This document shows positions 1 to 64,000 of a stretch of 64,000 bases of DNA, one piece after another. This DNA is from Nitrospirota bacterium. GTDB lineage: Bacteria > JACPQY01. The notes under the pieces are model-generated. The model ran no database searches and had not been told where the DNA came from. It saw nothing but the letters and a program-made list of their open reading frames with translations. A program made the position numbers and the translations under genes. Positions within the stretch are counted from its first letter, which is position 1; each line of letters begins with the position of its first letter. The DNA is taken from assembly GCA_016180645.1 (NCBI GenBank), contig JACPAV010000009.1:46354-110353 (forward strand), given 5' to 3'.

Positions 1-200
1 TGCGAAACGTGCTCGCTTCCCTGGACATCTTCTTTCTCGACTCCGCCGGGAAGGTCGTGAGCCTCCAGCGGATGGATCCAGATCCGCAGAGATTGTGGTC
101 GGCGGGTGGAACCTACAGATATGCGCTGGAGGGTCCCGCCGGGTTTGCGTCGGAACGCGGCCTCGGAGCGGATTCCCATCTCGAACTCCCCCTCCCGTGA
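1..200 (+). CDS. DUF192 family protein, C-terminal part (5' end outside window)
   Basis: The gene is open from the first base and ends at the TGA at 198-200. The readable residues run R-N-V-L-A-S-L-D-I-F-F-L-D, then G-K-V-V, then a Y-A-L-E...G-F-A...G-L-G-A-D-S-H-L-E-L-P ending. This matches the C-terminal half of DUF192 (COG1430) proteins, small often exported beta-rich proteins of unknown function. The stop codon overlaps the GTG start of the next gene (GTGA), so the two are probably translated together. The missing N-terminus would hold any signal peptide. Confidence 0.7.
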   Translation, partial: RNVLASLDIFFLDSAGKVVSLQRMDPDPQRLWSAGGTYRYALEGPAGFASERGLGADSHLELPLP

Positions 201-1063
201 TCGAGCGGGCGATCCAAGCCGGACCGATTTCCTTCCACTGCCTCGAAGCCGGCAAAGGGCCGATCGTTCTTCTGCTTCACGGATTTCCCGACCACAGCCG
301 GACGTTCAAACACCAGATTCCGGCCCTGGCCAAGGCCGGGTTCCGGGCCATTGCGCCGAACCTGCCGGGCTACGCGCCAACCTCTCCTTCGACGGGAAAC
401 GACTACCACCTGAGCTGCATCTCGGAACACATCGGAAGGCTCATCGACACCTTGGGGGAGAAAAAGGTTCATTTGGTCGGTCACGATTGGGGTGCGGGGA
501 TCGCCTATGTTTCCGCAGTCCTGTTTCCCGAGAAGCTTCATTCCATCACCACCATGGCGGTGCCGCATCTGCGGGCGGTTCCCGTTGGATTTCGCAAACA
601 GCCCGGACAATTCCGTCGCTCGTGGTACATGATTTTTTTCCAACTGCCGTTCTTTCCGGAACGTGCCCTCCGCGCCAACAATTTCCGGTTGATCGAATGG
701 TTCTGGACACACTGGTCGCCCGGCTGGAGTTGGCCCAAGGAAGACATGGAGGCGCTGAAAGACACCTTCCGGAATCCTGGTGTCGTCGAAGCGGCGATTG
801 AGTACTACCGCGCGCTGAGGGATGTTGCCTCGCCCGAGGGCCGAAGTACGCGGAAGCTCGGTTTCTCACCTGTCCCCGTCCAGACGTTGGCCCTCACGGG
901 TGCAACGGACGGCTGCGTGACGACGAAACTGTTCGACTACATGGATCCCAGATTCTTCCCCGCCGGACTGACAATCCATCGCCTCCCCGGTGCGGGGCAC
1001 TTTCTACACCTGGAAAAACCTGAAGAAACGACTCGCCGGATTCTAGATTTCCTCCGGGAATAG
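197..1063 (+). CDS. alpha/beta hydrolase, epoxide hydrolase/haloalkane dehalogenase-like
   Basis: A 288-residue alpha/beta hydrolase. HGFP (oxyanion hole) lies at about residues 28-31. The nucleophile elbow V-G-H-D-W-G-A at 94-100 has Asp97 as nucleophile, which is typical of epoxide hydrolases and haloalkane dehalogenases and not of Ser lipases. The C-terminal G-A-G-H-F supplies the catalytic His. A cap region rich in W and F lies between. Start: an upstream ATG-type start is possible in frame, but GTG at 197 begins exactly where family similarity begins and overlaps the preceding stop. No signal peptide is visible, so it is likely cytoplasmic. The substrate cannot be inferred. Confidence 0.85.
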   Translation: MIERAIQAGPISFHCLEAGKGPIVLLLHGFPDHSRTFKHQIPALAKAGFRAIAPNLPGYAPTSPSTGNDYHLSCISEHIGRLIDTLGEKKVHLVGHDWGAGIAYVSAVLFPEKLHSITTMAVPHLRAVPVGFRKQPGQFRRSWYMIFFQLPFFPERALRANNFRLIEWFWTHWSPGWSWPKEDMEALKDTFRNPGVVEAAIEYYRALRDVASPEGRSTRKLGFSPVPVQTLALTGATDGCVTTKLFDYMDPRFFPAGLTIHRLPGAGHFLHLEKPEETTRRILDFLRE

Positions 1064-1068
1064 GGCCT

Positions 1069-1389
1069 TCAGTCCAGTCCCAGGGCGAAGCGGAGGGCGG
1101 TGTTGACCGCTTCCATCTTCTCCGAGCCGAGCGTTGTTATCCGGTTCATGAGCCACGCCTTTGGAACGGTGTGCAGAACGTCGACGTTTACCACACATTC
1201 CTTCGAGAGGCCGTCCTCCGGCCCCAGCCGAACCTCAACCGGGAGTTGCCGGATCGCTCCCGTGACCACGGCGACAACGATCGAACGACGAGTCTGAATG
1301 GCTCTTTCTCTTGAAACGAGGACGACCGGACGCCTCCCCGATGGGGGAGGCAGGTTCGCCCACCAGATTTCACCCCGCTGCATCACCAC
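1069..1389 (-). CDS. MazF/PemK-type endoribonuclease toxin
   Basis: 106 residues, the usual length of MazF toxins. It opens with the family signature R-G-E-I-W-W-A-N-L-P followed by G-R-R-P-V-V-L-V-S, and has the central beta segment and the N-V-D near the middle that MazF proteins share. MazF enzymes cleave single-stranded mRNA at short motifs. The gene lies just downstream of a ribbon-helix-helix antitoxin gene and overlaps its end by 7 bp, so the two form one operon. A second ATG at 1383 could be the true start. Its 3' end converges on the hydrolase gene with a 5-bp gap. Confidence 0.9.
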   Translation of the reverse strand: MVMQRGEIWWANLPPPSGRRPVVLVSRERAIQTRRSIVVAVVTGAIRQLPVEVRLGPEDGLSKECVVNVDVLHTVPKAWLMNRITTLGSEKMEAVNTALRFALGLD

Positions 1390-1637
1390 TTCTCTCGCGG
1401 CAGGGATTTGGTGGCCGCTTTCGCGAGGCTCTCGATTTCCTTGAGGTCCTCCGGGACCTTCCGGTAACCTTCCACATACCTCCTCTCCAACTCCGCGATC
1501 TCCCGGCTCCTATGCCACGACCGTAGGGCCTCACGAATGATCTCGCTGCGGGGCTTCTTCAATCGTTTCCGCGTCCTCTCCAAGGCTTCAAAATCCTCCG
1601 CGGGCAAACTGATAGCCGTGCGGACCGCTCTCGCCAT
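1383..1637 (-). CDS. ribbon-helix-helix (CopG-like) antitoxin
   Basis: 84 residues. The N-terminus V-R-T-A-I-S-L-P forms the single beta strand of a ribbon-helix-helix DNA-binding domain, followed by D-F-E-A-L-E and K-K-P-R-S-E-I-I-R-E-A-L. The charged C-terminal half (about residues 45-84) is the likely toxin-binding tail. It is first in the toxin-antitoxin operon and would repress its own promoter; three spaced direct repeats lie 26-55 bp upstream. The pairing with a MazF toxin, rather than a MazE AbrB-type antitoxin, resembles MazEF variants with RHH antitoxins. Confidence 0.85.
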   Translation of the reverse strand: MARAVRTAISLPAEDFEALERTRKRLKKPRSEIIREALRSWHRSREIAELERRYVEGYRKVPEDLKEIESLAKAATKSLPREKW

Positions 1638-1662
1638 GTCAGAACCCCCTTCCCTTCTTATT

Positions 1663-1692
1663 CATACTACTGCACATACTATCATCATACTA
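1663..1692. promoter_or_regulatory. probable antitoxin operator: three CATACTA direct repeats
   Basis: CATACTA occurs at 1663-1669, 1675-1681 and 1686-1692. Starts are 12 and 11 bp apart, about one helical turn, which suits cooperative binding of ribbon-helix-helix dimers on one DNA face. It lies immediately upstream of the antitoxin start at 1637. Role in autoregulation is inferred. Confidence 0.55.
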
Positions 1693-1767
1693 GATTATGA
1701 GCGGATTGTGCAGGTGGCCCGCTTGATCTTGTTCCCAGCCGGCAAGACCCGGCTCAGCAGATACCTG

Positions 1768-2085
1768 TCAGCGGGAAGCGATCTGCCGAAGTCCCCACCG
1801 TTCCATAGCTTCCAGAATCGGCTTCAGGCTGCGACCGAGCGGAGTCAGGGAGTAGTCCACCCGCGGGGGGATTTGGGCGAAGACCTTGCGCCTAACGATG
1901 CCATCCTCCTCCAACTCGCGGAGCTCCTGAGTCAACATGCGCTGGGAGATTCCGCGGATGCCTTTGGCCAATTGGCCGAAGCGCCGGACGCCGGGGAAGA
2001 GTTCCCGCAGAATCAATATCTTCCAGCGACCTCCAATGACCCGCAGGGTCGATTCATACGGGCAGTCTGAGCGATGAGCTTTCAT
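1768..2085 (-). CDS. HxlR-family transcriptional regulator
   Basis: 105 residues, one winged helix-turn-helix domain of HxlR type. The N-terminal C-P-Y-E, then G-G-R-W-K-I-L-I-L-R-E-L, then L-T-Q-E-L-R-E-L-E-E-D-G-I-V and Y-S-L-T-P-L-G-R-S-L are diagnostic. The N-terminal Cys is at the position that senses thiol or quinone stress in YodB/HypR-type members. It is divergent from yceI, and inverted repeats in the shared spacer are likely its operators. Confidence 0.92.
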   Translation of the reverse strand: MKAHRSDCPYESTLRVIGGRWKILILRELFPGVRRFGQLAKGIRGISQRMLTQELRELEEDGIVRRKVFAQIPPRVDYSLTPLGRSLKPILEAMERWGLRQIASR

Positions 2086-2097
2086 GGCGCCATATAC

Positions 2098-2147
2098 TTA
2101 CTATTAGTAATTAACAGTGGATTCATTATTTCCATACTATTGTTAGT
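2098..2147. promoter_or_regulatory. divergent hxlR/yceI control region: two TACTA-type palindromes and a promoter
   Basis: The palindrome TTACTATTAGTAA (2098-2110) has perfect 6-bp arms around one base. A second, ACTA-N4-TAGT, lies at 2136-2147. A promoter towards yceI is visible: -35 TTAACA (2111-2116), 18-bp spacer, -10 TACTAT (2135-2140). The second palindrome overlaps the -10, so a bound HxlR dimer would block it. Similar TACT/AGTA boxes are bound by YodB-type HxlR proteins. Regulation itself is inferred. Confidence 0.55.
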
Positions 2148-2213
2148 GTACCAGGCGGCGAGATTGTAACATTTGGTCGCCATGATACACCCACTCTCCA
2201 AAAGGAGGCCATC

Positions 2214-2813
2214 ATGGACCTGAAAAAGACTCTCCGGGCCGCGGTGCCGGCCCTTCTGCTCGCGCCACAACTCGCGTTCGCCGCGAATTACAAAGTCGAT
2301 CCCTCCCATTCCAGCGTCGGTTTCACCATCGCGCACCTGGTGATCGCCGAAGTCGAGGGGCGCTTCGACCGGTTCGAGGCGACGTTTGCCTACGACGAAA
2401 AGAACCCCTCGAAATCGTCGCTTGAAGCCAAAGCGTATACCGAGAGCATCAACACGAATGAGAAGAAGCGCGACGAGCATCTTCGCTCGGGTGATTTCTT
2501 CGACGCGAAGAAGTTTCCTGAAATGACGTTCAAGAGCTCCAAGGTGGTGCCTTCCACCGATGGAAAGTCAGGCCAGATTTTCGGCACGCTCACGATCCGC
2601 GACGTATCGAAGGAAGTCGTATTCGATGTGAAACTCAAGGGCAAGATCAAAGATCCTTGGGGAAACGAGAGGGCCGTCTTCGATGCAAGCACCAAGATCA
2701 ATCGTACCGACTTCGGTCTGAAATGGAACAAGGCCCTCGATGCAGGTGGCGTGGTGGTGGGCGAAGAAGTCACCATCCGGCTCAAGATTGAAGGTGTAGC
2801 CGACAAGAGTTGA
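2214..2813 (+). CDS. yceI: YceI-family periplasmic lipid-binding protein
   Basis: 199 residues with a Sec signal peptide (hydrophobic core ending L-A-F-A-A at about residue 23). The mature part starts Y-K-V-D-P-S-H-S-S-V-G-F-T-I, the YceI hallmark, and runs through an eight-stranded lipocalin-like barrel that binds polyisoprenoid-type lipids in the periplasm. A strong AAGGAGG ribosome site precedes the ATG. It is transcribed away from an HxlR regulator, an arrangement consistent with induction by electrophile or quinone stress. The physiological role of the family is still unclear. Confidence 0.93.
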   Translation: MDLKKTLRAAVPALLLAPQLAFAANYKVDPSHSSVGFTIAHLVIAEVEGRFDRFEATFAYDEKNPSKSSLEAKAYTESINTNEKKRDEHLRSGDFFDAKKFPEMTFKSSKVVPSTDGKSGQIFGTLTIRDVSKEVVFDVKLKGKIKDPWGNERAVFDASTKINRTDFGLKWNKALDAGGVVVGEEVTIRLKIEGVADKS

Positions 2814-2847
2814 CTCTTCGCCGGCGCAGGAATTCCCCCTTCGCAAG

Positions 2848-2886
2848 AACCCCCGATCGCCCCGCAAGGCAGGGCCTCGGGGGTTT
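2848..2886 (+). terminator. hairpin terminator after yceI
   Basis: AACCCCCGA (2848-2856) pairs with TCGGGGGTT (2877-2885) around a 20-base loop, and a short T-rich tail follows. It sits 34 bp after the yceI stop. The T tract is short, so Rho-independent efficiency is uncertain. Confidence 0.6.
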
Positions 2887-2955
2887 CTCGTTCCAGCCCG
2901 GCCCGGCCGCGCTTGACGACGCCGCCTGGAACGTTTACACGATATCCATCCACTC

Positions 2956-3789
2956 ATGGCCAAACCTTCCGGCAAGCGAAAGAAGAAAGGGCGTCCGATC
3001 CCTTTGGCGAAAATCATCGCCGCGTCGGGACGGACGATCGCTACGGGGGGGCAGTTCGTCGGCCACAAGATTGCCGAGTGGTATGGAAAGGTCGATCCCG
3101 ACGTCTCGCGCCATCTCCTTCAAGTTCCGCTCCTCAGTTACTCGCTGTTCTCCTCGCGACAGGAAGAGGTCGAGCCGGGCGAACCGGACGGACATCCCCC
3201 CCTGATCCTCGTCTACGGCCTCGGGGGAAACCGGGGCAATTTCCTCCTGATGTCGTGGTACCTCCGGATCTACGGGCGGAAACGGATCTATCGCGTCGCG
3301 TTCAATCCCGAGCAGACCATCCGGCAACGGGCAACCGCGTTGGGCAAATTCATCGAAAAAGTGGCCGACGCCAATCACGAGTCCCAGGTGGACGTGGTGG
3401 CCCACAGCCTTGGCGGGGTCGTCGCCCGACTGGCCGTTTCCAGAGAAAAGACGGCCAAGCGCGTTCATACGTTGATTACGTTGGGTGCGCCTCACGGAGG
3501 AACCTACCCGGCCCGGTTTGCCAATACGAAGATCACGAAGGATCTCCGGCCCGACAGCCCGCTTATGCGCGGACTTCGGCGCCAGCCGTGGCCCCGACGC
3601 GTTCGAGGCGTAACTTTGTGGAGCAAGAATGATCTGTTTGTTCTCCCCCCGGAGTCGGCCACTCTCCAAGGCACGAAGAAAATCGACATGACTCCTTTCA
3701 CACACTACAGCTACCTGATCGAACCCAAGAGTTGGGAAACGGTCCGCCGGGAACTGGGCCGACCGAACGGCGCGCGAAAAGAATTGTGA
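2956..3789 (+). CDS. PGAP1/lipase-like alpha/beta hydrolase
   Basis: 277 residues. After a Lys-rich N-terminus comes V-Y-G-L-G-G (about 87-92, oxyanion loop) and the Ser elbow V-A-H-S-L-G-G-V-V-A-R (Ser151). The catalytic Asp is probably in S-K-N-D-L-F (about 228) and the His in F-T-H-Y-S-Y (about 251). The layout resembles triacylglycerol lipases and PGAP1-type esterases. No signal peptide is obvious. Its stop overlaps the GTG of the PI-PLC-like gene (GTGA), so the two lipid-directed enzymes are co-expressed. Confidence 0.82.
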   Translation: MAKPSGKRKKKGRPIPLAKIIAASGRTIATGGQFVGHKIAEWYGKVDPDVSRHLLQVPLLSYSLFSSRQEEVEPGEPDGHPPLILVYGLGGNRGNFLLMSWYLRIYGRKRIYRVAFNPEQTIRQRATALGKFIEKVADANHESQVDVVAHSLGGVVARLAVSREKTAKRVHTLITLGAPHGGTYPARFANTKITKDLRPDSPLMRGLRRQPWPRRVRGVTLWSKNDLFVLPPESATLQGTKKIDMTPFTHYSYLIEPKSWETVRRELGRPNGARKEL

Positions 3790-4790
3790 AGCGTCTCGCC
3801 GCTCTCGCGGCCGTGGTCCTACTCCCTGCCTGTTCGGGGTCGGATGCGGCCAGTCCATTCGGCTATTCTCTCGACGGCGTCCTCCGGCTCAATCACCTCC
3901 AGGCCAAGGGGACGCACAACAGCTATCACATCGCGCCGAGTCCCTTTCTGCTCGCCGATTTGGACTACTCGCAGGGTCCGCTGGACGTTCAACTCGGCGA
4001 TCAAGGCGTGAGGCAGTTTGAGCTCGACGTCCATCGAGACGCCTCCACGGGGAAGTTTCGCGTGTATCACATTCCGGTGGTGGATGAAGGCGTCACCTGT
4101 TACTGGTTCACCGACTGCCTCCAGGTGATGAGGACGTGGTCGGATGCTCACCTCGGGCATCACCCCATCTTCACGATGATTGAGTTCAAGGATGAGGTGG
4201 ACACGGCCCGGATCACCGGGCACTACGATGAATTCGACGCGGAGATTCGATCCGTTTGGCCGGAGGATCGGCTGATCACGCCCGATTTGGTGCAGGGATC
4301 TTCACCGGACTTGGAAACCGCAGTGCTGACCCGTGGATGGCCCACGCTGGGGGAAAGCCGGGGCAAAGCTTTCTTCATGATCCTGGATGACGAGCCGCAC
4401 AGGACGTACTACACGGACGGCGACCGGACGCTGAAGGGCCGCGCCGCGTTCATGATGGCGGACGAGCGGTTTCCGTATGCGGTAGTTCGAGCGATCGATG
4501 ATCCGATTGCGCAGGAAGCGCGGATTCGGGAGCAGGTCGCAGCGGGCTATCTTGTCCGTACGCGGGCGGACGCGCTGGACGAGCCGCGGGTGGGGGACAC
4601 TCGCCGGCTTGAAGCCGCCCTTCGGAGCGGCGCCCATTTCCTCAGCACGGACTACCCCGCCCCCGGCATGATCGCCAACTATTCCGTGGAGATTCCCGGC
4701 GGCTCGCCCTCCCGCTGCAATCCCGTCTCCGCCCCGCCGGAATGCACTTCTTCCGACATCGAAGATCCGTCGCGGTTAACAGCGCGATAA
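3786..4790 (+). CDS. Ca2+-dependent phosphoinositide phospholipase C-like lipoprotein
   Basis: 334 residues. The GTG start is preferred because it gives a clean lipoprotein signal with lipobox L-L-P-A-C (Cys16) and overlaps the upstream stop. The mature protein shows the PI-PLC X-type catalytic motifs: K-G-T-H-N-S-Y (His44), E-L-D-V-H (79-83) and V-Y-H-I-P (His95), then I-E-F-K-D-E. These fit the bacterial Ca2+-dependent PI-PLC-like family. It probably cleaves a phosphodiester in an inositol lipid or related substrate at the cell envelope. The true substrate is unknown. Confidence 0.82.
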   Translation: MKRLAALAAVVLLPACSGSDAASPFGYSLDGVLRLNHLQAKGTHNSYHIAPSPFLLADLDYSQGPLDVQLGDQGVRQFELDVHRDASTGKFRVYHIPVVDEGVTCYWFTDCLQVMRTWSDAHLGHHPIFTMIEFKDEVDTARITGHYDEFDAEIRSVWPEDRLITPDLVQGSSPDLETAVLTRGWPTLGESRGKAFFMILDDEPHRTYYTDGDRTLKGRAAFMMADERFPYAVVRAIDDPIAQEARIREQVAAGYLVRTRADALDEPRVGDTRRLEAALRSGAHFLSTDYPAPGMIANYSVEIPGGSPSRCNPVSAPPECTSSDIEDPSRLTAR

Positions 4791-4818
4791 GACCGCCTTC
4801 CGCGCCATAGGCTCTAGC

Positions 4819-4905
4819 GGTCAACTCCATACACCTGACAGAACCGAAAGCTGGGATAGTCCTACGGAATGGGAACACCTTGTGTACAGAGTATAGAGTT
4901 GACCC
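4819..4905. repeat. 87-bp inverted-repeat element, copy 1
   Basis: Begins GGTCAACTC and ends GAGTTGACCC. A second copy of the same length and orientation lies at 7476-7562 with only scattered mismatches. The ends form inverted repeats (GGTCAACTCTA and its complement), and the interior has a small hairpin around TCCTACGGAA. Copy 1 sits between the PI-PLC-like gene and the BrnT-like toxin. Short, non-coding and palindromic, it resembles a MITE or REP-type element. Confidence 0.75.
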
Positions 4906-4961
4906 TAGTTGCTAGTTGCCCAACTACTTGATTGGTCACACCTGGTTTGCCCGCCGTGATG

Positions 4962-4990
4962 TTGACATAAAGCACACATTGTCATAGTAT
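4962..4990 (+). promoter_or_regulatory. sigma70-type promoter of the brnT/brnA-like pair
   Basis: -35 TTGACA (4962-4967, perfect), 17-bp spacer, -10 TAGTAT (4985-4990). TGACA at 4963-4967 and TGTCA at 4980-4984 form an inverted repeat that overlaps the promoter and could be an operator. The predicted transcript start is at or next to the ATG at 4996, so the mRNA would be leaderless. Confidence 0.55.
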
Positions 4991-4995
4991 TGGGC

Positions 4996-5289
4996 ATGGC
5001 TGGAGGATATGAGTTTGAGTTCGATCCGAACAAGAACAAGGCCCTCATGCGGGGAAGGGGAATCAGTTTTGAAGAGATCATCCTGCTCATCGATGAAGGA
5101 CATCTGCTCGATGTCGTCGAGCATCCGAACAAGGCCCGTTACCCAGACCAGCAGATGTACGTCGTTGACGTGGGCGGATATGTCTACCTCGTCCCCTTTG
5201 TGAGGGAAGGCAACAGAGTCACTCTCAAGACCGTCTATCCGAGCCGAAAGGCGACGAAAGAATACCGGGCAAAGGAGGAACAGCCGTGA
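4996..5289 (+). CDS. BrnT-like toxin
   Basis: 97 residues. The start Y-E-F-E-F-D-P-N-K-N followed by G-I-S-F-E-E is the BrnT signature, and the C-terminal L-V-P-F-V-R...L-K-T-V-Y-P-S-R is the usual last strand. BrnT proteins are RelE-fold ribonucleases neutralised by BrnA. The downstream gene overlaps by 4 bp (GTGA) and encodes a matching antitoxin. An upstream TTG at 4990 is possible, but it lies inside the predicted -10. Confidence 0.85.
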   Translation: MAGGYEFEFDPNKNKALMRGRGISFEEIILLIDEGHLLDVVEHPNKARYPDQQMYVVDVGGYVYLVPFVREGNRVTLKTVYPSRKATKEYRAKEEQP

Positions 5290-5561
5290 AGAGAATGAAC
5301 CAGGACGAAGAAATCGAGGCTCTCAAGGCCCTAGACCGGGGGAAACTGGCGCGTTCCAAGGACGCCGCAAGAGAGATTCAAGTCGCCCGGGAAGCGGCGG
5401 GGGCCTACCTCAGGAAGGATGAGCGGATCAATATCCGCCTATCGGGGCCGGACCTGAAGCTTCTGAAGCGAAGAGCTGCGGAGGAGGGGATTCCCTACCA
5501 GACGCTCGTTGCGAGTGTGCTGCACAAGTTTGTTTCCGGCCGACTCCAGACCAGAGGTTGA
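5286..5561 (+). CDS. BrnA/CopG-like antitoxin
   Basis: 91 residues with a charged helical N-terminus (about 1-45, likely toxin-binding). The C-terminal domain has D-E-R-I-N-I-R-L-S-G-P-D-L-K-L-L-K-R-R-A and Y-Q-T-L-V-A-S-V-L-H-K-F, typical of the BrnA/COG5304 ribbon-helix-helix group. GTG start overlaps the toxin stop, giving toxin-first gene order, as in brnTA. It is expected to repress the promoter at 4962-4990. Confidence 0.85.
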   Translation: MKRMNQDEEIEALKALDRGKLARSKDAAREIQVAREAAGAYLRKDERINIRLSGPDLKLLKRRAAEEGIPYQTLVASVLHKFVSGRLQTRG

Positions 5562-5726
5562 CTCAGCCGCTGGCCACGAACGAAACTCCTGTGCGTCCGC
5601 CCGCTGGCCAACTGACGTCGTCGGAACCCCCCCCTCCGGCTCCGCCTTCAACCTCAAGATTCCGCGCAAGCTCCATCCAAAAGCGCCACCCCCCAGGCCC
5701 GATCCCGACCGCCGCGAAATGTCCAG

Positions 5727-5742
5727 TGTATAGAGTTGACCC
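5727..5742. repeat. solo end of the 87-bp element
   Basis: GTGTATAGAGTTGACC is the complement of the left end of the 87-bp copies. It stands alone, in inverted orientation, 24 bp past the stop of the GIY-YIG repeat protein. The 165 bp between it and the antitoxin stop show no recognisable gene. It suggests a third, eroded or rearranged copy. Confidence 0.6.
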
Positions 5743-5765
5743 CACTAGCCCCCACTAGCCCGTCG

Positions 5766-7280
5766 CTACCCCTCAACATTCGCCCTCGACTGCAATCGGG
5801 CAGTTTTCCTCCAACTGGGCATGACTTCGTCAAGTCGACCTGCTTTCCGGACAATATTGTAGGTCGTGCCATTCCCAACCTGCCAATGCTTTCGAGATGC
5901 GAAACGCTTACCCTCGTGCATTGCCGATTCAATCGTCCACCGATTTCGGGTCCGTGGGACTACTTCATCCAGTCGACCTGCCTCCCGAACCAAGTTGTAG
6001 CTTGTGAACTGCGCCACTTTCCACTCCTGGCGGTTTTTGTATTTCTCCCCCTCTCCAAGCGCACGCTCAAGCGTCCATTTTCGCGTGTCCCTTGGACGGA
6101 GAACCGTTCGAAGAAGGCCCGCTCGGCGGACGAGATCATATGAACCAGGATGACTGCGTGCCCATTCAGTAAGGCTCTGCTGAATTCTTCCGATGGAGAT
6201 CGCTTTCTCAAGACTCAGGGGCCTCCGCTTTGGCAGGACCTCGTCCAATAACCCTGCCTGTCTAACAATCTGAAATGCCCGGCTGGATTTCCTCTGAGCA
6301 CGATCGCGGTTCGGATATGTCTTTAGCTGATCCACGGCTGCCTGCAGCGACCACTTGCGGTATCGCGGTTCCATGTGGCTGCAACACCTCGCGAGCATGC
6401 CCCGGCGGCGTGCAGCCTGATAGGACGCCGCATGATCCATCTGCCATGCATATTTCGACTCGTATTTCCGTGCGATCAATCGGAGTTCTCGGTCTGTGTA
6501 GGGTCTAGCTGAGCCCAGCGAACCGGCGCGCGTTCGATTCAGAATCGTCCATCCTGCCTGCGCATACCAGCGGATTGCTCGTTCCTCTGCGACTTGGGAT
6601 TGCTTTGGCGTGAGTCCACGTGCTCGAATCCGGATGGTCGGCAACACGCCTCCAAGCGAGTCGATTCGATCACGTACGGTTCGATGCCGCCTATTGGCCC
6701 TGAAATGATCTGCAATCCGAAACCGGGGGTTCAACGAAATTCCGACGTAGGCGCTTCCGTCAATGAATTCGAGCGCATACACAGACCGGGGTTTTGCCGT
6801 GTTTGGTATCCAATGTGGCCGTCGCATATGCCTGCAAACATCATCCAGAATTCCTCGATAGTGTGCCGCATCATAGAGGCTGGGAGCCCTCTCCCGGAAT
6901 TCTTTTCTCGATCGGTACTTGAGCGCCCCCTCGTGGATCTCTCTCTTGGAGTAGCGGGAATGGAGCCCACGACGCATGTGCTGAGTGGCATCTTGATGGA
7001 TGCCAAGTCGGAAGCTACTCTGATACGCAACGTTTGAACCCTTTCGCCAACCCTCCAACGTCTTGTACCTACCGGCATCTCCCAGAACTTTCTCACGCGT
7101 CCAAATAAGCGGGCCCATCTTTGGTTTCGGCATATGGGAAGTTGCGCGCTCATGTATCCCGCTCTGGATGGCGATTCGGTACGCATAGGCGGAGTTCTCT
7201 TTCCATTCACTCCTCGAATGAAACCGCCTGGCGTCTGTGAGAATTCGGCTGGCCGTCCAGTATCTCCTTCGCTTTCGCAT
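5766..7280 (-). CDS. GIY-YIG nuclease flanked by eight W-T/A-Y/L-D-E repeats
   Basis: 504 residues. A GIY-YIG nuclease domain (about 166-250) has V-Y-A-L-E-F, A-Y-V-G, a catalytic Arg in N-P-R-F-R, a Glu in E-E-R-A-I-R-W-Y and an Asn in I-L-N-R-T. Three repeats of 45-50 residues precede it and five follow. Each reads roughly W-T-x(5)-A-x(3)-Y-x(2)-R-x(2)-W-x(6)-Y-x(5)-G-x-L-D-E-V. Such repeats occur beside nuclease domains in free-standing, homing-type endonucleases, where they are thought to bind DNA in tandem. It lies between two copies of an 87-bp element inside an accessory island. Target and role are unknown. Confidence 0.8.
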   Translation of the reverse strand: MRKRRRYWTASRILTDARRFHSRSEWKENSAYAYRIAIQSGIHERATSHMPKPKMGPLIWTREKVLGDAGRYKTLEGWRKGSNVAYQSSFRLGIHQDATQHMRRGLHSRYSKREIHEGALKYRSRKEFRERAPSLYDAAHYRGILDDVCRHMRRPHWIPNTAKPRSVYALEFIDGSAYVGISLNPRFRIADHFRANRRHRTVRDRIDSLGGVLPTIRIRARGLTPKQSQVAEERAIRWYAQAGWTILNRTRAGSLGSARPYTDRELRLIARKYESKYAWQMDHAASYQAARRRGMLARCCSHMEPRYRKWSLQAAVDQLKTYPNRDRAQRKSSRAFQIVRQAGLLDEVLPKRRPLSLEKAISIGRIQQSLTEWARSHPGSYDLVRRAGLLRTVLRPRDTRKWTLERALGEGEKYKNRQEWKVAQFTSYNLVREAGRLDEVVPRTRNRWTIESAMHEGKRFASRKHWQVGNGTTYNIVRKAGRLDEVMPSWRKTARLQSRANVEG

Positions 7281-7374
7281 GCGGAGAGTATATACGGGTC
7301 GAGCCAGTGCGGTGTACGTCGCCCCCCCGCCAAAACCTATCCTGGGACTCTGAAACCAGAAGGTCCCGGCCCAG

Positions 7375-7475
7375 CTACGGCTTCAGAATGATCTTGCCGT
7401 GGGTTTTCCGGCCGGCGAGGTCGCGGAGGGCTTCGCGGGCGCGGTCGAGAGGGCGCACGGGCGAGAGGGCGCACG
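7375..7475 (-). pseudogene. C-terminal remnant of a quinone oxidoreductase (MDR) gene
   Basis: Read on the minus strand, the last 28 codons before the TAG at 7377-7375 give R-P-L-D-R-A-R-E-A-L-R-D-L-A-G-R, then K-T-H-G-K-I-I-L-K-P-stop. This matches the end of the intact oxidoreductase at 9032-10003 ([20 protein letters not shown]). The fragment stops exactly at the 87-bp element (7476), so everything upstream of it has been lost. Confidence 0.8.
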
Positions 7476-8093
7476 GGTCAACTCTATACACGTGACAGAA
7501 CCGACAGCTGGGATAGTCCTACGGAATAGGAGTACCTTGTGTACAGAGTCTAGAGTTGACCCTAATTGCACGAGTTTCAGAACGTACAGACCGAAGTCGA
7601 ACTTGAAATGGCGAATCTCTGGGATTCTCAGTGCCCTTGGATCGAATGCACGGACGACCTCGCCCCATCTCTTGTCCGTGTCGGCAAGGGCGATCTTGAA
7701 TATGGGCCCAGTGCGCCGCACATCGTACAGAACAAGGTCCTGGCCATTGCAAAGACCATACGTGTTGCAGCGGACCTCAGGGTGAATCGCGTAGCTGAAC
7801 GCCTGCTCGACGTGATGAGACTTTACGATGGACTCACCGGGCCGCTTGGCGTCCAGAACGAGCAAGGGCTCGTCGTCGACGAGCAAGGTGTAGTCCGGAA
7901 CGATATTAACGGGATACCGCTTAGAACCGATCATCACAAACGGGTGGACCAGGGCTTTGCTGCGCACGACCTTGAAACGCCCGGTCGGTGAGTAGCCAAG
8001 CCGCTTAAGCAATGGAGCGACCAGCTCTTCCCGGACCGCGTCTTCCTTGAAAGCAGGCTCGTCAAGAGCGCTGAAATCGAAGTCTCCGAACAT
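7383..8093 (-). CDS. HSDR_N-type (type I restriction R subunit N-terminal) protein, chimeric 3' end
   Basis: 236 codons, of which about the first 177 are native. They show the HSDR_N/COG4748 PD-(D/E)XK nuclease core: V-P-D-Y-T-L-L-V-D-D-E, then L-V-L-D-A-K-R-P-G, and later Q-A-F-S-Y-A-I-H-P-E. From about residue 178 the frame runs through the 87-bp element and then out of frame through the oxidoreductase remnant, so the C-terminus is not original. There is no helicase domain; stand-alone HSDR_N proteins of this length exist. The ATG lies 10 bp from the attC core, which makes it the second cassette of a decayed integron. Function after truncation is doubtful. Confidence 0.75.
   Translation of the reverse strand: MFGDFDFSALDEPAFKEDAVREELVAPLLKRLGYSPTGRFKVVRSKALVHPFVMIGSKRYPVNIVPDYTLLVDDEPLLVLDAKRPGESIVKSHHVEQAFSYAIHPEVRCNTYGLCNGQDLVLYDVRRTGPIFKIALADTDKRWGEVVRAFDPRALRIPEIRHFKFDFGLYVLKLVQLGSTLDSVHKVLLFRRTIPAVGSVTCIELTRAPSRPCALSTAPAKPSATSPAGKPTARSF
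7476..7562. repeat. 87-bp inverted-repeat element, copy 2
   Basis: Same length and orientation as the copy at 4819-4905. It forms the junction between the oxidoreductase remnant (7375-7475) and the restriction-subunit-like gene (to 8093), and it supplies the altered C-terminus of the latter. In this copy the interior hairpin is TCCTA-CGGAA-TAGGA. Confidence 0.78.
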
Positions 8094-8102
8094 GCGGTTA
8101 CC

Positions 8103-8194
8103 GGCTAACGATCCGGTAAGCTGCGGCGCGCTTGCGCAACCTCGATTCCGCCACCGACCTCCCGCGCGCCGTCAGCTTCAGCCGGATGTTAAGC
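8103..8194 (-). other. attC (59-base-element-like) recombination site
   Basis: On the minus strand it starts GCTTAAC (RYYYAAC, perfect) and ends GTTAGCC (GTTRRRY with one mismatch). Between them ATCCGG, AGCTG and CGGCGCGC pair with GCGCGCCG, CAGCT and CCGGAT. One unpaired base (8172), an unpaired spacer (CTGA against TA) and a 32-base loop match the extrahelical base, central spacer and variable loop that integron integrases recognise. It lies 27 bp after the GIY-YIG stop. Confidence 0.78.
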
Positions 8195-8221
8195 CCGCTG
8201 CTGACTTGGCATCCATGAACT

Positions 8222-8647
8222 TCAGCGTTCCCTTCCCCAGGACCCCTGTGAGTTCGCTACAGGCTGGGCCCGGAATCTGGCGGCAAAGACTCTGATTATC
8301 AAACTTTCGAGCGACCGTGGTGACCGGCGTCGTGAGCACGGCACAATGGCAAATCGAGCACCGAAGGCGGCCGCGTATTCGTAGCGGGGCCAATATCGGG
8401 ACAAGGGTCGCGACCCCCGGGCCTCTCGCATGTACTTGAGATGTTGGACGAGTCGCTTGCGGAGACCGGAAGCTTGGCCAATGTAGAAAACCGCTGAACG
8501 TCCCCTTGGATACTGGAACTTGGTACTACCTGCTGTCACCAGAACGTACACGCCAGCCTGGTTCGGGACAGTCTGGATCGCGCGCTTCCGGAGCGGAAGG
8601 AGGCCACTCGCTCGGTATCTTGTGGGGATGAACTTTAGGTCGCTCAT
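8222..8647 (-). CDS. GIY-YIG-type protein in an integron cassette
   Basis: 141 residues. The core is A-G-V-Y-V-L-V (GIY-like) followed by F-Y-I-G-Q-A-S-G-L-R-K-R-L-V-Q-H-L (YIG-like with the catalytic Arg region). A Glu in S-L-E-S-L-I and an Asn near V-A-N-S-Q-G complete the expected set. It differs from the large repeat nuclease and from the UPF0213-type protein elsewhere in the window. The ATG is 14 bp from the attI-like core and the stop is 27 bp before attC, so the gene fills one cassette of about 560 bp. Whether it cuts DNA, for example in defence, is unknown. Confidence 0.75.
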   Translation of the reverse strand: MSDLKFIPTRYRASGLLPLRKRAIQTVPNQAGVYVLVTAGSTKFQYPRGRSAVFYIGQASGLRKRLVQHLKYMREARGSRPLSRYWPRYEYAAAFGARFAIVPCSRRRSPRSLESLIIRVFAARFRAQPVANSQGSWGRER

Positions 8648-8660
8648 GTTTTCAGAATGG

Positions 8661-8667
8661 GCCTAAC
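8661..8667 (-). other. attI-like core site GTTAGGC
   Basis: GTTAGGC on the minus strand fits the GTTRRRY core exactly. It lies 14 bp before the first cassette gene and 115 bp from the integrase start codon, which is where attI sits in integrons. The remaining attI features cannot be checked by eye. Confidence 0.55.
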
Positions 8668-8781
8668 CATTGATTAACTTGCTATTGTGCCCTGATAATG
8701 TGATTTCTTCCAAGCAGTTTTGCCATATGCCCATTATGAATCAGGCCCGCGTTCCCAGAGCACCCGCACGAAGGTGACTAT

Positions 8782-8868
8782 ATGCCCGACTCAACCAGAA
8801 CTCAAAAGCCCAAACTCCTCGATGAAGCACGACGGGTGCTCCGTCTGCACCACTATTCCATTCACACC
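8782..8868 (+). pseudogene. intI: N-terminal fragment of an integron-type tyrosine integrase
   Basis: ATG with an AAGGTGA ribosome site. The fragment reads M-P-D-S-T-R-T-Q then K-P-K-L-L-D-E-A-R-R-V-L-R-L-H-H-Y-S-I-H-T. This is the N-terminus of IntI-type integrases (V-x-x-L-D-x-x-R-x-x-I-R-x-x-H-Y-S-x-x-T). After Thr29 the frame enters a G/C-rich inverted repeat and stops nearby. The Arg, His and Tyr catalytic residues are all missing, so this is a dead gene. Confidence 0.72.
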
Positions 8869-8942
8869 GTCGCCCCCGCTTCGCTCCGGGGACGATGAGT
8901 AGAAGAATCACGGGATCTTTGCATCGAGCGATCCTACGTGGA

Positions 8943-8997
8943 GTAGACGCACCCATTACGGGTGCGCCTTCGGACGCAGGCTAAAGCCTGCGGCTAC
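8943..8997. repeat. double-hairpin GTAG...CTAC repeat, copy A
   Basis: GTAG, hairpin CGCACCC/GGGTGCG, 8-base linker, hairpin CGCAGGCT/AGCCTGCG, CTAC. The gene-free stretch 8869-9031 otherwise shows little. Flanking bases 8994-9020 are the exact complement of 23612-23638, so copies A and C share their outer flank in inverted orientation. The 13-mer ending AGAGCCTA at 9014-9026 recurs at 23724-23736. Confidence 0.75.
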
Positions 8998-9031
8998 CGG
9001 TCCAACGCGTTTTCAAACAGAGCCTAGTCGA

Positions 9032-10003
9032 TCAGGGCTGGAGGATGATCTTGCCGTGGGTCCTGCGGTCGGCGAGTTCGGCGAGGGCTTGGCGGGCGTC
9101 GGAGAGCGGATAGGTCTTGTAGATCACGGGGCGGATCTGGCCCGCGGCATACATTCGATAGAGTTCGTCCTGCGTTCGATCGACGAGGGCGTTGTCATGA
9201 CGGCGATACTCACCCCAATGGATGCCCATAACGGCAATGTTTTTGAGGAGGATGCGATTGGCGGCGACTTGGGGAATTCGGCCCGACGTAAAGCCGACGA
9301 TCACCGCGCGTCCTTCCCAGGCGATGCACTTGAGACTGAGATCGAGGAAATCGCCGCCGACGGCGTCGCAGATGACATCCGCGCCATGATCGCCGGTGAT
9401 GTCCTTCACCTTTTGCACCCAGTCGCCATCCCGATAGGAAATGGCATGATGCGCGCCGTTCTCCAGGCAGACTGAAAATTTCTCCTCGCTGCCTACTGCC
9501 GCGATGACCTTGGCGCCCAACGCTCTCCCGATTTGGACAGCCGCGAGGCCCACTCCGCCCGCCGCGGCTGAAACGAGGAGCCATTCTCCCTTCATCAATT
9601 GCGCGCGATGGACCAGGCCGAAGTACGAGGTCTGGTAGACCGCCTGAAACGCCGCCGCATGCTCGAAGGACATCTCGTCCGGAAGTTTGTAGGTCGTCAG
9701 GTCCGGCGCGAGGGCCTGTTCCGCGTAGCCGCCGGTAAGGAGCAGCGACATGATTCGGTCACCGGGTTTGAACCTCGATCCCGGTCCGGCCTCCTCCACC
9801 ACGCCGGAGATCTCGTTTCCGGGCGTAAACGGCAGCGGCGGTTTCATCTGGTACTTTCCCTGGATCATCAGGATGTCGTAGAAATTGAGCGCCGAGGCTT
9901 CCACGCGCACGCGCGTCCACCCATAATCCGGCTTCGGCTCGGGAAGATCCACGAGCTTCATGTCCTCCGGCTCGCACCACTCGCTCACCTGCCATGCACG
10001 CAT
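9032..10003 (-). CDS. zinc-independent MDR family NADPH:quinone oxidoreductase
   Basis: 323 residues from the ATG at 10003, where similarity starts ([14 protein letters not shown]); upstream in-frame starts exist but add unconserved residues. Hallmarks are [10 protein letters not shown], the nucleotide-binding [14 protein letters not shown] (about 145-158) and the T-H-G-K-I-I-L end. The structural and catalytic zinc Cys sets are absent, as in quinone oxidoreductases of the MDR superfamily. A decayed copy of the same gene end lies at 7375-7475. Confidence 0.88.
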
Positions 10004-10097
10004 TCCTTTCCCATACCCGATGTCGGATCGCATTTCCAGACCAAACAGGTCATCGATTCGAGTTGCGGTGGCCGACAATCCTCATTATCATCCGGCG

Positions 10098-10712
10098 ATG
10101 AAAAAGAGATTTTTCCTTCGCGGATTGATTCTGTTCTTCGCGCTCGCCGTAACTTCGGCGCAGGCGCAGGAAGGAAAGAAGGCCGAAAAGGTGGCGAAAG
10201 CCAAAGGAGGGCATCCCGTGGTCGTACTTGAAACATCACTTGGAAACATCGAAGTTGAACTGGATGAAGTGAAGGCCCCGATCTCCACCAAGAATTTTCT
10301 CAGCTACGTGAATTCCGGGCACTACAACGGAACAATCTTCCATCGGGTCATCAAGGACTTCATGATCCAGGGTGGTGGATTCACCAAGGAGATGTCTCAA
10401 AAGCCCACCGAGGCGTCGATCAAGAACGAGGCCGGGAATGGGCTCAAGAATCTTCGGGGGACTCTCGCCATGGCTCGGACCGGCGTGGTGGATTCGGCCA
10501 CGGCGCAATTCTTTATCAATGTGGTGGACAACGGCTTCCTCGATCACGCGGACGAGTCGCCGCGCGGCTTTGGCTATGCGGTGTTTGGGAAAGTGACGTC
10601 CGGCATGGATGCGGTGGACAAGATCCGAGCGGTGAAGACCGGCTCGAAAAACGGAATGGGGGACGTGCCGGTCGAGACCGTCGAGATCAAGAAGGCGTAC
10701 GTAAAGAAGTAG
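10098..10712 (+). CDS. periplasmic cyclophilin-type peptidyl-prolyl isomerase
   Basis: 204 residues. The ATG at 10098 gives a signal peptide cleaved after A-Q-A (about residue 23). The cyclophilin core has [27 protein letters not shown] (catalytic Arg), A-M-A-R and S-A-T-A-Q-F-F-I-N, and G-Y-A-V-F-G-K-V. It isomerises X-Pro bonds in exported proteins. It is followed by a double-hairpin repeat rather than a clear terminator. Confidence 0.92.
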
Positions 10713-10734
10713 AGCAAAGCCCTGCGGGATCCGG

Positions 10735-10788
10735 GTAGCCGCGGGCTTAATGCCCGCGAAAGAAACGCAGCTTGAAAGCTGCGGCTAC
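10735..10788. repeat. double-hairpin GTAG...CTAC repeat, copy B
   Basis: GTAG, hairpin CGCGGGC/GCCCGCG, A-rich 7-base linker, hairpin CGCAGCTT/AAGCTGCG, CTAC. A further half unit (hairpin plus CTAC) follows at about 10808-10827. It fills the space between the cyclophilin gene and the PCD stop. Confidence 0.72.
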
Positions 10789-10821
10789 CGGGTTCAGGCC
10801 ATCGCCGCCTAAAGGCTGCGC

Positions 10822-11124
10822 CTACCGTATTCTGAGGACTTCCCGGTAGATCGCGTCGGCGGCTTTCGCCCACTCCAGATCTTTTTGCGTCACGCCGTTC
10901 TCGCTGTGCGTCGTAATGGAAATCACGACGGTCGTGTACCGAATGGTGACATCCGGGTGATGGTCGACGCTTTCCGAGTGGTCGGCGATTCGATTCACAA
11001 ACTCAATGGATTTCCGGAAGGTTGAAAGTTTGTAGCTCTTCGTGATCTCGTTCGACCTGTATTTCCAGTCTTTGACCTCCTCAAGCCCCGTTCGAACGTC
11101 CGCGGGTGTGAGTGCGGGGGTCAT
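10822..11124 (-). CDS. pterin-4a-carbinolamine dehydratase
   Basis: 100 residues, the usual length of PCD/DCoH. Diagnostic features are the E-F-V-N-R-I-A-D-H-S-E-S-V-D-H-H-P-D-V-T-I-R-Y segment with the active-site His pair, followed by T-V-V-I-S-I-T-T-H-S-E-N-G-V-T. It dehydrates 4a-hydroxytetrahydropterin during pterin recycling. No aromatic amino acid hydroxylase is in the window. It overlaps the end of the M16 protease gene (ATGA). Confidence 0.93.
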   Translation of the reverse strand: MTPALTPADVRTGLEEVKDWKYRSNEITKSYKLSTFRKSIEFVNRIADHSESVDHHPDVTIRYTTVVISITTHSENGVTQKDLEWAKAADAIYREVLRIR

Positions 11125-13811
11125 GCCCCTCCGCCGAGCGAAATAAGGACGTGGTGCGTCGGCTGGATGTATTTCCGGATAATGCGCTCGACCTCTTTCA
11201 TCGTCACCTTGTTGATCTCAGTCTCATAATTCCGGAAGCGGTCGTAGCCCAGTCCCAAGGCCTCATCGATGGCTGTGGTGAAGCTTTTGTCCATGTTCTT
11301 CTGAAGATGGATCTGATACGAGCCGACGAGATACCGCCTGGCTGCGTTGAGTTCTTCGGCCGTGATCCCCTTGTCCAAGAGCACCTGCATTTCACGCAGC
11401 ATGCCCTGTTTGGCCTGCGCGCTTTTCGCGGGATCGCACGCGAGATAGAGCGCCACATACCCCGTGTCAATCCCGTAGAAAACCTGAAAATACACCGTGT
11501 AGGCCAATGCTTCTTTGTCCCGCAGGTTGATGAACAGCCGGCCGCTTTGGTTCGACAAGCCGGCATCCAGGACGTCCAATACGGCCCGGTCGGGCGAATT
11601 CACGGCCGGCCCCGGATACCCCACAATCAAGTGAGTCTGATTGCTCTCCAAGGAGTAGGTCTTGTCGGTCACCGCAGCCGGCGTGGGGGGAGCGGCGGCA
11701 GGCAACGTAACTTCCTTGGGGGCCGCACCCTGCGCAGCCGTCCCTGGCGCTCCGGGTACGGCCAGCCGTCCTGGCGCCGAGGTTTTCCATGCCTCCAGCC
11801 GGGGTTTGACCGTCTTGAGAAAATGATCGGAATCAAAATCACCCACCACCGACAGAACCAGGTTTGGGGGCGTCGCCCAGCGGTCATAGTAGGACAGGAG
11901 ATCCGATCGCGTAAGCTTCTTCACGGACTCCGGCCGGCCCATCGAGTCCAGGCGGTAGGGATGATCCGGAAAAAGATTTTCCCGAAATCTTTGAAAGGTC
12001 AGGCGGGCAAGATCCCGCTGGTTCGATTGGAGCATGGAGATCTGGCGATCCACGGCCTTCTTCACTTCTTCATCTGGGAAATCGGCCTCAAACAGCGTTT
12101 CCCAGTAAAGGTCCGCGGTTTCCCTGAACCCCGTCGAGAGGGCCTGCGCCTTCAGGCCGAAACTGTTCATTCCCGAGAATCCTTCGATGGAGGAGCCGAT
12201 CTCCTCCAGCCGTTGAGCCATCGCATCCCCGTCCCTTTTTCCGGTTCCGCGCGTCCATGTTTCCGACAGGAGAGAACTCACGCCGTTCGTCGACGACGAT
12301 TCCGCCCGCACTCCGCCGCGGAAGATACCCGTCATCGCCACGGTCGGCGCGGAGGTGGTTTCCCAGAGGATGAGACGGATCCCGTTCTTGAGGGTCAGCT
12401 TGCGCAGGGCCGTGGCCTCCAGCCCGGAGAGCTGGACGACGTGCCGGAGCATTTCTTCCACCGCTTCGCGGCTCTTTCCCGCCGATTCGGGATAGACGAC
12501 AGCCACCGTGGCCCGGGGTATTTGAAGATACTTTCGCGCCGCTTCCTTCACGCGCTGTTCCGAGATCCCTTTCAAGGAATCGAGGTACCGGTCCTCGTAG
12601 CGAGGATCGTTGTACAGGGCGGCGGCGGTCGCCATGGCCCGCGCCTTCCCCTGCATGGTTTCCCTCCTTTCGATGATCGATCTTTCGAGCGTGAACTTTC
12701 CACGCGCCACGTCCTTGGGGTCGACGGATTTCTTCACCTGGTTGACGATGTCCAGGATCACCTTCGTCGCATCCCCCAGTTTGTCCGGATCCGCTTCCGC
12801 GCCGATGACGAACAGGCCGGGGTCCGCCGGTGTATCGGCGTAGGCGTAGATGCCGGGGACCAGCGCGTCGCGGTATTTGAGCCGCCGGGTCAGAAGCGCG
12901 CTCTCCCCCCCCCCGAGAACGGAGGCCAGGACATCCAACGCCTGTGCGTCCTCGTGGACCGCGTTGACGATGGGAAACGCGATGGCCACTTGGCACGTCT
13001 CGGTCTTGTCCAGAACCACCGAGACCTTCCCGGGCCGATCCGAGGCATCCAATTCCACGAGCGCCTGGGCGGGCGCACGTTTCTTCACGCCTTTGACGAA
13101 GGTTTCTATTCGGCCCCGGATGTCCGGGATGCGGACATCGCCCACGACGACGGCGATCATGTTGCTCGCGGAGTACCAGCGCTGGTGATAGTCGGCAACG
13201 TTGCCGCGCGTGATCGCCCGAAGCGTTAATTCCGTGCCCAGGACGGGCCTCGCGTAGGGATGCTTTTCGTAGGCGGACCGGGAAAGCACGTCGTACAACC
13301 GTCTCTCGGGAGAATCGAGCGAACGGCGAAGCTCTTCCAGAACCACCTCCCGCTCTTTCTCCAGCTCGGTGGGATCAAACTTGGGATGAAAGACTCCATC
13401 GAGAAGGACGTCCAGTCCCGTCGCCACCTCCGCGCTCGGCACGATGGCCCAATAGACGGTTTCATCGTTGCTGGTGTAGGCGTTCAGCTCCCCGCCCCGT
13501 TCCTCAATTTCGCGGGCCACCTGCCCCACCGGCCTGCGGTCCGTCCCTTTGAAAATCATATGCTCAATGAGATGGCTGATCCCTCCCCATTCCGGGGGCT
13601 CGTTCCGCGATCCCGCCTTGACGTAGATGTTGATCGCGGCGACGGCAGCGGAATGGTCCTCCTTGATCAACACGGACAGGCCGTTGGACATTTTGCCGAA
13701 GTAGAGCCCCTCTTCGGCCACCTCGCCGCGATGAAGCACGCGAACACTGCACGTCGAAATGATTGCTCCCGAGGCCAAGACCAAAAGGGCGCGCACCATC
13801 TCTCTTTTCAT
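11121..13811 (-). CDS. M16-family zinc peptidase, two-repeat
   Basis: 896 residues from the ATG at 13811 (an ATG at 13817 is equally possible). The N-terminal signal-like segment ends near I-I-S-T-C-S, an imperfect lipobox. The inverted zinc motif H-L-I-E-H is at about 80-84, with the distal Glu in N-D-E-T-V-Y (about 117). A second M16 unit from about residue 440 lacks the zinc motif and carries a Pro/Ala-rich insert, as in pitrilysin-type clamshell proteases. It probably degrades small peptides at the envelope. Last codon overlaps the PCD start. Confidence 0.9.
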   Translation of the reverse strand: MKREMVRALLVLASGAIISTCSVRVLHRGEVAEEGLYFGKMSNGLSVLIKEDHSAAVAAINIYVKAGSRNEPPEWGGISHLIEHMIFKGTDRRPVGQVAREIEERGGELNAYTSNDETVYWAIVPSAEVATGLDVLLDGVFHPKFDPTELEKEREVVLEELRRSLDSPERRLYDVLSRSAYEKHPYARPVLGTELTLRAITRGNVADYHQRWYSASNMIAVVVGDVRIPDIRGRIETFVKGVKKRAPAQALVELDASDRPGKVSVVLDKTETCQVAIAFPIVNAVHEDAQALDVLASVLGGGESALLTRRLKYRDALVPGIYAYADTPADPGLFVIGAEADPDKLGDATKVILDIVNQVKKSVDPKDVARGKFTLERSIIERRETMQGKARAMATAAALYNDPRYEDRYLDSLKGISEQRVKEAARKYLQIPRATVAVVYPESAGKSREAVEEMLRHVVQLSGLEATALRKLTLKNGIRLILWETTSAPTVAMTGIFRGGVRAESSSTNGVSSLLSETWTRGTGKRDGDAMAQRLEEIGSSIEGFSGMNSFGLKAQALSTGFRETADLYWETLFEADFPDEEVKKAVDRQISMLQSNQRDLARLTFQRFRENLFPDHPYRLDSMGRPESVKKLTRSDLLSYYDRWATPPNLVLSVVGDFDSDHFLKTVKPRLEAWKTSAPGRLAVPGAPGTAAQGAAPKEVTLPAAAPPTPAAVTDKTYSLESNQTHLIVGYPGPAVNSPDRAVLDVLDAGLSNQSGRLFINLRDKEALAYTVYFQVFYGIDTGYVALYLACDPAKSAQAKQGMLREMQVLLDKGITAEELNAARRYLVGSYQIHLQKNMDKSFTTAIDEALGLGYDRFRNYETEINKVTMKEVERIIRKYIQPTHHVLISLGGGA

Positions 13812-13901
13812 GGCCATGATGAAGAATTTATCTTCTCCTGACGGTTTTTTCCACTCTGCGAAGCGAATCGAGTTGACGCAAAGCGTTATTCTCGATATCA
13901 T

Positions 13902-15059
13902 ATGCATCCATTCATGGCCCGTATGATCCCACCCGTACCCGGCAAACGGAGAACCACTCGCCCCAGGGCATCTGAAGAGGAAGCCAAGGCCCAGATTTAC
14001 GAGCCTGGGGCCGCTCCCTCGGGGCTGGAGGAAGAAACGGCGGAAGCGGGCCCCGGTCCAGATCGGGCAGCCCATCCAGCCGATCCGGATGAAGCACACG
14101 CACGATCCAAACCGGAGAGGGAGTGGCCCTCCATCGTGGGCCGATCATTCCTCACCAATTTGAAAATGGGCGTCAGCGCGGTGACCGAGGCTTCCAACAT
14201 CGCCAAGAACGTTCTGGATCACTCGATATCACTCACCGAGCGCCTCGCCTTCGGCAAGAGGTACATTGATGAGCGGCTGAAAGCGTATCGCGGGCAACGG
14301 CGCGTGGCTTTCCTGCTTCCCGGCTATCTCCAGGGCACGGCCGCGTTTCAGAGAATGGAACGCATCATGGAGTCGGAGCTGTTTGGGGTTTTCCCGGTGG
14401 TGCTCAGTTATCAGCCCTATTCACAGGATATGCGAAAGTCCGCCGAGAAGGCGAGAAAGACCATCGATCGGGTTCTCAAGCACGTGGAGGCGCGGCGCGT
14501 TTACCTGATCGGGCACAGCCAGGGCGGTCTCATCGCCCGCTATATCATTCAAGTGTTGGACGGCCACACCTTCGTAAGCCATTGCATCACGCTCGCCACG
14601 CCTCATCTCGGCACGTATGCGGCGCTTCCGGGCGGGGTGGGACACGGCATCGCTACGATGCTCCTTGAACGCATGGGCCTCATCCCGCGAATCGAAGGCG
14701 AGAGCGGGCTCCAGATGGTGCCGGGAAGTCGTTTGCTGAGTGAAATGAATCACCGGCCGTTGCCTCCTTCGGTGGTGTTTACCTCCATTTACAATTACGT
14801 CGATCCGCTCGTGTGGCCACCCAGTTACGCCCGGCTTCCCTACGAGGACGCCCACAACATTCTCCTCAAGAAAATCGGCCACTTCCATGCTCTCTACGAT
14901 GTACAGGAGTTGGAAATTATTCTTCGCACGCTTCTCCTCCGCATCAAGCGCGGCCTGATTTATCGCACCCGCGTTCTCGCCGGCCAGGAGATGCTTGAAG
15001 AGCGTCACATGAAGATGGTCGGCCACCAGGTCGACGAGTTCGTCGCCGCCTCGGACTGA
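13902..15059 (+). CDS. lipase/PGAP1-like alpha/beta hydrolase with acidic N-terminal extension
   Basis: 385 residues. The first 80 or so are Pro/Glu/Ala-rich and probably disordered. The hydrolase domain has V-A-F-L-L-P-G-Y, the nucleophile elbow Y-L-I-G-H-S-Q-G-G-L-I-A-R-Y (Ser about 206), L-A-T-P-H-L-G-T and a C-terminal G-H-F-H-A-L. It is a distant relative of the lipase at 2956-3789. Divergent from the M16 protease gene with a 90-bp spacer. ATG at 13914 is an alternative start. Substrate unknown. Confidence 0.8.
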   Translation: MHPFMARMIPPVPGKRRTTRPRASEEEAKAQIYEPGAAPSGLEEETAEAGPGPDRAAHPADPDEAHARSKPEREWPSIVGRSFLTNLKMGVSAVTEASNIAKNVLDHSISLTERLAFGKRYIDERLKAYRGQRRVAFLLPGYLQGTAAFQRMERIMESELFGVFPVVLSYQPYSQDMRKSAEKARKTIDRVLKHVEARRVYLIGHSQGGLIARYIIQVLDGHTFVSHCITLATPHLGTYAALPGGVGHGIATMLLERMGLIPRIEGESGLQMVPGSRLLSEMNHRPLPPSVVFTSIYNYVDPLVWPPSYARLPYEDAHNILLKKIGHFHALYDVQELEIILRTLLLRIKRGLIYRTRVLAGQEMLEERHMKMVGHQVDEFVAASD

Positions 15060-15137
15060 CGCGGAAAGCGATCAGCCGTCAGCTCTCAGGGGTCAGCTTC
15101 GGAGACGCGGGAGCGCAAGCCACGAGGGAATCACCGC

Positions 15138-15890
15138 TTATCGACCCAGAGGAGTGACGCCGGCAAGGTCGAGGGCTTTCTTGAGATCCGCGCGGGCCTC
15201 CCACTCGCTCCGGGGATTGCGCAGGAGGTAGGCCGGGTGAAACGTCGGGATGAGTTTCGTGCCTTCCCACTCGAAAACCTGTCCGCGCAGCTTGGTGATC
15301 GATCCCGTGGACTTGAGAAGCGTCTGCATGGCCGCGCTTCCGAGTGCACAAACCACGGCGGGCCTGATGGAATGGATCTGGCGCAGTAGAAAGGGAGAGC
15401 AAGCGGTCACTTCATCCGGTTCCGGCGCACGGTTGTTCGGCGGCCGGCACTTCACAACATTGCAGATATAGACGTCTTCCCGCCGCACGCCCAAGGCCTT
15501 CAGCATGCGGGTGAGCAACTGACCGGCGCGCCCCACGAACGGAAACCCCTGCTCGTCTTCGTCCGCTCCGGGACCCTCCCCGACGAAAACGATCTTCGAA
15601 CGGGGATTCCCCACGCCGAATACGATCTTCTTTCGCCCTTTGTGAAGTTTGCAGCGGGTGCATTCGCCGAGATCGGAGCGAACCTCATCGAGCGTTTCGC
15701 GGGCGCCTTCTTCCTGCATCTCCGGCGTGGAAGAATGCGGAAGAGTCACTGATTCCGGAACCGAAGACGTGGCTGCGGATGCCGAATCCGGTCTCGGAAA
15801 CAAAACGCCGGATCGGTGGAGATAGCCGAAATAGTTTTTCAAGGCTTCGACCGTCTCGCGGACCGACCCACCTTCGCCGTTGCGGCTCAC
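15138..15890 (-). CDS. udg: family 4 uracil-DNA glycosylase
   Basis: 250 residues. Four cluster-binding Cys are visible: C-T-R-C (77, 80), K-C-R-P-P (148) and A-C-S-P (164), the family 4 [4Fe-4S] pattern. Motif A is G-E-G-P-G-A-D-E-D (about 105) and motif B is H-P-A-Y-L-L-R-N (about 218). It removes uracil from DNA to start base excision repair. An N-terminal extension of about 70 residues is poorly conserved. The GTG start is 5 bp after the yicC stop, which indicates an operon with yicC, the UPF0213-type gene and priA. Confidence 0.93.
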
Positions 15891-15895
15891 CGGTG

Positions 15896-16771
15896 CTACT
15901 CGATGTTCTGGGCCTGTTGGCGCATTTTCTCGGTCGTTGCCTTCAACGAGAGGACCACGGGGACCCACGCCTGTGCCTCACACTTGGCGGCCATCGTCGA
16001 GATCTCGCGGTGCATCTCTTGCAAGAGAAAATCCAGCTTGCGGCCGGCCTCTGTTTCCTTGCCAAGAATCGACTCGAACTGGGAGAGGTGGCTTTTCATG
16101 CGCGCCAACTCCTCCGTCACATCGCTCCGTTCCATCACATAGGCCATTTCCGTCTGGAACCGCTTGGAGTCCGCCTCCTCTCCCAGGAGGTCGGCCAAGC
16201 GCGACTTCAGCCGAGCGGCCCTCAAGCCTTTTTCTTCTTCCAGGCCCGCTTCCAGCTGCGCCAGGGCGCCGCGCATCTCGCTGAGGTGATGGGTGAACTC
16301 ACGGCCGAGCGTTTCTCCTTCACGTTTCCGGAGCGAAAGGAATTCATCGAGCGCCTTTTGGAACGATTTACGAAGCGCCGGCTTCATCCCTTCGAGGCGG
16401 GCATGGTTCTCCGTGGTGGTCCGGACGGCGCCGGGCAGGGTGAGGAGATATTCCAAGCGAACGGATCCTTCGATCTTGAGCTTCCGCCCGAGCTTGACGA
16501 ACGTGTCGCGGTAGCGGCGGACGGCTGCTTCGTCCACCTCCAGATGGGGCGCGGGAGCCCCTCCGGAAACGCGAAGCGTCACATCCACACGGCCCCGCTT
16601 GCAGGCCTTTCGGATCTTGTCCTGAATCTCCTGCTCCAGATCATCCAGGCCGTCGGGCATCCGGACGTTCAGCTCGAAAAAGCGATGGTTGACTCCCTTG
16701 ATGACCCACTCGGCCTCACACCCCTTTTCACGCTGGGCCGCGCGGCCGAATCCCGTCATGCTGATCAGCAT
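15896..16771 (-). CDS. yicC: YicC family endoribonuclease-like protein
   Basis: 291 residues. It starts M-L-I-S-M-T-G-F-G-R-A, the YicC hallmark, and includes K-G-V-N-H-R-F-F-E-L-N-V-R-M-P and near the end L-D-F-L-L-Q-E-M-H-R-E-I-S-T-M. E. coli YicC is an RNA endonuclease that affects small RNA turnover. The in-frame extension upstream of 16771 is not conserved and would overlap the neighbouring gene. Confidence 0.94.
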   Translation of the reverse strand: MLISMTGFGRAAQREKGCEAEWVIKGVNHRFFELNVRMPDGLDDLEQEIQDKIRKACKRGRVDVTLRVSGGAPAPHLEVDEAAVRRYRDTFVKLGRKLKIEGSVRLEYLLTLPGAVRTTTENHARLEGMKPALRKSFQKALDEFLSLRKREGETLGREFTHHLSEMRGALAQLEAGLEEEKGLRAARLKSRLADLLGEEADSKRFQTEMAYVMERSDVTEELARMKSHLSQFESILGKETEAGRKLDFLLQEMHREISTMAAKCEAQAWVPVVLSLKATTEKMRQQAQNIE

Positions 16772-16778
16772 CGGAACG

Positions 16779-17057
16779 TCACCCCGCACCTTTTCCGGAT
16801 GGAGGACGCAGACTTTGTTCCATGCGTCGCTTCAACTGGCCGTACGCCTTCCCAAAGTACTTGAGTCTCTTCTCACGATTCTTTGCGTCCTCCGCGGAAG
16901 CATAGGCCTCATAGTACACCAATCGAACGGGCAAGTGTTCTTTTGTGGACTCAACTTTGCCTCCGCGATGCATGGCCAATCTATGCCGCAGGTCGTTTGT
17001 GTATCCAATGTACATCCAACTTTCGCTGGCGCCACAGAGTATGTAGACGTAATGCAT
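16779..17057 (-). CDS. UPF0213/YhbQ-type GIY-YIG protein
   Basis: 92 residues consisting of one GIY-YIG domain: Y-V-Y-I-L-C at the N-terminus, M-Y-I-G-Y-T-N-D-L-R-H-R-L-A-M-H, and L-V-Y-Y-E-A-Y...A-K-N-R-E-K-R-L-K. This is the short stand-alone UPF0213 type found near rRNA or repair genes; a structure-specific nuclease role has been proposed for relatives. It sits 23 bp after priA and 7 bp before yicC, on the same strand as both. Confidence 0.88.
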   Translation of the reverse strand: MHYVYILCGASESWMYIGYTNDLRHRLAMHRGGKVESTKEHLPVRLVYYEAYASAEDAKNREKRLKYFGKAYGQLKRRMEQSLRPPSGKGAG

Positions 17058-17080
17058 CGCGATCCGGGAAAGGTGCGGGG

Positions 17081-19096
17081 CTATAACATGTTGACCGGAT
17101 CAACGTCCAGACGAACTTCGTAGCCGGCTCGACGTGGGCCTTTCGCATCGAGAAGCCCTTCCATCACCTCATGCAGGCCTTTCGACGTGTCGGCTTTGAG
17201 CAGAATTTGCCATCGGTAGTGGCCCCGGAGTCGATACAGAGGAGCCGGAGCCGGCCCGAGAACCTCAACTCCCTTTCCGCCCGCCATCTGTTTGGTCGCT
17301 TGGAGAACGGCCAGCGCGCCTTCTCCTCCAACGACCTCATGACGCGCCCGAATTCGAATCATCGCCAATCGCTTGTAAGGGGGATAGCCCCACTGCCGGC
17401 GCAGCCGAAGTTCCGTTTCGTAGAATCGGGATTCGTCGTAGTGCTTCGCGGAGTCGATGGCATGATGGTCGGGCGACATCGTCTGGATGAAGACGCGACC
17501 CTTTTGTTCACCTCGTCCCGCCCGCCCCGCCGCCTGGAGGATTTGCTGGTAGGTGCGTTCCGCCGATCGAAAATCGGGGAGGAAGAGTCCCAAATCCGCA
17601 TCCACAACGCCCACGAGCGTAATCTGCGGGTAGTGGTACCCCTTCGTGATCATCTGTGTGCCGACGGCGATCTGGATGGCCCCGCTCTCCATGCCTTCCA
17701 TGATTTCGAACCGTCGCTTCTTGCTCTGCGCGGTATCCATGTCCAATCGGGCGATCCCGGTTTGCGGGAAGAGGGCACGAATATCCTCTTCGATCTTCTG
17801 GGTGCCGGCTCCCGCCATCGCCACGGATGTGCTTTTGCACTCCGAGCAGACTTCCGGGAGGTCCTGCCGATGATCGCAGTAGTGGCATCGCATATGCCGA
17901 TCGGCCTTGTGGTACGTGAGCGTGATATCGCAATGGGGGCATTTCACTCCTTCGCCGCAGTCCATGCAGCGAAGGACGGGAGCGAATCCACGCCGATTGA
18001 GAAACAAAACGACTTGTCCGCGGCGTTCAAGCGTATCCACCATCGCCTTGTGGAGTTGCGGCGATAGCCAGGATAGTCGCTTGTCCGGATTCCGCTTGAA
18101 CCGCATGTCCACCACATCCACATCCGGGAGCGGGCGATCGGATACGCGCCGCGCCAGACGTATCAAGCGGTATTTTCCCCTCGATGCGTTGGCGTGGGAC
18201 TCCAACGAAGGTGTCGCCGATCCCAGCACCACGGGGGCCTTCCAGCGCTGCCCCATGACGAGGGCCACGTCGCGGGCATGGTACGTTACGCCGTCTTCCT
18301 GCTTGTAGGCATGGTCATGCTCTTCATCGGCCACGATCAGGCCGACATCCTTCAGTGGGGCGAAGAGCGCGGATCGCGCGCCCACGACCACGTCCGCCTG
18401 GCCGGATCGGATCCGATCCCACTCATCCCACCGACGGCGCGAGGTCAGCTTGCTGTGCAGGAGGGCCACGCGGTCGGGAAATGCGGACACGAAATGCCGC
18501 GCCACATGGGAGGTCAGCCCGATTTCCGGCACGAGGACGACGACGCCCCGACCCTGCTGCACGGCGGCCCGGGCCATCTCCACGTAGAGGATTGTTTTGC
18601 CGCTCCCGGTGATGCCGTGCACGAGAAACGGAGCGAAACGGCGCTCACGCGCGGCCGGGAGCATGATGTTCAAGGCGGCCGTCTGTTCCACGGTGTACTG
18701 CGAAGGGAGTTCCGTGGGTTTGAGAAGAAATTCGGATGGGACTTTCGACTTGCGCTTCCGCTCCCGATGAACGTTGCGTTTCCACCCGCCTCGCAGGAGG
18801 GTGGGAAAGAACAGATCGAGCGTTTCGCCAAGGGATCGCCCGTAGTAGGAGGCCATCCATTCGGCAAGTTGCCATGCCTCCTCGCCGATGAGCGGCTCGG
18901 AATCGACGATTTCCTTGACGTCCTTGACTTCGCCTTCGAACGGCGTTGCATGAACGCCCGCGAGGTAGCCCACGACAAAACTTTTCTTGAATGGGACGAG
19001 GACGCGCTGGCCTCGCTGCGGGGACACGGATAATCCATCCCCCAACCGGTAGGTGAACAGGTGCCGCACCGCGATGGGCACGGCCACATCGACCAA
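17081..19096 (-). CDS. priA: primosomal replication restart helicase PriA
   Basis: 671 residues with a TTG start (a GTG three codons on is possible). The N-terminal 3'-DNA-binding domain covers about 1-100. Helicase motifs include G-I-T-G-S-G-K-T (161-168, Walker A), D-E-E-H (257-260), L-G-S-A-T-P-S and A-G-R-A-G-R. Eight Cys at about 377, 380, 386, 389, 404, 407, 417 and 420 form the two zinc sites. PriA rebuilds replication forks after damage. It is preceded on the same strand by a toxin-antitoxin pair only 18 bp away. Confidence 0.96.
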   Translation of the reverse strand: MVDVAVPIAVRHLFTYRLGDGLSVSPQRGQRVLVPFKKSFVVGYLAGVHATPFEGEVKDVKEIVDSEPLIGEEAWQLAEWMASYYGRSLGETLDLFFPTLLRGGWKRNVHRERKRKSKVPSEFLLKPTELPSQYTVEQTAALNIMLPAARERRFAPFLVHGITGSGKTILYVEMARAAVQQGRGVVVLVPEIGLTSHVARHFVSAFPDRVALLHSKLTSRRRWDEWDRIRSGQADVVVGARSALFAPLKDVGLIVADEEHDHAYKQEDGVTYHARDVALVMGQRWKAPVVLGSATPSLESHANASRGKYRLIRLARRVSDRPLPDVDVVDMRFKRNPDKRLSWLSPQLHKAMVDTLERRGQVVLFLNRRGFAPVLRCMDCGEGVKCPHCDITLTYHKADRHMRCHYCDHRQDLPEVCSECKSTSVAMAGAGTQKIEEDIRALFPQTGIARLDMDTAQSKKRRFEIMEGMESGAIQIAVGTQMITKGYHYPQITLVGVVDADLGLFLPDFRSAERTYQQILQAAGRAGRGEQKGRVFIQTMSPDHHAIDSAKHYDESRFYETELRLRRQWGYPPYKRLAMIRIRARHEVVGGEGALAVLQATKQMAGGKGVEVLGPAPAPLYRLRGHYRWQILLKADTSKGLHEVMEGLLDAKGPRRAGYEVRLDVDPVNML

Positions 19097-19113
19097 ACGG
19101 GATCCGTTCGTGA

Positions 19114-19425
19114 TCAGTACCCCAGGGCGAACAGGAAAGCAGACCGAATCTCCAGCATCTTGCGGGCGCTTAGCGTGGTGACCAGCGCCCCCAGTCTTCC
19201 TTTAGAGACCGTCTGAAGGTGATCCAGGTTCACTGCGCACTCCCTGGGCATGCCGTCGGAAGACGCCAGCAGCACTTCCGACGGGATCCCCCGAATCGTG
19301 CTCGTGATCGGGGCCACGGTAACCTCACCCAGGTACTCGAGGATCGAATCCCTCGTGAGGATCACAACGGGACGCGTTTTGTCGGGTCGCTGGAATCGGT
19401 ACCAGCGGACTTCTCCCCGCCTCAC
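19114..19425 (-). CDS. MazF/PemK-type toxin (second)
   Basis: 103 residues from GTG at 19425, which overlaps the antitoxin stop (GTGA). It has R-R-G-E-V-R-W-Y-R-F, R-P-V-V-I-L-T-R-D, V-A-P-I-T-S-T-I-R-G and E-C-A-V-N-L-D-H-L-Q-T-V, all MazF landmarks. It differs clearly from the toxin at 1069-1389, so the two modules are not recent duplicates. It lies directly upstream of priA. Confidence 0.9.
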   Translation of the reverse strand: MRRGEVRWYRFQRPDKTRPVVILTRDSILEYLGEVTVAPITSTIRGIPSEVLLASSDGMPRECAVNLDHLQTVSKGRLGALVTTLSARKMLEIRSAFLFALGY

Positions 19426-19655
19426 TCGTCGCCCCAGGCCTGTTCCGATTCCCACACCGAGAACTCTCCGCGCTGGACGGCCTTCCGGGCGTATCCGTCG
19501 CGGTGCTTCCGCTCCTGCTCAAGGATTCGAAGTTTCTCCAACGCTTCGCGCAGGGCCCTACGCGCAAAGGCCGAGCGCGTCGTCCCCAAGCGGCCGGCCA
19601 CCCGATCCACCTGGGAAACCAAGTCGTCATCCAGCGTCATCTGCACCGTCTTCAT
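19422..19655 (-). CDS. ribbon-helix-helix antitoxin (second MazF module)
   Basis: 77 residues. M-K-T-V-Q-M-T-L-D-D-D-L-V-S-Q-V-D then T-T-R-S-A-F-A-R-R-A-L-R-E-A-L is a typical ribbon-helix-helix domain, and the charged tail (about 45-77) is the likely toxin clamp. It is first in the operon. Upstream DNA at 19673-19698 carries a CATAGCTATG palindrome and two TATAGT direct repeats that could be its operator. Confidence 0.86.
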   Translation of the reverse strand: MKTVQMTLDDDLVSQVDRVAGRLGTTRSAFARRALREALEKLRILEQERKHRDGYARKAVQRGEFSVWESEQAWGDE

Positions 19656-19672
19656 CGCCCGTCCGCTCCATT

Positions 19673-19698
19673 CATAGCTATGACTATAGTTATAGTAA
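19673..19698. promoter_or_regulatory. candidate antitoxin operator
   Basis: CATAGCTATG (19673-19682) is a perfect palindrome, followed by TATAGT repeats at 19686 and 19692. It begins 18 bp before the antitoxin start and is strongly A/T-rich against a G/C-rich background. The remaining 250 bases up to the tRNA gene show no supported gene. Confidence 0.45.
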
Positions 19699-19949
19699 TC
19701 AACATCGCTATCCCTGTCAACGCCTGTGCCACCGGCGAATCAGCATGGCACTCTCCGCGGACTTCCGGGCCGTCCCCGTCGCCAGGAAGGCACGGGGCCA
19801 TGAGATGTCGCCGCGCCTAGGACGGCGCGGCATTGAACATGGCCTGGCCCTCCCGGAAGCTTCAAGGGCGATACATCCCGAACCCCTGCCGGTATAGACG
19901 CCTCGCCTCACGCTCGGCTTGATTCGGCAGGGGCCGCACCATCCATGGC

Positions 19950-20025
19950 TGGTGGAGCTGAGGGGAGTTGAACCCCTGGCCTCGTCGTTGCGAACGACGC
20001 GCTCTCCCAACTGAGCTACAGCCCC
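19950..20025 (-). tRNA. tRNA-Ala (anticodon CGC)
   Basis: 76 nt with encoded CCA. The acceptor pairs GGGGCTG with CAGCTCC (one mismatch-tolerant pair), the D arm contains the usual GCTCAGTTGGGAGAGC, the anticodon stem is CGTCG/CGACG with loop TTCGCAA, and the T arm is CAGGGGTTCAACTCCCCT. The loop gives anticodon CGC, reading Ala codon GCG. Confidence 0.96.
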
Positions 20026-21154
20026 AAATTCGTGAAGGGTGAAGTGTGAGGAGTGAGTGGTTCGGGAGACTGCCGCCGCCGCACCCGTAACTCTTCTCAT
20101 TCCGTGCTCCAGAGTCCTATAACACCCGCCCACAGCCTCTTCAAGCCCGGCGGAAACCGCATCAATCCCTGACGAAGATCAGTTGAGATGTCCCCCCACG
20201 GGGATAAAATGCCGATATGAAGATCAGCCCTTTGGTCCTTTCCAGCCGTGATCTGGAGCAAGTGGCCCGGATGTCCGAGGCCATCGATGTCGTATCCGAT
20301 GCGTTCCGGGCCCTGGCCCGGGGCGATGCGCAAATGCCCCCCAAGATCTACGTGGAGGTATCGGAGCACTCCGGCGACTTCCGCGCGATGCCCGCCTACA
20401 ACCGGACCCTCAACGCCGCCGGCCTGAAATGGGTCACCTCCTACGCAAAAAACATTCAGCTCCCTTCCGTGATTGGAATTTACGTCCTTAGTCGAGCGAG
20501 CGACGGCTGCCCCCTTGCCATCATGGACGGAACGTTTCTCACCAACCTCCGCACCGGGGCGGCCGTCGGAGCGGCAACCCGGGCGCTGGCACGGAAGGAA
20601 TCCACGGTGTTTGGATTCATCGGTGGCGGACGTCAGGCGCGGTATGCCCTCAAGGCCCTCCGTGAAGTGTTCCCCATCAAAGAGGTCCGTCTCTTCGATC
20701 CGAATGCTTCAAGTTCGCGGGCTTTCGGAGAGGCGGCCGACAAGGATGGACCGCCGATCGTCACCTGCAAGAGCCCGGGCGATTGCACACGCACGGCCGA
20801 CGTCATCACCACGACAACCCCATCGAGGGCCCCGGTGGTCTGGATGCCGGACATCAAGCCGGGCACGCACATCAACGCGATGGGGGCGGACGCCAAGGGG
20901 AAACAGGAGTTGGATCCCCATATCCTAAAGGCGGCCAAGATCATCATCGACGACTGGGGTCAGACCCCACACAGCGGAGAGGTCAATGTGGCGCTCAGCC
21001 AGGGGCGAATCTCGCAATCGGATCTTCGGGCCACTATTGGGGAGGTCTTGCGCGGTGTAAAACCCGGACGGGAGAAGCCCGAGGACATCACGGTATTCGA
21101 TTCAACCGGGCTTGCCGTTCAGGACCTGGCTGTGGCAAAGCATCTGTACGACCG

Positions 21155-22267
<1,113 letters not shown>

Positions 22268-23530
22268 TCAGCCTGAAACGTCGATGTCCGTGGGAAAGCA
22301 GAGGTATTGGATGTCGTACTTCCGGGCCAGGGCTTTCACGGAGGGCGAGAGTTCCGAGACCTCGGCGATGCGCCCGTCCCTCTTCTTCACGTAGATCGAA
22401 CTTTCTCCTTCGCCGGGCCGATAGATCTTGTAGGGCGTGTCGCCCGTCTGTTCATGGAGAAGCAGCCCATCACCGTCCCGGCCATAGGCGGCCCGCAGGC
22501 GTTCGCGAAGTTTCTTCCGGAGTTTCGGCGCCGAAACCGGTCCCGGCAATTCGATCGATTTGAACAGCCGGCGGTCAATCAGTCCGCGTGCCAGCATCCT
22601 CAAGACGGGATCTTCACTCCGGCTCCATTCCTTCAGAAACACCACCATGTCGGCATCGTCGAGAGATGTGTATTCGCTGACATCCATCTTCTGCCCACGC
22701 AGAAGCTTCGTGAAAGGATGACCTTCCGGCGCGTGGATGGCGCTCTTTTTCGCCAGCAAGGACTTGGCACGCCGGAAAAGTGCCTTTAGCATCGCACCTG
22801 CGGCTGAAACCGTCTTGTGGTAGTAGACCTGCCGGTACATGTGGTAGCGGGAGAGAAGGTACTCTTCCACGGCGTAAAATCCTTTTTCACTCACCACAAT
22901 CTCATTCCGACCCGAGACGCGCGCCACCTCAAGGCCGAGGATGACACGCTCCAGGTCGAAAACTCCGTACTTGACACCGGTCATCAGACTGTCACGCAGG
23001 AGATAGTCGAATCGGTCGGCATCCAACTGGCTGCTGACAATCTGTGAGTAGAATTTTTCCACCGCGCGGTAGCTCATGCATTTCACCACCTGCTGAGGCA
23101 ATTCGCGCGCGTAGGCCTGGAGGACTTTGTGAATCTGCGTGCCGGGATCGAGGATGATTCGCCCCGTCCATTCCTCATGGTGCGAGCCGAAAATCGCCTC
23201 CGTCACGTGCGAGAAGGGCGCGTGGCCCAGATCGTGGAGCAATGCCGTACAGGCGACGACCAGGCGGTCGCGTCGGCTGAAACTCCAACTCTTTCGGAGT
23301 TGTTCGAGGATTCGGCGCGCCACGTGGAGGACGCCGACCGAGTGCGTAAATCGGCTGTGCTCGGCGCCCTGGAAAACGAGCTCGGCCACGCCCAGTTGCT
23401 TCACGCGCCGGAGCCGTTGAAACTCCGGGGTGTCGATCAGCTCCAGGAAAAGGACATCCTCTTCTTCCGCTGGGGAGAAGGTCACCAGATTGTGGACCGG
23501 GTCCCGGAAATACGTCTCGGCGTGCGTCAT
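22268..23530 (-). CDS. HD-domain phosphohydrolase (COG1078, dNTPase-like)
   Basis: 420 residues. The metal-binding HD set is visible: F-T-H-S-V-G-V (His63), A-L-L-H-D-L-G-H-A-P-F-S-H (His-Asp 99-100) and a later L-D-A-D-R-F-D-Y-L. The start R-D-P-V-H-N-L-V-T-F fits the SAMHD1/dGTPase-related COG1078 group. It probably hydrolyses a nucleotide; the natural substrate is not known. Its stop directly abuts the mutY stop (no spacer). Confidence 0.92.
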   Translation of the reverse strand: MTHAETYFRDPVHNLVTFSPAEEEDVLFLELIDTPEFQRLRRVKQLGVAELVFQGAEHSRFTHSVGVLHVARRILEQLRKSWSFSRRDRLVVACTALLHDLGHAPFSHVTEAIFGSHHEEWTGRIILDPGTQIHKVLQAYARELPQQVVKCMSYRAVEKFYSQIVSSQLDADRFDYLLRDSLMTGVKYGVFDLERVILGLEVARVSGRNEIVVSEKGFYAVEEYLLSRYHMYRQVYYHKTVSAAGAMLKALFRRAKSLLAKKSAIHAPEGHPFTKLLRGQKMDVSEYTSLDDADMVVFLKEWSRSEDPVLRMLARGLIDRRLFKSIELPGPVSAPKLRKKLRERLRAAYGRDGDGLLLHEQTGDTPYKIYRPGEGESSIYVKKRDGRIAEVSELSPSVKALARKYDIQYLCFPTDIDVSG

Positions 23531-23634
23531 GTGGCTTCCTTCCGCATTGTAGGGGCAAGCGGGAAGATTTCAATCCGCATCGGACCGTCCTTGTCCTCCT
23601 TGCACCAAGGTCTGTTTGAAAACGCGTTGGACCG

Positions 23635-23689
23635 GTAGGCGCAGGCTTCAGCCTGCGTCCGAAGACGTACCCGTAAAGGGTGCGGCTAC
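23635..23689. repeat. double-hairpin GTAG...CTAC repeat, copy C
   Basis: GTAG, hairpin CGCAGGCT/AGCCTGCG, linker TCCGAAGA, hairpin with ACCC/GGGT, CTAC. With flanks it is the inverted counterpart of copy A at 8943-8997, including an exact 27-bp match just outside GTAG. It fills the 239-bp space between the HD gene and the glycosyltransferase. Confidence 0.74.
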
Positions 23690-23769
23690 CAAGAGATGCG
23701 CCCCACGGCAATGATGGGGTATGCAAACAGAGCCTAATCTTTCGCCCACCCGCTGCCGATAGTGATCTC

Positions 23770-24867
23770 ATGAGGTCGGGGTACACCCTTGTCATCCCCA
23801 CGCTTCGGGCGGCCCCCGAACTTCGCCTTTGCCTCGGCAGCCTCCGGAAAAACAGCCGCCTGGATCATGAATACGCGGTGGTGGTGGATGTGGATCGGCC
23901 CGGAATCGTGGATGAGGCCGTCCTCGCCGTCCTCAACGAATTCGGAATTTCTCCGCTCATTGCCGAACGGAACATAGGCCCCTATGCCGGCTGGAACCGG
24001 GGGGCAGCAGCCTCCTCGCGCAAATGGATTTGCTTTCTTACGGACGACCAGTATTTCGCCCCGGACTGGGATTCGCCGTTCGTCCCCCACCTGCAACGCG
24101 GGAAAATGTTCTCATCCACGCTGGTGGAGTCGGGCACGTATCTCGTCGGTCCCGACAATCTCGAGGCCGATTTCGGCGTGTGCGCGGAAGACTTCGACGA
24201 GGCCGGATTCCTGGGCTTTGTCCGTCAGGTCGCCACAAACCAAATGATTTCCGGCGGCCACTTCATACCCCTCCTGATTCATCGCGACGATTTCACGAAG
24301 GTTGGAGCTTTCAAAGAGGATCTCTTTTACCGAAAAGAGGAGCCGGAAAGACCGCCTCTCAGTTCCGACGTGGAGTTCGTGGCCCGAGCCTTCAAAACCG
24401 GGCTGACGCTCCACCGCTCCCTGGCCAGCTACTCCTATCACTTCATGGGCGCCAGCCACCGGGGAGGGACGGCTCTTCGACAACTGCTGCGCTATCTCAA
24501 GCCGTCATGGTCGAACGAAAGCCGCCTCGCCCTCCTCCGTTCCTACATGGACAACGGCCGCATGCCTCCGGAAGTGCTCCTCTACCAAGGCCTTCAGGCG
24601 CTGCAGCACGGCGAAATCGAGGCGGCGGAACGTGTGTTCCTGGACCTCCTTGAGAGCGATATCGAGAGTGGACTTCCGTACCTCGCCCTTTCGGCAGCCG
24701 CACAGCAGAAAGGCGATGCCGCCACGGCCCTCGCGATGGCCGATCTGGCCTGCCAAGTTTCATCTGACGCACCTCGAGCCAAAGCCTTCCGCCGCATGCT
24801 GAAATCCCTCCTACCTTCGTCGACAGAACTCCACGCTCCCGACGACTCGATCGCTCCCGCGGCCTGA
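23770..24867 (+). CDS. family 2-type glycosyltransferase with C-terminal TPR-like helices
   Basis: 365 residues. Y-T-L-V-I-P-T-L-R-A-A-P-E-L is the GT-A N-terminal strand, with E-R-N-I-G-P-Y-A-G-W-N-R-G and the Asp motif L-T-D-D-Q-Y (about 97). From about 275 the chain becomes helical and resembles TPR units (L-L-Y-Q-G-L-Q-A-L-Q-H-G-E-I-E-A-A-E-R-V-F). It would transfer a sugar on the cytoplasmic side in glycan assembly. It opens a region rich in glycosyltransferase genes. Confidence 0.82.
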   Translation: MRSGYTLVIPTLRAAPELRLCLGSLRKNSRLDHEYAVVVDVDRPGIVDEAVLAVLNEFGISPLIAERNIGPYAGWNRGAAASSRKWICFLTDDQYFAPDWDSPFVPHLQRGKMFSSTLVESGTYLVGPDNLEADFGVCAEDFDEAGFLGFVRQVATNQMISGGHFIPLLIHRDDFTKVGAFKEDLFYRKEEPERPPLSSDVEFVARAFKTGLTLHRSLASYSYHFMGASHRGGTALRQLLRYLKPSWSNESRLALLRSYMDNGRMPPEVLLYQGLQALQHGEIEAAERVFLDLLESDIESGLPYLALSAAAQQKGDAATALAMADLACQVSSDAPRAKAFRRMLKSLLPSSTELHAPDDSIAPAA

Positions 24868-24945
24868 CACCCATTCGCCCCCCCTGGACCTCGCATTGAA
24901 ATCCAGACTCCGCGGGCGTATGCTTCAGCCGTAAGGAGAAAATCA

Positions 24946-25152
24946 ATGCTTGGAAATCTGGGTATGACCGAACTGATCATCATCTTCTTCATCGTTCTCC
25001 TCATTTTCGGAGGGCGGAAGATACCCGAGATCGCCAAATCCATCGGAAGTGGCATCAAGGAATTCAAGAAAGGCATGAAAGACGAAGAGCCCAAGGGTCT
25101 GCCCGAAAGCAAGTCCGATTCCGAGTCCAAGGGGAATTCCAAGGATTCTTGA
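24946..25152 (+). CDS. tatA: Sec-independent translocase protein TatA/TatE
   Basis: 68 residues. One N-terminal membrane helix (about 7-22) with an F-G-G-R-K-I-P-E hinge, an amphipathic helix (I-A-K-S-I-G-S-G-I-K-E-F-K-K-G) and a hydrophilic tail are exactly the TatA pattern. It forms the pore for folded proteins with a twin-arginine signal. No tatB or tatC is in the window. A TAAGGAG ribosome site lies upstream. Confidence 0.95.
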   Translation: MLGNLGMTELIIIFFIVLLIFGGRKIPEIAKSIGSGIKEFKKGMKDEEPKGLPESKSDSESKGNSKDS

Positions 25153-25246
25153 ACACCCATTGGCGGGTGGGACAACTCCTCCGGCCGCGCGGGCCTTCAC
25201 CTCCAATCTCCTGACACCGGGAAACCGGATTTTCTGAAGCAGCACC

Positions 25247-27127
25247 ATGTGCGGGATTGCCGGTGTCTGGAATTTCAACCGAACTCTTCCGTCGACGGAC
25301 GTCTTGAGGCGGATGGCGGACTCGCTCCGCCATCGGGGGCCGGATGCCGAGGGCTTCCACCTCGATGAACATTTCGGCATCGGCCTCGCCCACCGACGGC
25401 TCTCCATCATCGACCTGTCGGAACAGGCCAACCAACCCATGTCCGACAGTTTCGGCGAGGCGTGGATCGTCTTCAACGGTGAAATCTACAACTATGTTGA
25501 GCTGAGGGAGGAGTTGGCCCGAGGCGGCGAGGCGTTCAGAACCCAATCCGACACCGAGGTGATCCTCGGGAGCTACCGCCGCTGGGGGATGGACTTCCTG
25601 AGCAAACTGCGCGGCATGTTTGCCCTCGCGCTCTTTGATGCCCGTCAGGGTGTGCTTCTGCTCGCTCGTGATCGGGCCGGCAAGAAACCCCTTTACTACT
25701 CGATCAAGGACGGCCGCCTCCTTTTTGGTTCGGAACCCAAAGCCATCCTCGCCTCCGGTCATCTTACACCCGAACCCGACATGCAGGGACTCGAATGCTA
25801 CTTAACGTTGGGGTTTGTGCCGCCGCCGAAAACCGGATTCAAGAACGTCCAGAAACTGCCCCCCGGATGCGTCATGACCGTACGGCAGAATGGCAGCCAT
25901 TCCATCGAGACCTACTGGAAACCCGATTTTGCCAACAAAACGAATCGCTCTGTGCAGGAGTGGGAAGAGATCGTTCGTGACCGGTTGCGGGAAGCCGTGC
26001 GAATGCGCCTCCGGAGCGACGTTCCGTTGGGCGTTTTCCTGAGCGGGGGGATCGATTCAAGCGCCGTCACCGCGTTTGCCGCCGAGCACGTGGGGCGCGT
26101 AAAAACCTACACCATCGGTTTTCCCCAAGCCCAATGGGATGAGAGGAAATATGCCCGCCTCGTGGCCGATCGGTTCTCGACGGAACACCACGAATTCGTG
26201 GTGGAGCCGAAACCGATGGAAATCCTCCCTCGAGTGGTGAAGCACTACGAGGATCCGATCGCCGATGCCTCCGTGATCCCCACGCTCTATGTTTCACAGA
26301 CGGCCCGACAGCACGTGACCGTGGTGCTGAACGGCGACGGAGGCGATGAAGTGTTTGCGGGCTATAGAGGATACCAGGCGTACGCCGCGGCCAAACTCCT
26401 CCATGCATGGCCCGGCTCACGCTCGCTCGGGAAACTGGCCGCATTCATCCCGGATGGAGGCCGAGGCAGTGCCATCTCCCGGTTGAAGAACCTGCTCGCG
26501 CTGGCTCGGGATGCGCATCACTATTCGCTGGAACGGTACTCCATGGGTTTGACGCAGCCGGAGGTGATGGAACCCCTTTTCGGCCGGGCGTGGCCCAGGA
26601 ACGGTCCTCTTTATTCCCAGGAAATCTCCCAAGGCGCCGTGGATATCGCCAGGACGTTGGGCGGTGTGGACCCCGTGCTTTATCTAAACATGGTTCTCGG
26701 ACTCCCCGGGGGGCTCCTCGTGAAAATGGATCGTGCATCGATGGCCTTCTCCCTCGAGGCGCGATCGCCGTTCCTCGATCACCTCCTTGTTGAAACGATG
26801 GCGTCCGTGCCACCCAACCTGAAACTCCACGGCCTCACGTCCAAGTATCTTCTGAAGCGCGCACTGAAGAACATCCTACCCGATGAAATTCTTCATCGGA
26901 GCAAAATGGGATTCGGGGTGCCTCTAGGCGAATGGTTCCGGAACGAACTCCGCGGTTTCCTCGAAGATACTTTGGGAAACGGGCGGCTGGTCTCACGCGA
27001 GTGGATGGCAAAGGATCCGGTGCAACGCCTCATTCAGGAGCACGTTTCGCGCCGGAAGGACCACTGGCCGGTGCTCTGGACCCTCCTTTTTCTCGAGTTG
27101 TGGTGGAGGGAATACCTCCGCGATTGA
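25247..27127 (+). CDS. asnB: asparagine synthase (glutamine-hydrolysing)
   Basis: 626 residues. The N-terminal nucleophile Cys2 begins M-C-G-I-A-G-V, then the class II glutamine amidotransferase domain runs to about 215 (L-R-H-R-G-P-D, R-L-S-I-I-D, F-N-G-E-I-Y-N). The synthetase domain has the PP-loop L-S-G-G-I-D-S-S (266-272) and Y-K-M-G-F-G-V-P near the end. It makes Asn, or amidates a sugar or peptide in glycan clusters, where AsnB paralogues are common. The neighbourhood supports the second possibility. Confidence 0.93.
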   Translation: MCGIAGVWNFNRTLPSTDVLRRMADSLRHRGPDAEGFHLDEHFGIGLAHRRLSIIDLSEQANQPMSDSFGEAWIVFNGEIYNYVELREELARGGEAFRTQSDTEVILGSYRRWGMDFLSKLRGMFALALFDARQGVLLLARDRAGKKPLYYSIKDGRLLFGSEPKAILASGHLTPEPDMQGLECYLTLGFVPPPKTGFKNVQKLPPGCVMTVRQNGSHSIETYWKPDFANKTNRSVQEWEEIVRDRLREAVRMRLRSDVPLGVFLSGGIDSSAVTAFAAEHVGRVKTYTIGFPQAQWDERKYARLVADRFSTEHHEFVVEPKPMEILPRVVKHYEDPIADASVIPTLYVSQTARQHVTVVLNGDGGDEVFAGYRGYQAYAAAKLLHAWPGSRSLGKLAAFIPDGGRGSAISRLKNLLALARDAHHYSLERYSMGLTQPEVMEPLFGRAWPRNGPLYSQEISQGAVDIARTLGGVDPVLYLNMVLGLPGGLLVKMDRASMAFSLEARSPFLDHLLVETMASVPPNLKLHGLTSKYLLKRALKNILPDEILHRSKMGFGVPLGEWFRNELRGFLEDTLGNGRLVSREWMAKDPVQRLIQEHVSRRKDHWPVLWTLLFLELWWREYLRD

Positions 27128-27181
27128 AAGGTTGGCCGCATCGGCCGTCTCGTATGAACTCGGTTCCCCGTGCGCATCCGT

Positions 27182-27352
27182 TCAACCCCCCAGCCAGACA
27201 CGGACGACCGGCAAGAGGCGTTCAACACCGGGTGCGTGCCGCAAGAACGTGAAGATGTTCATATACACGAACCGGATGTAGAGAATCATGACCGCTCCGA
27301 ACCAGAGGCCGGCGCCGATACGGAGCGCGATTCTCGCCATAGAGGCGCTCAC
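27182..27352 (-). CDS. small single-span membrane protein
   Basis: 56 residues. GTG start overlaps the stop of the large membrane protein (GTGA); ATG 27340 is the alternative. One hydrophobic segment, I-G-A-G-L-W-F-G-A-V-M-I-L-Y-I-R-F-V-Y-M, spans the membrane, and a short basic tail ends L-L-P-V-V-R-V-W-L-G-G. No family is recognised. Translational coupling suggests a partner or accessory role for the upstream glycosyltransferase-like protein. Confidence 0.5.
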   Translation of the reverse strand: MSASMARIALRIGAGLWFGAVMILYIRFVYMNIFTFLRHAPGVERLLPVVRVWLGG

Positions 27353-29229
27353 CCTCCCCCCCCCGCCGGAAAATTCACGCGAAACAACCCGATGGCCTTG
27401 GTCTCGAAGAGTTTTTCCGCGCAGCAATCCAGAAACCGCTGATAGGCGGCTTTCGTATCATGCGGTCCCTCTCCGAAAATATCCGGCCTCATCCAGATGT
27501 GTGTAATGCCGGATGCCCGCATCTTTCGGAAGAAATCGTCGGACGTGTTCCAGTCCCTCGGATCGAAATTGACCTGCATGTAACCGGGAAACCCATAGAT
27601 CCACGGCACATCGAGCAGGGAGCCGGCTATTCCCGCATCGACGAGCAGGACCCGTTGCGGCGGGCGGAGCGAGCGATTGATGTAGGAAATGACGGGATAG
27701 GCATCGGGCATCCGCTCCATCAGAAATGACTCGCGGGACTCCATTCCCAGGACTACCGGAGCGTAGACGGCACCTTTCGCCAAGGTGAAACCCCATACCG
27801 GCAGGGCGGCGATCAGAGCGGGCACACTTGCAACCGCGAGAAGCCGGGGCGAACGCGCTCGAAGATACACCACCACAGCGCCGGCCGCGGGGGCGACCGT
27901 CTGAATGAACGGGTACAGGTGTCTGCCATGCCCGCCACTCGGAAGGTACCAGAGATACACTTGGGCCAGACTCCAAAGGATCAAGAACCAAAGCACACGC
28001 CCATGCCTCTGGAGGATGATGAACGCCGGGAGGCAGGCGACGGCCCATGGACCATACGTCCACTCCATCCATGCGGTTGTGTTGCCTTGCCACCCCGGGG
28101 GATCGCAGGCCGCCTTCACGGGCGCAAGGATGAACCCCAAGAAGCTTCGTTCGATACCTTTCCAGAGTTCCCATGGCATGTTCCCCACCTCATTCAATCG
28201 AGCCGAGCCGAATACGGACGCAAGCGAGGGGAATACGGGATTGTGCTCGAAAACCCAGTTTCGCACGTACCATGGGGAGGCCACAATGAGGGCCACGGCA
28301 GCGGCAGCGGCCAGTGAACGTCCGGCCGAGGCGGGCGCCGGCCGAACCTTCGGCCACACCCGAGAGGCAAGGGGTAGAAGCGCCAGCCACAAGCCCAGGG
28401 CCGCCAAACCTGCGGGTTTCGTCCCCGCTGCGGTGCCTATGAAGAGGGCTGACAAAAGCAGTCCACACTTATTCCCGGACACCAACCACAGGCCGAACGT
28501 GTGCACGGCCAGAATCCACTGAAATGTCAGAAACCCCTCCGCGTATCCGGACGCCGGAGAATAGGTTACGGCAACGGCCATCCAGAACGGAACGGTCCAG
28601 TAGCCGGCCCCCCTCCCAAACCAGCGGTTGCCGTAGGCGATGAGAGCCAGACCTTCCAGCGCCCATAGGGCCCAACTCATGGCCACGCTGTCCCGAGGGT
28701 GAAGCAATATTTCGAACCCGTACAACATCGTCGCATTGAGTGAGAAACCGGACCGCAACCAGGTCGGATGGTGTTCGTAACCCCCCACCACGCTGTAAAG
28801 CTTGGCCAAACCGAGGTGATATTGTCCCGCATCCGAGCTGTCCGGCGGTGCGAGCGCCATCACGAGCGCGACCATGGCCAACAGCGCGCATAGAATCACC
28901 AGACTTCTCGCCCACGCATCGGCTTCGCTCCACTTCAGCCGGATGGCCGTCCACGCGCGGCTCCCCCCGGTCTTTAGCTCTCGCCAACGCCGGGCCGCCG
29001 CCAAGAGCGAAACGCCCCACACTCCCCAGGCGAATGCCGGCCGAAAGAGACCGAGCAGACATGCCACGCTCGCGATCCAGGAAAGAATCGCAAGAGCCGC
29101 TCCCGCTGAAATCACGCCTTCTTCCAAGATCGAATCTCCCAGATGAAGGCGGCAAACAACGGGCCGTACACTTGCAGCGAGAGCGACGATGAGACTCGTG
29201 GCCAGTGCCACATGCAGAAGGGAATCCAT
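27349..29229 (-). CDS. polytopic membrane glycosyltransferase-like protein
   Basis: 626 residues from ATG 29229, which has GGAGG nine bases upstream. At least ten hydrophobic segments alternate with short loops. A periplasmic segment contains L-A-P-P-D-S-S-D-A-G-Q-Y-H-L-G-L-A-K-L-Y, the acidic motif expected after the first membrane helices of GT-C enzymes that use lipid-linked sugars. The soluble C-terminal part starts near R-S-L-R-P-P-Q-R-V-L-L-V-D-A. It fits the GT39/GT83-like GT-C group but no specific family is assigned. Confidence 0.7.
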   Translation of the reverse strand: MDSLLHVALATSLIVALAASVRPVVCRLHLGDSILEEGVISAGAALAILSWIASVACLLGLFRPAFAWGVWGVSLLAAARRWRELKTGGSRAWTAIRLKWSEADAWARSLVILCALLAMVALVMALAPPDSSDAGQYHLGLAKLYSVVGGYEHHPTWLRSGFSLNATMLYGFEILLHPRDSVAMSWALWALEGLALIAYGNRWFGRGAGYWTVPFWMAVAVTYSPASGYAEGFLTFQWILAVHTFGLWLVSGNKCGLLLSALFIGTAAGTKPAGLAALGLWLALLPLASRVWPKVRPAPASAGRSLAAAAAVALIVASPWYVRNWVFEHNPVFPSLASVFGSARLNEVGNMPWELWKGIERSFLGFILAPVKAACDPPGWQGNTTAWMEWTYGPWAVACLPAFIILQRHGRVLWFLILWSLAQVYLWYLPSGGHGRHLYPFIQTVAPAAGAVVVYLRARSPRLLAVASVPALIAALPVWGFTLAKGAVYAPVVLGMESRESFLMERMPDAYPVISYINRSLRPPQRVLLVDAGIAGSLLDVPWIYGFPGYMQVNFDPRDWNTSDDFFRKMRASGITHIWMRPDIFGEGPHDTKAAYQRFLDCCAEKLFETKAIGLFRVNFPAGGGG

Positions 29230-29250
29230 CACCGCCATCCTCCGCCTCAA

Positions 29251-29446
29251 CTACCTCCGGAAAAGCCGTATCCGGGCGACCCGCCCCGAAAATGGGTAAT
29301 GAAATCGGCCGAAGCGCATCCATTTCATGGGCATGAGCATATATGGAAGGGAACCGGTTGCCCATTCAATGCCCTCACTCAACCCACCGTCCTTCGGTAG
29401 CGCCACTCGCACCGGGTTGAGGCACCTGGGAAGGGTTGATATGGTT
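29251..29446 (-). pseudogene. C-terminal remnant of a GT2 glycosyltransferase gene
   Basis: The last 30 codons before the TAG at 29253-29251 read P-Y-M-L-M-P-M-K-W-M-R-F-G-R-F-H-Y-P-F, then ...R-L-F-R-R. Aligned without gaps to the end of the intact GT2 protein at 29458-30384 (I-P-L-K-R-I-H-Y-G-R-F-P-V-P-F...F-F-K-R), 10 of 30 residues match and many others are conservative. Upstream the frame stays open but loses similarity and collides with the opposite-strand GT2 start. Confidence 0.5.
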
Positions 29447-29457
29447 GTCCGGTGCTC

Positions 29458-30384
29458 ATGCGGGCTCTTTCCCTCGCGGATCTCCCTGCGCCTCCGGCAG
29501 GCAAGACCGGCTGGCCTTGGACGGAGGAGTCCGACGCCGTCCCGGAGACTCCAACCCTCGGTGGCCGCTGGCCCAGAATCACCGTGGTCACTCCATCGCT
29601 GAACCAGGGGCGTTTCATCGAGGCCACCATCCGCTCGGTTCTTTTGCAGCGATATCCAAATACCGAGTATTTCATCATGGATGGCGGATCCACGGACGCG
29701 ACCGTCGAGATCATACGGAAATATGAACCGTTCCTCAGCGGTTGGGTCAGTGAAACGGACCAAGGTCAGGCCGATGCCATCAACAAGGGATTGCGGCGTT
29801 CGACGGGGGACATCGAAGGCTACCAGAACTCCGATGACGGTTACCTTCCGGGGGCGTTCAGGCGGGTGGCGGAGAGCCGGCTTCAGGGCTGCGATTTCAT
29901 CTATGGCAATCAGGTCGAGAAGAACGTGGATGGGCGCGTCGTCCGCAGGAACCGGCTGCCGAACATCCATCCACGCCGGTATGTTCTTTATGCTTCCGGT
30001 TCTCTCTTCCCGGAGGCCTGTTTTTGGAGCCGGGAGATTCGGCAGTCCATCGGCTGGTTCAAGGAGAATCGATACAGTCTGGATACGGACTGGTTCTATC
30101 GAGTCACGGAGAAAATCAAGAAGCCGCGCCACCTGGACGAGTATCTGGCCTGGTTTACCGAACATCCAGGCCGCAAGACTCAGGAACGGGACGCAAACGG
30201 CGTTCGAATCGGACTTCAGTACGCGGACCACCCTCTCAAGGACTACCTCCGAGAAAGGGGCATCTCACGTTTTCGTCAATTTCTCGGAGCGATGATCTAC
30301 ATACCGCTGAAAAGAATTCATTACGGTCGGTTCCCCGTGCCTTTTCCAACGCCGGCGACGGTCAAAAGGTTCTTCAAACGGTAG
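29458..30384 (+). CDS. GT2 family glycosyltransferase
   Basis: 308 residues. The GT-A core shows I-T-V-V-T-P-S-L-N-Q-G-R-F-I-E-A-T-I-R-S-V, then M-D-G-G-S-T-D-A-T, S-E-T-D-Q-G-Q-A-D-A-I-N-K-G and Q-N-S-D-D-G-Y (metal-binding Asp pair). A-C-F-W-S-R and D-T-D-W-F-Y-R follow. This is the WcaA-like subgroup seen in polysaccharide clusters. The N-terminal 40 residues are not conserved. GTG at 29452 is an alternative start. Confidence 0.88.
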   Translation: MRALSLADLPAPPAGKTGWPWTEESDAVPETPTLGGRWPRITVVTPSLNQGRFIEATIRSVLLQRYPNTEYFIMDGGSTDATVEIIRKYEPFLSGWVSETDQGQADAINKGLRRSTGDIEGYQNSDDGYLPGAFRRVAESRLQGCDFIYGNQVEKNVDGRVVRRNRLPNIHPRRYVLYASGSLFPEACFWSREIRQSIGWFKENRYSLDTDWFYRVTEKIKKPRHLDEYLAWFTEHPGRKTQERDANGVRIGLQYADHPLKDYLRERGISRFRQFLGAMIYIPLKRIHYGRFPVPFPTPATVKRFFKR

Positions 30385-30395
30385 GGCACGCACCC

Positions 30396-31034
30396 ATGAG
30401 GGCTGAACGGACCGGCCTTCTCCAGTCACTCCTCGGAAAGAACGTGAATCATTGGACGCCGAGGTACATCTGGGACCGGTCGCTGGCAGGCTTCTACCGG
30501 CTCCTTCATCCGGGATCACCGTGGCTGACGAGACACGCGGTTCGAATTCTGGAAAGCCGACTCGCGCCCCGGGATCGGGGGCTGGAATTCGGGGCGGGCG
30601 GAAGCACCCTCTGGTTTGGCCGCCGGGTGGGTTCCCTGACCAGCGTCGAACACGACCCCCTATGGTACGGAAGAGTCGGAGATCGGATCAGGAAGAGCGG
30701 AATGGAAAACGTCGATTTGCGATTGAGAACATCAACAGACTACACCCGAGTACTCGACGAACTGGAGGACGGATCGCTGGATTTCGTTCTTGTCGACGGT
30801 GTGTTCCGGGACCACTGCGCGGCAGCAGCCCTTCGAAAACTGAAGGGCGGCGGCACCCTCATCATCGACGACATCCATTGGTTCGTCCCGAATGAAAGTC
30901 GTTGTCCGGGCTCCCGGCGTGAGGGCTACGAATCCCCCATGTGGAAAACCGTATTTCACCAAGTGGAAAATTGGAGCCCCGAATGGACTTCCGATGGTCT
31001 TACGGACACGCTGATCCTGACCAAGCCCGGATAG
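30396..31034 (+). CDS. class I SAM-dependent methyltransferase-like protein
   Basis: 212 residues. G-L-E-F-G-A-G-G-S-T-L-W-F-G (about 62-75) is a SAM-binding motif I, followed by the acidic residue in S-V-E-H-D, and D-F-V-L-V-D-G is motif IV. The fold suits methyltransferases that modify sugars. It begins 11 bp after the GT2 stop and is on the same strand, so the two are probably one operon. Confidence 0.75.
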   Translation: MRAERTGLLQSLLGKNVNHWTPRYIWDRSLAGFYRLLHPGSPWLTRHAVRILESRLAPRDRGLEFGAGGSTLWFGRRVGSLTSVEHDPLWYGRVGDRIRKSGMENVDLRLRTSTDYTRVLDELEDGSLDFVLVDGVFRDHCAAAALRKLKGGGTLIIDDIHWFVPNESRCPGSRREGYESPMWKTVFHQVENWSPEWTSDGLTDTLILTKPG

Positions 31035-31042
31035 TCCCCCCC

Positions 31043-32305
31043 TCATCCTCGATCCCCGGCAAGCTTCTTGCACCCCGACAGCAGCCTCTCGGCTGAACCC
31101 GCCCAACTGAACATCAAGGCCGTCTTGAGGGCCCCACGGCTCATTCGGGAACGATTTCCCTTCGAGCCAAGCACCCTCTCGATCCGATCGGCCAGCGCCT
31201 CGGCATCTCTCGGTGGAACGACATATCCGTTCTCTCCGTCGCGAATCACATCCGGGCCGCCCGTATGTGTCGAGGCAATCACCGGGCATCCGCAAGCCAT
31301 GGCTTCGAGGATGACCATGCCGAATCCATCCTGGACGGAGGGCAGCACGAGGACGGCACTGCTCCGGTAAAGGTCACGCAACTTCTCCTGCGGAACCGGC
31401 GGGAAATGCGTGAACGAGACACCCATCTTCCGAACCAATTCTCCGCACGCCGGATCCATCGCCCCAACCAGCAGCAGATCCTCGCTCTTCAACCCCAGCT
31501 TGAGCGCAGCCTCCGCCAGGTAGGGAATTCCTTTCTCCAGACCGATCCCTCCGGCAAACAGCACCCGCCCACCCACCGGTCCTCCCGAGGGAGAAAACAG
31601 ATCGGTATCCACGCCGGGATTGGAGATGATCAGCCGTCGATCGGGAAATCCGCGCTTTCGAAAGGTCTTTTTCGAGAACGTCGAGAGAACGAAGACGGCA
31701 TCGGCCCGATCATATTCTTCCGTCTCCTTCTCAACCCAGTACCGATCGAAGGCGAAGGGAACAGCCCACCTTTCGTACTCTTCCTTGAGGAGCGCGTATT
31801 GTGTTTCAATGTGCGCCGAGCCCCTGAACAGCACGGTCCGCGCCCCCATTTCCGTTGCGCGGACCATGCTTCGCATCGCCGCGAGGGAGCGCACCAGCAG
31901 GACATCCGTCCCTTCCAGTTGCTTTGACGCCCACCGGTCGAAAAGATCGCAGGACAGCCGGGTCATCCGTTCAGAGAGGGTCCGGTTTCCCAAGGCGCGC
32001 CCCAATCGCGCGGCCTCAACCCAAGGGGCCACACGGCACCTGCCGGCCGTGATCTTCTCGGGATCGTTGCGAAACGCCTTCAGCCATCGTTGCCTCCCCG
32101 AGTAGAGATTCGTAACCAGCCGGTGAAGGTGCCCTTTCCGTTCCAATTCCTGGGCGAGGTACAAGAGAATGAACTTCCCCAGCGTGGAAACGGTGATCCG
32201 GGGCCGCCGGGCTGATTCGTCCGCTTTCACCCTCGCCCCCCATCGACTCGCCTCCGTACAGACATGGTGGATGATGTATAGCAGGAATGGAGGTGCCCTG
32301 ACCAT
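31043..32305 (-). CDS. GT4 family glycosyltransferase
   Basis: 420 residues. The C-terminal GT-B half has the donor-site motifs F-A-G-G-I-G-L-E-K-G-I-P-Y-L and the E-x7-E pattern in Q-D-G-F-G-M-V-I-L-E-A-M-A-C-G-C-P-V-I-A-S, typical of retaining GT4 enzymes. The N-terminus may start at GTG 32227, since the first 26 residues (M-V-R-A-P-P-F...) are not conserved. Encoded opposite to both neighbours. Likely adds a sugar during surface glycan synthesis. Confidence 0.88.
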   Translation of the reverse strand: MVRAPPFLLYIIHHVCTEASRWGARVKADESARRPRITVSTLGKFILLYLAQELERKGHLHRLVTNLYSGRQRWLKAFRNDPEKITAGRCRVAPWVEAARLGRALGNRTLSERMTRLSCDLFDRWASKQLEGTDVLLVRSLAAMRSMVRATEMGARTVLFRGSAHIETQYALLKEEYERWAVPFAFDRYWVEKETEEYDRADAVFVLSTFSKKTFRKRGFPDRRLIISNPGVDTDLFSPSGGPVGGRVLFAGGIGLEKGIPYLAEAALKLGLKSEDLLLVGAMDPACGELVRKMGVSFTHFPPVPQEKLRDLYRSSAVLVLPSVQDGFGMVILEAMACGCPVIASTHTGGPDVIRDGENGYVVPPRDAEALADRIERVLGSKGNRSRMSRGALKTALMFSWAGSAERLLSGCKKLAGDRG

Positions 32306-32364
32306 CGCCGCTCATTCGGGGTGGGGGCGACTTCGAGCGCCGATTTTGATAATCCTTCTCCAAC

Positions 32365-33318
32365 ATGTCTGCGCTGAAGTTTTCGATCGTGATCCCTTGC
32401 TACAATGAAGGGGAGGATGTCCGGCTCTCGCTCGATGCCGCGCTGGGACAGGACTGGCCGATGACGGAAGTCCTGGTCGTCGATGACGCCTCGACGGACG
32501 GCACGGCACAGATGCTGAAGGATTACGGCCGCAGGAACCGAAATCTCGTGGTGCTGGCGCATTCTTCGAATCGAGGCGTGGCCTCGGCCCGGAACACGGG
32601 GATCAGGGCGTCTTCGGGCGACGTGGTCGTCATCCTCAACGCCGATGTCTCCCCGCCCCCGGATTTCCTCCGCCGGATTTCCACGCACTACGGGGCCGGC
32701 GCCGATCTGGTCCTCGTGGAATCCGAGGTCTCCAACCAATCCAGGGTTTACCCACGTTTTCTCGAGGCCCAACATCATTACAACTACGATCACGACCCGA
32801 CCATCGTGTGGTCGGAAGGCTTCTCATGCCGGAAGCCGGCGGCTATCGAGGTCGGGCTTTTCCCCGAACGAATCCCGGGTTGCGGCGGCGAGGATGCGGT
32901 CTTCGGGAGGGCTCTTTGTGCAAGATTCAAGAAGGTCATCGACAAATCCATCGTTGTGCCCCATGTCGCCCCTGCAACCTTATCGGCCTTTTGGGCTCAG
33001 AGGGTGAGCCGGGGCCGGGGCGCGGCGTTCACGCATTTCTTTGTAGAGGGCCGTGCGCCGGCGGGCCTGGCCATCCGCTTTGGGGGAAAGCTGGTGCTGG
33101 GTTCCCTCATCGACCTGGCAACATTCCCCCGTTTCTTCCTCAGCTACGTGGGCCGTCCTCAACAAATCCATCGAGGGTGGAGAGACCTGATTCCGTTCTT
33201 CTGGGCCAACCTCGTGCAGAGCGCGGGTCACCGATGGGGTGAATGGGCTGGATGGCTGAAACTCGTCCGGCGGCGTGAGGAAATCTCCGAGGCCGACCGA
33301 CGGCTTTCCAAGGGATAG
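32365..33318 (+). CDS. GT2 family glycosyltransferase
   Basis: 317 residues. F-S-I-V-I-P-C-Y-N-E-G-E-D-V, V-V-D-D-A-S-T-D-G-T, N-R-G-V-A-S-A-R-N-T-G-I and V-I-L-N-A-D-V (DXD-like) form the GT-A core. G-G-E-D-A-V-F-G-R-A-L is the acceptor-side motif. A hydrophobic C-terminal stretch (about 220-275) may associate with the membrane. Divergent from the GT4 gene with a 59-bp spacer. Confidence 0.9.
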   Translation: MSALKFSIVIPCYNEGEDVRLSLDAALGQDWPMTEVLVVDDASTDGTAQMLKDYGRRNRNLVVLAHSSNRGVASARNTGIRASSGDVVVILNADVSPPPDFLRRISTHYGAGADLVLVESEVSNQSRVYPRFLEAQHHYNYDHDPTIVWSEGFSCRKPAAIEVGLFPERIPGCGGEDAVFGRALCARFKKVIDKSIVVPHVAPATLSAFWAQRVSRGRGAAFTHFFVEGRAPAGLAIRFGGKLVLGSLIDLATFPRFFLSYVGRPQQIHRGWRDLIPFFWANLVQSAGHRWGEWAGWLKLVRRREEISEADRRLSKG

Positions 33319-33343
33319 GATGCCGTCTATACTCAGCGGCCAC

Positions 33344-33424
33344 GGGCGGATGGCGGAATGGCAGACGCGTACGGCTCAGGACCGTATGGGGAAACCCGTG
33401 GAGGTTCAAATCCTCTTCCGCCCA
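33344..33424 (+). tRNA. tRNA-Leu (anticodon CAG)
   Basis: Acceptor GGGCGGA pairs with TCCGCCC; the anticodon arm TACGG-CTCAGGA-CCGTA gives anticodon CAG for codon CUG; a long variable arm (TGGGGAAACCCGT) and the T arm GGAGG-TTCAAAT-CCTCT are typical of a class II tRNA. The 3' CCA is not encoded. A truncated glycosyltransferase gene ends 34 bp downstream. Confidence 0.94.
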
Positions 33425-33457
33425 CGTGCCAGTCCTCGAAGCGCGGGGACGGTGTCC

Positions 33458-34074
33458 TCACGGACTTCCCTTCCGGAAAGAAGCCCCGAAAAGGTACGCC
33501 GTAGTGACGGCCTGGAAGGAAATGCCCGTCGGATACGCCAGGAAAGCCAGCCCACCCATGATTCCCGCCAGCCACGCCCACTTCTTCAGGCTTCGCTCGC
33601 TTGCGCTCTCCCGAGTCTTCGCAACGCAGCCCAGAAGCGCCAGGCCGAGGAAGGACAAGAGGGCATCCGGACGTCCGCTTCGAGCAGACCAGATGAAGAG
33701 CGGATGACAAATGAGGAACAGCGCCGCCCACAAGGCATGGGTCCTGCTCTCAAATCATCGGGCCGCCAGCGCGTAATGCAGGCCAACCGACAGCGCCGCA
33801 AAGATGAGCGGCACAAGCCGAGTCTGAACGATTCCGAATTCAAAAGAACGATCAACGCCGGACAGGAAAATCGGAAGAGCGGGGCGCTGAAAGAGCAATG
33901 CGCGTCTCCACCCGGCAATCCCCCCCAATAAAACGTCCGCAACACACCTCCGGAAGCCGGTTCTCGGCCCACGCTCGAATAGTCGACCTCATCGTTCCAT
34001 ACCACGGTTCCCCGTACCAGGAAGAGAGCGTTCGCCATGAACGTGCATACGACCGGCGGGGAGCTTCCACCCAC
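33458..34074 (-). pseudogene. decayed GT39-like membrane glycosyltransferase
   Basis: Three pieces on the minus strand join into one protein. The first reads A-N-A-L-F-L-V-R-G-T-V-V-W-N-D-E-V-D-Y to Y-W-G-G. A one-base slip in a run of seven G (33921-33927) leads to I-A-G-W-R-R-A-L-L-F-Q-R-P. After H-Y-A-L-A-A-R an in-frame TGA interrupts, then F-E-S-R-T-H-A-L-W-A-A and W-S-A-R-S-G-R-P-D-A-L-L follow. W-N-D-E-V and S-G-R-P-D are GT39-type landmarks. It stops after about 200 residues, short of the 450 or more expected, next to tRNA-Leu. Confidence 0.72.
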
Positions 34075-34192
34075 CTTGTCCAGATCGTCGAGAATGATGT
34101 CGAACTCGCCGATGAAGATCCCGAAACGGCGGAAGGATCGATCCGGACGCGATCGGATGGCAGGCTTGTTCGTGGCTTCAGGTCATGTCAGA

Positions 34193-35545
34193 TCATCGGC
34201 GAACCCATCCCGGAAGGGCATGCACGCCAAGAAGAAGAAGCGAAGGCAACACCGTGACGAAAAAATGGCCATGGACCCGGGTGAACACGTGAGGGATGAG
34301 ATAGCCCGCCACGAGGACGACCAGAGCAATTCCCTCGCGTGAGGGTCGCCGGGTCAATCGTACGGCCCCCACAACGACCATCAGCCAAATAACAGCAGAG
34401 TAGAACCTCAGGAAGGCGTCCATGATCGTCCGGACCCATGGCCTGACTGCCCGGTCCAGCGCCGCATGGTCCAATGAAAGTGCCTCAAGCTCAAGATCCA
34501 AGAACGACACCGGCGTGACCAGGGTTATCAAGAAATACTTGAGGGGATTATTGGTGATCCATTCCACCGTCATCTCTCGCAGCACACGCTCCGCATAGAG
34601 CTCATCCGTTCGCGCCAACATCGCTCGACCTCTCGCCTCCGAACAGTATCGGACCGATTTTTGATCCCGGAACGAGTCCGCGCGCGGGAAAAGCTTTCCC
34701 GAAAGCCTCGTTGAATACAGGCTGACCGCGTACGGAAGAAGATCCTTGTAGGCAAAGGGGTCGCGCAGGACGGCGGTCTTCTCACACAGAGTCCACATCA
34801 CTCGCGAGGGGCCCACCCGAACTCCGCCGAACACCTTCCAGTTCCTGTACACCCATGGAGAAATCACGACGACCCATATGCCGGCGAACAGGGCCGTTTG
34901 CCGGATCATCACTTTCGCCCCTCGTTCACGCCAGAGGAATAGGGCCGCAAAGACGGCCACGATAATCGTGAGTCCGACTCCTTGAACGCGGGATAGGGAA
35001 AGCAATGCCATCCCTCCTCCCAGCGCAACCGCTTGCCACCCCCGGCCCACGGGGTAAAACCGCACCATGAACCAGGCCACGGCTGAAAAGATGAGTGCGG
35101 AGAGATTCTCCTCCGCTGGACGGCCGACGGAAGTTATCAAAGTCGGATCCAAGGCCGCGAGCGCGGCTGCAGCATGCGCCAGGCGCACCGATCCGAGCCG
35201 TCGGGCAGCCAGGAACACCAGGAGAGTGGTCAACGTGTGCAGCAGTGCGTGGACGACTACAACTGCCCGGTAGTCGGACCCGGTCGAATTGAGAACAAGA
35301 CTCAACAATATCGGATACAGCGGCTCGTGAATCATGGTCGGCCGGGCGGATGCACGGTCGGCCGCCGTATCCGTCTCATAGGCTTTCATCCCGTACGACC
35401 CCGTGTCCAGCGGGTGGCCGGCCACCACAAAGCGCCAGCGGAAGGAGCCCCCGGATTCCAACCCCAATACGTTCAAACCGGCCATCAGAGAAACCAAGAA
35501 CGAGACCAGAAGAATCGTTGCGGAGGCAATTCGGTGCGGGGCCAC
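34193..35545 (-). CDS. GT39-type membrane glycosyltransferase
   Basis: 450 residues with about nine to eleven predicted membrane helices. The periplasmic loop after the first helix carries D-T-G-S-Y...P-T-M-I-H-E-P-L-Y-P-I, and further landmarks are A-A-L-D-P-T-L-I and I-S-P-W-V-Y-R-N-W, all found in GT-C mannosyl/arabinosyltransferase-like proteins. It uses a polyprenyl-phosphate sugar to modify lipid, glycan or protein in the periplasm. Acceptor unknown. It lies directly upstream of the decayed relative at 33458-34074. Confidence 0.82.
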   Translation of the reverse strand: MAPHRIASATILLVSFLVSLMAGLNVLGLESGGSFRWRFVVAGHPLDTGSYGMKAYETDTAADRASARPTMIHEPLYPILLSLVLNSTGSDYRAVVVVHALLHTLTTLLVFLAARRLGSVRLAHAAAALAALDPTLITSVGRPAEENLSALIFSAVAWFMVRFYPVGRGWQAVALGGGMALLSLSRVQGVGLTIIVAVFAALFLWRERGAKVMIRQTALFAGIWVVVISPWVYRNWKVFGGVRVGPSRVMWTLCEKTAVLRDPFAYKDLLPYAVSLYSTRLSGKLFPRADSFRDQKSVRYCSEARGRAMLARTDELYAERVLREMTVEWITNNPLKYFLITLVTPVSFLDLELEALSLDHAALDRAVRPWVRTIMDAFLRFYSAVIWLMVVVGAVRLTRRPSREGIALVVLVAGYLIPHVFTRVHGHFFVTVLPSLLLLGVHALPGWVRR

Positions 35546-35662
35546 GGGAAAGCCTACGCTACGTTATCCCCCATCCCGGCGCAAGGAGCTCCGTGCATCC
35601 GGATGGACAAGGATCCGCATCCTGGGTTTACAGCATCCCGGCTTCGGTCTAGTATCACCTCA

Positions 35663-36265
35663 ATGCCGCTCCCCTCCCAGACGGCCTACTGCCCGAGTTG
35701 CGGCGGCAACGTGCCCGTCATGACCATCCTGTGGCGCGGTTCGGAAACACCGCGTTGCGGAAATTGCGGCCTGACCCTCCCCAATACCGTCGAAGGAGCG
35801 GAAGAGGGCATCCACCCGATGACGTGCGTCATCTTCGCCGAAGACTCCCCCGGCGTGCGGCGTGTCATTGAAACGGTTCTCTCCGGGACGAAAATTGCGG
35901 AGGCTACGGTCGCGTGCGAGAATGGCATGGAATTCATCAGCAAAATGACGGAACTCCTTCGGGACAAGAAACGGGTTGACCTGGCCATCCTCGATGTCCA
36001 GATGCCGGTTCTCAGCGGCATCCAGGCCGCGCTCACCGTTCGTGAAATCGAGAAAAAGTTCGCCGCGCAGCGCCCGACCCCCATTCTCTTCTTCACCGCC
36101 AAGGTAATCGACGAAAAATTCAAGGCCGTACTGGACAAGTGCCGCCCGTCCGCCTACCTGAACAAGGGGACGGACGCCTCCCCTCGCGAATTGGGCCGAC
36201 GAGTCTACTCGGTCGTCCGCCGGCTCATGGCCGACCAGGCGCTCCAGGTGGAATTGAACCGATGA
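35663..36265 (+). CDS. receiver-domain protein with N-terminal zinc-ribbon-like segment
   Basis: 200 residues. Residues 9-38 hold C-P-S-C and C-G-N-C, a possible zinc ribbon. From about 53 a CheY-type receiver follows: E-D-S-P-G (acidic pocket), L-A-I-L-D-V-Q-M-P (phospho-Asp about 113), F-F-T-A-K (Thr) and L-N-K-G-T (Lys). No output domain is present, so it may act by protein contact. The next gene is a PSP1/RicT-type gene. Confidence 0.82.
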   Translation: MPLPSQTAYCPSCGGNVPVMTILWRGSETPRCGNCGLTLPNTVEGAEEGIHPMTCVIFAEDSPGVRRVIETVLSGTKIAEATVACENGMEFISKMTELLRDKKRVDLAILDVQMPVLSGIQAALTVREIEKKFAAQRPTPILFFTAKVIDEKFKAVLDKCRPSAYLNKGTDASPRELGRRVYSVVRRLMADQALQVELNR

Positions 36266-36316
36266 ACCCCTCACCCCATCCGGGAGTTGCTCCCCTACCA
36301 ACGCCTGAGATTCTCC

Positions 36317-36374
36317 GTAGGGGAGGACCTTCAGGTCCTCCCACAGGAGGGAGCAGCCAAGGCTGCTCCCCTAC
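36317..36374. repeat. double-hairpin GTAG...CTAC repeat, copy D
   Basis: GTAG, hairpin GGGAGGACCT/AGGTCCTCCC, short linker, hairpin GGGAGCAGCC/GGCTGCTCCC, CTAC. A half unit with CTAC at 36295-36298 precedes it. It fills most of the space between the receiver and PSP1 genes. Confidence 0.78.
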
Positions 36375-36447
36375 AGGATGCTCCGCGGAACACACGGAAT
36401 CGAGCGATGGGAATTGGACAGGGCCGTGCGCCGTTGAGCTCCGCCAC

Positions 36448-37344
36448 ATGGAAGGGTCCGGCCTCTTCTCCTGCGGCCGATTGGATGTCAGGGTGCAGCA
36501 GAGGGTGGTCTTCGAGCATGACGGAGGGATGGACGTGGGCAAGATCGTCCGCGGTCCCCTCCCTCTCCTCTTCGACCGCGAGCCGATCGGCCGGGTGGTG
36601 CGGAGGCTGACCGACTTCGATCTGCGGACGCTCCAGGAAAACCGGGAACTGGAGGATGAGGCCATCGAAGTCTCGCGGGAGGAAATGCTCCAGCGGGGGC
36701 TCCCCATGCGTCCCATCCGGGCTCATGTGCGGATTGACCGGCACAAGGTCCTCATCTTCTTTATTTCCGACGATCGCGTGGATTTCCGAGGCCTCGTCCG
36801 CGATCTGGCGGAGCGCCTCCGATCGCGGGTGGAGCTCAAGCAGGTGGGGGCACGCCAGGCCTCCGCTCATTGGCCCGCCCTCGGAACCTGCGGGCGGCCC
36901 ACGTGTTGCAGCCAATGGCGGCAGGACTTCCATTCCATCACCCTCGATGCCGTGAAAGAACAGAACCTCACTCACAATCTTTCCAAACTCCACGGCCACT
37001 GCGGCCGGCTCAAATGCTGCCTGCTCTACGAGATCGACACCTATCGGGAATTCGACGCGCGGGCGCCCCGATGCGGTCAAGGCGTGTGCAGCGGGCGGTG
37101 CTCAAACGGTCGGGCGACCGTGATCGGGCACAATCCCGTTCGGGGAACGGTGATGGTGGTGGACGACGAAGACAAACGCTATGAAATTCCGCTCGACGAG
37201 ATCGAGAACGAGCTCCGGTCCCGGCCCTGGGTCCGTAGCAATGCAAAGTCCGCTCCACCCCCCCTCTCGTCACCCCCAGATCGAAGCGGGGGGGGCAATG
37301 GACCCAAACGCGATCGCAACCCTCCCCGGAAAACGGTCTCCTAA
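36448..37344 (+). CDS. PSP1-domain protein, RicT/YaaT-like
   Basis: 298 residues. The PSP1 core includes P-M-R-P-I-R-A-H-V-R-I-D-R-H-K-V-L-I-F-F and D-F-R-G-L-V-R-D-L-A. The Cys motifs C-G-R-P-T-C-C-S-Q-W and H-G-H-C-G-R-L-K-C-C-L-L-Y-E are the RicT/YaaT fingerprint, where they help hold an Fe-S cluster. RicT acts in the Y-complex on RNA maturation in Bacillus; other lineages use YaaT differently. ATG 36448 is chosen because similarity begins there. A basic tail ends the protein. Confidence 0.9.
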   Translation: MEGSGLFSCGRLDVRVQQRVVFEHDGGMDVGKIVRGPLPLLFDREPIGRVVRRLTDFDLRTLQENRELEDEAIEVSREEMLQRGLPMRPIRAHVRIDRHKVLIFFISDDRVDFRGLVRDLAERLRSRVELKQVGARQASAHWPALGTCGRPTCCSQWRQDFHSITLDAVKEQNLTHNLSKLHGHCGRLKCCLLYEIDTYREFDARAPRCGQGVCSGRCSNGRATVIGHNPVRGTVMVVDDEDKRYEIPLDEIENELRSRPWVRSNAKSAPPPLSSPPDRSGGGNGPKRDRNPPRKTVS

Positions 37345-37359
37345 ACACTTCTCCAAACC

Positions 37360-39342
37360 GTGGCCAAGTTCTTCGTCACTACGCCGATCTATTACGTCAA
37401 CGACGTGCCACACATCGGACACGCCTACACCACCGTCGCCGCAGATATCCTCGCCCGCTATCACCGGATGATTGGGGATGATGTCTTCTTCCTCACCGGA
37501 ACGGACGAGCACGGGAAAAAAGTGGAACACGCTGCCGCGAAGCAGGGAAAGAACGCCCGGCACCTTGCGGATGACGTCCACGTTCGTTTCAAGGAACTTT
37601 GGAAGACGCTCAACATCTCCAACGACCATTTCATCCGGACCACGGACATGGAGCACTACCATGCCGTGGCGGAATTCTGGGATCGCGCAAGAAAGAACGG
37701 CGACATCTTCCTCGGCGACTACGAGGGGTGGTATTGCACGCCGTGCGAAACGTTCTGGACGGAGAAGGAGCTTGTCCTCGCTGGAACTCTTCAGAGCGGG
37801 GGGATTAGCCCGACGACGGGCGCGATGATCGCTGAGCCTCAGGAACCGATCCTGTTGTGTCCAACTTGCAAACGCCGGACCGAGAAGCTCAAACAGCCAA
37901 GCTACTTCTTCAAGTTGGGGAAGTACCGAAGTTGGCTGCTCGACTATTTCAAGAACAACCCCGGCTCGATCCTTCCTGAGTCACGACGCAACGAGGTCCT
38001 GGGATTCCTCCAATCCGAGGAACTGAAGGACTTGAGCATCAGCCGCACGGATTTTTCCTGGGGCATCCCCGTCCCCGGCGATCCGAAGCACGTCATTTAT
38101 GTCTGGTTCGACGCCCTCATCAATTACCTTACCGCCAGTCACTACACGCCGGGCCGTGAATCGTCTTGGCCCGCAAGTGTCCATCTCGTCGGAAAGGACA
38201 TCCTCCGCTTCCACACGGTCTACTGGTTCGCGTTTCTGAAATCGGCCGGATTCCCGCCGCCGCAGTCGGTGTTCGCTCACGGCTGGTGGACGATCGACGG
38301 TCAGAAGATGAGCAAGTCGCTGGGCAACGTGATCGACCCTTTCGAGGTCACGGCGAAATACGGCGTGGACCCCTTCCGATATTTCCTCTTCAGGGAAGTG
38401 CCTTTCGGACAGGACGGCAACTACTCCAACCGGCTCCTGGAAGCCCGTCTCAATGGCGATCTGGCGAACGACCTCGGAAATCTTTTGAGTCGGGTGGTGA
38501 GTGTGGCCGTGCAGCATTTCCCGGCGGGAACCATCCGTGGGCCGCTCAACCACAATCCGGCCGCCCTGGGAGAATTGGGTACGCAACTTCTCGTCAAGCG
38601 GGAGAGAATGCGGAAGAAATGGCAGGAGGCGCTCCAAACTTTGAACCTCCAGGGCGCGCTGGAAGCGACGTGGGAGCTGCTCCGGGAGGCCAACGGTTAC
38701 GTCGACCGGACTCGGCCCTGGGAATTGAAAGGCAAGGAGAGCGGCACGCCCGTCCTTATTGAACTGTTGGAGACCCTGCGCCACGTGGCGATCTTCATCC
38801 AGCCGTTCATGCCGCACACATCGCAGGCCATCGGTCAACAAATCGCGGGCCGGGATTTCTTCGACGCCGCCAGTCGGCCCGCCGATTCGGCCTTCTCGAA
38901 TCTGGAGAGCAAGTATCCTCTCGAAAACGGATGTAAGATTGAAAAGGGGAAGCACCTCGTCGAGCGGATCGACCTGCTCCCCGAAAAGCCAAAGGAGAAC
39001 AAAGTGGAAGCAACCGACAACCTCCTCGGCATCGAGGAATTTCAAAAGATCGAACTCCGCTCCGGTGTCATCCTGAGCGCCGAAGAAGTGCCTAATTCGA
39101 AAAGACTCATCAAGCTCCAGGTTGATCTTGGAAACGAACAGCGGCAGGTGGTGGCGGGCATCAAGCACGTTTACACGGCGGCGGACGTGGTCGGCAAGAA
39201 AGTCGTGGTCGTCACCAATCTCAAACCGGCGAAAATCATGGGCGTGGAATCGCAAGGGATGGTGCTTGCGGCCAGCGAAGGCGACGCCCTCACGCTGGTC
39301 AGCTTCGACCGGGAGGTGAAGCCGGGGTGGAAGGTCAAGTAG
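37360..39342 (+). CDS. metG: methionyl-tRNA synthetase with C-terminal tRNA-binding domain
   Basis: 660 residues, GTG start. Class I signature P-H-I-G-H at about 17-21 and K-M-S-K-S at about 315. Two C-x2-C pairs (about 126 and 168) form the zinc knuckle. Residues from about 555 (E-E-F-Q-K-I-E-L-R-S-G-V-I...G-V-E-S-Q-G-M-V-L-A-A) form the EMAP-like tRNA-binding domain that dimerises MetRS. It charges initiator and elongator tRNA-Met. The next gene begins within its last codons. Confidence 0.97.
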   Translation: MAKFFVTTPIYYVNDVPHIGHAYTTVAADILARYHRMIGDDVFFLTGTDEHGKKVEHAAAKQGKNARHLADDVHVRFKELWKTLNISNDHFIRTTDMEHYHAVAEFWDRARKNGDIFLGDYEGWYCTPCETFWTEKELVLAGTLQSGGISPTTGAMIAEPQEPILLCPTCKRRTEKLKQPSYFFKLGKYRSWLLDYFKNNPGSILPESRRNEVLGFLQSEELKDLSISRTDFSWGIPVPGDPKHVIYVWFDALINYLTASHYTPGRESSWPASVHLVGKDILRFHTVYWFAFLKSAGFPPPQSVFAHGWWTIDGQKMSKSLGNVIDPFEVTAKYGVDPFRYFLFREVPFGQDGNYSNRLLEARLNGDLANDLGNLLSRVVSVAVQHFPAGTIRGPLNHNPAALGELGTQLLVKRERMRKKWQEALQTLNLQGALEATWELLREANGYVDRTRPWELKGKESGTPVLIELLETLRHVAIFIQPFMPHTSQAIGQQIAGRDFFDAASRPADSAFSNLESKYPLENGCKIEKGKHLVERIDLLPEKPKENKVEATDNLLGIEEFQKIELRSGVILSAEEVPNSKRLIKLQVDLGNEQRQVVAGIKHVYTAADVVGKKVVVVTNLKPAKIMGVESQGMVLAASEGDALTLVSFDREVKPGWKVK

Positions 39343-40799
39343 CCACGAGCCACGAGCCACGAGCCACGAGCCACGATTCCGCTCTGGCCGACTCCCACAC
39401 CCACCTCGTGATGTTCAAGCCCGAAGATCGGGCCGGCATTCTGGCCCGCGCCCGCGCACAGAACGTTCATCTCATGGTGGTGCCTGGGACCACACTTGCC
39501 GACAGCGCCGAGGCCGTCGAATTCGCCCGGGGGGAGCCGGATGTTTTCGCCACGGTTGGAGTTCACCCGCATGAGGCGAAGGACGCCCCCGCCGATCTGG
39601 AGGACCGCCTGACCGAGTGGGCCGGGGACGGCAAAGTGGCGGCGATCGGAGAAATCGGGCTCGATTTCCACTACAACCTCTCACCCAGGGATGTTCAACA
39701 GGCCTGCTTCGAAAGGCAACTTGCGCTCGCCCGGAAGGTCCGCAAGCCCATCGTCGTCCACATCCGCGAAGCATTCGGCGAAGCACGGGAACTGATGCAA
39801 GTCGGGCACGCTGACGAAGTCGGCGGCGTCATCCACTGTTTCACGGGAACCTACAACGATGCCAAAAGCTTCCTCGATCTGGGCTTCTGCATTTCATTCT
39901 CAGGAATCTTAACCTTCCCCAAGGCGGACTCGCTGAGGGAAGCCGCCCGGAAGATCCCGATCGAACGAATCCTCATCGAAACCGATGCCCCGTATCTTGC
40001 ACCGGTGCCCCACAGAGGAAAGGAAAATGAGCCGGCCTTTCTCCCGCACACCGCGCAGGTTCTAGCCGATCTGAAATCGCTGGCGATTCATGACGTCGCC
40101 CGGATCACCTGCGTCAACACCCGCCGCGTGTTCCGGATCGCCGAGGACGCGGTCCGCACAGCCGATGGTCGGTCCAAGGCGTGGCCAAAGCAAATCGATC
40201 TCCACCCGAAAATCGCCTACCGGATCCGGGACTCGGTCTACTTGAATATCACCAACAAGTGCACGATCTCGTGCGTGTTCTGCCCCAAGTTCGACGATTT
40301 CATGGTCAAGGGGCACTATCTCAAGCTCTCACGCGAGCCGGACGCGTCCACCATCCTCTCCGAGATCGGCGACCTCGCGGGCGTTCAGGAAGTCGTTTTC
40401 TGCGGATTTGGCGAATCCACGCTGCGGATGGATGCGCTCAAAGACACGGCGAGAGCACTCAAGGCGAAAGGCGTGAAAGTCCGGTTGGACACCGACGGCC
40501 TCGGCAATCTCGTCCACGGGCGAAACATTCTCCCCGAACTGAAAGGATTGATTGACAGTGTGTCCATCAGCCTGAATGCCTCGAATCCGGAAGAGTATGC
40601 CCGGCTCTGCCCTTCAAAGTACGAGGGAATCGCCTACCCTGCCGTCAAGGAATTCATTCGAGAAGCCAAGGTATGGATTCCCGATGTCCAAGCCACCGTC
40701 GTGACCGTGCCGGGTGTCAATGTCGAAGCCTGCCGGCGGATCGTAGAGGACGAACTCGGCGTCCGCTTCCGCGCCCGCGAATACAACAACGTCGGTTAG
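39327..40799 (+). CDS. TatD-type hydrolase fused to a radical SAM domain
   Basis: 490 residues if GTG 39327 is used. TatD part (about 20-272): D-S-H-T-H-L metal site, G-E-I-G-L-D, V-V-H-I-R-E, V-I-H-C-F-T-G and E-T-D-A-P-Y give all expected ligands of a metal-dependent DNase-like TIM barrel. Radical SAM part (about 300-490): N-I-T-N-K-C-T-I-S-C-V-F-C carries the C-x3-C-x2-C cluster (312, 316, 319) and E-V-V-F-C-G-F-G-E-S follows. TatD-associated radical SAM proteins usually are separate genes. The start lies upstream of a heptamer repeat and is uncertain. Confidence 0.88.
   Translation: MEGQVATSHEPRATSHDSALADSHTHLVMFKPEDRAGILARARAQNVHLMVVPGTTLADSAEAVEFARGEPDVFATVGVHPHEAKDAPADLEDRLTEWAGDGKVAAIGEIGLDFHYNLSPRDVQQACFERQLALARKVRKPIVVHIREAFGEARELMQVGHADEVGGVIHCFTGTYNDAKSFLDLGFCISFSGILTFPKADSLREAARKIPIERILIETDAPYLAPVPHRGKENEPAFLPHTAQVLADLKSLAIHDVARITCVNTRRVFRIAEDAVRTADGRSKAWPKQIDLHPKIAYRIRDSVYLNITNKCTISCVFCPKFDDFMVKGHYLKLSREPDASTILSEIGDLAGVQEVVFCGFGESTLRMDALKDTARALKAKGVKVRLDTDGLGNLVHGRNILPELKGLIDSVSISLNASNPEEYARLCPSKYEGIAYPAVKEFIREAKVWIPDVQATVVTVPGVNVEACRRIVEDELGVRFRAREYNNVG
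39342..39376. repeat. heptanucleotide tandem repeat (GCCACGA)x5
   Basis: Five perfect 7-bp units directly after the metG stop. They lie in the 5' part of the TatD-radical SAM reading frame. Because seven is not a multiple of three, a change in unit number would shift the frame between GTG 39327 and the TatD domain. Confidence 0.85.
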
Positions 40800-41638
40800 G
40801 GAGTCCCGACAGCGACAAATGAGAACCCCCCGGGCGGGTCTACTCCACGGCCGGCCGCATCAAGGAACTTTATTCGGAATCCGCTTCGGATGGCCATGAC
40901 CTTTGCCCGTACCGCCGGCGCCATCGATCCATCCAAGGGGCGAGTATCATCGGGCAAGCCTCCTATGTGGTCAAGAAAAGCTTTGGTGTTCGCAAGCTTC
41001 TCAGCTTCCAAGAACTGAAGGTTTTCCTGGAGAATGGATTCATCAACGAAACAGGGCCAATTCAAACACCACCGTTCTTCATCACCCGAGTTCTCAACCG
41101 GTATGGCGTACGCAACGAGCGGGCTATTGCGGGTTCTCGCCTCAGTTTTTCCAAACAATCCGGGTAGCGCCAAAGCGCTCGCTTCAGCCGTTAGGTATGC
41201 GCCCGTCCACTTTTGCCGCTTCTCGCCTGAGAGTAGCCCGGGAAGCGCTGAAGAAAGGAACACCCTTCGATCAGGGTCATCGAGAAAATCGCCAAGTCCG
41301 ATGCAACCACGCAGAGGAAATCGATCTTGAAAAGCTCGTTCCAACAGAAGTAAACAGGCAAATATGAAATTCCCAATGTTCTTGACGTCTTCTACGTGTT
41401 GCGAAACAAGAAGAATCGAGTCGAAAGCGATGAGGGTCTTCTCGAAATTCGACCGCACGTCCTTCCCCGTGCCATCCCGGGAAGAGGTTTGTGAACTGAA
41501 CACGTGGGCATTAGCGAAGTCAACGAATTTGCCGAACCGGGCGTGGAGATTCGGAAGCGACTCATTACACAGGCTCTGACCAAATCCCAAGATGTCAAAA
41601 AAACCGATGAGCCGATTCCTGAAAACTGCCACTTCCAT
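40796..41638 (-). CDS. orphan class III nucleotide cyclase-like protein
   Basis: 280 residues with no signal peptide. F-F-D-I-L-G-F (13-19), A-F-D-S-I-L-L-V (71-78), L-R-G-C-I-G-L-G-D (109-117) and W-T-G-A-Y-L-T-A-E-A-S-A-L (144-156) follow the order of landmarks in class III adenylate/guanylate cyclase-fold proteins. In that fold the two Asp (15, 73) bind metal. The substrate-specifying residues are not clear, so catalysis is uncertain. The gene overlaps the end of the TatD-radical SAM gene by 4 bp in convergent orientation. Confidence 0.55.
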   Translation of the reverse strand: MEVAVFRNRLIGFFDILGFGQSLCNESLPNLHARFGKFVDFANAHVFSSQTSSRDGTGKDVRSNFEKTLIAFDSILLVSQHVEDVKNIGNFIFACLLLLERAFQDRFPLRGCIGLGDFLDDPDRRVFLSSALPGLLSGEKRQKWTGAYLTAEASALALPGLFGKTEARTRNSPLVAYAIPVENSGDEERWCLNWPCFVDESILQENLQFLEAEKLANTKAFLDHIGGLPDDTRPLDGSMAPAVRAKVMAIRSGFRIKFLDAAGRGVDPPGGFSFVAVGTP

Positions 41639-41751
41639 CCTGATGGGCTACCTACGGTCTTTTGACCAAGCCATTTGCAAGGCAATACCTATTCCACCAA
41701 GAGAGCAAGGAACGGCGGGCGGCAAAGGGCCGAAGGGTGGGCGCATTCCGC

Positions 41752-42138
41752 TCATCCGAACGACACGATCCCTTTCCGGTCGTCGAACTCGACCTTGTAC
41801 CGGTTGAAAAACCCCTTCCGGCCAAGGAGGTTGAATCCGGCATGAAGATCCGGAGAAATAGCGATGGGCGCGGCAAATCGGTCTGGACCCAGTTGGATTT
41901 CAAGATCGTGGACAAAGAGCAGGAGTTCATGGCCAGTCGCGGAGCGCGAGTGACGCACCCTCCCTCTCCGATAGTCGAATTCCGCCGGGGCAAGATTCGC
42001 CGACAGGACGGTGTAGGCTGCGCCAGAGTCCACGTAGACATGGGCGGTCCGCCACTTCCCAGCGAGGTGGATGCCGATGGGGACTACCGGATGCGAATCG
42101 GAGCCAAGCTTGGCGTACGGGAAAGCAATACGAAGCAC
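41752..42138 (-). CDS. retropepsin-like aspartic protease
   Basis: 128 residues, GTG start. V-Y-V-D-S-G-A-A-Y-T-V-L holds the single D-S-G active site (Asp37), and F-N-L-L-G-R-K-G-F-F near residue 101 is the matching hydrophobic-Gly segment. Like retroviral proteases it would work as a dimer. It overlaps the upstream DUF5678-like gene by 55 bp. Such retropepsin/DUF5678 neighbours recur in many bacteria, but their function is unknown. Confidence 0.82.
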   Translation of the reverse strand: MLRIAFPYAKLGSDSHPVVPIGIHLAGKWRTAHVYVDSGAAYTVLSANLAPAEFDYRRGRVRHSRSATGHELLLFVHDLEIQLGPDRFAAPIAISPDLHAGFNLLGRKGFFNRYKVEFDDRKGIVSFG

Positions 42139-42413
42139 TTGATATCCTCTTCAGACGGAACCGAGACCAGGAGGGGAATGGCAGAAGGATGTTTTTTCTC
42201 GGCAGTTGAAATGGCTTCGTCAGCCGTCGCTCCGACGCCAGCGACGGCATGATCCACCACGGCAACGATCTTGTGGGGATATTGTTTGACGAGATCGCCG
42301 AAATGGGCGACAACCCACTTGTTCTCGTAGGTCAGGGCCCTTGTGAGTGAATCGAGTGGCCTTGTGTTTTGCGCGGTCGCTGCTTTTCTCCGCCCGTTCC
42401 GTCTTCTTCCCAT
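42084..42413 (-). CDS. DUF5678-like small protein
   Basis: 109 residues. The central Y-E-N-K-W-V-V-A-H-F, V-A-V-V-D-H-A-V-A-G-V-G-A-T-A-D-E-A-I-S-T-A-E-K-K and P-L-L-V-S-V-P-S-E-E-D correspond to the DUF5678 pattern. The first 30 residues are basic. It precedes and overlaps the retropepsin-like gene, so both are made from one transcript. Whether it is a substrate or inhibitor of the protease is a guess. Confidence 0.7.
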   Translation of the reverse strand: MGRRRNGRRKAATAQNTRPLDSLTRALTYENKWVVAHFGDLVKQYPHKIVAVVDHAVAGVGATADEAISTAEKKHPSAIPLLVSVPSEEDIKCFVLLSRTPSLAPIRIR

Positions 42414-42538
42414 ATGGAAAGTATGCGCCGACCCCTTCTCGTCGTCAACGATGGACCTCTGCGCGTACGACAGGTATTTCTCCCGCTTGCCTTTTGCCGG
42501 GGCCTGTGATTAGGTCGGGCCATTAAGAGGAGTTGATC

Positions 42539-42679
42539 ATGAGTATCTTTCGAATCGTTCAACTGGCCACCACGTCGCATTTGACGTCTTCCGAGATTCC
42601 GTCGCTTCTTCTCTACTTGGTCTCCGGAGCGGTCGGAGTCCTGCTCGCGGCTTATCTCGTCGCGCGAAAACGCACCTGA
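42539..42679 (+). CDS. 46-residue single-span membrane protein
   Basis: A GAGGAG ribosome site is 8 bases before the ATG. The protein starts M-S-I-F-R-I-V-Q-L and has one hydrophobic helix (P-S-L-L-L-Y-L-V-S-G-A-V-G-V-L-L-A-A-Y-L-V) followed by A-R-K-R-T. No family is recognised. It lies 49 bp before the S1/P1-type gene on the same strand. Confidence 0.6.
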   Translation: MSIFRIVQLATTSHLTSSEIPSLLLYLVSGAVGVLLAAYLVARKRT

Positions 42680-42728
42680 CGGTGGCCCGTCCCAGCCTCG
42701 CCGCCCCCTTCCGCGCATAGGGGGTGCG

Positions 42729-43787
42729 GTGAGATTGTTGACCCGGGCGCCCCTGTTTCTCTGCCTCTTCCTCACCGCGTACGCATCCTCCGTTTTCGCG
42801 TGGAGCCGCCATGACCACATCACTCGCCTCTCACTCGAATCCGTCCGGGAACTGACAGACCTCCCAACCGCCACCGTCACCCCGCTCTCAGAGTCGGACC
42901 CGTCCCTGAGTCCCGTCTACGTCCCACCGTACCAAGCCGTCCCCAAGCCCGAGGGATTCCAGCCGGCCGACGTGACCGATACAAGCCCGGTGGGACTGAT
43001 CGGCGAGCCGCTCGGAGGCACAATCACCCCTCGACGCATTCTCATCGAGTTTTCCTCCGAACCCGATTGGGGAATGGACAAGGGCCTCAAATTGGACTTC
43101 GCTCAAAAGCTCCAAGGCGGAAGCCAGGGCTACCGGCACATCTTGTATCCAGCCGGGACGTTTCATGTCCCCTACGCATTCCTCAATCAAGGCGAGCCAC
43201 CGAAGCGCGCGAAACACTTCGTCGAGCAAGCCCACCGGGCGCTGGCGCGCGGCGACGCGTACTGGTTCTGGAGAAACATGGCGCGGGCACTCCACTATAT
43301 CCAGGATGTGGGGCAGCCGTATCACACCGGCCAAACCTCACTCGATTTCCTGGTCAAGGGAGACATCCTCGCCGGCACGATCGAGGCCACGACAAACTAT
43401 CACCTCGCTTATGAGACGTTTGTGGCCAACCAACTGATCGCCGAAATCCAAGGAGGCGTGCTCCGCTACACCTCCGCCCTCCGAGGGGCATCCTCCCGGA
43501 AAGAGTGCAAAGCCGATCGCCTCGTCCAAGACATCGCGTCGGACAACGCCCCCCGCGGCCGCCGGCTCATGCAACTCTCCGTCCCCTTCCTGGGCCCGGC
43601 ATTCAAGACGGGCCAGAAGCGCCGTATGACCGAATCAGAGTTTCTTGGCCTCGTCGGGAAAACCAGAAAGGGCGCAGAGGATTTCGATCGTGAAACTCGC
43701 GCCGCCCTGCAGTTGACCGCGGAAACCACGAGGGGCTTCGTTGCATGCGCCCTGGAGACCTTCTACAATCGAAACGGACGTCCATGA
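42729..43787 (+). CDS. secreted phospholipase C / S1-P1 nuclease-like zinc enzyme
   Basis: 352 residues, GTG start. A signal peptide ends S-V-F-A, leaving Trp as first mature residue, as in zinc PLC and S1/P1 nucleases where the N-terminal Trp binds zinc. W-S-R-H-D-H follows, then H-Y-I-Q-D-V-G-Q-P-Y-H (about 189-199) and N-Y-H-L-A-Y-E, the His/Asp zinc ligands of the fold. It hydrolyses a phosphodiester outside the cytoplasm. The stop overlaps the nuoA start (ATGA), an odd partner for complex I. Confidence 0.82.
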   Translation: MRLLTRAPLFLCLFLTAYASSVFAWSRHDHITRLSLESVRELTDLPTATVTPLSESDPSLSPVYVPPYQAVPKPEGFQPADVTDTSPVGLIGEPLGGTITPRRILIEFSSEPDWGMDKGLKLDFAQKLQGGSQGYRHILYPAGTFHVPYAFLNQGEPPKRAKHFVEQAHRALARGDAYWFWRNMARALHYIQDVGQPYHTGQTSLDFLVKGDILAGTIEATTNYHLAYETFVANQLIAEIQGGVLRYTSALRGASSRKECKADRLVQDIASDNAPRGRRLMQLSVPFLGPAFKTGQKRRMTESEFLGLVGKTRKGAEDFDRETRAALQLTAETTRGFVACALETFYNRNGRP

Positions 43788-44251
43788 ACATTCAACTTGG
43801 TTACGCGCATGTCCTGGCCCTCCTCCTTGTGGGGGTGGCCTTTGTCTTCGTCAACATCCTGGTGGGGCGACTCGTCCAACCGCGCAAGCTTTCCCGTGGT
43901 AAGGCCCTGGCCTACGAATGCGGAGAAATTCCCGTGGGCACGGGGTGGATCGGCTTCAATATCCGGTTCTATATTTTTGCCCTGATTTTTCTCATCTTCG
44001 ACGTGGAGATGGCGGTGACATTTCCGGTCGGTGTGATCTTCCGGCAGTGGCAGGCCGACGGTCGCGGATGGCTCGTCTTCACCGAGTTGGCCGTCTTTCT
44101 CGGCATTCTCTTCGTGGGGCTCATCTATCTCTGGCGGTGCGGAGATCTGAACTGGCTGAAGTCGATCGCGCCCGGCGAAGGCCCGGCAAAGGCCAGGAAA
44201 GCCTTTGAACGGAAGTTCTTTGACGACAAAGGTTATGGCCCCACCACCTGA
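43784..44251 (+). CDS. nuoA: NADH-quinone oxidoreductase subunit A
   Basis: 155 residues, somewhat longer than the usual 120-140 because of a hydrophilic C-terminal tail. Three membrane helices with Y-E-C-G-E-I-P-V-G between helices 1 and 2 and F-L-I-F-D-V-E-M-A in helix 2 identify NuoA. It forms part of the quinone-site region of complex I. First gene of the block, coupled to the upstream zinc enzyme gene. Confidence 0.96.
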   Translation: MNIQLGYAHVLALLLVGVAFVFVNILVGRLVQPRKLSRGKALAYECGEIPVGTGWIGFNIRFYIFALIFLIFDVEMAVTFPVGVIFRQWQADGRGWLVFTELAVFLGILFVGLIYLWRCGDLNWLKSIAPGEGPAKARKAFERKFFDDKGYGPTT

Positions 44252-44297
44252 AGCAGGCGCGTCAGCGCCTCGTCCCGAGGCGGTTCCAGGTGGTGGG

Positions 44298-44816
44298 ATG
44301 AAGGCACCGGACATCGCTGAGCGATTGAAGGCCAAGTTTCCCGATGCCGTGCTGGAAGTGCAGACGGACGCGAAGCAGCCCTGGATCAAGATCCGTCCCC
44401 AGGATCTGGCCGAGGTCGCCCGCACTCTTCACGACAATCCGGAGTTGTCTTTCGATGCGCTGATGTGCCTGAGCGGCGTGGACTACCCGAACGAACTCGC
44501 CGGTGTGTATCACCTCTTCTCCTACAAGCATCGCCATGCCATCGTGGTCAAGACGTTCGTCCCCAAGACCGATGCTCACGTTCCAACCGTGTCCGGCCTC
44601 TGGAGGGGAGCGGATTGGTTCGAACGCGAGGCGTTTGACCTTCTCGGAATCGTATTCGACGGCCACCCCGATCTTCGCCGGCTCATGATGCCGGAGGATT
44701 GGGTCGGCCATCCTCTGCGAAAGGACTACCAGGAACCCGAGCGATATCTGGGGATGGACACGCCCCGGAAGTATCCTACAGCGGCCCCTGCGGAGGAGCC
44801 GAAAAAGGTGGCCTGA
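44298..44816 (+). CDS. nuoC: NADH-quinone oxidoreductase subunit C
   Basis: 172 residues. L-M-C-L-S-G-V-D-Y, Y-H-L-F-S-Y-K-H-R-H and the signature W-F-E-R-E-A-F-D-L-L-G-I-V-F-D-G-H-P-D-L-R-R-L-M-M-P are NuoC (30-kDa subunit). ATG 44235, inside the nuoA end, is an alternative that adds a Pro/Ala-rich stretch. nuoB, which normally lies between nuoA and nuoC, is missing here. Peripheral arm of complex I. Confidence 0.95.
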   Translation: MKAPDIAERLKAKFPDAVLEVQTDAKQPWIKIRPQDLAEVARTLHDNPELSFDALMCLSGVDYPNELAGVYHLFSYKHRHAIVVKTFVPKTDAHVPTVSGLWRGADWFEREAFDLLGIVFDGHPDLRRLMMPEDWVGHPLRKDYQEPERYLGMDTPRKYPTAAPAEEPKKVA

Positions 44817-44818
44817 AG

Positions 44819-45934
44819 ATGGCGCTCCGCACTGAAGAAGTCGTCCTCAACATGGGGCCGCACCATCCGAGCACGCACGGGGTCCTCCGCTTCGTGCTCA
44901 AGGCGGACGGTGAAATCATCGAAGAAGTCATCCCCGACGTCGGTTACCTCCATCGCTCCATCGAAAAAATCTGCGAGAAAGTGCCCTACCTCGAATTCGT
45001 GCCGTACACGGACCGGGTAGACTACATCTCCGGAATGAATTCGAACTGGGCCTACTGCCTGGCGGTCGAACGCCTCGCCGGACTGGAAATCCCGCGGCGC
45101 GCAGAACTCTTGAGAGTCATCGCCTGCGAACTCAACCGAATTTCCAGCCACCTCATCGCCGTCGGCGCCATGGGGATGGACGTGGGCGCCACCACGCCGT
45201 TCCTTCACGCCGTGCGCGATCGGGAAAGAATCAACGACCTTTTCGAAATGCTGTGCGGCGCGAGATTGACGTACAGTTATATCTGGATCGGCGGCGTATC
45301 CCTGGACGCCCCGCAGGCCTTTCTGGACCGGACCCGGGAGTTCCTCGACTATATCGCCCCGAAGTTCCAGGAGTTCAACCAGCTCCTCACCGGGAACAAG
45401 ATCTACGTGGAGCGCCTGGCCAACGTGGGTGCAATTACGGCTGATGACGCGATCAACTTCGGCCTGGTCGGACCCAATCTCCGGGCCTGCGGAGTGAATT
45501 TTGATCTCCGCAAAGACGAGCCGTACTCGGTCTACCCCGAGCTGGAGTTCGACGTTCCCGTGGGACGGGGCGAGGCCGGAACCGTGGGCGACTGCTTCGA
45601 CCGGTACATCGTCCGCATCCGCGAGATGATCGAGAGCATCCGGATCATCCGCCAGTGCCTCGACCGGATCGAGCCGGGCGAGTTCCGGGCCAAGACGAAA
45701 AAGAAACTGAAGCCGCCGCCGGGCGAGGTGTACGTGCGCACGGAGGCCCCGAGGGGAGAAATGGGATACTTCCTCATGAGTGACGGCACGGAAAAAGCCT
45801 ACCGGTGCAAGATCCGCACCGGCTCTTTCTCGGCCATGAACGCCATCCCTTTCATCGCCAAAGGATGGATGGTGGCCGACCTCGTGGCGATCATCGCCAG
45901 CCTGGACGTAGTGGCCCCGGAGGTCGACCGCTAG
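44819..45934 (+). CDS. nuoD: NADH-quinone oxidoreductase subunit D
   Basis: 371 residues. N-M-G-P-H-H-P-S-T-H-G-V-L-R and V-G-Y-L-H-R-S-I-E-K near the N-terminus and S-D-G-T-E-K-A-Y-R-C-K-I-R near the C-terminus are NuoD (49-kDa subunit) motifs, lining the quinone pocket with NuoB. Separate from nuoC, not fused. ATG starts 2 bp after the nuoC stop. Confidence 0.97.
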   Translation: MALRTEEVVLNMGPHHPSTHGVLRFVLKADGEIIEEVIPDVGYLHRSIEKICEKVPYLEFVPYTDRVDYISGMNSNWAYCLAVERLAGLEIPRRAELLRVIACELNRISSHLIAVGAMGMDVGATTPFLHAVRDRERINDLFEMLCGARLTYSYIWIGGVSLDAPQAFLDRTREFLDYIAPKFQEFNQLLTGNKIYVERLANVGAITADDAINFGLVGPNLRACGVNFDLRKDEPYSVYPELEFDVPVGRGEAGTVGDCFDRYIVRIREMIESIRIIRQCLDRIEPGEFRAKTKKKLKPPPGEVYVRTEAPRGEMGYFLMSDGTEKAYRCKIRTGSFSAMNAIPFIAKGWMVADLVAIIASLDVVAPEVDR

Positions 45935-47085
45935 TGGTCTGGCTCGCACCCCGCCTTGTGCTGCCTCCCATCGTGGTCGGCCTGACCGGCGGGGTACCGC
46001 ACCATCCGTGGCTGGATGCCCTGACGGCACAGACCGGCGTGAGCCGCACGCTCTGGGTGATTGCCTACCTCGGCGTTCTTGGCGCCATTGCTGTCACGCT
46101 TGTCGCCGTCGCCGGTGGGGTCCTGAGTTGGGCCGAGCGCAGGATCGCCGGACGAATGCAGGCCCGCATCGGACCGAACCGGGTCGGCCCCGCCGGCTTC
46201 CTCCAATGGCTGGCAGATGGCATCAAGCTCATCCTGAAGGAGGATTTCATTCCGCCGGCAGCGGATGGCCTCCTCTTCCGCCTCGCGCCGTACATTATTT
46301 TCTGCGCGATGTTTCTCACGGTCGCCGTTCTCCCCTTCGGCCGGTCCCTCATCATTTATGACTTGAATCTCGGCATTTTCTACCTCCTGGCCATTTCTTC
46401 CATCGTCGTCATCGGAATCGTCATGGCCGGCTGGTCCTCCAACAACAAGTGGTCCGTGTACGGGTGCTTCCGTTCCGCGGCGCAACTCGTGAGCTATGAA
46501 GTTCCCCGCGGACTCGCCGTGCTGGCCGTGGTCATCTCGGCCGGTTCGCTCAGCATGCAGTCCATCGTCACCGAGCAATCGGGAGGATGGCTTGGCGTCA
46601 CGAACTGGTACATCTTTCACGACCCGTTTCTCTTTGTCAGTTTCTTCGTTTTCTACATCGCCTCACTGGCGGAAATAAACCGCACCCCCTTCGACATCCC
46701 CGAGGCGGAAACCGAGCTGGTGGCCGGTTACAACACGGAGTACAGCGGTTTCCGGTTCGCCACGTTCTTCCTTTCGGAGTGGGCCAACGTCGTTTTGACC
46801 GGCGTCGTCTCCGCCACCCTTTTCCTGGGCGGCTGGACCGCACTCCACGCGTTCGGTAGGGACATCCTTCCGGGTCCTTTCTGGGTAATGGTGAAGGCCG
46901 GGGCCGTCGTCTTCCTCACCATCTGGCTTCGGTGGACCTTGCCCCGCCTGCGCGTGGACCAGCTCATGAGCGTCTGCTGGAAATATCTGGTGCCGATATC
47001 GTTCGTCTGCGTGATCGGCTCCGCGGCGTGGACCGCGGCCTTCGGAGGCCGGGGAGTCCTTGGCCTCTTGGGAGGGCTTCTTTGA
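45934..47085 (+). CDS. nuoH: NADH-quinone oxidoreductase subunit H
   Basis: 383 residues with about eight membrane helices. W-A-E-R-R-I-A-G-R-M-Q-A-R-I-G-P-N-R-V-G-P-G-type start of loop 1, Q-L-V-S-Y-E-V-P-R-G, and E-I-N-R-T-P-F-D-I-P-E-A-E-T-E-L-V-A-G-Y-N-T-E-Y-S-G are canonical. It links the quinone site to the membrane arm. The GTG start shares one base with the nuoD stop (TAGTG). Confidence 0.97.
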   Translation: MVWLAPRLVLPPIVVGLTGGVPHHPWLDALTAQTGVSRTLWVIAYLGVLGAIAVTLVAVAGGVLSWAERRIAGRMQARIGPNRVGPAGFLQWLADGIKLILKEDFIPPAADGLLFRLAPYIIFCAMFLTVAVLPFGRSLIIYDLNLGIFYLLAISSIVVIGIVMAGWSSNNKWSVYGCFRSAAQLVSYEVPRGLAVLAVVISAGSLSMQSIVTEQSGGWLGVTNWYIFHDPFLFVSFFVFYIASLAEINRTPFDIPEAETELVAGYNTEYSGFRFATFFLSEWANVVLTGVVSATLFLGGWTALHAFGRDILPGPFWVMVKAGAVVFLTIWLRWTLPRLRVDQLMSVCWKYLVPISFVCVIGSAAWTAAFGGRGVLGLLGGLL

Positions 47086-47756
47086 TGCGTGAATATGTCC
47101 AGAACATCTACGATGCCGTGTCCTCCACCCTCAAGGGCATGGCGATCACGTGGAGAAACTTTGTGCGGACACCCGTGACGATCGAATACCCCGACGCCGA
47201 CATCAAAGGATCTTCCGCCTCCCAGTGGGCGCGCGACTATTTTTCCGAGGTTCTCGGCCGCCTGGAGAAAGACTACACTCAGTTCCTTTCACCGATGGCC
47301 GCGCGGTACCGCGGCTTCCTGACCGTCGACATCCCGAGCTGTATCTCCTGCCGGATCTGTGAAACGGCCTGTCCCATCAGTTGTATCGTCATCGACGACG
47401 TGAAAACGGAAAAGCGCGTCGTGAAGGCCATGGATGGGGAGGACACCACCAAGCTGCGCGATCCGGTCCGGTTCGATATCGACATCGGCAAGTGCATGTT
47501 CTGCGGTTTGTGCGTGGAGCCCTGTCCCACAGGATCGATATTCTTCACAAAGGAATTCGAACTGCCCGTCCCGGAGATCAACGGCCTCCTTTTCAAATTC
47601 GTGAGCGACCGACAGGTCCGGGAAACTCGGGAACGCGCGGCCAAAGCAGCCGCCGCGAAACCGGCTCCCAAGCCCCCGGCGCCCGTCGCGCCCCCCGCAC
47701 CGGCCACCACCGCACCACCGGCGACATCCACTCCATCACCCACTCATGCGTCGTAG
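47085..47756 (+). CDS. nuoI: NADH-quinone oxidoreductase subunit I
   Basis: 223 residues. Two [4Fe-4S] ferredoxin motifs: C-I-S-C-R-I-C-E-T-A-C-P and C-M-F-C-G-L-C-V-E-P-C-P. The N-terminal amphipathic part and the P-V-T-I-E-Y-P segment fit NuoI. A Pro/Ala-rich tail of about 45 residues is unusual. ATG overlaps the nuoH stop (TGATG). Last recognised nuo gene in the window; nuoB, E, F, G and J-N are absent. Confidence 0.95.
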   Translation: MREYVQNIYDAVSSTLKGMAITWRNFVRTPVTIEYPDADIKGSSASQWARDYFSEVLGRLEKDYTQFLSPMAARYRGFLTVDIPSCISCRICETACPISCIVIDDVKTEKRVVKAMDGEDTTKLRDPVRFDIDIGKCMFCGLCVEPCPTGSIFFTKEFELPVPEINGLLFKFVSDRQVRETRERAAKAAAAKPAPKPPAPVAPPAPATTAPPATSTPSPTHAS

Positions 47757-48441
47757 AATTCTCCAAATCCTGTTCCTCATCGCGTTCACCATCGGCGCCT
47801 TTGCCGTCAAGGTGTACGTGGAAGGGCGAATCGAGTTCAGGAAAGCCGGCGAGGCCTACGCCAAGGCCCAAAAGGTGGAAATGGGAACCACCGAGGAGCA
47901 GCGAGCCGAATGGGAGCTCGCGTGGGACGACGCGATGGATCACTACGAGCGGGCCATCAAGTGGTACGTCCCGCGCGTGGGCTACGTGCCGCGTTCTCTG
48001 GAGAAACTTTGGGAAATCGGAGAGCGAATGGAGGCGGCGGGCGAGCGGTTGTACGCCCGCAAGTCCTACGAGAAACTCCGCTCCGCTCTCTACGCCGTCC
48101 GAAGCACCTACACTCCGTATCCGGAATGGATTGAGAGATGCGATGGAAAAATTTCAACCCTCATGGCCATGGAACCGCCCTACTCAGAAGATGACAAACG
48201 CAAGAGTTTCGAACAGCGGAAAGAAGAGCACTACAAACTCCTGAAGAAAGACTATGCGCCGGACGTTTTCTGGTCGATTGTGGCGGTGAGTGGGTTCTTC
48301 GGCTGGATCGGATGCGTGTTCGGGTTCATCTGGTTCGCCATGGAGGAATCCGGAAAGCTCCGACGTCGGCGCGCCCTCGGCTGGAGCGGAGCATTCGTCC
48401 TTTGCTACGCGCTGTGGATTGTCGGCCTGCTGAGGGCCTGA
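47746..48441 (+). CDS. membrane protein with TPR-like middle
   Basis: 231 residues. One N-terminal membrane helix (I-L-Q-I-L-F-L-I-A-F-T-I-G-A-F-A-V), a charged helical middle (about 30-160) that reads like tetratricopeptide units (A-M-D-H-Y-E-R-A-I-K-W-Y-V), and two C-terminal membrane helices (about 172-225). It overlaps nuoI by 11 bp and ends the operon. It may be a complex I assembly or anchoring factor, but no family is recognised. Confidence 0.7.
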   Translation: MRRRILQILFLIAFTIGAFAVKVYVEGRIEFRKAGEAYAKAQKVEMGTTEEQRAEWELAWDDAMDHYERAIKWYVPRVGYVPRSLEKLWEIGERMEAAGERLYARKSYEKLRSALYAVRSTYTPYPEWIERCDGKISTLMAMEPPYSEDDKRKSFEQRKEEHYKLLKKDYAPDVFWSIVAVSGFFGWIGCVFGFIWFAMEESGKLRRRRALGWSGAFVLCYALWIVGLLRA

Positions 48442-48508
48442 TCTCCCCGGAAAGAACCTCGCGCTGAAAACGGATCCGCCTGAGACGGACTGAGAGCTGA
48501 GGGCTTTC

Positions 48509-49327
48509 CTATTTCCCCTTGGCCGGCTTCTCGCCTGCGGCCTTCCCTGCCGCCGCGGGCTTGCCCGCCGTGGCGGCCTTTCCGGCAGCCGGTGCCTTCG
48601 CCGGTGCGGCTTTCCCCGCCGCCGCCTTCTCCCCACCCTTGGCCGGCGCTTCCGCACCCGCCGTTGGAGCCGCGGCAGCCGGTGCTCCTCCCACCGCGGG
48701 CGCTCCCTCCGCGGCCACCGCCGCGACCTCTTCGGGCTTCTTGAGGGCCTCCTCTTCCTTCGGCATCAGCACGGTGACAATGGTGGGGTTCTTCCGCTCC
48801 GCCAACCTGACGCCCGCCGGAAGCGGGAGATCGGACGCATGGAGCGAGTCCCCTTTCGCCAAAGGGGTCACGTCGATCTCAATGACACCCGGTATGGCGT
48901 CCGGCCGGCATTCCACCAAAAGTTTTCGGATCGGCCATTGCATCACGCCACCGTCCGCAACCCCCACGGGCACTCCCTTCGTCTGGATCGGAATCAGCAC
49001 CTCAATGGGCCGATTCTTTGGAATTTCGTAGAAATCGATGTGGACGAGGTCCCCCCAAACGGGGTCGTAGTTGATGTCCCGAATCAGCACTCGTCGCGAG
49101 GAGACCGCGCCGTTCTCGATCCGGAGCTCGATGGGATTGTGCGTGGACACCCCTCTTTGGAGCAACATTTTCATCTCGTGGTTGGACACCGAGATCGTCG
49201 AGGGTTTCGTCTCGGGACCGTAGAGAATGGCCGGGACGAATCCCTCCCGGCGCACCTTGCGCAGGGCGCCCTTTCCGGCCTGAGCGCGGGGCTTGGCCTT
49301 TAACGCGAGGGGGACATTCGATTCCAT
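48509..49327 (-). CDS. rplY: large ribosomal subunit protein bL25, CTC form
   Basis: 272 residues. The N-terminal L25 domain has G-K-G-A-L-R-K-V-R-R-E-G-F-V-P-A-I-L-Y-G and V-H-I-D-F-Y-E-I. The C-terminal TL5/CTC domain follows (I-E-I-D-V-T-P-L-A-K-G-D-S-L-H). The last 65 residues are an Ala/Lys/Pro/Gly-rich tail, common in CTC-type L25 though long here. It binds 5S rRNA. Downstream of prs on the same strand, a frequent pairing. Confidence 0.95.
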   Translation of the reverse strand: MESNVPLALKAKPRAQAGKGALRKVRREGFVPAILYGPETKPSTISVSNHEMKMLLQRGVSTHNPIELRIENGAVSSRRVLIRDINYDPVWGDLVHIDFYEIPKNRPIEVLIPIQTKGVPVGVADGGVMQWPIRKLLVECRPDAIPGVIEIDVTPLAKGDSLHASDLPLPAGVRLAERKNPTIVTVLMPKEEEALKKPEEVAAVAAEGAPAVGGAPAAAAPTAGAEAPAKGGEKAAAGKAAPAKAPAAGKAATAGKPAAAGKAAGEKPAKGK

Positions 49328-49358
49328 CGTCAGGGCGCCTTATGTAGCACGGATTGGC

Positions 49359-50300
49359 TTAGTTGTACAGGTCGCTGAGGGATTCGTTGAGGTGAATCCG
49401 CTTGATGGCCGCTCCGAGGAGCGGCGCCACGCTGAGCACCTTGATCTTCTTCGAAACGGCGCCGGATTCCCGCAGAGGGACCGAGTCCGTCACGATCAAT
49501 TCCTTCAGGGGAGACTTCTCGATCCGATCCACCGCCGGGTAGGAGAGGACCGGATGGGTGGCGCACGCGTACACGGCCTTGGCTCCGTTGGTCATCATCG
49601 CCTCTGCGCCCTGGGCGAGGGTCCCGGCCGTGTCCACCATGTCATCGAGCATGATGGCCGTGCGCTCCGCCACGTCCCCGATCACGTGCATCACCTGGGC
49701 CTCGCCGGGCCTCTCGCGCCGCTTGTCCACGATCGCCAAAGGCACTTGGAGGTGTTTCGCATATACGCGAGCCCTCTGAGCGCCGCCCGCGTCGGGCGAT
49801 ACGATTACGAGATCCCTCGTCTCAAAACTCCGCCGGATGTAGTCGAGCAAGACGGGAGTGGCAAAAAGATTGTCGCACGGAATGTCGAAAAACCCCTGGA
49901 TCTGGCCTGAATGCAGATCCAAGGCAAGCACGTGATCGATGCCGGAGGCCGTCATGAGATTCGCCACCAAACGTGCGGAGATCGGGGCGCGTGGGGCGAC
50001 GATCCGGTCCTGTCGGGCATACCCGAAATACGGGAGCACCGCGGTGATGCGTCCCGCGCTGGCCCGCTTGAGGGCATCGGCCATGACCATCAGCTCCATC
50101 AGGTTCTCATTGACGGGGGTGGAGGTGGACTGGATGATATAGACGTCCGCGCCGCGAACGCTTTCCCGGATTTCGGCCTGGACCTCGCCGTCAGGAAACC
50201 GCGTGACCTCGCTGTCCCCGAGCGGCACACTCAGGTAACGCGCGATCCGCTCGGCCAGTGCCCGGCACGAGTTTCCCGCGAAGAGAACCAGCTTTTCCAT
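49359..50300 (-). CDS. prs: ribose-phosphate pyrophosphokinase
   Basis: 313 residues, standard length. F-A-G-N-S, F-P-D-G-E, Y-F-G-Y-A-R-Q-D-R, the divalent-metal/PRPP motif V-I-V-S-P-D-A-G-G and the PRPP-binding M-L-D-D-M-V-D-T-A-G-T are all present. It makes PRPP for nucleotides, His and Trp. The 32-bp gap to rplY suggests one operon. Confidence 0.97.
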   Translation of the reverse strand: MEKLVLFAGNSCRALAERIARYLSVPLGDSEVTRFPDGEVQAEIRESVRGADVYIIQSTSTPVNENLMELMVMADALKRASAGRITAVLPYFGYARQDRIVAPRAPISARLVANLMTASGIDHVLALDLHSGQIQGFFDIPCDNLFATPVLLDYIRRSFETRDLVIVSPDAGGAQRARVYAKHLQVPLAIVDKRRERPGEAQVMHVIGDVAERTAIMLDDMVDTAGTLAQGAEAMMTNGAKAVYACATHPVLSYPAVDRIEKSPLKELIVTDSVPLRESGAVSKKIKVLSVAPLLGAAIKRIHLNESLSDLYN

Positions 50301-50388
50301 TTGGCCGCCTGCGATTGTAGGCCCGATGGCAGGACAGAGTCAACCCCGCGATTGACTTTGGACCGCCATCGGGGTGTAATGGCTCTTC

Positions 50389-51678
50389 GTGAATAACAAG
50401 AGCGCAAATCGCATCCTGGGATTGATTTGCCGTGAGTGCGGAAAGTCGTACGGCGAGGCGCCCGTCCACGTTTGCGAGTTCTGCCTCGGCCCGCTCGAAG
50501 TGAAGTACGACTATAACGTCATCGCCCGCACGTTCAATCGGAAGACGATAGAACACCGCCCCCATTCGATGTGGCGGTATCAGGAGCTCCTCCCCCTCCA
50601 GGGAGACCCCCGCGTCGGCACGTTCACGGGCTTTACCCCGCTGGTGCGGGCCCGGAATCTGGGAGACCTCCTCGGCCTATCCAACCTTTACGTCAAGAAT
50701 GACACCGTGTGCGCTCCCAGCCTTTCGTTCAAGGACCGGGTGGTGTCTGTGGCGCACTCGAAAGCGATCGAATTCGGGTTCAAAGTGGTCGCCTGCGCCT
50801 CCACCGGCAACTTGGCCAATTCCGTCGCCGCGAACGCGGCCGCCGCCAAGCTCGAATGCTACGTCTTCATCCCGGCCGACCTGGAACAGGGGAAGGTCCT
50901 CGGAACGGGCATCTTCGGCGCCCGCGTCATCGGCATCCTCGGCGCGTATGACGACGTCAACAAGCTGTGCAGCGAAATAGCCGGGCGGTACGGTTGGGCC
51001 TTCGTCAACATCAACATTCGACCCTATTATGCGGAAGGATCAAAGACGTTTGGGCTGGAAATTGCGGAGCAACTCGGATGGCGCCTGCCGGACCATGTGA
51101 TCGTGCCCATGGCGGGAGGATCGCTCATCACCAAGATCGGGAAGTCTTTCAAGGAACTCGTTGAGCTCGGCCTCGTCAAAAAACAGGCCGTCCGCATTCA
51201 CGGCACACAGCCTGTGGGCTGTTCCCCCATCGTCACGGCGTTCAAAGAGGGCGCCACCTTCTTCAAGCCCGTGAAGAAGCCCGATACCATCGCCAAGTCC
51301 CTTGCCATCGGGAACCCGGCGGATGGATTCTATGCCTTGAAGACCATGCGTGAGTCCGGGGGGGGGGCCGAGAGCGCGACCGACCCTGAGATCGTACGGG
51401 CCATCCAGGATCTGGCTCAGACCGAAGGAATTTTTGGAGAGACAGCGGCCGGGGTGACCGTGGCGGGCACGCGCAAACTCATCGAAACGGGGAAAATCGG
51501 GCGGGACGATCTCGTCGTTATCTCCGTGACGGGAAACGGTCTCAAGACTCAGGAGGCCGTCGCCCCGGCGGTGCCCAAGCCCGTCGTCATCAAACCCTCG
51601 CTCCGCGAATTTGAGGCGCTGCTCAAGGGCGAACCCTCCGCCCCGAAACCCATGGCAGCCCATCCCGCCGCATCCTGA
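50389..51678 (+). CDS. threonine synthase-like PLP enzyme with N-terminal zinc ribbon
   Basis: 429 residues, GTG start. C-R-E-C (14, 17) and C-E-F-C (29, 32) form a zinc ribbon. L-S-F-K-D-R-V-V holds the PLP Lys (115), A-S-T-G-N-L-A-N-S is the phosphate-binding Asn loop, and M-A-G-G-S-L is the Gly-rich PLP phosphate loop. The family (COG0498) contains threonine synthases but also relatives with sulfhydrylase activity. Its neighbours here are a sulfur-carrier-like gene and ATP sulfurylase, so a sulfur-transfer role is possible. Confidence 0.85.
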   Translation: MNNKSANRILGLICRECGKSYGEAPVHVCEFCLGPLEVKYDYNVIARTFNRKTIEHRPHSMWRYQELLPLQGDPRVGTFTGFTPLVRARNLGDLLGLSNLYVKNDTVCAPSLSFKDRVVSVAHSKAIEFGFKVVACASTGNLANSVAANAAAAKLECYVFIPADLEQGKVLGTGIFGARVIGILGAYDDVNKLCSEIAGRYGWAFVNINIRPYYAEGSKTFGLEIAEQLGWRLPDHVIVPMAGGSLITKIGKSFKELVELGLVKKQAVRIHGTQPVGCSPIVTAFKEGATFFKPVKKPDTIAKSLAIGNPADGFYALKTMRESGGGAESATDPEIVRAIQDLAQTEGIFGETAAGVTVAGTRKLIETGKIGRDDLVVISVTGNGLKTQEAVAPAVPKPVVIKPSLREFEALLKGEPSAPKPMAAHPAAS

Positions 51679-51693
51679 TCGTCGAGACCACTG

Positions 51694-52206
51694 ATGGCCA
51701 CCGTACGCATCCCCACGCCTCTCCGAAAGCTCACCGCGGGGAAGGAAGAGGTCATCGTGCAGGGTGCAACCCTGGCTGAGATTCTTGAAGCCTTGGAAAA
51801 GGCCCATCCGGGATTGAAAGAGCGCCTGTTCGACGACACGGGGGAGGTCCGGCGTTTTATCAACATCTTCCTCAATGATGAGGATGTCCGGTTCCTCCAG
51901 AATTTGAAAACGCCGGTTAAGGACTCCGACGAGGTCTCCATTCTTCCCGCCATCGCGGGAGGCGACGACGATCGGAGGCGTTATTACCTGACCTTCCCCC
52001 CGCAGCTCGTTCAGGAGCCCGTGCTCTACCGGCTCGGCCAGAAATTCCGCGTGGTGACGAACGTTCGGTCGGCCACAGTCTCCAGTGGAATAGGAGTTGT
52101 GGCGTTGGAGTTGGAAGGCGTGGACGACGAGATCGACCGCGCCATCGAGTACCTCCAAGGGATCGGCGTCAAGGTCGATCCGATCGAACAGAGCGTCGTC
52201 GAGTAG
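51694..52206 (+). CDS. MoaD/ThiS-like sulfur carrier fused to a NIL domain
   Basis: 170 residues. Residues 1-90 follow a ubiquitin-like MoaD pattern (V-R-I-P-T-P-L-R...I-L-P-A-I-A-G-G), with the Gly-Gly at 89-90. Normally the chain ends there; here it continues into a NIL domain (about 96-168: R-Y-Y-L-T-F-P, Q-E-P-V-L-Y-R-L, G-I-G-V-V-A-L-E-L-E-G). NIL domains occur in methionine transport ATPases and in homocysteine-forming proteins. A peptidase would be needed to expose Gly-Gly. Sits 16 bp after the threonine synthase-like gene. Confidence 0.85.
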   Translation: MATVRIPTPLRKLTAGKEEVIVQGATLAEILEALEKAHPGLKERLFDDTGEVRRFINIFLNDEDVRFLQNLKTPVKDSDEVSILPAIAGGDDDRRRYYLTFPPQLVQEPVLYRLGQKFRVVTNVRSATVSSGIGVVALELEGVDDEIDRAIEYLQGIGVKVDPIEQSVVE

Positions 52207-52238
52207 AATTCGCCCTTCCGCCCGGATTCCCCGCGCCC

Positions 52239-53435
52239 ATGAAACCCACCCGAAAGAAAGCTCGAACATCCCCTGGATTCTCGCTGGGGCTTCCTCACGG
52301 AGGCACGCTCATCTCTCGAATCGTCCAGGGGAAGGAGGCCGATTCCGTCCGCCGGCATTCTGAGAAACTGCCTCTCCTCCTCCTGAACCGGCGACAGACC
52401 TCCGATCTGGAACTCATCGCCAACGGCGGGTTCAGTCCGCTGACCGGCTTCATGGGAGAGGACGACTACCAGTCGGTCCTCAAGAACATGACTCTGGCGA
52501 ACGGGAGGGTCTGGAGCCTTCCGATTGTGCTGGATGTGCCGCAGGCGTTTTTCGATAAGACCAAACTAAACTCGCCCATCGCGCTGGCGGCGCCGGAGGG
52601 AGCGCGCCCGGTGGGCCTCATGGCCGTTCAGGAGAAGTTCGTCCGGAAACTTCCGGAGGAAGCTGAAACGGCCTTCGGCACGGGGGACGCTGCGCATCCC
52701 GGGGTGAAAGCGGTTCTTGATTCCAGCGAGCACGTTCTCGCCGGGCCCGTGACCCTGTTCGAGGCGCTGCCGCATGATGACTTCAGTGCCTACCGCCTCC
52801 CTCCAGCGGAAACGCGCCGGATTTTTCAGGAACGGAAGTGGAACTCCGTGGTGGGATTCCAGACACGAAACCCCGTGCATCGCGCCCATGAGTATCTCCA
52901 GAAGTGCGCCATGGAAGTGGTGGACGGATTGTTTCTTCATCCCCTCGTCGGCGAGACCAAATCGGACGACATCCCTGCGGATGTCAGGATGCGTTGTTAT
53001 GAAGTGCTGCTCGAAAAATACTACCCGGCCGGCCGTGTCTTGCTCGGCGTCAATCCCTCCTACATGCGCTATGGCGGGCCACGGGAAGCGGTTTTCCATG
53101 CCCTGCTCCGGAAGAATTTCGGGTGCACGCATTTCATCGTCGGGCGCGATCACGCCGGGGTGGGAAACTACTATGGGACATTCGATGCCCAGAATCTGCT
53201 CAAGACCATCCCCGTTGAAGCACTCGGCATCCAGCCCCTCTACTTCGACAACACCTTCTACTGCTACGAGTGCGAGAACTTCGCCTCCGAGAAGACGTGT
53301 CCCCACGACGTTTCCCACCGGCTCGCCCTGAGCGGCACGAAGGTGAGGGAGCTTCTTCGCGCGGGCCAATCCCTCCCGCGGGAATTCACGCGTCCGGAAG
53401 TGGCGAACGTTCTACGCGGGGCGTATCAGTCCTAG
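52239..53435 (+). CDS. sat: sulfate adenylyltransferase (ATP sulfurylase, Sat type)
   Basis: 398 residues. Q-T-R-N-P-V-H-R-A-H-E (about 207-217), H-P-L-V-G-E-T-K and G-R-D-H-A-G-V-G form the active site of single-chain Sat/Met3 enzymes. A C-terminal C-x2-C...C-x4-C-type set (Y-C-Y-E-C, K-T-C-P-H-D) matches the zinc site of bacterial forms. It makes APS from sulfate and ATP, or runs in reverse in dissimilation. APS kinase/reductase genes are not in the window. Its TAG shares a CTAG with the opposite gene's stop. Confidence 0.95.
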   Translation: MKPTRKKARTSPGFSLGLPHGGTLISRIVQGKEADSVRRHSEKLPLLLLNRRQTSDLELIANGGFSPLTGFMGEDDYQSVLKNMTLANGRVWSLPIVLDVPQAFFDKTKLNSPIALAAPEGARPVGLMAVQEKFVRKLPEEAETAFGTGDAAHPGVKAVLDSSEHVLAGPVTLFEALPHDDFSAYRLPPAETRRIFQERKWNSVVGFQTRNPVHRAHEYLQKCAMEVVDGLFLHPLVGETKSDDIPADVRMRCYEVLLEKYYPAGRVLLGVNPSYMRYGGPREAVFHALLRKNFGCTHFIVGRDHAGVGNYYGTFDAQNLLKTIPVEALGIQPLYFDNTFYCYECENFASEKTCPHDVSHRLALSGTKVRELLRAGQSLPREFTRPEVANVLRGAYQS

Positions 53436-54913
53436 CGCGGTCCGGTTTCCCGCTCCTCTTCACGCAAGCTCTTCAAATCCGTGTCCAAGGCGCGGCGGGT
53501 TTCCGACAACATTGTTTTGAGATCCCCTTCCGGCTCGATGAACCGACGGATGGCGTCCTTCCAGATGGCCTGACCCGCCGGCGTCAGGCCCATGTAGTTC
53601 AGCTCCCGACTCCGAAACACCACGTCCGACTCTCCATACACGGGCGGCAGGGGAACGTCACGCGTTGCCGAAACGGTGTAGGACCACCGTGTGAAAAATG
53701 TCTGGCTCCGCTTCGAAGTGAAGAATTGCAGGAACCGAATGCCCGCATCGATCTCGCTTCGGGATTGCCCCTGCCGGGTGACGCTGAGCCAAAGCGACGG
53801 TGAATGAGGCATGGGAGCCGGACCCGAGGCGAACGGGGAGGTCTCCCGCGTGATCTCCGGAAGGTGCATCGCTCCCTCCCGGAATGGAAACAGCCGACGC
53901 CCTCCCTGGATCGTTTCGTAGAGTTCCATATCCGCCCGAACCCGCCTGAAGTCCCCGGCCCGGAAGAGGCACTGGGGGCGGCGGCTGAAGTACAGGGGTT
54001 TGACGTGAAGGCTGTCGTATCGGTTGGCATACCAGACGAAGTATCGGCTGAGGCGTTTGAGTAGACGCAGGGATTCGACGTAGGGCTCCACCTTCTCGTG
54101 GAAACGGCGCCTTTCCAGAACCCGCCTCCAGTCCCGGCGGTCTACGATTCCGTCCCTGTCGAAATCGAGGCGAGAGATCAGACATCGCATGACCATGCTC
54201 TGGATGGCCCGTGTGAAATACCGGATGCCGTCCGCCCCGGGGGCGTTGAACAGGGCGATCGGCCAGACGTAGTCCGCGTCGGCACAGCGTTCGAGGCAAC
54301 GTTCGAGATCGGCCCACGTACGGATGGGGAGCGGTACGCCCAAGGCTTCCAGCAGATCGATATTGTAATTGAGGGCCGGGCAGGAATAGTCGATAGGGAT
54401 CCGAAGGATGGGCCTTCCACCGCCGAATCCCATCGAGCGGAGAGCTTCCGGCCTGAAAGATCCGGACCAGGCCGCCGAGTGCCCCGCACCCCGTTGTTCC
54501 AGTGACGACCTCAGGTCGACGAAGCGTTCGGAGAGGCACGGGAAATTGGCCGGGATATTCTCATACAACCAGGAAACTCTCCCCGCCCGGAACTCCGAAT
54601 CGCAGTCTTGCGCCCATTGAAAAACGTTTCCCATTCGGATTTGAACCCGGTATTTCCTCGTGTGGCTGCGCTCGAATTCATGGAGGAGATCGGCGAGGCC
54701 GCCGCGAGTGAACGTCATGCGCTTCCGGTCGAAGTAGCCCGGAAGCTGGCTGTTGTAGATGTACCCGTTCAGATCGGCGATCTGGAGGCGCTTCCGAGAT
54801 CCCGACCGGGGAATCCGGGCAAGTGGCGGGTAGACGCGCTTCAGATCGGTGTCGGGTAGATCGACCCAGCCGAGGCCGTGGGAAGACGACGGAGATGGAA
54901 ATCCCAATTCCAT
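53432..54913 (-). CDS. solute-binding-protein-like protein with an EF-hand loop
   Basis: 493 residues. S-C-P-A-L-N-Y-N-I-D-L-L-E-A-L-G-V-P-L-P-I-R-T-W-A-D-L (about 177-203) is the hinge pattern of ABC sugar-binding proteins. D-F-D-R-D-G-I-V-D-R-R-D (250-261) is a textbook calcium-binding EF-hand/dockerin-type loop. No signal peptide or lipobox is visible at the ATG. No permease genes are nearby; neighbours are DUF115 and flagellar genes. It may be a cytoplasmic or sensor-type binding protein, or its true start may lie elsewhere. Confidence 0.65.
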   Translation of the reverse strand: MELGFPSPSSSHGLGWVDLPDTDLKRVYPPLARIPRSGSRKRLQIADLNGYIYNSQLPGYFDRKRMTFTRGGLADLLHEFERSHTRKYRVQIRMGNVFQWAQDCDSEFRAGRVSWLYENIPANFPCLSERFVDLRSSLEQRGAGHSAAWSGSFRPEALRSMGFGGGRPILRIPIDYSCPALNYNIDLLEALGVPLPIRTWADLERCLERCADADYVWPIALFNAPGADGIRYFTRAIQSMVMRCLISRLDFDRDGIVDRRDWRRVLERRRFHEKVEPYVESLRLLKRLSRYFVWYANRYDSLHVKPLYFSRRPQCLFRAGDFRRVRADMELYETIQGGRRLFPFREGAMHLPEITRETSPFASGPAPMPHSPSLWLSVTRQGQSRSEIDAGIRFLQFFTSKRSQTFFTRWSYTVSATRDVPLPPVYGESDVVFRSRELNYMGLTPAGQAIWKDAIRRFIEPEGDLKTMLSETRRALDTDLKSLREEERETGPR

Positions 54914-54924
54914 GGTGCCGCCGG

Positions 54925-54986
54925 CTATCGAGGCTAAGCCTCTATAGTAGATCCGCTGCCGTACTATAGAGGCTTAGCCTCGATAG
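54925..54986. repeat. perfect 25-bp inverted repeat
   Basis: Arms 54925-54949 and 54962-54986 are exact complements, with a 12-base loop. Each arm contains the palindrome GAGGCTAAGCCTC. The same core as a single palindrome lies at 59992-60014. It lies between the DUF115 stop and the solute-binding-like start on the minus strand. Confidence 0.85.
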
Positions 54987-54990
54987 TCAG

Positions 54991-56022
54991 TTAGGCGGCG
55001 ACGAGGGCCGGTACGGAGCGTTCCATGGGCACGGAGGGTTCCAGCACAGGGGTTTCGGCGACGGGCAGCTCCAATGGCAGGCTCACGCGCTTGCGCTCAA
55101 ACCATCGGTTGATGATGCCTTCATTCGTTAGGTTCACACAGGTCACGCCGTACTTCTTCAGGAGCCACGCCCAGGTCTCCAGTTTCTTGCAGACCACCAT
55201 CATCTCGTTCGAGGCAACGGTCAGGTTCCCGTTGATATCCGCGAGAACAATGTAGGTCGTCTTGGGTTGGACCTTGGCCCGCTGGTTGACATAGAACATG
55301 CCTCCGGTGAGAGCCATGTCCGCTCCAATCAGTACGATTTCATGGCAGCCGAGCAGGTCTCCGAGGTGAAGGGTCATGCTCCCGGTATTGAATGCGTATT
55401 CGAGTTCCGGCAGGCCCAAATCCAGCCCGGTATAGGAGGCTTCATGTCCCAGACCGGAAGGGCGGAAATAGTAGACGTTTTCCTCGCCGTACAGAGCCCT
55501 GAGTCCCGGGTCGGCCCATTGGGCCATCAACAGTCGTGTCTGTCGATTCGGATCCGTCCATTCCGGAGCGGGAATAGGGAGGGTCCGGGCCTCCTCACGC
55601 CATCCGGCAAGCCGTGGAGCATCCACCACGCCGTCCGCAATCAGGACGAAATCGAGGGGGTACGGGCACCAGACCGCGCCGCGATTGATCCCGACGATGA
55701 TGTCATCGGGCCTGGGTGGATTTTCGCGGAGATTCTTGAAGACCGACGGCCCCGTGAGAACGACGTAAAGACTGCGACCTTTGTATTTTCCCTTCAGATC
55801 TCGAAGGCTCTGCCGCATGGTCTGGTTCTTTCGCACGTTGTCCCTGCGCCGATCCAGGTAGGCCGATCGCCAGGCCGTCGGCGGATGAATTTGATGTGAA
55901 ACTTCGGAGTACCGCCAATCGCGGCAGACGAAATTGATGTGGTCGATGGAAATCGCGTTGTAGAGGCGGTCTCCCTTCACTTCCCCGACGTACTCGGGGA
56001 TTTCCGGTATTCGGACATTCAC
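54991..56022 (-). CDS. DUF115-like protein, probable flagellin glycosylation (Maf-type) enzyme
   Basis: 343 residues from GTG 56022. Y-V-V-L-T-G-P-S-V-F, I-V-G-I-N-R-G-A-V and F-V-L-I-A-D-G form the N-terminal nucleotide-sugar-type fold, and E-I-V-L-I-G-A-D-M-A-L-T-G-G is the DUF115 hallmark. Maf proteins with this domain transfer nonulosonic acids to flagellin. It follows flgE. A stronger AAGGAGG site upstream drives only a nine-codon reading frame (ATG 56046) that overlaps this start by GTGA, so coupling through a leader peptide is possible. The longer frame from 56106 is not conserved. Confidence 0.65.
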   Translation of the reverse strand: MNVRIPEIPEYVGEVKGDRLYNAISIDHINFVCRDWRYSEVSHQIHPPTAWRSAYLDRRRDNVRKNQTMRQSLRDLKGKYKGRSLYVVLTGPSVFKNLRENPPRPDDIIVGINRGAVWCPYPLDFVLIADGVVDAPRLAGWREEARTLPIPAPEWTDPNRQTRLLMAQWADPGLRALYGEENVYYFRPSGLGHEASYTGLDLGLPELEYAFNTGSMTLHLGDLLGCHEIVLIGADMALTGGMFYVNQRAKVQPKTTYIVLADINGNLTVASNEMMVVCKKLETWAWLLKKYGVTCVNLTNEGIINRWFERKRVSLPLELPVAETPVLEPSVPMERSVPALVAA

Positions 56023-56072
56023 TGCCTTTTTCCCCTTGATTGCATTTCTACCTCCTTCATACCCCCCACCCT

Positions 56073-56102
56073 CACCCTCCCCCGCAATGGGGGGGGAGGG
56101 TG
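56073..56102. repeat. G/C hairpin between flgE and the DUF115 gene
   Basis: CACCCTCCCCC and its complement flank a five-base loop. It lies 58 bp after the flgE stop on the minus strand. No T tract follows, so it may weaken read-through or protect mRNA rather than terminate. Confidence 0.6.
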
Positions 56103-56160
56103 TCATCGGGTGTATTCCTTTACGTGGTCACGCGACTACCTTGTCACGCTGTCATCTCGG

Positions 56161-59100
56161 CTATCTTACGAGCGAGAGGACATCCTGGAGCAGGCCGTCC
56201 GTCGTCGTAATGACTCTTGTGTTGGCTTGGAAGCCTCTTTGGTTTCTCAGGAGCTGCACGAATTCCGTGGCCAGATCCACGTTGGCCAGTTCCAGTGCCC
56301 TTGACTGGATTGTGCCCGCGACGCCGGTGCCCGGATCGTTCACCACCGGGGGCCCGGACTCGAAGGTCTCGGCCCAGAGGTTGTTTCCCAGCGTTCCGAG
56401 CCCGGTCATGTTCACGAAGTTGGCGATGGCCACCCGCGCGATTCCGAACGTCTGGCCGTTAGTGTAGAGACCGTTCACCGTTCCATCCCGAGCGACGGCC
56501 ACGCGAAGAAGCGTGCCGGGGGCGTAGCCGTCCTGGGCCATCGAATTCACGATGGCCTCGGCGTTGTATTGGCTGGAGAGGTCGACGCCCGAACCACCCG
56601 ACTGTGTGGTCGTGCCGAACGAGAACTTGATGCTCTGGTCCGGCTTGGATCCCGAATCGAAATCGAAATCGGTGTAGTCGGAGAAGAGGCCGTCCAGGAA
56701 ACCGTACTTGCTCTCTCCGACGCTGGTGGTTTCGGGGTTCTCGGGATTCGTCGCATCAAACAGCTTCCCTTCGTCCGAGAACTTGAGGATTCCCGCCGCT
56801 TCGATTTCGAGTCCCGTTCCCACCGCGTATCGGCTGATCAGGGAGTTGGAGGCGTTGGGCGTAACCCCGGAAGTGGGCGCCGCGAGCAACACCGATGCAT
56901 TCCCGAGGCCGTTGTTGTCATTCGAATCCGTCGTGTCGAATCCGAACAGATCGGCAAAGCCGGCGTCCGTGCGATTCCCAGTCGAATCGGCGTTCACCCC
57001 GTCGAAGTCGAAAGCGATCGGCCGGGTGGTGCTGGTGTTGGTGAGGGTGAATTTCCCGGTGGTCGAGCTGTAGGTTACGGTCACGCTGGCCGCGCTGTTG
57101 GCTTCCGTCAGCTTCGACTGGAGGTGGGCCGCCAGCTCGGACCCCGTGTACACACCCGTGGTCAAATCGACCTTCTGGAAGGTATCACCGGAGGCAAAAG
57201 ACTCGCCGGAGTCGGCCCCTTCGATCGAAAAGAGGAGTGTGTTGTTGGTGTCATTCACGGTGAATCTCGACACGTCGCTCTGATCCACCCCGGCAAACCA
57301 TTCCCACCGTCGCACCTCCAAGGTCCGGCCGGTGTAGCTGTCCGTCACTACTTCTTTGGAGTCTTTCCGGAAATGCAGCTCCACCACGCGGTTGTTGCCC
57401 AAGCTGTCGTAGGCCACGAACGACGTAGAGAAGTTCGCGGTATTGGCGGCGTCCCGGGGGTCAAACCGCCCGGCCACTTCATCGCTCACCCGCACCTCGC
57501 CGGGATCCAGATCGTCGGCGATCTGGTTCACCGTCGAACCGGCCGCCAGAGACATCGGCCGGGGACCTCCCGCCGTGTCGGTCACAAAGCCGATCATCCG
57601 GGCGAATTCGAACGCGCGCCCGACAGCCAGAGTGCCGTTCGTGGAACTTCGCGCCACGGACCCCGCGGCCATCGACAGATCGGCCGAAGTCCTCGTGAAA
57701 CCGAAGAGCGCAGGCACCATTTCGTCGGTCTTGAGGATTGACCCGGCGCCCGCGGTGGTGTTGTAGTTCCAATCCAGAACGATGCTTCCGCCGCTTCCGT
57801 TCGCGTTTCTGAACACGAAATCCCGCGCGCCCTCATCGTAGGTCACTTGGAACTGATTCGCGCCCGTCAACCCCGAGCCGCGAATGGCGGTCTGGAGCGC
57901 CGCGGCCAGTTCGTTCGGCGTGTAGGTGCCGGCAGCGATGTTGACGCGCGTGTTCGTCGTCCCCTGCCGGAGCACGAGACCGCTGTTTAGAGACGATTCA
58001 ATTCTCGTCCGGTAGGTCTGGATATCGATGCCGTTGAAAGGGGCCGTGCTGCTGGAGTTGGTCGTCCCCACATTGAAGCTCGCGTTGGAGCTGAAGCCCA
58101 GGATATTTTCGGCGGTCGTCCGCGGGGCGGTGAAGCCCATCCTGACGAAGGTTGTCCCCGCCCCGTAGCTATCCAACTTCAAAGAGAACTTTCCGGTGCT
58201 GCCGCTGAACGTCACCGACCACGCGCCTCCAACCTGCGCTTCTAATCGTTGCTCGATGTGGGTGGCCAGGGAGCTGGCGGTGTAGCTGCTGGTCGATCCG
58301 CCCGGATTGAGCGAGAGGGTCACGCTGCTCGTGATCGCTCCCGTCGTCGTGGAACCGATGCCGATGCTCACCATGTTGTTGATACCGGGAGTAACGGAGA
58401 AAGAGTACAAGTTCGCGTCCGTGGAGTTCAGCTTCACACTGAAACGGCCGAGTTCATTGTCGTAGGTGACGGAGAAATCGTGAACAATCCCTGAAGATTG
58501 GCCCGCCGATTCGAGAGCGGCCTCGAGCGTGGTGGCAAGCGTGGCTCCCGTGTAGACGCCCGGATTGATCGTGGCCGTCAAGGTCTTGTAGACATCGGAC
58601 GGATAACCCACCATCAACTGGACGCGATCATTTTCACCGGAGACCACGTTGAAGCCCTTCACTTCGGCGGTCGAATCGAGGTTCACCCCGGCCTTTACTT
58701 CCGTGGTCGCCTTGGGCGCGAGTTGCCACTTGTCAATCTGGATGTCCTTCGCCACACCGGTCGACTTGTTGGTCGTGGCGTTCACGCCGTACCCCTGAAG
58801 ACGGTATCCGTTCGTATCGAGCAGGTATCCGCTCTTGTCAAAACGGAACTGACCCGCGCGCGTGTAGAAGGTCCCGTCGCCGCCGGTCGTTTTCTTTACC
58901 ATGAAGAATCCGTTCCCGGCGATCGCCAGATCGGTATCGGTCTGGGTGTTTTCAAAACTTCCCTGGCTGAACTCATTGACCACTTTGGCAATGTTCACCC
59001 CGCGGCCCGTGCCGAAAATATTGTCGAACCGGAAATCGGCGAGCAGGTCTTCGAATTGAACCTGGGATCTCTTGAATCCCGCGGTGTTGACGTTCGCGAT

Positions 59101-59181
59101 GTTGTTCGAGACCACCGAGAGGGCCCGGCTGTATGTGGATAGGGCCGTCGTCCCTATGAAAAACGCAGGAATACCAGTCAT
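56161..59181 (-). CDS. flgE: flagellar hook protein FlgE, very long
   Basis: 1006 residues against about 400 in most bacteria. The N-terminal rod motif is L-S-V-V-S-N-N-I-A-N-V-N-T-A-G-F-K-R-S and the C-terminal one is A-L-E-L-A-N-V-D-L-A-T-E-F-V-Q-L-L-R-N-Q-R-G-F-Q-A-N-T. Between them four related segments (about 203-260, 293-345, 410-470, 670-730) contain Y-T-x-x-x-L-A-x-x-L followed by V-x-Y/F-x(3-5)-G-x-F-x-L. They probably form extra surface domains on the hook. GGAGGTGA precedes the ATG. Confidence 0.93.
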   Translation of the reverse strand: MTGIPAFFIGTTALSTYSRALSVVSNNIANVNTAGFKRSQVQFEDLLADFRFDNIFGTGRGVNIAKVVNEFSQGSFENTQTDTDLAIAGNGFFMVKKTTGGDGTFYTRAGQFRFDKSGYLLDTNGYRLQGYGVNATTNKSTGVAKDIQIDKWQLAPKATTEVKAGVNLDSTAEVKGFNVVSGENDRVQLMVGYPSDVYKTLTATINPGVYTGATLATTLEAALESAGQSSGIVHDFSVTYDNELGRFSVKLNSTDANLYSFSVTPGINNMVSIGIGSTTTGAITSSVTLSLNPGGSTSSYTASSLATHIEQRLEAQVGGAWSVTFSGSTGKFSLKLDSYGAGTTFVRMGFTAPRTTAENILGFSSNASFNVGTTNSSSTAPFNGIDIQTYRTRIESSLNSGLVLRQGTTNTRVNIAAGTYTPNELAAALQTAIRGSGLTGANQFQVTYDEGARDFVFRNANGSGGSIVLDWNYNTTAGAGSILKTDEMVPALFGFTRTSADLSMAAGSVARSSTNGTLAVGRAFEFARMIGFVTDTAGGPRPMSLAAGSTVNQIADDLDPGEVRVSDEVAGRFDPRDAANTANFSTSFVAYDSLGNNRVVELHFRKDSKEVVTDSYTGRTLEVRRWEWFAGVDQSDVSRFTVNDTNNTLLFSIEGADSGESFASGDTFQKVDLTTGVYTGSELAAHLQSKLTEANSAASVTVTYSSTTGKFTLTNTSTTRPIAFDFDGVNADSTGNRTDAGFADLFGFDTTDSNDNNGLGNASVLLAAPTSGVTPNASNSLISRYAVGTGLEIEAAGILKFSDEGKLFDATNPENPETTSVGESKYGFLDGLFSDYTDFDFDSGSKPDQSIKFSFGTTTQSGGSGVDLSSQYNAEAIVNSMAQDGYAPGTLLRVAVARDGTVNGLYTNGQTFGIARVAIANFVNMTGLGTLGNNLWAETFESGPPVVNDPGTGVAGTIQSRALELANVDLATEFVQLLRNQRGFQANTRVITTTDGLLQDVLSLVR

Positions 59182-59265
59182 TTAATGTCACCTCCTAAAA
59201 CCCCCAGATACCACCCCTACTCCATTCGTCATGTTTTAGGTTATCGGATGAATTCACATAATTCT

Positions 59266-59955
59266 TTAAGTTGACTCGCGAATCTCCACAATGTCCTCCA
59301 GATTCAGTCGCTTGTCACCGACGCTCAGCACCACCGTGCCGTTCTCAACGGCAACCGAAGTTACTTTGCCGTCGAGGTATTGATGAACAGGCACCAGAGA
59401 GCCATCTACCCGTTTGGCCTCGTAGCGCACCGTGTAGGTTCCATCCACCGCCGGCTTTCCGGTCTCCGTGATTCCATCCCAAATCAGCTCATGCTCACCC
59501 TCGGTGAGACGCCCGGAATCCTTGACGCTGATCTGCTTCACCGTCTCACCCGTTTCCGACTCGATGGTGATGTCCAACGATTGCACCGGTTCCGGGAGAC
59601 TGAAACTGATCGTCTCCGGAAGACCCTGCTTGATGTCCACGGTTTCGCCCGTAGCCTTGACGTTCCTCCCGAGCAGGGAAGCCGCCTGGAGGGTGTTGAG
59701 CGAAATGAACACTTTCCCGAGTTGGTCGAAATTGTTGTTCAGAGTGAAAAGCTGCTCGAGCTGGCTGAATTGAGAAAGCTGTTGGGTCATTTCCACGTCC
59801 GATAGGGGGTTCAGGGGATCCTGATTCTGGAGCTGCGCGAGCAGGAGCTTGAGAAACTGATCCTTCTGGTCCGCTGCCTGGCTCTTTTTGTCCCTGACCG
59901 GAACGATGTTCTGTTCCTGGACCTGCGGTATGCCCTCAGGAATTCTCAATGCCAT
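59266..59955 (-). CDS. flgD: flagellar hook capping protein FlgD
   Basis: 229 residues from ATG 59955 with a GGAGG site. The N-terminal Q-F-L-K-L-L-L-A-Q-L-Q-N-Q-D-P-L-N-P and F-S-Q-L-E-Q-L are FlgD export and cap motifs. The FlgD Ig-like and Tudor-like domains follow (S-G-E-H-E-L-I-W-D-G-type segment, D-G-T-Y-T-V-R). It caps the growing hook. Between fliK and flgE on the same strand, a classical order. Confidence 0.95.
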   Translation of the reverse strand: MALRIPEGIPQVQEQNIVPVRDKKSQAADQKDQFLKLLLAQLQNQDPLNPLSDVEMTQQLSQFSQLEQLFTLNNNFDQLGKVFISLNTLQAASLLGRNVKATGETVDIKQGLPETISFSLPEPVQSLDITIESETGETVKQISVKDSGRLTEGEHELIWDGITETGKPAVDGTYTVRYEAKRVDGSLVPVHQYLDGKVTSVAVENGTVVLSVGDKRLNLEDIVEIREST

Positions 59956-59991
59956 GACGCCCTCCTTTGATTCCCTCCAACGCATCCTCGC

Positions 59992-60014
59992 CTATCGAGG
60001 CTAAGCCTCGATAG
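59992..60014. repeat. 23-bp palindrome related to the 54925-54986 repeat
   Basis: CTATCGAGGCT and AGCCTCGATAG flank one central base. Located between fliK and flgD. The same arm is found at both ends of the 54925-54986 inverted repeat. Confidence 0.8.
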
Positions 60015-60037
60015 TGGAACGTTATTCACAATGTTGT

Positions 60038-61765
60038 TCACGCGAAAAGATCCACGCGCCCCAGATCCAGCAGGACCCGGTTGAACCCCGCATCGGGCGC
60101 GCCCGGCATGTCCAGGGTCTCGTGATAATTCCTCCGGCCGCCTTCCCTCTCGTCGCCGGAATCGTGCCCGCCGGTCATCTCTCCGGCCATGCCGTTGGGA
60201 TTGGATGCCGTCTGTGCAAGATCCTGCTGATCCACCGTCACCTGAAGATTCTCCAGGCGCAATCCCTGCTGCGCAAAGGTGTCCTTCAGGGCCTGGAGGT
60301 TGCTTTCCAGCACGTTCTTCACGGCCGAGTTCTCCGTAAAGATCGCCACGGACAGCTCGCCTTGTTTCGATCCCACCTCGATACGGAGCTTTCCCAGAAA
60401 TTCCGGCTTGAGCTGAATCTCGATTCGCGTTTCCTTGCGACCGATCTGTACGCGGGCCTTGTCCACGATCTGGTGGAGGATATCCCGGCCCAGGTCCGTC
60501 GAGGGCGTGAAGGTCTGGTCTCCCGACCTGCCGGCCTCGGCCGTCGCCCCCTGCTGCGTCAGCACGGCCTGATGCATGCCGCTCCACCCGTTCCCCTGGT
60601 TCAGGAAATTGCCGCCAACGTCGGAGCGGGCCTCGGAGGAACCTTTGGCTGCCGATGCATCGAGAACGGGATTCCAATCCAAACCCTTGATCGCCGGATC
60701 AACTTTTGCGGTAGCAGCCTTGGGCGAGGTTCCGGCCGCCGCGAACGCCCGTTCGTCCCCCTCCGCCATGCTGACCCCGCTCGTGCCCTCCGCGCCTTTA
60801 CCCTCCGGCGCGGCTTTCGAACTCAAGTCGATGAGGGGCGGCTTGGCTTCTATCCCAGGCGCAGTGGCGTTGGCGGGCTGGGACTTAGGCGCCTCCGGCA
60901 CAGCCACAGGCCCGCCTTTCGCATTTTTGGCCTGCGCGGCAATCTTGAGAGCCTCGTTCTTGATGGCTTCGAGCTCGTCGGCCGATTCCGAGGTTTCGTC
61001 TTCCCCGCTCAGAACGACAGCCGCGCTCTGCGGGTCCGCCTGGGTCTGTGGATTCTTCTGGTCGGCGGCCGCGTCTTGTTCCGGCAGGGGGATCGCAGCG
61101 TCCTTCAGCGTTTGCTGCGTCTGACCGGGCTGGGCGGCCGGGTTTTGTGTCGCTCCTGCGCCCTTGGCCGCAGACTCGGCGGGTGTCTCGGTGGGAAGCG
61201 TCGGCGCTTTGAGATCCATCGTGGCGTTCTCATAGGACGCCTGGCGGCTGGCCTCCTGCTGAACGGCCATCGACTGGCGCTTTTCGTCGAGGATCCCGAG
61301 GAACTGCTCGGCACTGACAGATTGTCCATCCTTAACAATCACCCACGTCCCGTTCTGCTCCTGGAGCCCGAGACCGAGGTAGTTGAGAAGTTCCGAAAGT
61401 TGGTCCGGATTCGCGCCCTGCGCCAGCTCCAAGCCCTGATCGGAAATCTGGATGCCCAGTTTCGCCAGGAGATTTTCGACCTCGTCCGTAAGCCCCTGGC
61501 CCCCATCGAGGGCCTGGAAGAGGGCTTGGAGAAAATCGGACACGGCATTTTCTGCTCCCGGTGCGGCAAGATTTTCCGGGCCTAGAACCGGGTTGGTCAG
61601 CTTTGAAAGATCTTGAGGATTGAGTTGAATGGAGTTGAAAAGTTGAGCGAAAATTTTGCCGAACGGTTGGGAACCACTGGGATTTTGTGACGGCGCCTCG
61701 ACCGGTTGAGCCGGTGCGACGTCGACCTTTCCCAACAGGATGTCCAGGGGAGACATGTCTGCCAT
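60038..61765 (-). CDS. fliK: flagellar hook-length control protein FliK
   Basis: 575 residues from ATG 61765 (TTG 61783 is an alternative). The long Ala/Pro/Glu/Gln-rich middle is low complexity, as expected for the molecular ruler. The C-terminal Flg_hook domain is clear (R-K-E-T-R-I-E-I-Q-L-K-P-E-F-L-G-K-L, L-S-V-A-I-F-T-E-N). It times the switch from hook to filament export. First of the fliK-flgD-flgE set here. Confidence 0.92.
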   Translation of the reverse strand: MADMSPLDILLGKVDVAPAQPVEAPSQNPSGSQPFGKIFAQLFNSIQLNPQDLSKLTNPVLGPENLAAPGAENAVSDFLQALFQALDGGQGLTDEVENLLAKLGIQISDQGLELAQGANPDQLSELLNYLGLGLQEQNGTWVIVKDGQSVSAEQFLGILDEKRQSMAVQQEASRQASYENATMDLKAPTLPTETPAESAAKGAGATQNPAAQPGQTQQTLKDAAIPLPEQDAAADQKNPQTQADPQSAAVVLSGEDETSESADELEAIKNEALKIAAQAKNAKGGPVAVPEAPKSQPANATAPGIEAKPPLIDLSSKAAPEGKGAEGTSGVSMAEGDERAFAAAGTSPKAATAKVDPAIKGLDWNPVLDASAAKGSSEARSDVGGNFLNQGNGWSGMHQAVLTQQGATAEAGRSGDQTFTPSTDLGRDILHQIVDKARVQIGRKETRIEIQLKPEFLGKLRIEVGSKQGELSVAIFTENSAVKNVLESNLQALKDTFAQQGLRLENLQVTVDQQDLAQTASNPNGMAGEMTGGHDSGDEREGGRRNYHETLDMPGAPDAGFNRVLLDLGRVDLFA

Positions 61766-61824
61766 CGGGAGTGAAGAGGGCAATCCCCGTGCCAGAATCG
61801 CAGCCGGTGCCTCGGCATGTTTCG

Positions 61825-61852
61825 GTAGGGGCGAGGCATACCTCGCCCCTAC
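61825..61852. repeat. single-hairpin GTAG...CTAC repeat, copy F
   Basis: GTAG, a perfect 8-bp hairpin (GGGCGAGG/CCTCGCCC, loop CATA), CTAC. The last bases include the stop codon of the DUF3179 gene on the minus strand. It is a single-unit member of the double-hairpin family. Confidence 0.75.
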
Positions 61853-63744
61853 TTGGAGCCGGGAACGAAGAAATCGAGCGGTTTGCCGTCCGAACCTTTG
61901 GGTCTCCGATAGACACGAACGCGATCGGGCGGAGTATCGAAGATACGAACATCGTCCGGGGCTAGAGACTCCGATGCGGCCTCCCAGAAAATGACCAGGT
62001 CCAGATCTCCCACGCGATCGTTGATGACGGCGAAGTTCGCGTCTTTGGCCGTGCTGAAGAGTCCGTCGCCGATCACGGACGAGCCTGCTTCAAACTTGTC
62101 TCTTTCTTTACCCTCCGCATCCAGTTCCTTCGTCTTGCGTCTCCGATCATCCGCCATCGAATGAATATCCCGAAAGAGGTAGCCCCTCCGCCCGTTCCGC
62201 GCCGAGGGGGTGACAATGCCGAAAACCCGTTCCTTATTCTTGACATGATTCGGATTATTGGAATTGTCCGCCCGCGTCGCCGGCTCGAAGTGCTCGGGCC
62301 GAGGGTTCGTCACACGAAAAGTGTTTCCATCGTCGCGCCGGTAGTCCGTCAGAATCTCGGTGCCCGATTTGCGATACGGATACAATGTGTAGTTACGCCT
62401 GAATCCCGTTTCGGCGGACAAGACGTAGGTGTCGCGAAACCATTCCTTCCACTTCTTCCATGTGGTCTCGACGTATGGGAGAGGACACCCCTTCACATTC
62501 CCCGGCTCTTCCGATCGAAGAAGACCCCGGAGAGTCTGGAAGCGGATGGGGCTCCACCAACTCTCCGTGAGCCGGTCATAGAGAATGTGATTGATGTTCA
62601 GGGCAAACCCGGTGATCCCGAGGGAGAGCGCCCTGCTGCCCTTCTCCTGTTCCGGATCGCCCCAATCGGTCGTATCGAATATTTCAACGGAATCGGTAAG
62701 CGTACTGTAGGCCAAGCTGAATCGGATCTTGCGGTAGGGATCGCCTCCCTCGAAGGAATCGTTGATCACCTCATGCCACCAAATAATTTTCAGGGGATAC
62801 GCCCGCGGCTGGTCGCCGACCAGGAGTCCGAAGACGAGGTCCGTTTCCCTCATGTACCACTTCTTCACGCGGAGGTGATCGTTGTCCTCAGCCTGGACTT
62901 GATTCCGGATTTGTTCCGGCGTGAGCTTGGTCATCTCCATGCTGTACCGCGGCAAATCCACGGCATCGCAACAGTAAGGAGGGCTCGTTTCGTCCCACCC
63001 ACAGCAGAAATATCTCTTCTTCTTCTCACCTTTTTCTTCGACCTCATCCTGAGCTCGATTGCAGGGATACCGATCCGGCTCCTGCGGCCTCCCCTGCTCA
63101 TCCAACCCTGGGCGCTCGGTGCACTGCGTCCACAGGCTGCCTTCGGTATCTCCGGTGACGAGGGATGGGATGCAGTCCTTCTCGTCGAAGCAGGCCCGCG
63201 TAATCGGGTTCTGGTCGGGAGAATTCGGATCGAAGAGATCCTTCTTCACGCGCCGGTTGTCCTTGCCCACGAAGAACTGGAGCCCTGTCCCGTGTTCCGA
63301 TTCGGTGTAGTCCGCGTTGAAATAATCCTCGCTTCGAAGCGCTTGCTGCTCCGGAGCCTCACGCGACCACACACCCGCGGTTGGCCACACCGTATTCCAG
63401 GCGAACCAGGATGAAACGACGCCCTTGTCGTAGGGAACGAGGATGTCGTTGGCGGAGTCCGCATCGGTGGTCACTCCCCCGCCCTTGGCCCGGCCCCAGA
63501 AGTCCCACCTGTTCCCTTCGGAATCCTCGGCCTCGAACCCGGATGGGATGGCGTTGAGCAGGGGACTTCGGGCCGACTCCATCGCGAGCGTTTGGCACGT
63601 ATCAAACGGCCCCGGGTAGGCGAACGGCTTGGAGGCGCTCGACCCCTCGCACGCTGTGAAGACCGAGCACAGAGCGGCCGCGGCGAGCCAGCTCGCACCC
63701 CGCGTCCGGTCATTCGATGTTTCCTTCAAACATTCATTCAGCAT
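61849..63744 (-). CDS. DUF3179 lipoprotein with Cys-rich insert
   Basis: 631 residues. A signal peptide ends V-F-T-A-C (lipobox Cys about 32). R-A-Y-P-L-K-I-I-W-W-H-E-V-I-N-D-S-F, F-D-T-T-D and I-L-Y-D-R-L-T-E-S-W-W-S are DUF3179 landmarks; its function is not established. The usual Y-C-P-L-C segment is replaced by A-Y-S-T-L, so those Cys are lost. Instead a region at about 175-265 has ten or more Cys (F-C-C-G-W, Y-C-C-D). About 330 residues longer than typical members. Confidence 0.75.
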   Translation of the reverse strand: MLNECLKETSNDRTRGASWLAAAALCSVFTACEGSSASKPFAYPGPFDTCQTLAMESARSPLLNAIPSGFEAEDSEGNRWDFWGRAKGGGVTTDADSANDILVPYDKGVVSSWFAWNTVWPTAGVWSREAPEQQALRSEDYFNADYTESEHGTGLQFFVGKDNRRVKKDLFDPNSPDQNPITRACFDEKDCIPSLVTGDTEGSLWTQCTERPGLDEQGRPQEPDRYPCNRAQDEVEEKGEKKKRYFCCGWDETSPPYCCDAVDLPRYSMEMTKLTPEQIRNQVQAEDNDHLRVKKWYMRETDLVFGLLVGDQPRAYPLKIIWWHEVINDSFEGGDPYRKIRFSLAYSTLTDSVEIFDTTDWGDPEQEKGSRALSLGITGFALNINHILYDRLTESWWSPIRFQTLRGLLRSEEPGNVKGCPLPYVETTWKKWKEWFRDTYVLSAETGFRRNYTLYPYRKSGTEILTDYRRDDGNTFRVTNPRPEHFEPATRADNSNNPNHVKNKERVFGIVTPSARNGRRGYLFRDIHSMADDRRRKTKELDAEGKERDKFEAGSSVIGDGLFSTAKDANFAVINDRVGDLDLVIFWEAASESLAPDDVRIFDTPPDRVRVYRRPKGSDGKPLDFFVPGSK

Positions 63745-63835
63745 GGTGTCGGATTATACCGATTCGGGCGATGGCCGTCCCCCTTCTTGTGATCCCAAGG
63801 AAAGGACCCAAGAGCTTCCAACAGAATGCCGATTC

Positions 63836-63894
63836 GTAGGGGGGCATCTTCAGATGCTCCCTCTTGTCCGGAGGGTCTGAAGACCCTCCCTTAC
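63836..63894. repeat. double-hairpin GTAG...TTAC repeat, copy E
   Basis: GTAG, hairpin with GGCATC/GATGCT arms, linker, hairpin GGAGGGTCT/AGACCCTCC, TTAC (CTAC with one change). CAGAATGC and GCATTCTG lie just outside at 63822 and 63895. It fills much of the 229-bp space before the last gene. Confidence 0.72.
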
Positions 63895-63925
63895 GCATTC
63901 TGCTAAATATGCCCACTAATGTACT

Positions 63926-63953
63926 TTAACATATTCTCCATATCTGCTATGCT
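63926..63953 (+). promoter_or_regulatory. sigma70-type promoter of the last, partial gene
   Basis: -35 TTAACA (63926-63931), 16-bp spacer, extended -10 TG-C-TATGCT (63948-63953 for the hexamer). The region is A/T-rich against its surroundings. The ATG follows 21 bases later with an AGGAGGG ribosome site between. Confidence 0.55.
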
Positions 63954-63973
63954 CTCCTCAACAAGGAGGGTTC

Positions 63974-64000
63974 ATGGCCAGAACGATTCGGTTGACGCGG
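63974..64000 (+). CDS. start of a gene running out of the window
   Basis: AAGGAGGG ribosome site, then ATG and nine codons, M-A-R-T-I-R-L-T-R. The Arg/Thr-rich start could be a DNA-binding ribbon strand, but nine residues are too few to identify the product. Confidence 0.55.

What the first reader, a model, noticed from the sequence alone, without database searches (positions are those of the whole stretch)
7563..8868. Decayed integron with a foldable attC, an attI-like core and two nuclease-type cassettes
Seen: an IntI-like N-terminus on the plus strand; leftwards a GTTRRRY core, a GIY-YIG gene, a 92-bp site with RYYYAAC and near-GTTRRRY ends whose arms pair with one extrahelical base and an unpaired spacer, then an HSDR_N gene. 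Both genes face away from the integrase, as in integrons. Known: attC sites are recognised by structure. Inferred: a chromosomal integron that carried nuclease cassettes, possibly for defence, then was broken.
Basis: partly seen in the sequence, partly recalled or inferred. Interest (0 to 1): 0.75.

Follow-up and report, generated by a model that had tools for sequence, protein, structure and literature searches.

The report
Broken integron with attI and attC
This stretch is the remains of an integron (a bacterial gene-collecting platform) that still has its docking site and two captured nuclease-type genes but only a scrap of its recombinase; the same docking site turned up in 24 copies in distantly related bacteria and two virus contigs, none with an intact recombinase beside it.

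Summary
The site at 8103-8194 is a genuine attC on the cassette strand: a covariance model built without it scores it 40.2 bits (E 8.5e-9), against 11 bits for the next unrelated hit in the window. The core at 8661-8667 heads a conserved leader (attI, rightward promoter) that runs into the first 29 codons of an intI gene, broken by a 57-nt insertion and then a stop. A GIY-YIG-like cassette and a truncated HSDR_N cassette face away from it.

The genome carries six copies of this attI, each with a different first cassette, and eight attC sites at six places. No intact IntI was found. Many cassettes are defence-type (AbiV, XamI R-M, Mrr, Abi_C). The only same-family genome has two intact IntI genes in the same layout but with another attI.

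Unexpectedly, the same attI-promoter-intI start occurs in MAGs labelled Deltaproteobacteria, Tectomicrobia, Troglogloeales and Armatimonadetes, and attI with its promoter in two IMG/VR contigs. Of 24 copies, found by attI alone, none has an intact integrase, and the break points differ. The window itself is a decayed integron, a known kind; the orphan attI family is an unusual extension of it.

The parts
8782..8868 (+). 5' end of a dead intI gene (29 codons), interrupted after codon 29
   Evidence: 76% identity to the intI start behind the same leader in L065; leader alignment E 5e-12; profile of intact IntI aligns at its N-terminal part, E 0.0045
8869..8925 (.). 57-nt insertion with an in-frame stop; its start belongs to a dispersed GC-rich repeat
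   Evidence: in other copies CACACC is followed directly by GAGCGATCC; 8867-8900 has dozens of partial matches in the genome
8926..8946 (+). intI resumes (ERSYVE, then stop), after which similarity is lost
   Evidence: frame 2 of L080 against L064/L065
8661..8702 (-). attI: core GTTAGGC at 8661-8667 and conserved flank
   Evidence: five other copies in the genome, nine MAG contigs and two virus contigs; no similarity beyond the core on the cassette side
8670..8699 (+). promoter-like site towards intI (Pint)
   Evidence: TTGATT-18-GATAAT; most copies have TTGMCA-17-GATAAT or the same TTGATT site here
8777..8805 (-). promoter-like site towards the cassettes (candidate Pc), over the old intI start codon
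   Evidence: TTGAGT-17-TATAGT, 2 sites found in the region against 0.2 expected; kept only in some other copies
8222..8647 (-). cassette 1: GIY-YIG-like gene, 141 aa, start 13 nt from the attI core
   Evidence: weak GIY-YIG and UvrC/Cho-type matches
8103..8194 (-). attC of cassette 1
   Evidence: E 8.5e-9 with a model built without it; scan with shuffled control; fold
7383..8093 (-). cassette 2: HSDR_N gene, start 9 nt from the attC, 3' end running into a repeat
   Evidence: Pfam HSDR_N E 6.7e-7; PADLOC IIG R-M N-terminal match E 9.5e-7
7476..7569 (.). repeat that cuts off cassette 2
   Evidence: 91% identical to 4819-4912

Best explanation
This is the head of a former chromosomal integron. 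Shown from sequence: an attI site, a promoter-bearing leader, the first 29 codons of the integrase gene and two outward-facing cassettes with one well-formed attC between them; the integrase gene is broken by a small insertion and loses similarity soon after. Inferred from integron biology: an IntI once captured these cassettes at the attI core; the integrase then died, which froze the array, and a repeat insertion and deletion removed the rest of the array. The first cassette may still be transcribed from a leftward promoter over the old intI start. The same thing happened several times in this genome (six attI copies, no integrase found) and separately in other phyla that received the same integron lineage; the known fitness cost of an active integrase is the likely driver.
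For: attC by structure model trained without it, by scan with control, and with covariation across nine attCs. attI leader with intI start shared with other genomes. No shared sequence on the cassette side of the core. Five more attI copies and seven more attC sites in the genome. Nine other attI loci have a model-found attC nearby, six of them not used for training. Intact integrons of the same layout in the same family, one sharing a 60%-identical Mrr cassette with this genome. Fitness cost of active integrases (PMC3510236).
Against: Only one attC is next to this attI. The intI remnant is 29 residues. No intact relative of this very integrase was found. The assembly (97% complete, 65 contigs) could lack an integrase contig. 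The GIY-YIG match is weak. No recombination was tested.
Confidence: 0.93

Rival explanations
1. The array is not dead but served in trans: an integrase missing from the assembly, or on a plasmid or phage, still moves these cassettes.
For: The attC keeps nearly all its pairs and the attI core is intact; the genome is a 65-contig assembly of 97% completeness; the related genome G001 has two IntI.
Against: No IntI in the held genome; other attC sites of the genome are worn (C7:87131-87190 only 26 bits); window attI flank and hairpin are degraded; cassette 2 is cut off.
Confidence: 0.1
2. The attI leader is itself a unit that spreads without integrase (as a delta-attI-type cassette end, or carried by phages), so the 24 copies were never full integrons at these places.
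For: No intact integrase in 24 copies; two IMG/VR contigs have attI, a methyltransferase-type gene and an attC but no intI; delta-attI cassettes work in class 1 integrons (PMC12901181); C7 and G043 have several attI within a few kb.
Against: Copies end at many different points within intI, and L064, L066 and L069 keep intI 3' pieces around internal deletions, which points to full-length ancestors and separate decay.
Confidence: 0.15
3. Chance: a GC-rich hairpin and a short integrase-like reading frame that happen to lie together.
For: Each piece alone is short; profile libraries give nothing for the 38-aa frame.
Against: Zero scan hits in 488 kb of shuffled sequence, E 8.5e-9 for the attC, E 5e-12 for the leader, and both in the right order and orientation.
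Confidence: 0.01

Closest known systems
CALIN (cluster of attC sites lacking an integron integrase; IntegronFinder, PMC9024848)
   Same: attC-bearing cassettes without an integrase; [quoted passage not shown]
   Different: The window has a single attC, below the two-site default, and keeps attI, leader and an intI remnant, which the CALIN definition does not include.
Chromosomal integrons with intI pseudogenes (PMC2426708)
   Same: Dead integrase beside attI and cassettes; nearly one third of intI genes in that survey were pseudogenes, and one fifth of the lineages had more than one intI.
   Different: Here all 24 copies of one attI family are broken, in distant phyla, with six copies in one genome.
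Sedentary integrons of the sister genus (G001)
   Same: Same layout (intI facing away from the cassettes), similar attCs, one shared Mrr cassette.
   Different: Intact IntI with an N-terminal extension of about 100 aa, and a different attI flank.
Integrons in phages (PMC9892861)
   Same: The two IMG/VR contigs L041 and L042 carry this attI followed by a methyltransferase-type gene and an attC, like the methyltransferase cassettes reported in phages.
   Different: Different phages and attI; no integrase in these contigs.

Membership tests
Integron (ancestral state) | attC recognised by structure, with RYYYAAC/GTTRRRY ends and extrahelical base | tested here: met
Integron (ancestral state) | attI beside intI, cassettes inserted at its core and facing away from intI | tested here: met
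Integron (ancestral state) | intI gene of the integron integrase family | tested here: met
   as a remnant only: 29 residues
Functional integron | complete integrase with the IntI-specific domain | tested here: not met
   frame broken after codon 29; no IntI elsewhere in the genome
Functional integron | site-specific recombination of attI and attC | not testable with these tools
   needs an in vivo assay
CALIN | at least two attC sites together without integrase | tested here: not met
   one attC in the window; C4:6761-8598 and C7:87131-87914 of the same genome do have two
Defence cassettes | cassette genes protect against phages | not testable with these tools
   family matches only

The most novel reading that the evidence does not exclude
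A family of orphan attI platforms: one attI-promoter-intI-start leader spread through distantly related bacteria and some phages, kept in up to six copies per genome as a landing and expression site for cassettes while its own integrase has been lost every time, with any further capture depending on integrases of other integrons in trans.
Probability: 0.2. Interest if true: 0.7.

Novelty: new variant of a known kind. Interest (0 to 1): 0.5.

Why it matters
attI sites outside class 1 integrons are poorly described (PMC9024848). This gives a defined, searchable attI family, indicates that one integron lineage crossed several phyla and reached virus contigs, and is a strong case of repeated integrase loss: none intact among 24 copies found without regard to integrase state, against roughly two thirds intact in an earlier survey (PMC2426708). 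The frozen arrays hold many defence-type genes that can be tested.

Tried and rejected
Pfam and NCBIfam on the 38-aa intI frame: no hit; settled by leader homology instead. TIGR02249 hits in the genome are other tyrosine recombinases; the best, L001, is XerC/D-like. The window attC as a DNA repeat: no other full copy. A plain RYYYAAC...GTTRRRY pattern is mostly noise (fewer hits than its reversed control), but it contains the C30 attC. The 166-bp leader is absent from 72,556 plasmid and 50,697 phage records by blastn. A protein scan of IMG/VR for the integrase start confirmed nothing. Nearest plasmid relative of the 84-aa integrase fragment in the rows shown: 50% identity. A second attC alignment (A2) aligned the arms badly and was not used. 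The ADH gene beside the integron has only 34% relatives in G001, so no empty site could be compared. A search of the phylum of G043 held only four genomes and added nothing. IntegronFinder and HattCI were not available; own covariance models replaced them.

Full report
What is in the window. Reading from right to left, 8782-8868 (+) is the start of an integrase gene (MPDSTRTQKPKLLDEARRVLRLHHYSIHT), 8661-8702 is an attI site, 8222-8647 (-) a GIY-YIG-like gene, 8103-8194 an attC and 7383-8093 (-) an HSDR_N gene. The first gene starts 13 nt from the core and the second 9 nt from the attC, the tight packing expected of cassettes.

The attC is real. A scan for RYYYAAC/GTTRRRY ends with pairing arms found only 8103-8194 in the window and nothing in 488 kb of shuffled sequence at the same threshold. 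Nine attCs from this genome, its relative and other integron loci share a structure in which 13 of 16 pairs are kept through changes on both sides. A covariance model trained on 18 attCs without the window site gives it 40.2 bits, E 8.5e-9, on the minus strand, which is the cassette strand; the same site on the other strand gives 15 bits and the next unrelated hit 11 bits. The training rows had been aligned with a first model that did contain the window site, a small circularity. IntegronFinder and HattCI were not available.

The attI and the intI remnant are real. The block CTAACCATTGATTAACTTGCTATTGTGCCCTGATAAT occurs at five further places of the genome (C4, C7 twice, C15, C30). A scan of species genomes with a relaxed pattern of it found nine MAG contigs, labelled Desulfonatronaceae, Syntrophaceae, other Deltaproteobacteria, Tectomicrobia, Troglogloeales and Armatimonadetes, and a scan of IMG/VR two contigs. 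Behind the block, a leader with a rightward promoter-like site, a hairpin CGGGCAGTTTTGCCCG and an intI start are conserved; the two IMG/VR copies keep only the first 86 bp. The window aligns over 163 positions, E 5e-12, and its 29 residues are 76% identical to one of these intI starts. On the other side of the core no two copies share any sequence at the search threshold, which is the signature of an integron boundary.

How it broke. In the window the intI frame is interrupted after codon 29 by a 57-nt insertion with a stop codon. The start of that insertion (8867-8900) belongs to a repeat with dozens of partial copies in the genome. The frame then resumes for six residues (ERSYVE) and ends. 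The HSDR_N cassette runs into a 94-bp repeat also present at 4819-4912.

The rest of the genome. No IntI was found. The attC model finds eight sites at six places: C30, the window, two in C4:6.7-8.6 kb, two in C7, and one each in C8 and C6. Genes next to the attI and attC sites include a uracil-DNA glycosylase-like gene (C30) and HEPN_AbiV (C4:192 kb); an AbiU2-like protein (weak), XamI endonuclease plus methyltransferase, a 4-fold beta flower protein and an Abi_C/AbiJ-like protein (C7); and a protein kinase (C15), Mrr and a DNA methyltransferase (C4:6.7-9.6 kb). The Mrr protein is 60% identical to the first cassette behind an intact IntI in G001, the only same-family genome, which has two intact IntI in the same layout with a different attI flank.

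The attI family. Twenty-four copies were seen: six in this genome, thirteen in the nine MAGs, three (one of them weak) in G043 and one in each of two IMG/VR contigs. None has an intact integrase beside it. Similarity ends at many different points, and L064, L066 and L069 keep intI 3' pieces around internal deletions. The copies were found by attI and not by integrase state, so this stands out against the one third of intI reported as pseudogenes in an earlier survey (PMC2426708). The cost of an active integrase (PMC3510236) is a ready explanation. Caveats: copies within a genome and related copies are not independent, all named sources are MAGs or virus contigs with possible binning errors, and intact members may have a more diverged attI. 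Among 386 genomes searched as relatives, most of them only of the same domain, three including this one had the leader at E 1e-7. Nine other attI loci have a model-found attC nearby, six of them outside the training set.

Mechanism. Shown: anatomy, homology, breakage. Inferred from established integron biology: capture of cassettes at the core by a former IntI, freezing after its loss, and possibly continued expression of the first cassette from a leftward promoter over the old start codon (TTGAGT-17-TATAGT). That promoter is kept at the same place in only some copies, so this step is weak.

Judgement. The finding is confirmed and the interpretation supported. The window alone is an ordinary kind of relic; the cross-phylum attI family with no living integrase is the part that would interest a specialist.

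Noticed in passing
window 4819-4912 and 7476-7569: Two 91%-identical 94-bp copies with inverted ends (GGTCAACTC...GAGTTGACC), which look like a small inverted-repeat element; one cuts off the HSDR_N cassette.
   Followed up: partly
window 7379-7452 and 9036-9109: The 3' end of the zinc-dehydrogenase-type gene occurs twice (78% identity over 74 nt), on either side of the integron remnant: a relic of a second such gene, or a duplication.
   Followed up: no
window 8867-8900: GC-rich dispersed repeat (GTCGCCCCCGCTTCGCTCCGGGGACGA) with dozens of partial copies in the genome, part of the insertion that breaks intI.
   Followed up: partly
window 5766-7280 (-): 504-aa GIY-YIG protein with repeated C-terminal units on the cassette strand just beyond the array; no attC was found beside it.
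   Followed up: no
window 1069-1637 (-) and 4990-5561 (+): MazF/PemK-type toxin with a ribbon-helix-helix partner, and a BrnT-like toxin with a CopG-type antitoxin, near the integron remnant.
   Followed up: no
L090 (G043:C13), attI near 283 and 5555 plus a weaker copy: Three attI copies within 10 kb in one genome, with a TIR plus Mrr fusion protein beside a model-found attC.
   Followed up: partly
L041 and L042 (IMG/VR contigs): attI directly before methyltransferase-type genes followed by an attC in two predicted virus contigs: a possible vehicle between phyla.
   Followed up: partly

What the first reader, a model, noticed from the sequence alone, without database searches (positions are those of the whole stretch)
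40796..41638. Orphan protein with class III nucleotide cyclase-like landmarks
Seen: F-x-D-I-L-G-F, A-F-D-S, L-R-G-C-I-G-x-G and G-A-Y in cyclase order. Known: cyclase-fold proteins make signals, including in antiphage systems. No effector gene is next to it. It could be a degenerate or divergent cyclase.
Basis: inference. Interest (0 to 1): 0.5.

Follow-up and report, generated by a model that had tools for sequence, protein, structure and literature searches.

The report
Solitary cyclase-fold protein, likely defence-type
This gene makes a protein with the fold of the enzymes that make cyclic AMP and cyclic GMP, keeping their metal-binding site but lacking other catalytic parts, and it belongs to an unnamed family of lone genes found on phages, plasmids and in bacterial anti-virus gene clusters.

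Summary
The ORF is real (40796-41638, minus, 280 aa). A full-length relative is 34% identical, and both belong to an unnamed family with no Pfam, NCBIfam or PADLOC match for P0001. Predicted models of it and of a family representative match class III adenylate/guanylate cyclases (best Z 14.5 and 15.6; all 50 listed rows each). In 37 aligned members the two metal aspartates (D15, D73) and R110-G111 are invariant; none has both transition-state Asn and Arg, and one has the base-binding Lys. So: a divergent cyclase-fold protein with a kept metal site, not a canonical cyclase. No constant partner gene was found in 39 loci. Relatives often lie beside defence genes: 122 PADLOC models matched among 63 flanking proteins, 1 among 60 control proteins. 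One relative directly follows a Panacea antitoxin; a published Panacea-paired prophage toxin with predicted cyclase similarity blocks transcription. I read P0001 as a horizontally acquired, solitary toxin- or defence-type nucleotide enzyme, although it lies outside a defence island itself. Fold: about 0.97; role: about 0.5; chemistry undetermined.

The parts
40796..41638 (-). Gene for the 280-aa cyclase-fold protein (P0001), stop included
   Evidence: full-length homologue 34% identical; GC3 0.56 against 0.70-0.79 for the seven + strand genes measured nearby
41048..41638 (-). Class III cyclase-like domain, residues 1-197
   Evidence: model; range aligned to class III cyclases
41594..41596 (-). 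D15, first metal aspartate (F-F-D-I-L-G-F)
   Evidence: 37 of 37 members (15 of these rows were found with a pattern that holds this Asp)
41420..41422 (-). D73, second metal aspartate (A-F-D-S)
   Evidence: 37 of 37 members; opposite the GD of class III cyclases
41306..41311 (-). R110-G111, invariant pair at the strand that reads R-[IV]-G-I in many cyclases
   Evidence: 37 of 37 members; alignment
41228..41242 (-). P133 to S137: place of the cyclase transition-state Asn (here Pro) and Arg (here Ser)
   Evidence: Asn in 2 of 37, Arg in 2 of 37, both in 0 of 37; eight own-genome class III domains read: Asn 7 of 8, Arg 8 of 8
41201..41209 (-). W144-T-G146, mark of the subgroup (at the last position Gly in 13 rows, Arg in 22, Ile in 2)
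41057..41071 (-). W190-C-L-N-W194, W-C-[LV]-N-W in the two nearest relatives
40997..40999 (-). K214, conserved lysine of the C-terminal helix
   Evidence: Lys in 34 of 36 rows with a residue there
40799..41047 (-). C-terminal part, residues 198-280; pLDDT under 50 over 228-261 and 265-280
   Evidence: similar C-terminus in L183 and in the G147 remnant

Best explanation
The gene encodes a solitary, metal-dependent nucleotide enzyme on the class III nucleotidyl cyclase fold. It keeps the half of the site that holds the metal ions (D15, D73) and an invariant arginine (R110) likely to hold phosphates, and lacks the residues that stabilise the cyclisation transition state and the usual base-binding Lys. 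It was probably acquired horizontally and belongs to a mobile family whose members probably act as growth-arresting toxins or defence enzymes: on a trigger they convert or consume a nucleotide and stop the cell or the phage, without a dedicated effector gene. Shown here: gene, family, fold (by prediction), conservation pattern, presence on plasmids and phage contigs, defence neighbours of some relatives. Inferred: metal-NTP binding, catalysis, toxicity, defence role, and that P0001 behaves like its relatives.
For: Fold: model of P0001 pLDDT 71.6, pTM 0.72; best 3et6_B, Z 14.5, all 50 listed rows adenylate/guanylate cyclases; Foldseek 3et6_A E 3.6e-5. Family model L121 pLDDT 83.2, pTM 0.85, Z 15.6, all 50 listed rows cyclases. 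hhalign against seven class III domains: probability 95.4. D15, D73, R110, G111 in 37 of 37; K214 in 34 of 36. Acquisition: GC3 0.56, one copy in its genome, no match in the only other genome held of the phylum, 84% complete, nor in its 10-kb metS-TatD stretch. Context of relatives: PADLOC models GajA, GajB, BrxL, PglZ, RT_III-A, restriction and methylase enzymes; 122 models in 63 flanking proteins of 17 loci against 1 in 60 control proteins of 15 stretches; one directly after dsr1 on a plasmid; one 101 bp from a portal gene that adjoins a gpP-like terminase, the side on which P2-like phages carry defence genes (PMC9122126, passages); one 2 bp after a SocA_Panacea gene, and a verified prophage PanT toxin, also paired with Panacea and with HHpred cyclase similarity, mainly blocks transcription (PMC8832971, passages and section 9).
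Against: No activity was measured. P0001 itself does not lie in a defence island but between TatD-radical SAM and NADH dehydrogenase genes, and no Panacea match was found among the neighbours scanned. By my eye many of the 17 genomic relatives also sit among ordinary genes, and several plasmid ones beside metal-resistance, conjugation or replication genes. The published toxin was not compared directly with this family; that it belongs here is inferred. P0001 lacks a feature that nearly all relatives share (Ala in 35 of 37 rows where it has L135). All 15 viral rows were found through the DILGF motif, and 13 of them were picked by eye for the other landmarks too, which inflates conservation there. 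The A3 profile of P0001's own subgroup found only one weak cyclase (E 2.4) among PDB sequences.
Confidence: 0.5

Rival explanations
1. It is an active nucleotidyl cyclase after all: family-specific residues (such as R110 and K214) replace the missing Asn, Arg and Lys, and it makes a cyclic mononucleotide, toxic itself or sensed by effectors encoded elsewhere.
For: Fold and metal site. A class III cyclase with Ala in place of the Asn is active (Ma1120, PMC4215837, passages). Pyrimidine cyclases use other base-recognition residues (PMC11224242, passages) and are among the Foldseek matches (8jsz_A, 8jsf_A). The authors of the Panacea-paired toxin suggest a toxic cyclic nucleotide (PMC8832971, passages).
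Against: Not only Asn but also Arg is gone (0 of 37 have both), and no constant effector neighbour was seen in 39 loci. Section 9 on that toxin reports ppGpp, GTP and ATP but no cyclic nucleotide.
Confidence: 0.22
2. It is a non-catalytic nucleotide-binding regulator, or a half-site partner that pairs with host class III cyclases and alters their activity.
For: It keeps only the metal/phosphate half of the site. Its genome has 11 PF00211 matches that could be partners. A solved 'class III adenylyl cyclase-like ATP-binding protein' is among the structural matches (6yii; title only).
Against: Invariance of both metal aspartates in very diverged, mobile genes argues for chemistry. Host cyclases of other carriers were not checked.
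Confidence: 0.18
3. The landmarks are chance and the protein has another fold or is not a gene.
For: No hit in Pfam, NCBIfam or PADLOC even at E 10.
Against: all point to a real gene of this fold.
Confidence: 0.02

Closest known systems
Class III adenylate/guanylate cyclases (Pfam PF00211; solved structures such as 3et6, 5o5k)
   Same: Fold over residues 1-197, two metal aspartates, order of elements.
   Different: Lacks the Asn/Arg transition-state pair and the base-binding Lys; has an extra C-terminal part; no Pfam hit at E 10.
PHROG families phrog_23933 and phrog_21097 (unknown function)
   Same: All 10 viral relatives scanned hit phrog_23933 (E 1.3e-9 to 2.1e-65) and 8 of 10 hit phrog_21097, so these hold part of the same family.
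   Different: P0001 itself does not hit them; no function is given.
Panacea-paired prophage toxin with predicted cyclase similarity (PanT of phi52237, PMC8832971)
   Same: As published: no CDD homology, HHpred cyclase similarity, paired with a Panacea antitoxin in a prophage; family member L105 is also paired with Panacea on a phage contig.
   Different: P0001 has no Panacea neighbour; direct sequence comparison was not made.
Pycsar pyrimidine cyclases (PycC)
   Same: Cyclase fold in a defence setting; 8jsz_A and 8jsf_A are among the Foldseek matches.
   Different: Pycsar pairs the cyclase with a receptor/effector (PMC11224242, passages); none was found here.

Membership tests
Class III nucleotidyl cyclases | Cyclase fold | tested here: met
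   Z 14.5 to 3et6_B, 172 residues at 3.6 A; 50 of 50 listed rows are cyclases; predicted model
Class III nucleotidyl cyclases | Two metal-binding aspartates | tested here: met
   D15 and D73, 37 of 37 members, aligned with the class III pair
Class III nucleotidyl cyclases | Transition-state Asn and Arg | tested here: not met
   P133 and S137 in P0001; both residues in 0 of 37 members; Asn alone is dispensable in Ma1120
Class III nucleotidyl cyclases | Base-specifying Lys (or Glu) before the second Asp | tested here: not met
   Leu in P0001; Lys in 1 and Glu in 1 of 37 members
Class III nucleotidyl cyclases | Match to Pfam PF00211 | tested here: not met
   no Pfam family at E 10; 11 other places in the genome do match
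Class III nucleotidyl cyclases | Makes a cyclic nucleotide | not testable with these tools
   needs an enzyme assay
Pycsar | Cyclase next to a receptor/effector gene | tested here: not met
   neighbours scanned; no constant neighbour in 39 loci
Pycsar | PADLOC model match | tested here: inconclusive
   no PADLOC hit for P0001 at E 10; whether the library holds PycC models of all clades was not checked
Panacea toxin-antitoxin systems (PanAT) | Adjacent Panacea antitoxin gene | tested here: not met
   no SocA_Panacea among the neighbours scanned with Pfam; phmmer with the L105 Panacea protein finds no other copy in the window or 46 further loci at E 0.01 (diverged copies could be missed); L105 itself meets it
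GGDEF diguanylate cyclases | GG[DE]EF motif | tested here: not met
   second aspartate lies in A-F-D-S

The most novel reading that the evidence does not exclude
A large, unnamed family of solitary defence or toxin enzymes uses only the metal/phosphate half of a class III cyclase site for a reaction other than classical cyclisation, giving a new toxic nucleotide product or removing a nucleotide, and works without a dedicated effector; P0001 is a chromosomal branch of it in a little-known phylum.
Probability: 0.3. Interest if true: 0.75.

Novelty: new variant of a known kind. Interest (0 to 1): 0.5.

Why it matters
Cyclase-fold proteins are central to signalling and to several anti-phage systems. 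Here is a family seen in 17 of 290 sampled genomes (own included) and in 56 plasmid records, called 'hypothetical' in every annotated row of the 40 listed, with a consistent loss of half the cyclase site and a link to defence genes. It gives concrete genes and residues to test, and may connect a published prophage toxin of unexplained mechanism to a whole family.

Tried and rejected
Close-relative scans with P0001 found nothing in genome contigs, viral contigs, plasmids or phages, and 0 of 97 other genomes; scans with the two-row alignment A2 found nothing, nor did L183 in plasmids. The pattern scans left 163 places to look at; I kept 13 as family members by eye (L047 was printed and dropped; my first regular expression flagged only 5).

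A dedicated effector or constant partner: rejected. In 39 loci the widest shared neighbour cluster covered 5 loci (single linkage).

A clean empty site: not shown. In the sister genome metS-TatD is followed by a gene that I recognise (recall) as prs, but the rest of the region differs too.

GGDEF, unrelated fold and chance: rejected (membership table, rivals). BFVD gave one match under E 0.001, a Harvfovirus response regulator at 5.1e-6, then a Faunusvirus guanylate cyclase domain at 1.7e-3. phrog_11845 (E 0.1) and parathion hydrolase (E 0.73) are taken as noise. No promoter-like site was found just upstream of the gene; one lies before DUF5678, so a three-gene operon is possible but unshown.

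That L105 is the published phage toxin: not shown; a search of the phage records with L105 gave no match. Which flanking protein matched which PADLOC model cannot be read (25 of 122 models are shown); many models hit the same proteins.

Literature: the motif search listed 5 unrelated papers; two searches listed none that, by title and abstract start, names this family; searches found no paper. The library is partial, so this is no proof of absence.

Full report
What is there. The ORF 40796-41638 (minus) encodes 280 aa with the named motifs. Its stop overlaps the stop of the convergent TatD-radical SAM gene. It has one copy in the 4.7-Mb genome and no match in the only other genome held from the phylum, which is 84% complete. 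Its GC3 is 0.56, against 0.70-0.79 in the seven + strand genes measured and 0.60-0.67 in the two minus-strand genes beside it. This suggests horizontal acquisition; it is an inference.

Finding the family. Library scans gave nothing or noise. A profile of these 13, P0001 excluded, scores P0001 at E 2.9e-11 among 999 shuffles. The A1 profile, which includes P0001, matched 19 of 290 diverse genomes. Two of the 19 (L188, L190) are canonical class III cyclase domains as I read their sequence, itself a sequence link; 17 are family, G000 included. L183 from G139 is 34% identical to P0001 over 271 aa. A2 matched 4 of 192 genomes, two of them known already, and in a phylum-wide sample only G147 of 398. 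In G147 only a remnant of the C-terminal half is left, beside an Arm-DNA-bind domain and a DUF6088-like protein below cut-off. Two phage relatives came (L195, L196). L121 matches 56 plasmid records; of 40 listed rows 38 read 'hypothetical protein', 1 'hypothetical conserved protein', 1 has no annotation.

Fold. AlphaFold2 on P0001 with 15 viral relatives: pLDDT 71.6, pTM 0.72, with a confident core and a poor C-terminus. VIA-align: 3et6_B Z 14.5, rmsd 3.6, 172 aligned; all 50 listed rows are adenylate or guanylate cyclases. Foldseek: 3et6_A E 3.6e-5. The representative L121 gives pLDDT 83.2, pTM 0.85, Z 15.6. Profile-profile comparison with seven class III domains (chosen with Asn and Arg present, two of them the L188/L190 matches) gives probability 95.4 and a co-linear alignment. 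A profile search of PDB sequences gives weak but repeated adenylate cyclase matches, best 5o5k_A E 0.039, below a spurious short match to Ika4 at E 0.01; the subgroup profile A3 gives only 1yk9_A at E 2.4.

Active site. Over 37 members (15 viral, 4 plasmid, 17 genomic, P0001): D15 37, D73 37, R110 37, G111 37, E139 34 of 37; K214 34 of 36. At the place of the transition-state Asn there is Asn in 2 of 37, of the Arg in 2 of 37, both in 0; Lys four before the second Asp in 1 of 37. As a control, eight of the eleven PF00211 domains of the same genome have, as I read the alignments, Asn 7, Arg 8, Lys 8 of 8, and an Arg at the R110 position in 4 of 8. So the family keeps a metal site and has made the Arg invariant while losing the transition-state pair and the base Lys. 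From memory, this is the complement of the C1 half of mammalian adenylyl cyclases, where the corresponding Arg contacts phosphate; no call shows that. Caveat: the viral rows were chosen by the motif, 13 of them also by eye; the 21 plasmid and genomic rows were found by profile or tblastn.

Subgroups. A tree splits the family in two (97/89): 13 rows with Gly and 24 with Arg (22) or Ile (2) at the position of G146. P0001 pairs with the G139 protein (100/100) and next with the two phage proteins L195/L196 (91/80); the tree tool warns of long branches there.

Context. P0001: TatD-radical SAM, a retropepsin-like match below cut-off, DUF5678, a protein without Pfam match and NADH dehydrogenase chain 3. 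Family: no constant partner in 39 loci. But 63 proteins flanking 17 genomic members match 122 PADLOC models at E 1e-10, among them GajA, GajB, BrxL, PglZ, RT_III-A, restriction and methylase enzymes; 60 control proteins from 15 stretches of the same genomes match 1. The models are redundant, so this is not 122 proteins, and many loci look ordinary. By reading, Gabija-like and BREX-like genes flank one member, L210. On plasmids, one member follows dsr1, another lies among AbiEii, PP2C, AAA ATPase and UvrD-helicase genes; others sit by integrase, toxin-antitoxin, metal-resistance, conjugation or replication genes. On phage contigs L152 and L105 lie 101 bp and 2 kb from a portal gene that adjoins a terminase gene. 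P2-like phages carry defence genes between gpA and gpQ, the portal (PMC9122126 and PMC9519451, passages); gpA was not identified here. L195 is inserted between head genes.

The toxin clue. L105 starts 2 bp after a SocA_Panacea gene (59.5 bits, cut-off 25.7); no other copy was found by phmmer in 46 further loci or the window. PMC8832971 (passages and section 9) verified a prophage PanT toxin, paired with Panacea, without CDD homology but with HHpred similarity to adenylate and guanylate cyclases; it mainly inhibits transcription, raises ppGpp through RelA, slightly lowers GTP and leaves ATP unchanged. It probably belongs to this family; this is inference from its description. P0001 has no Panacea neighbour, so it would be solitary or controlled otherwise.

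Verdict. The protein is a divergent class III cyclase-fold protein that fails membership tests for a canonical cyclase and for Pycsar. It works, most likely, as a metal-dependent nucleotide enzyme of toxin or defence type; the reaction is open.

Noticed in passing
window 39327-40799 (+): TatD DNase and radical SAM domains are fused in one 490-aa protein; it is kept in the sister genome G001 at 67% identity.
   Followed up: partly
window 41752-42138 and 42084-42413 (-): A retropepsin-like protein (below Pfam cut-off) and a DUF5678 protein overlap just upstream of the gene; a second DUF5678 match lies elsewhere in the genome.
   Followed up: partly
whole genome G000: Eleven PF00211 class III cyclase matches in 4.7 Mb, several in long proteins. 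Only two genomes of its phylum are held.
   Followed up: partly
L105 510-1972: Panacea antitoxin gene followed after 2 bp by a family member on a phage contig, a candidate toxin-antitoxin pair.
   Followed up: yes
L210 4544-13301: A family member lies between genes that read like Gabija (gajA, gajB) and BREX (brxL, pglZ), models that one search reports among the neighbours.
   Followed up: partly
L192 1420-2000 (-): Remnant with only the C-terminal half of a close relative of P0001, beside an integrase-like and a DUF6088-like gene.
   Followed up: partly
L222 4995-5846: Plasmid family member directly downstream of the defence sirtuin gene dsr1.
   Followed up: no
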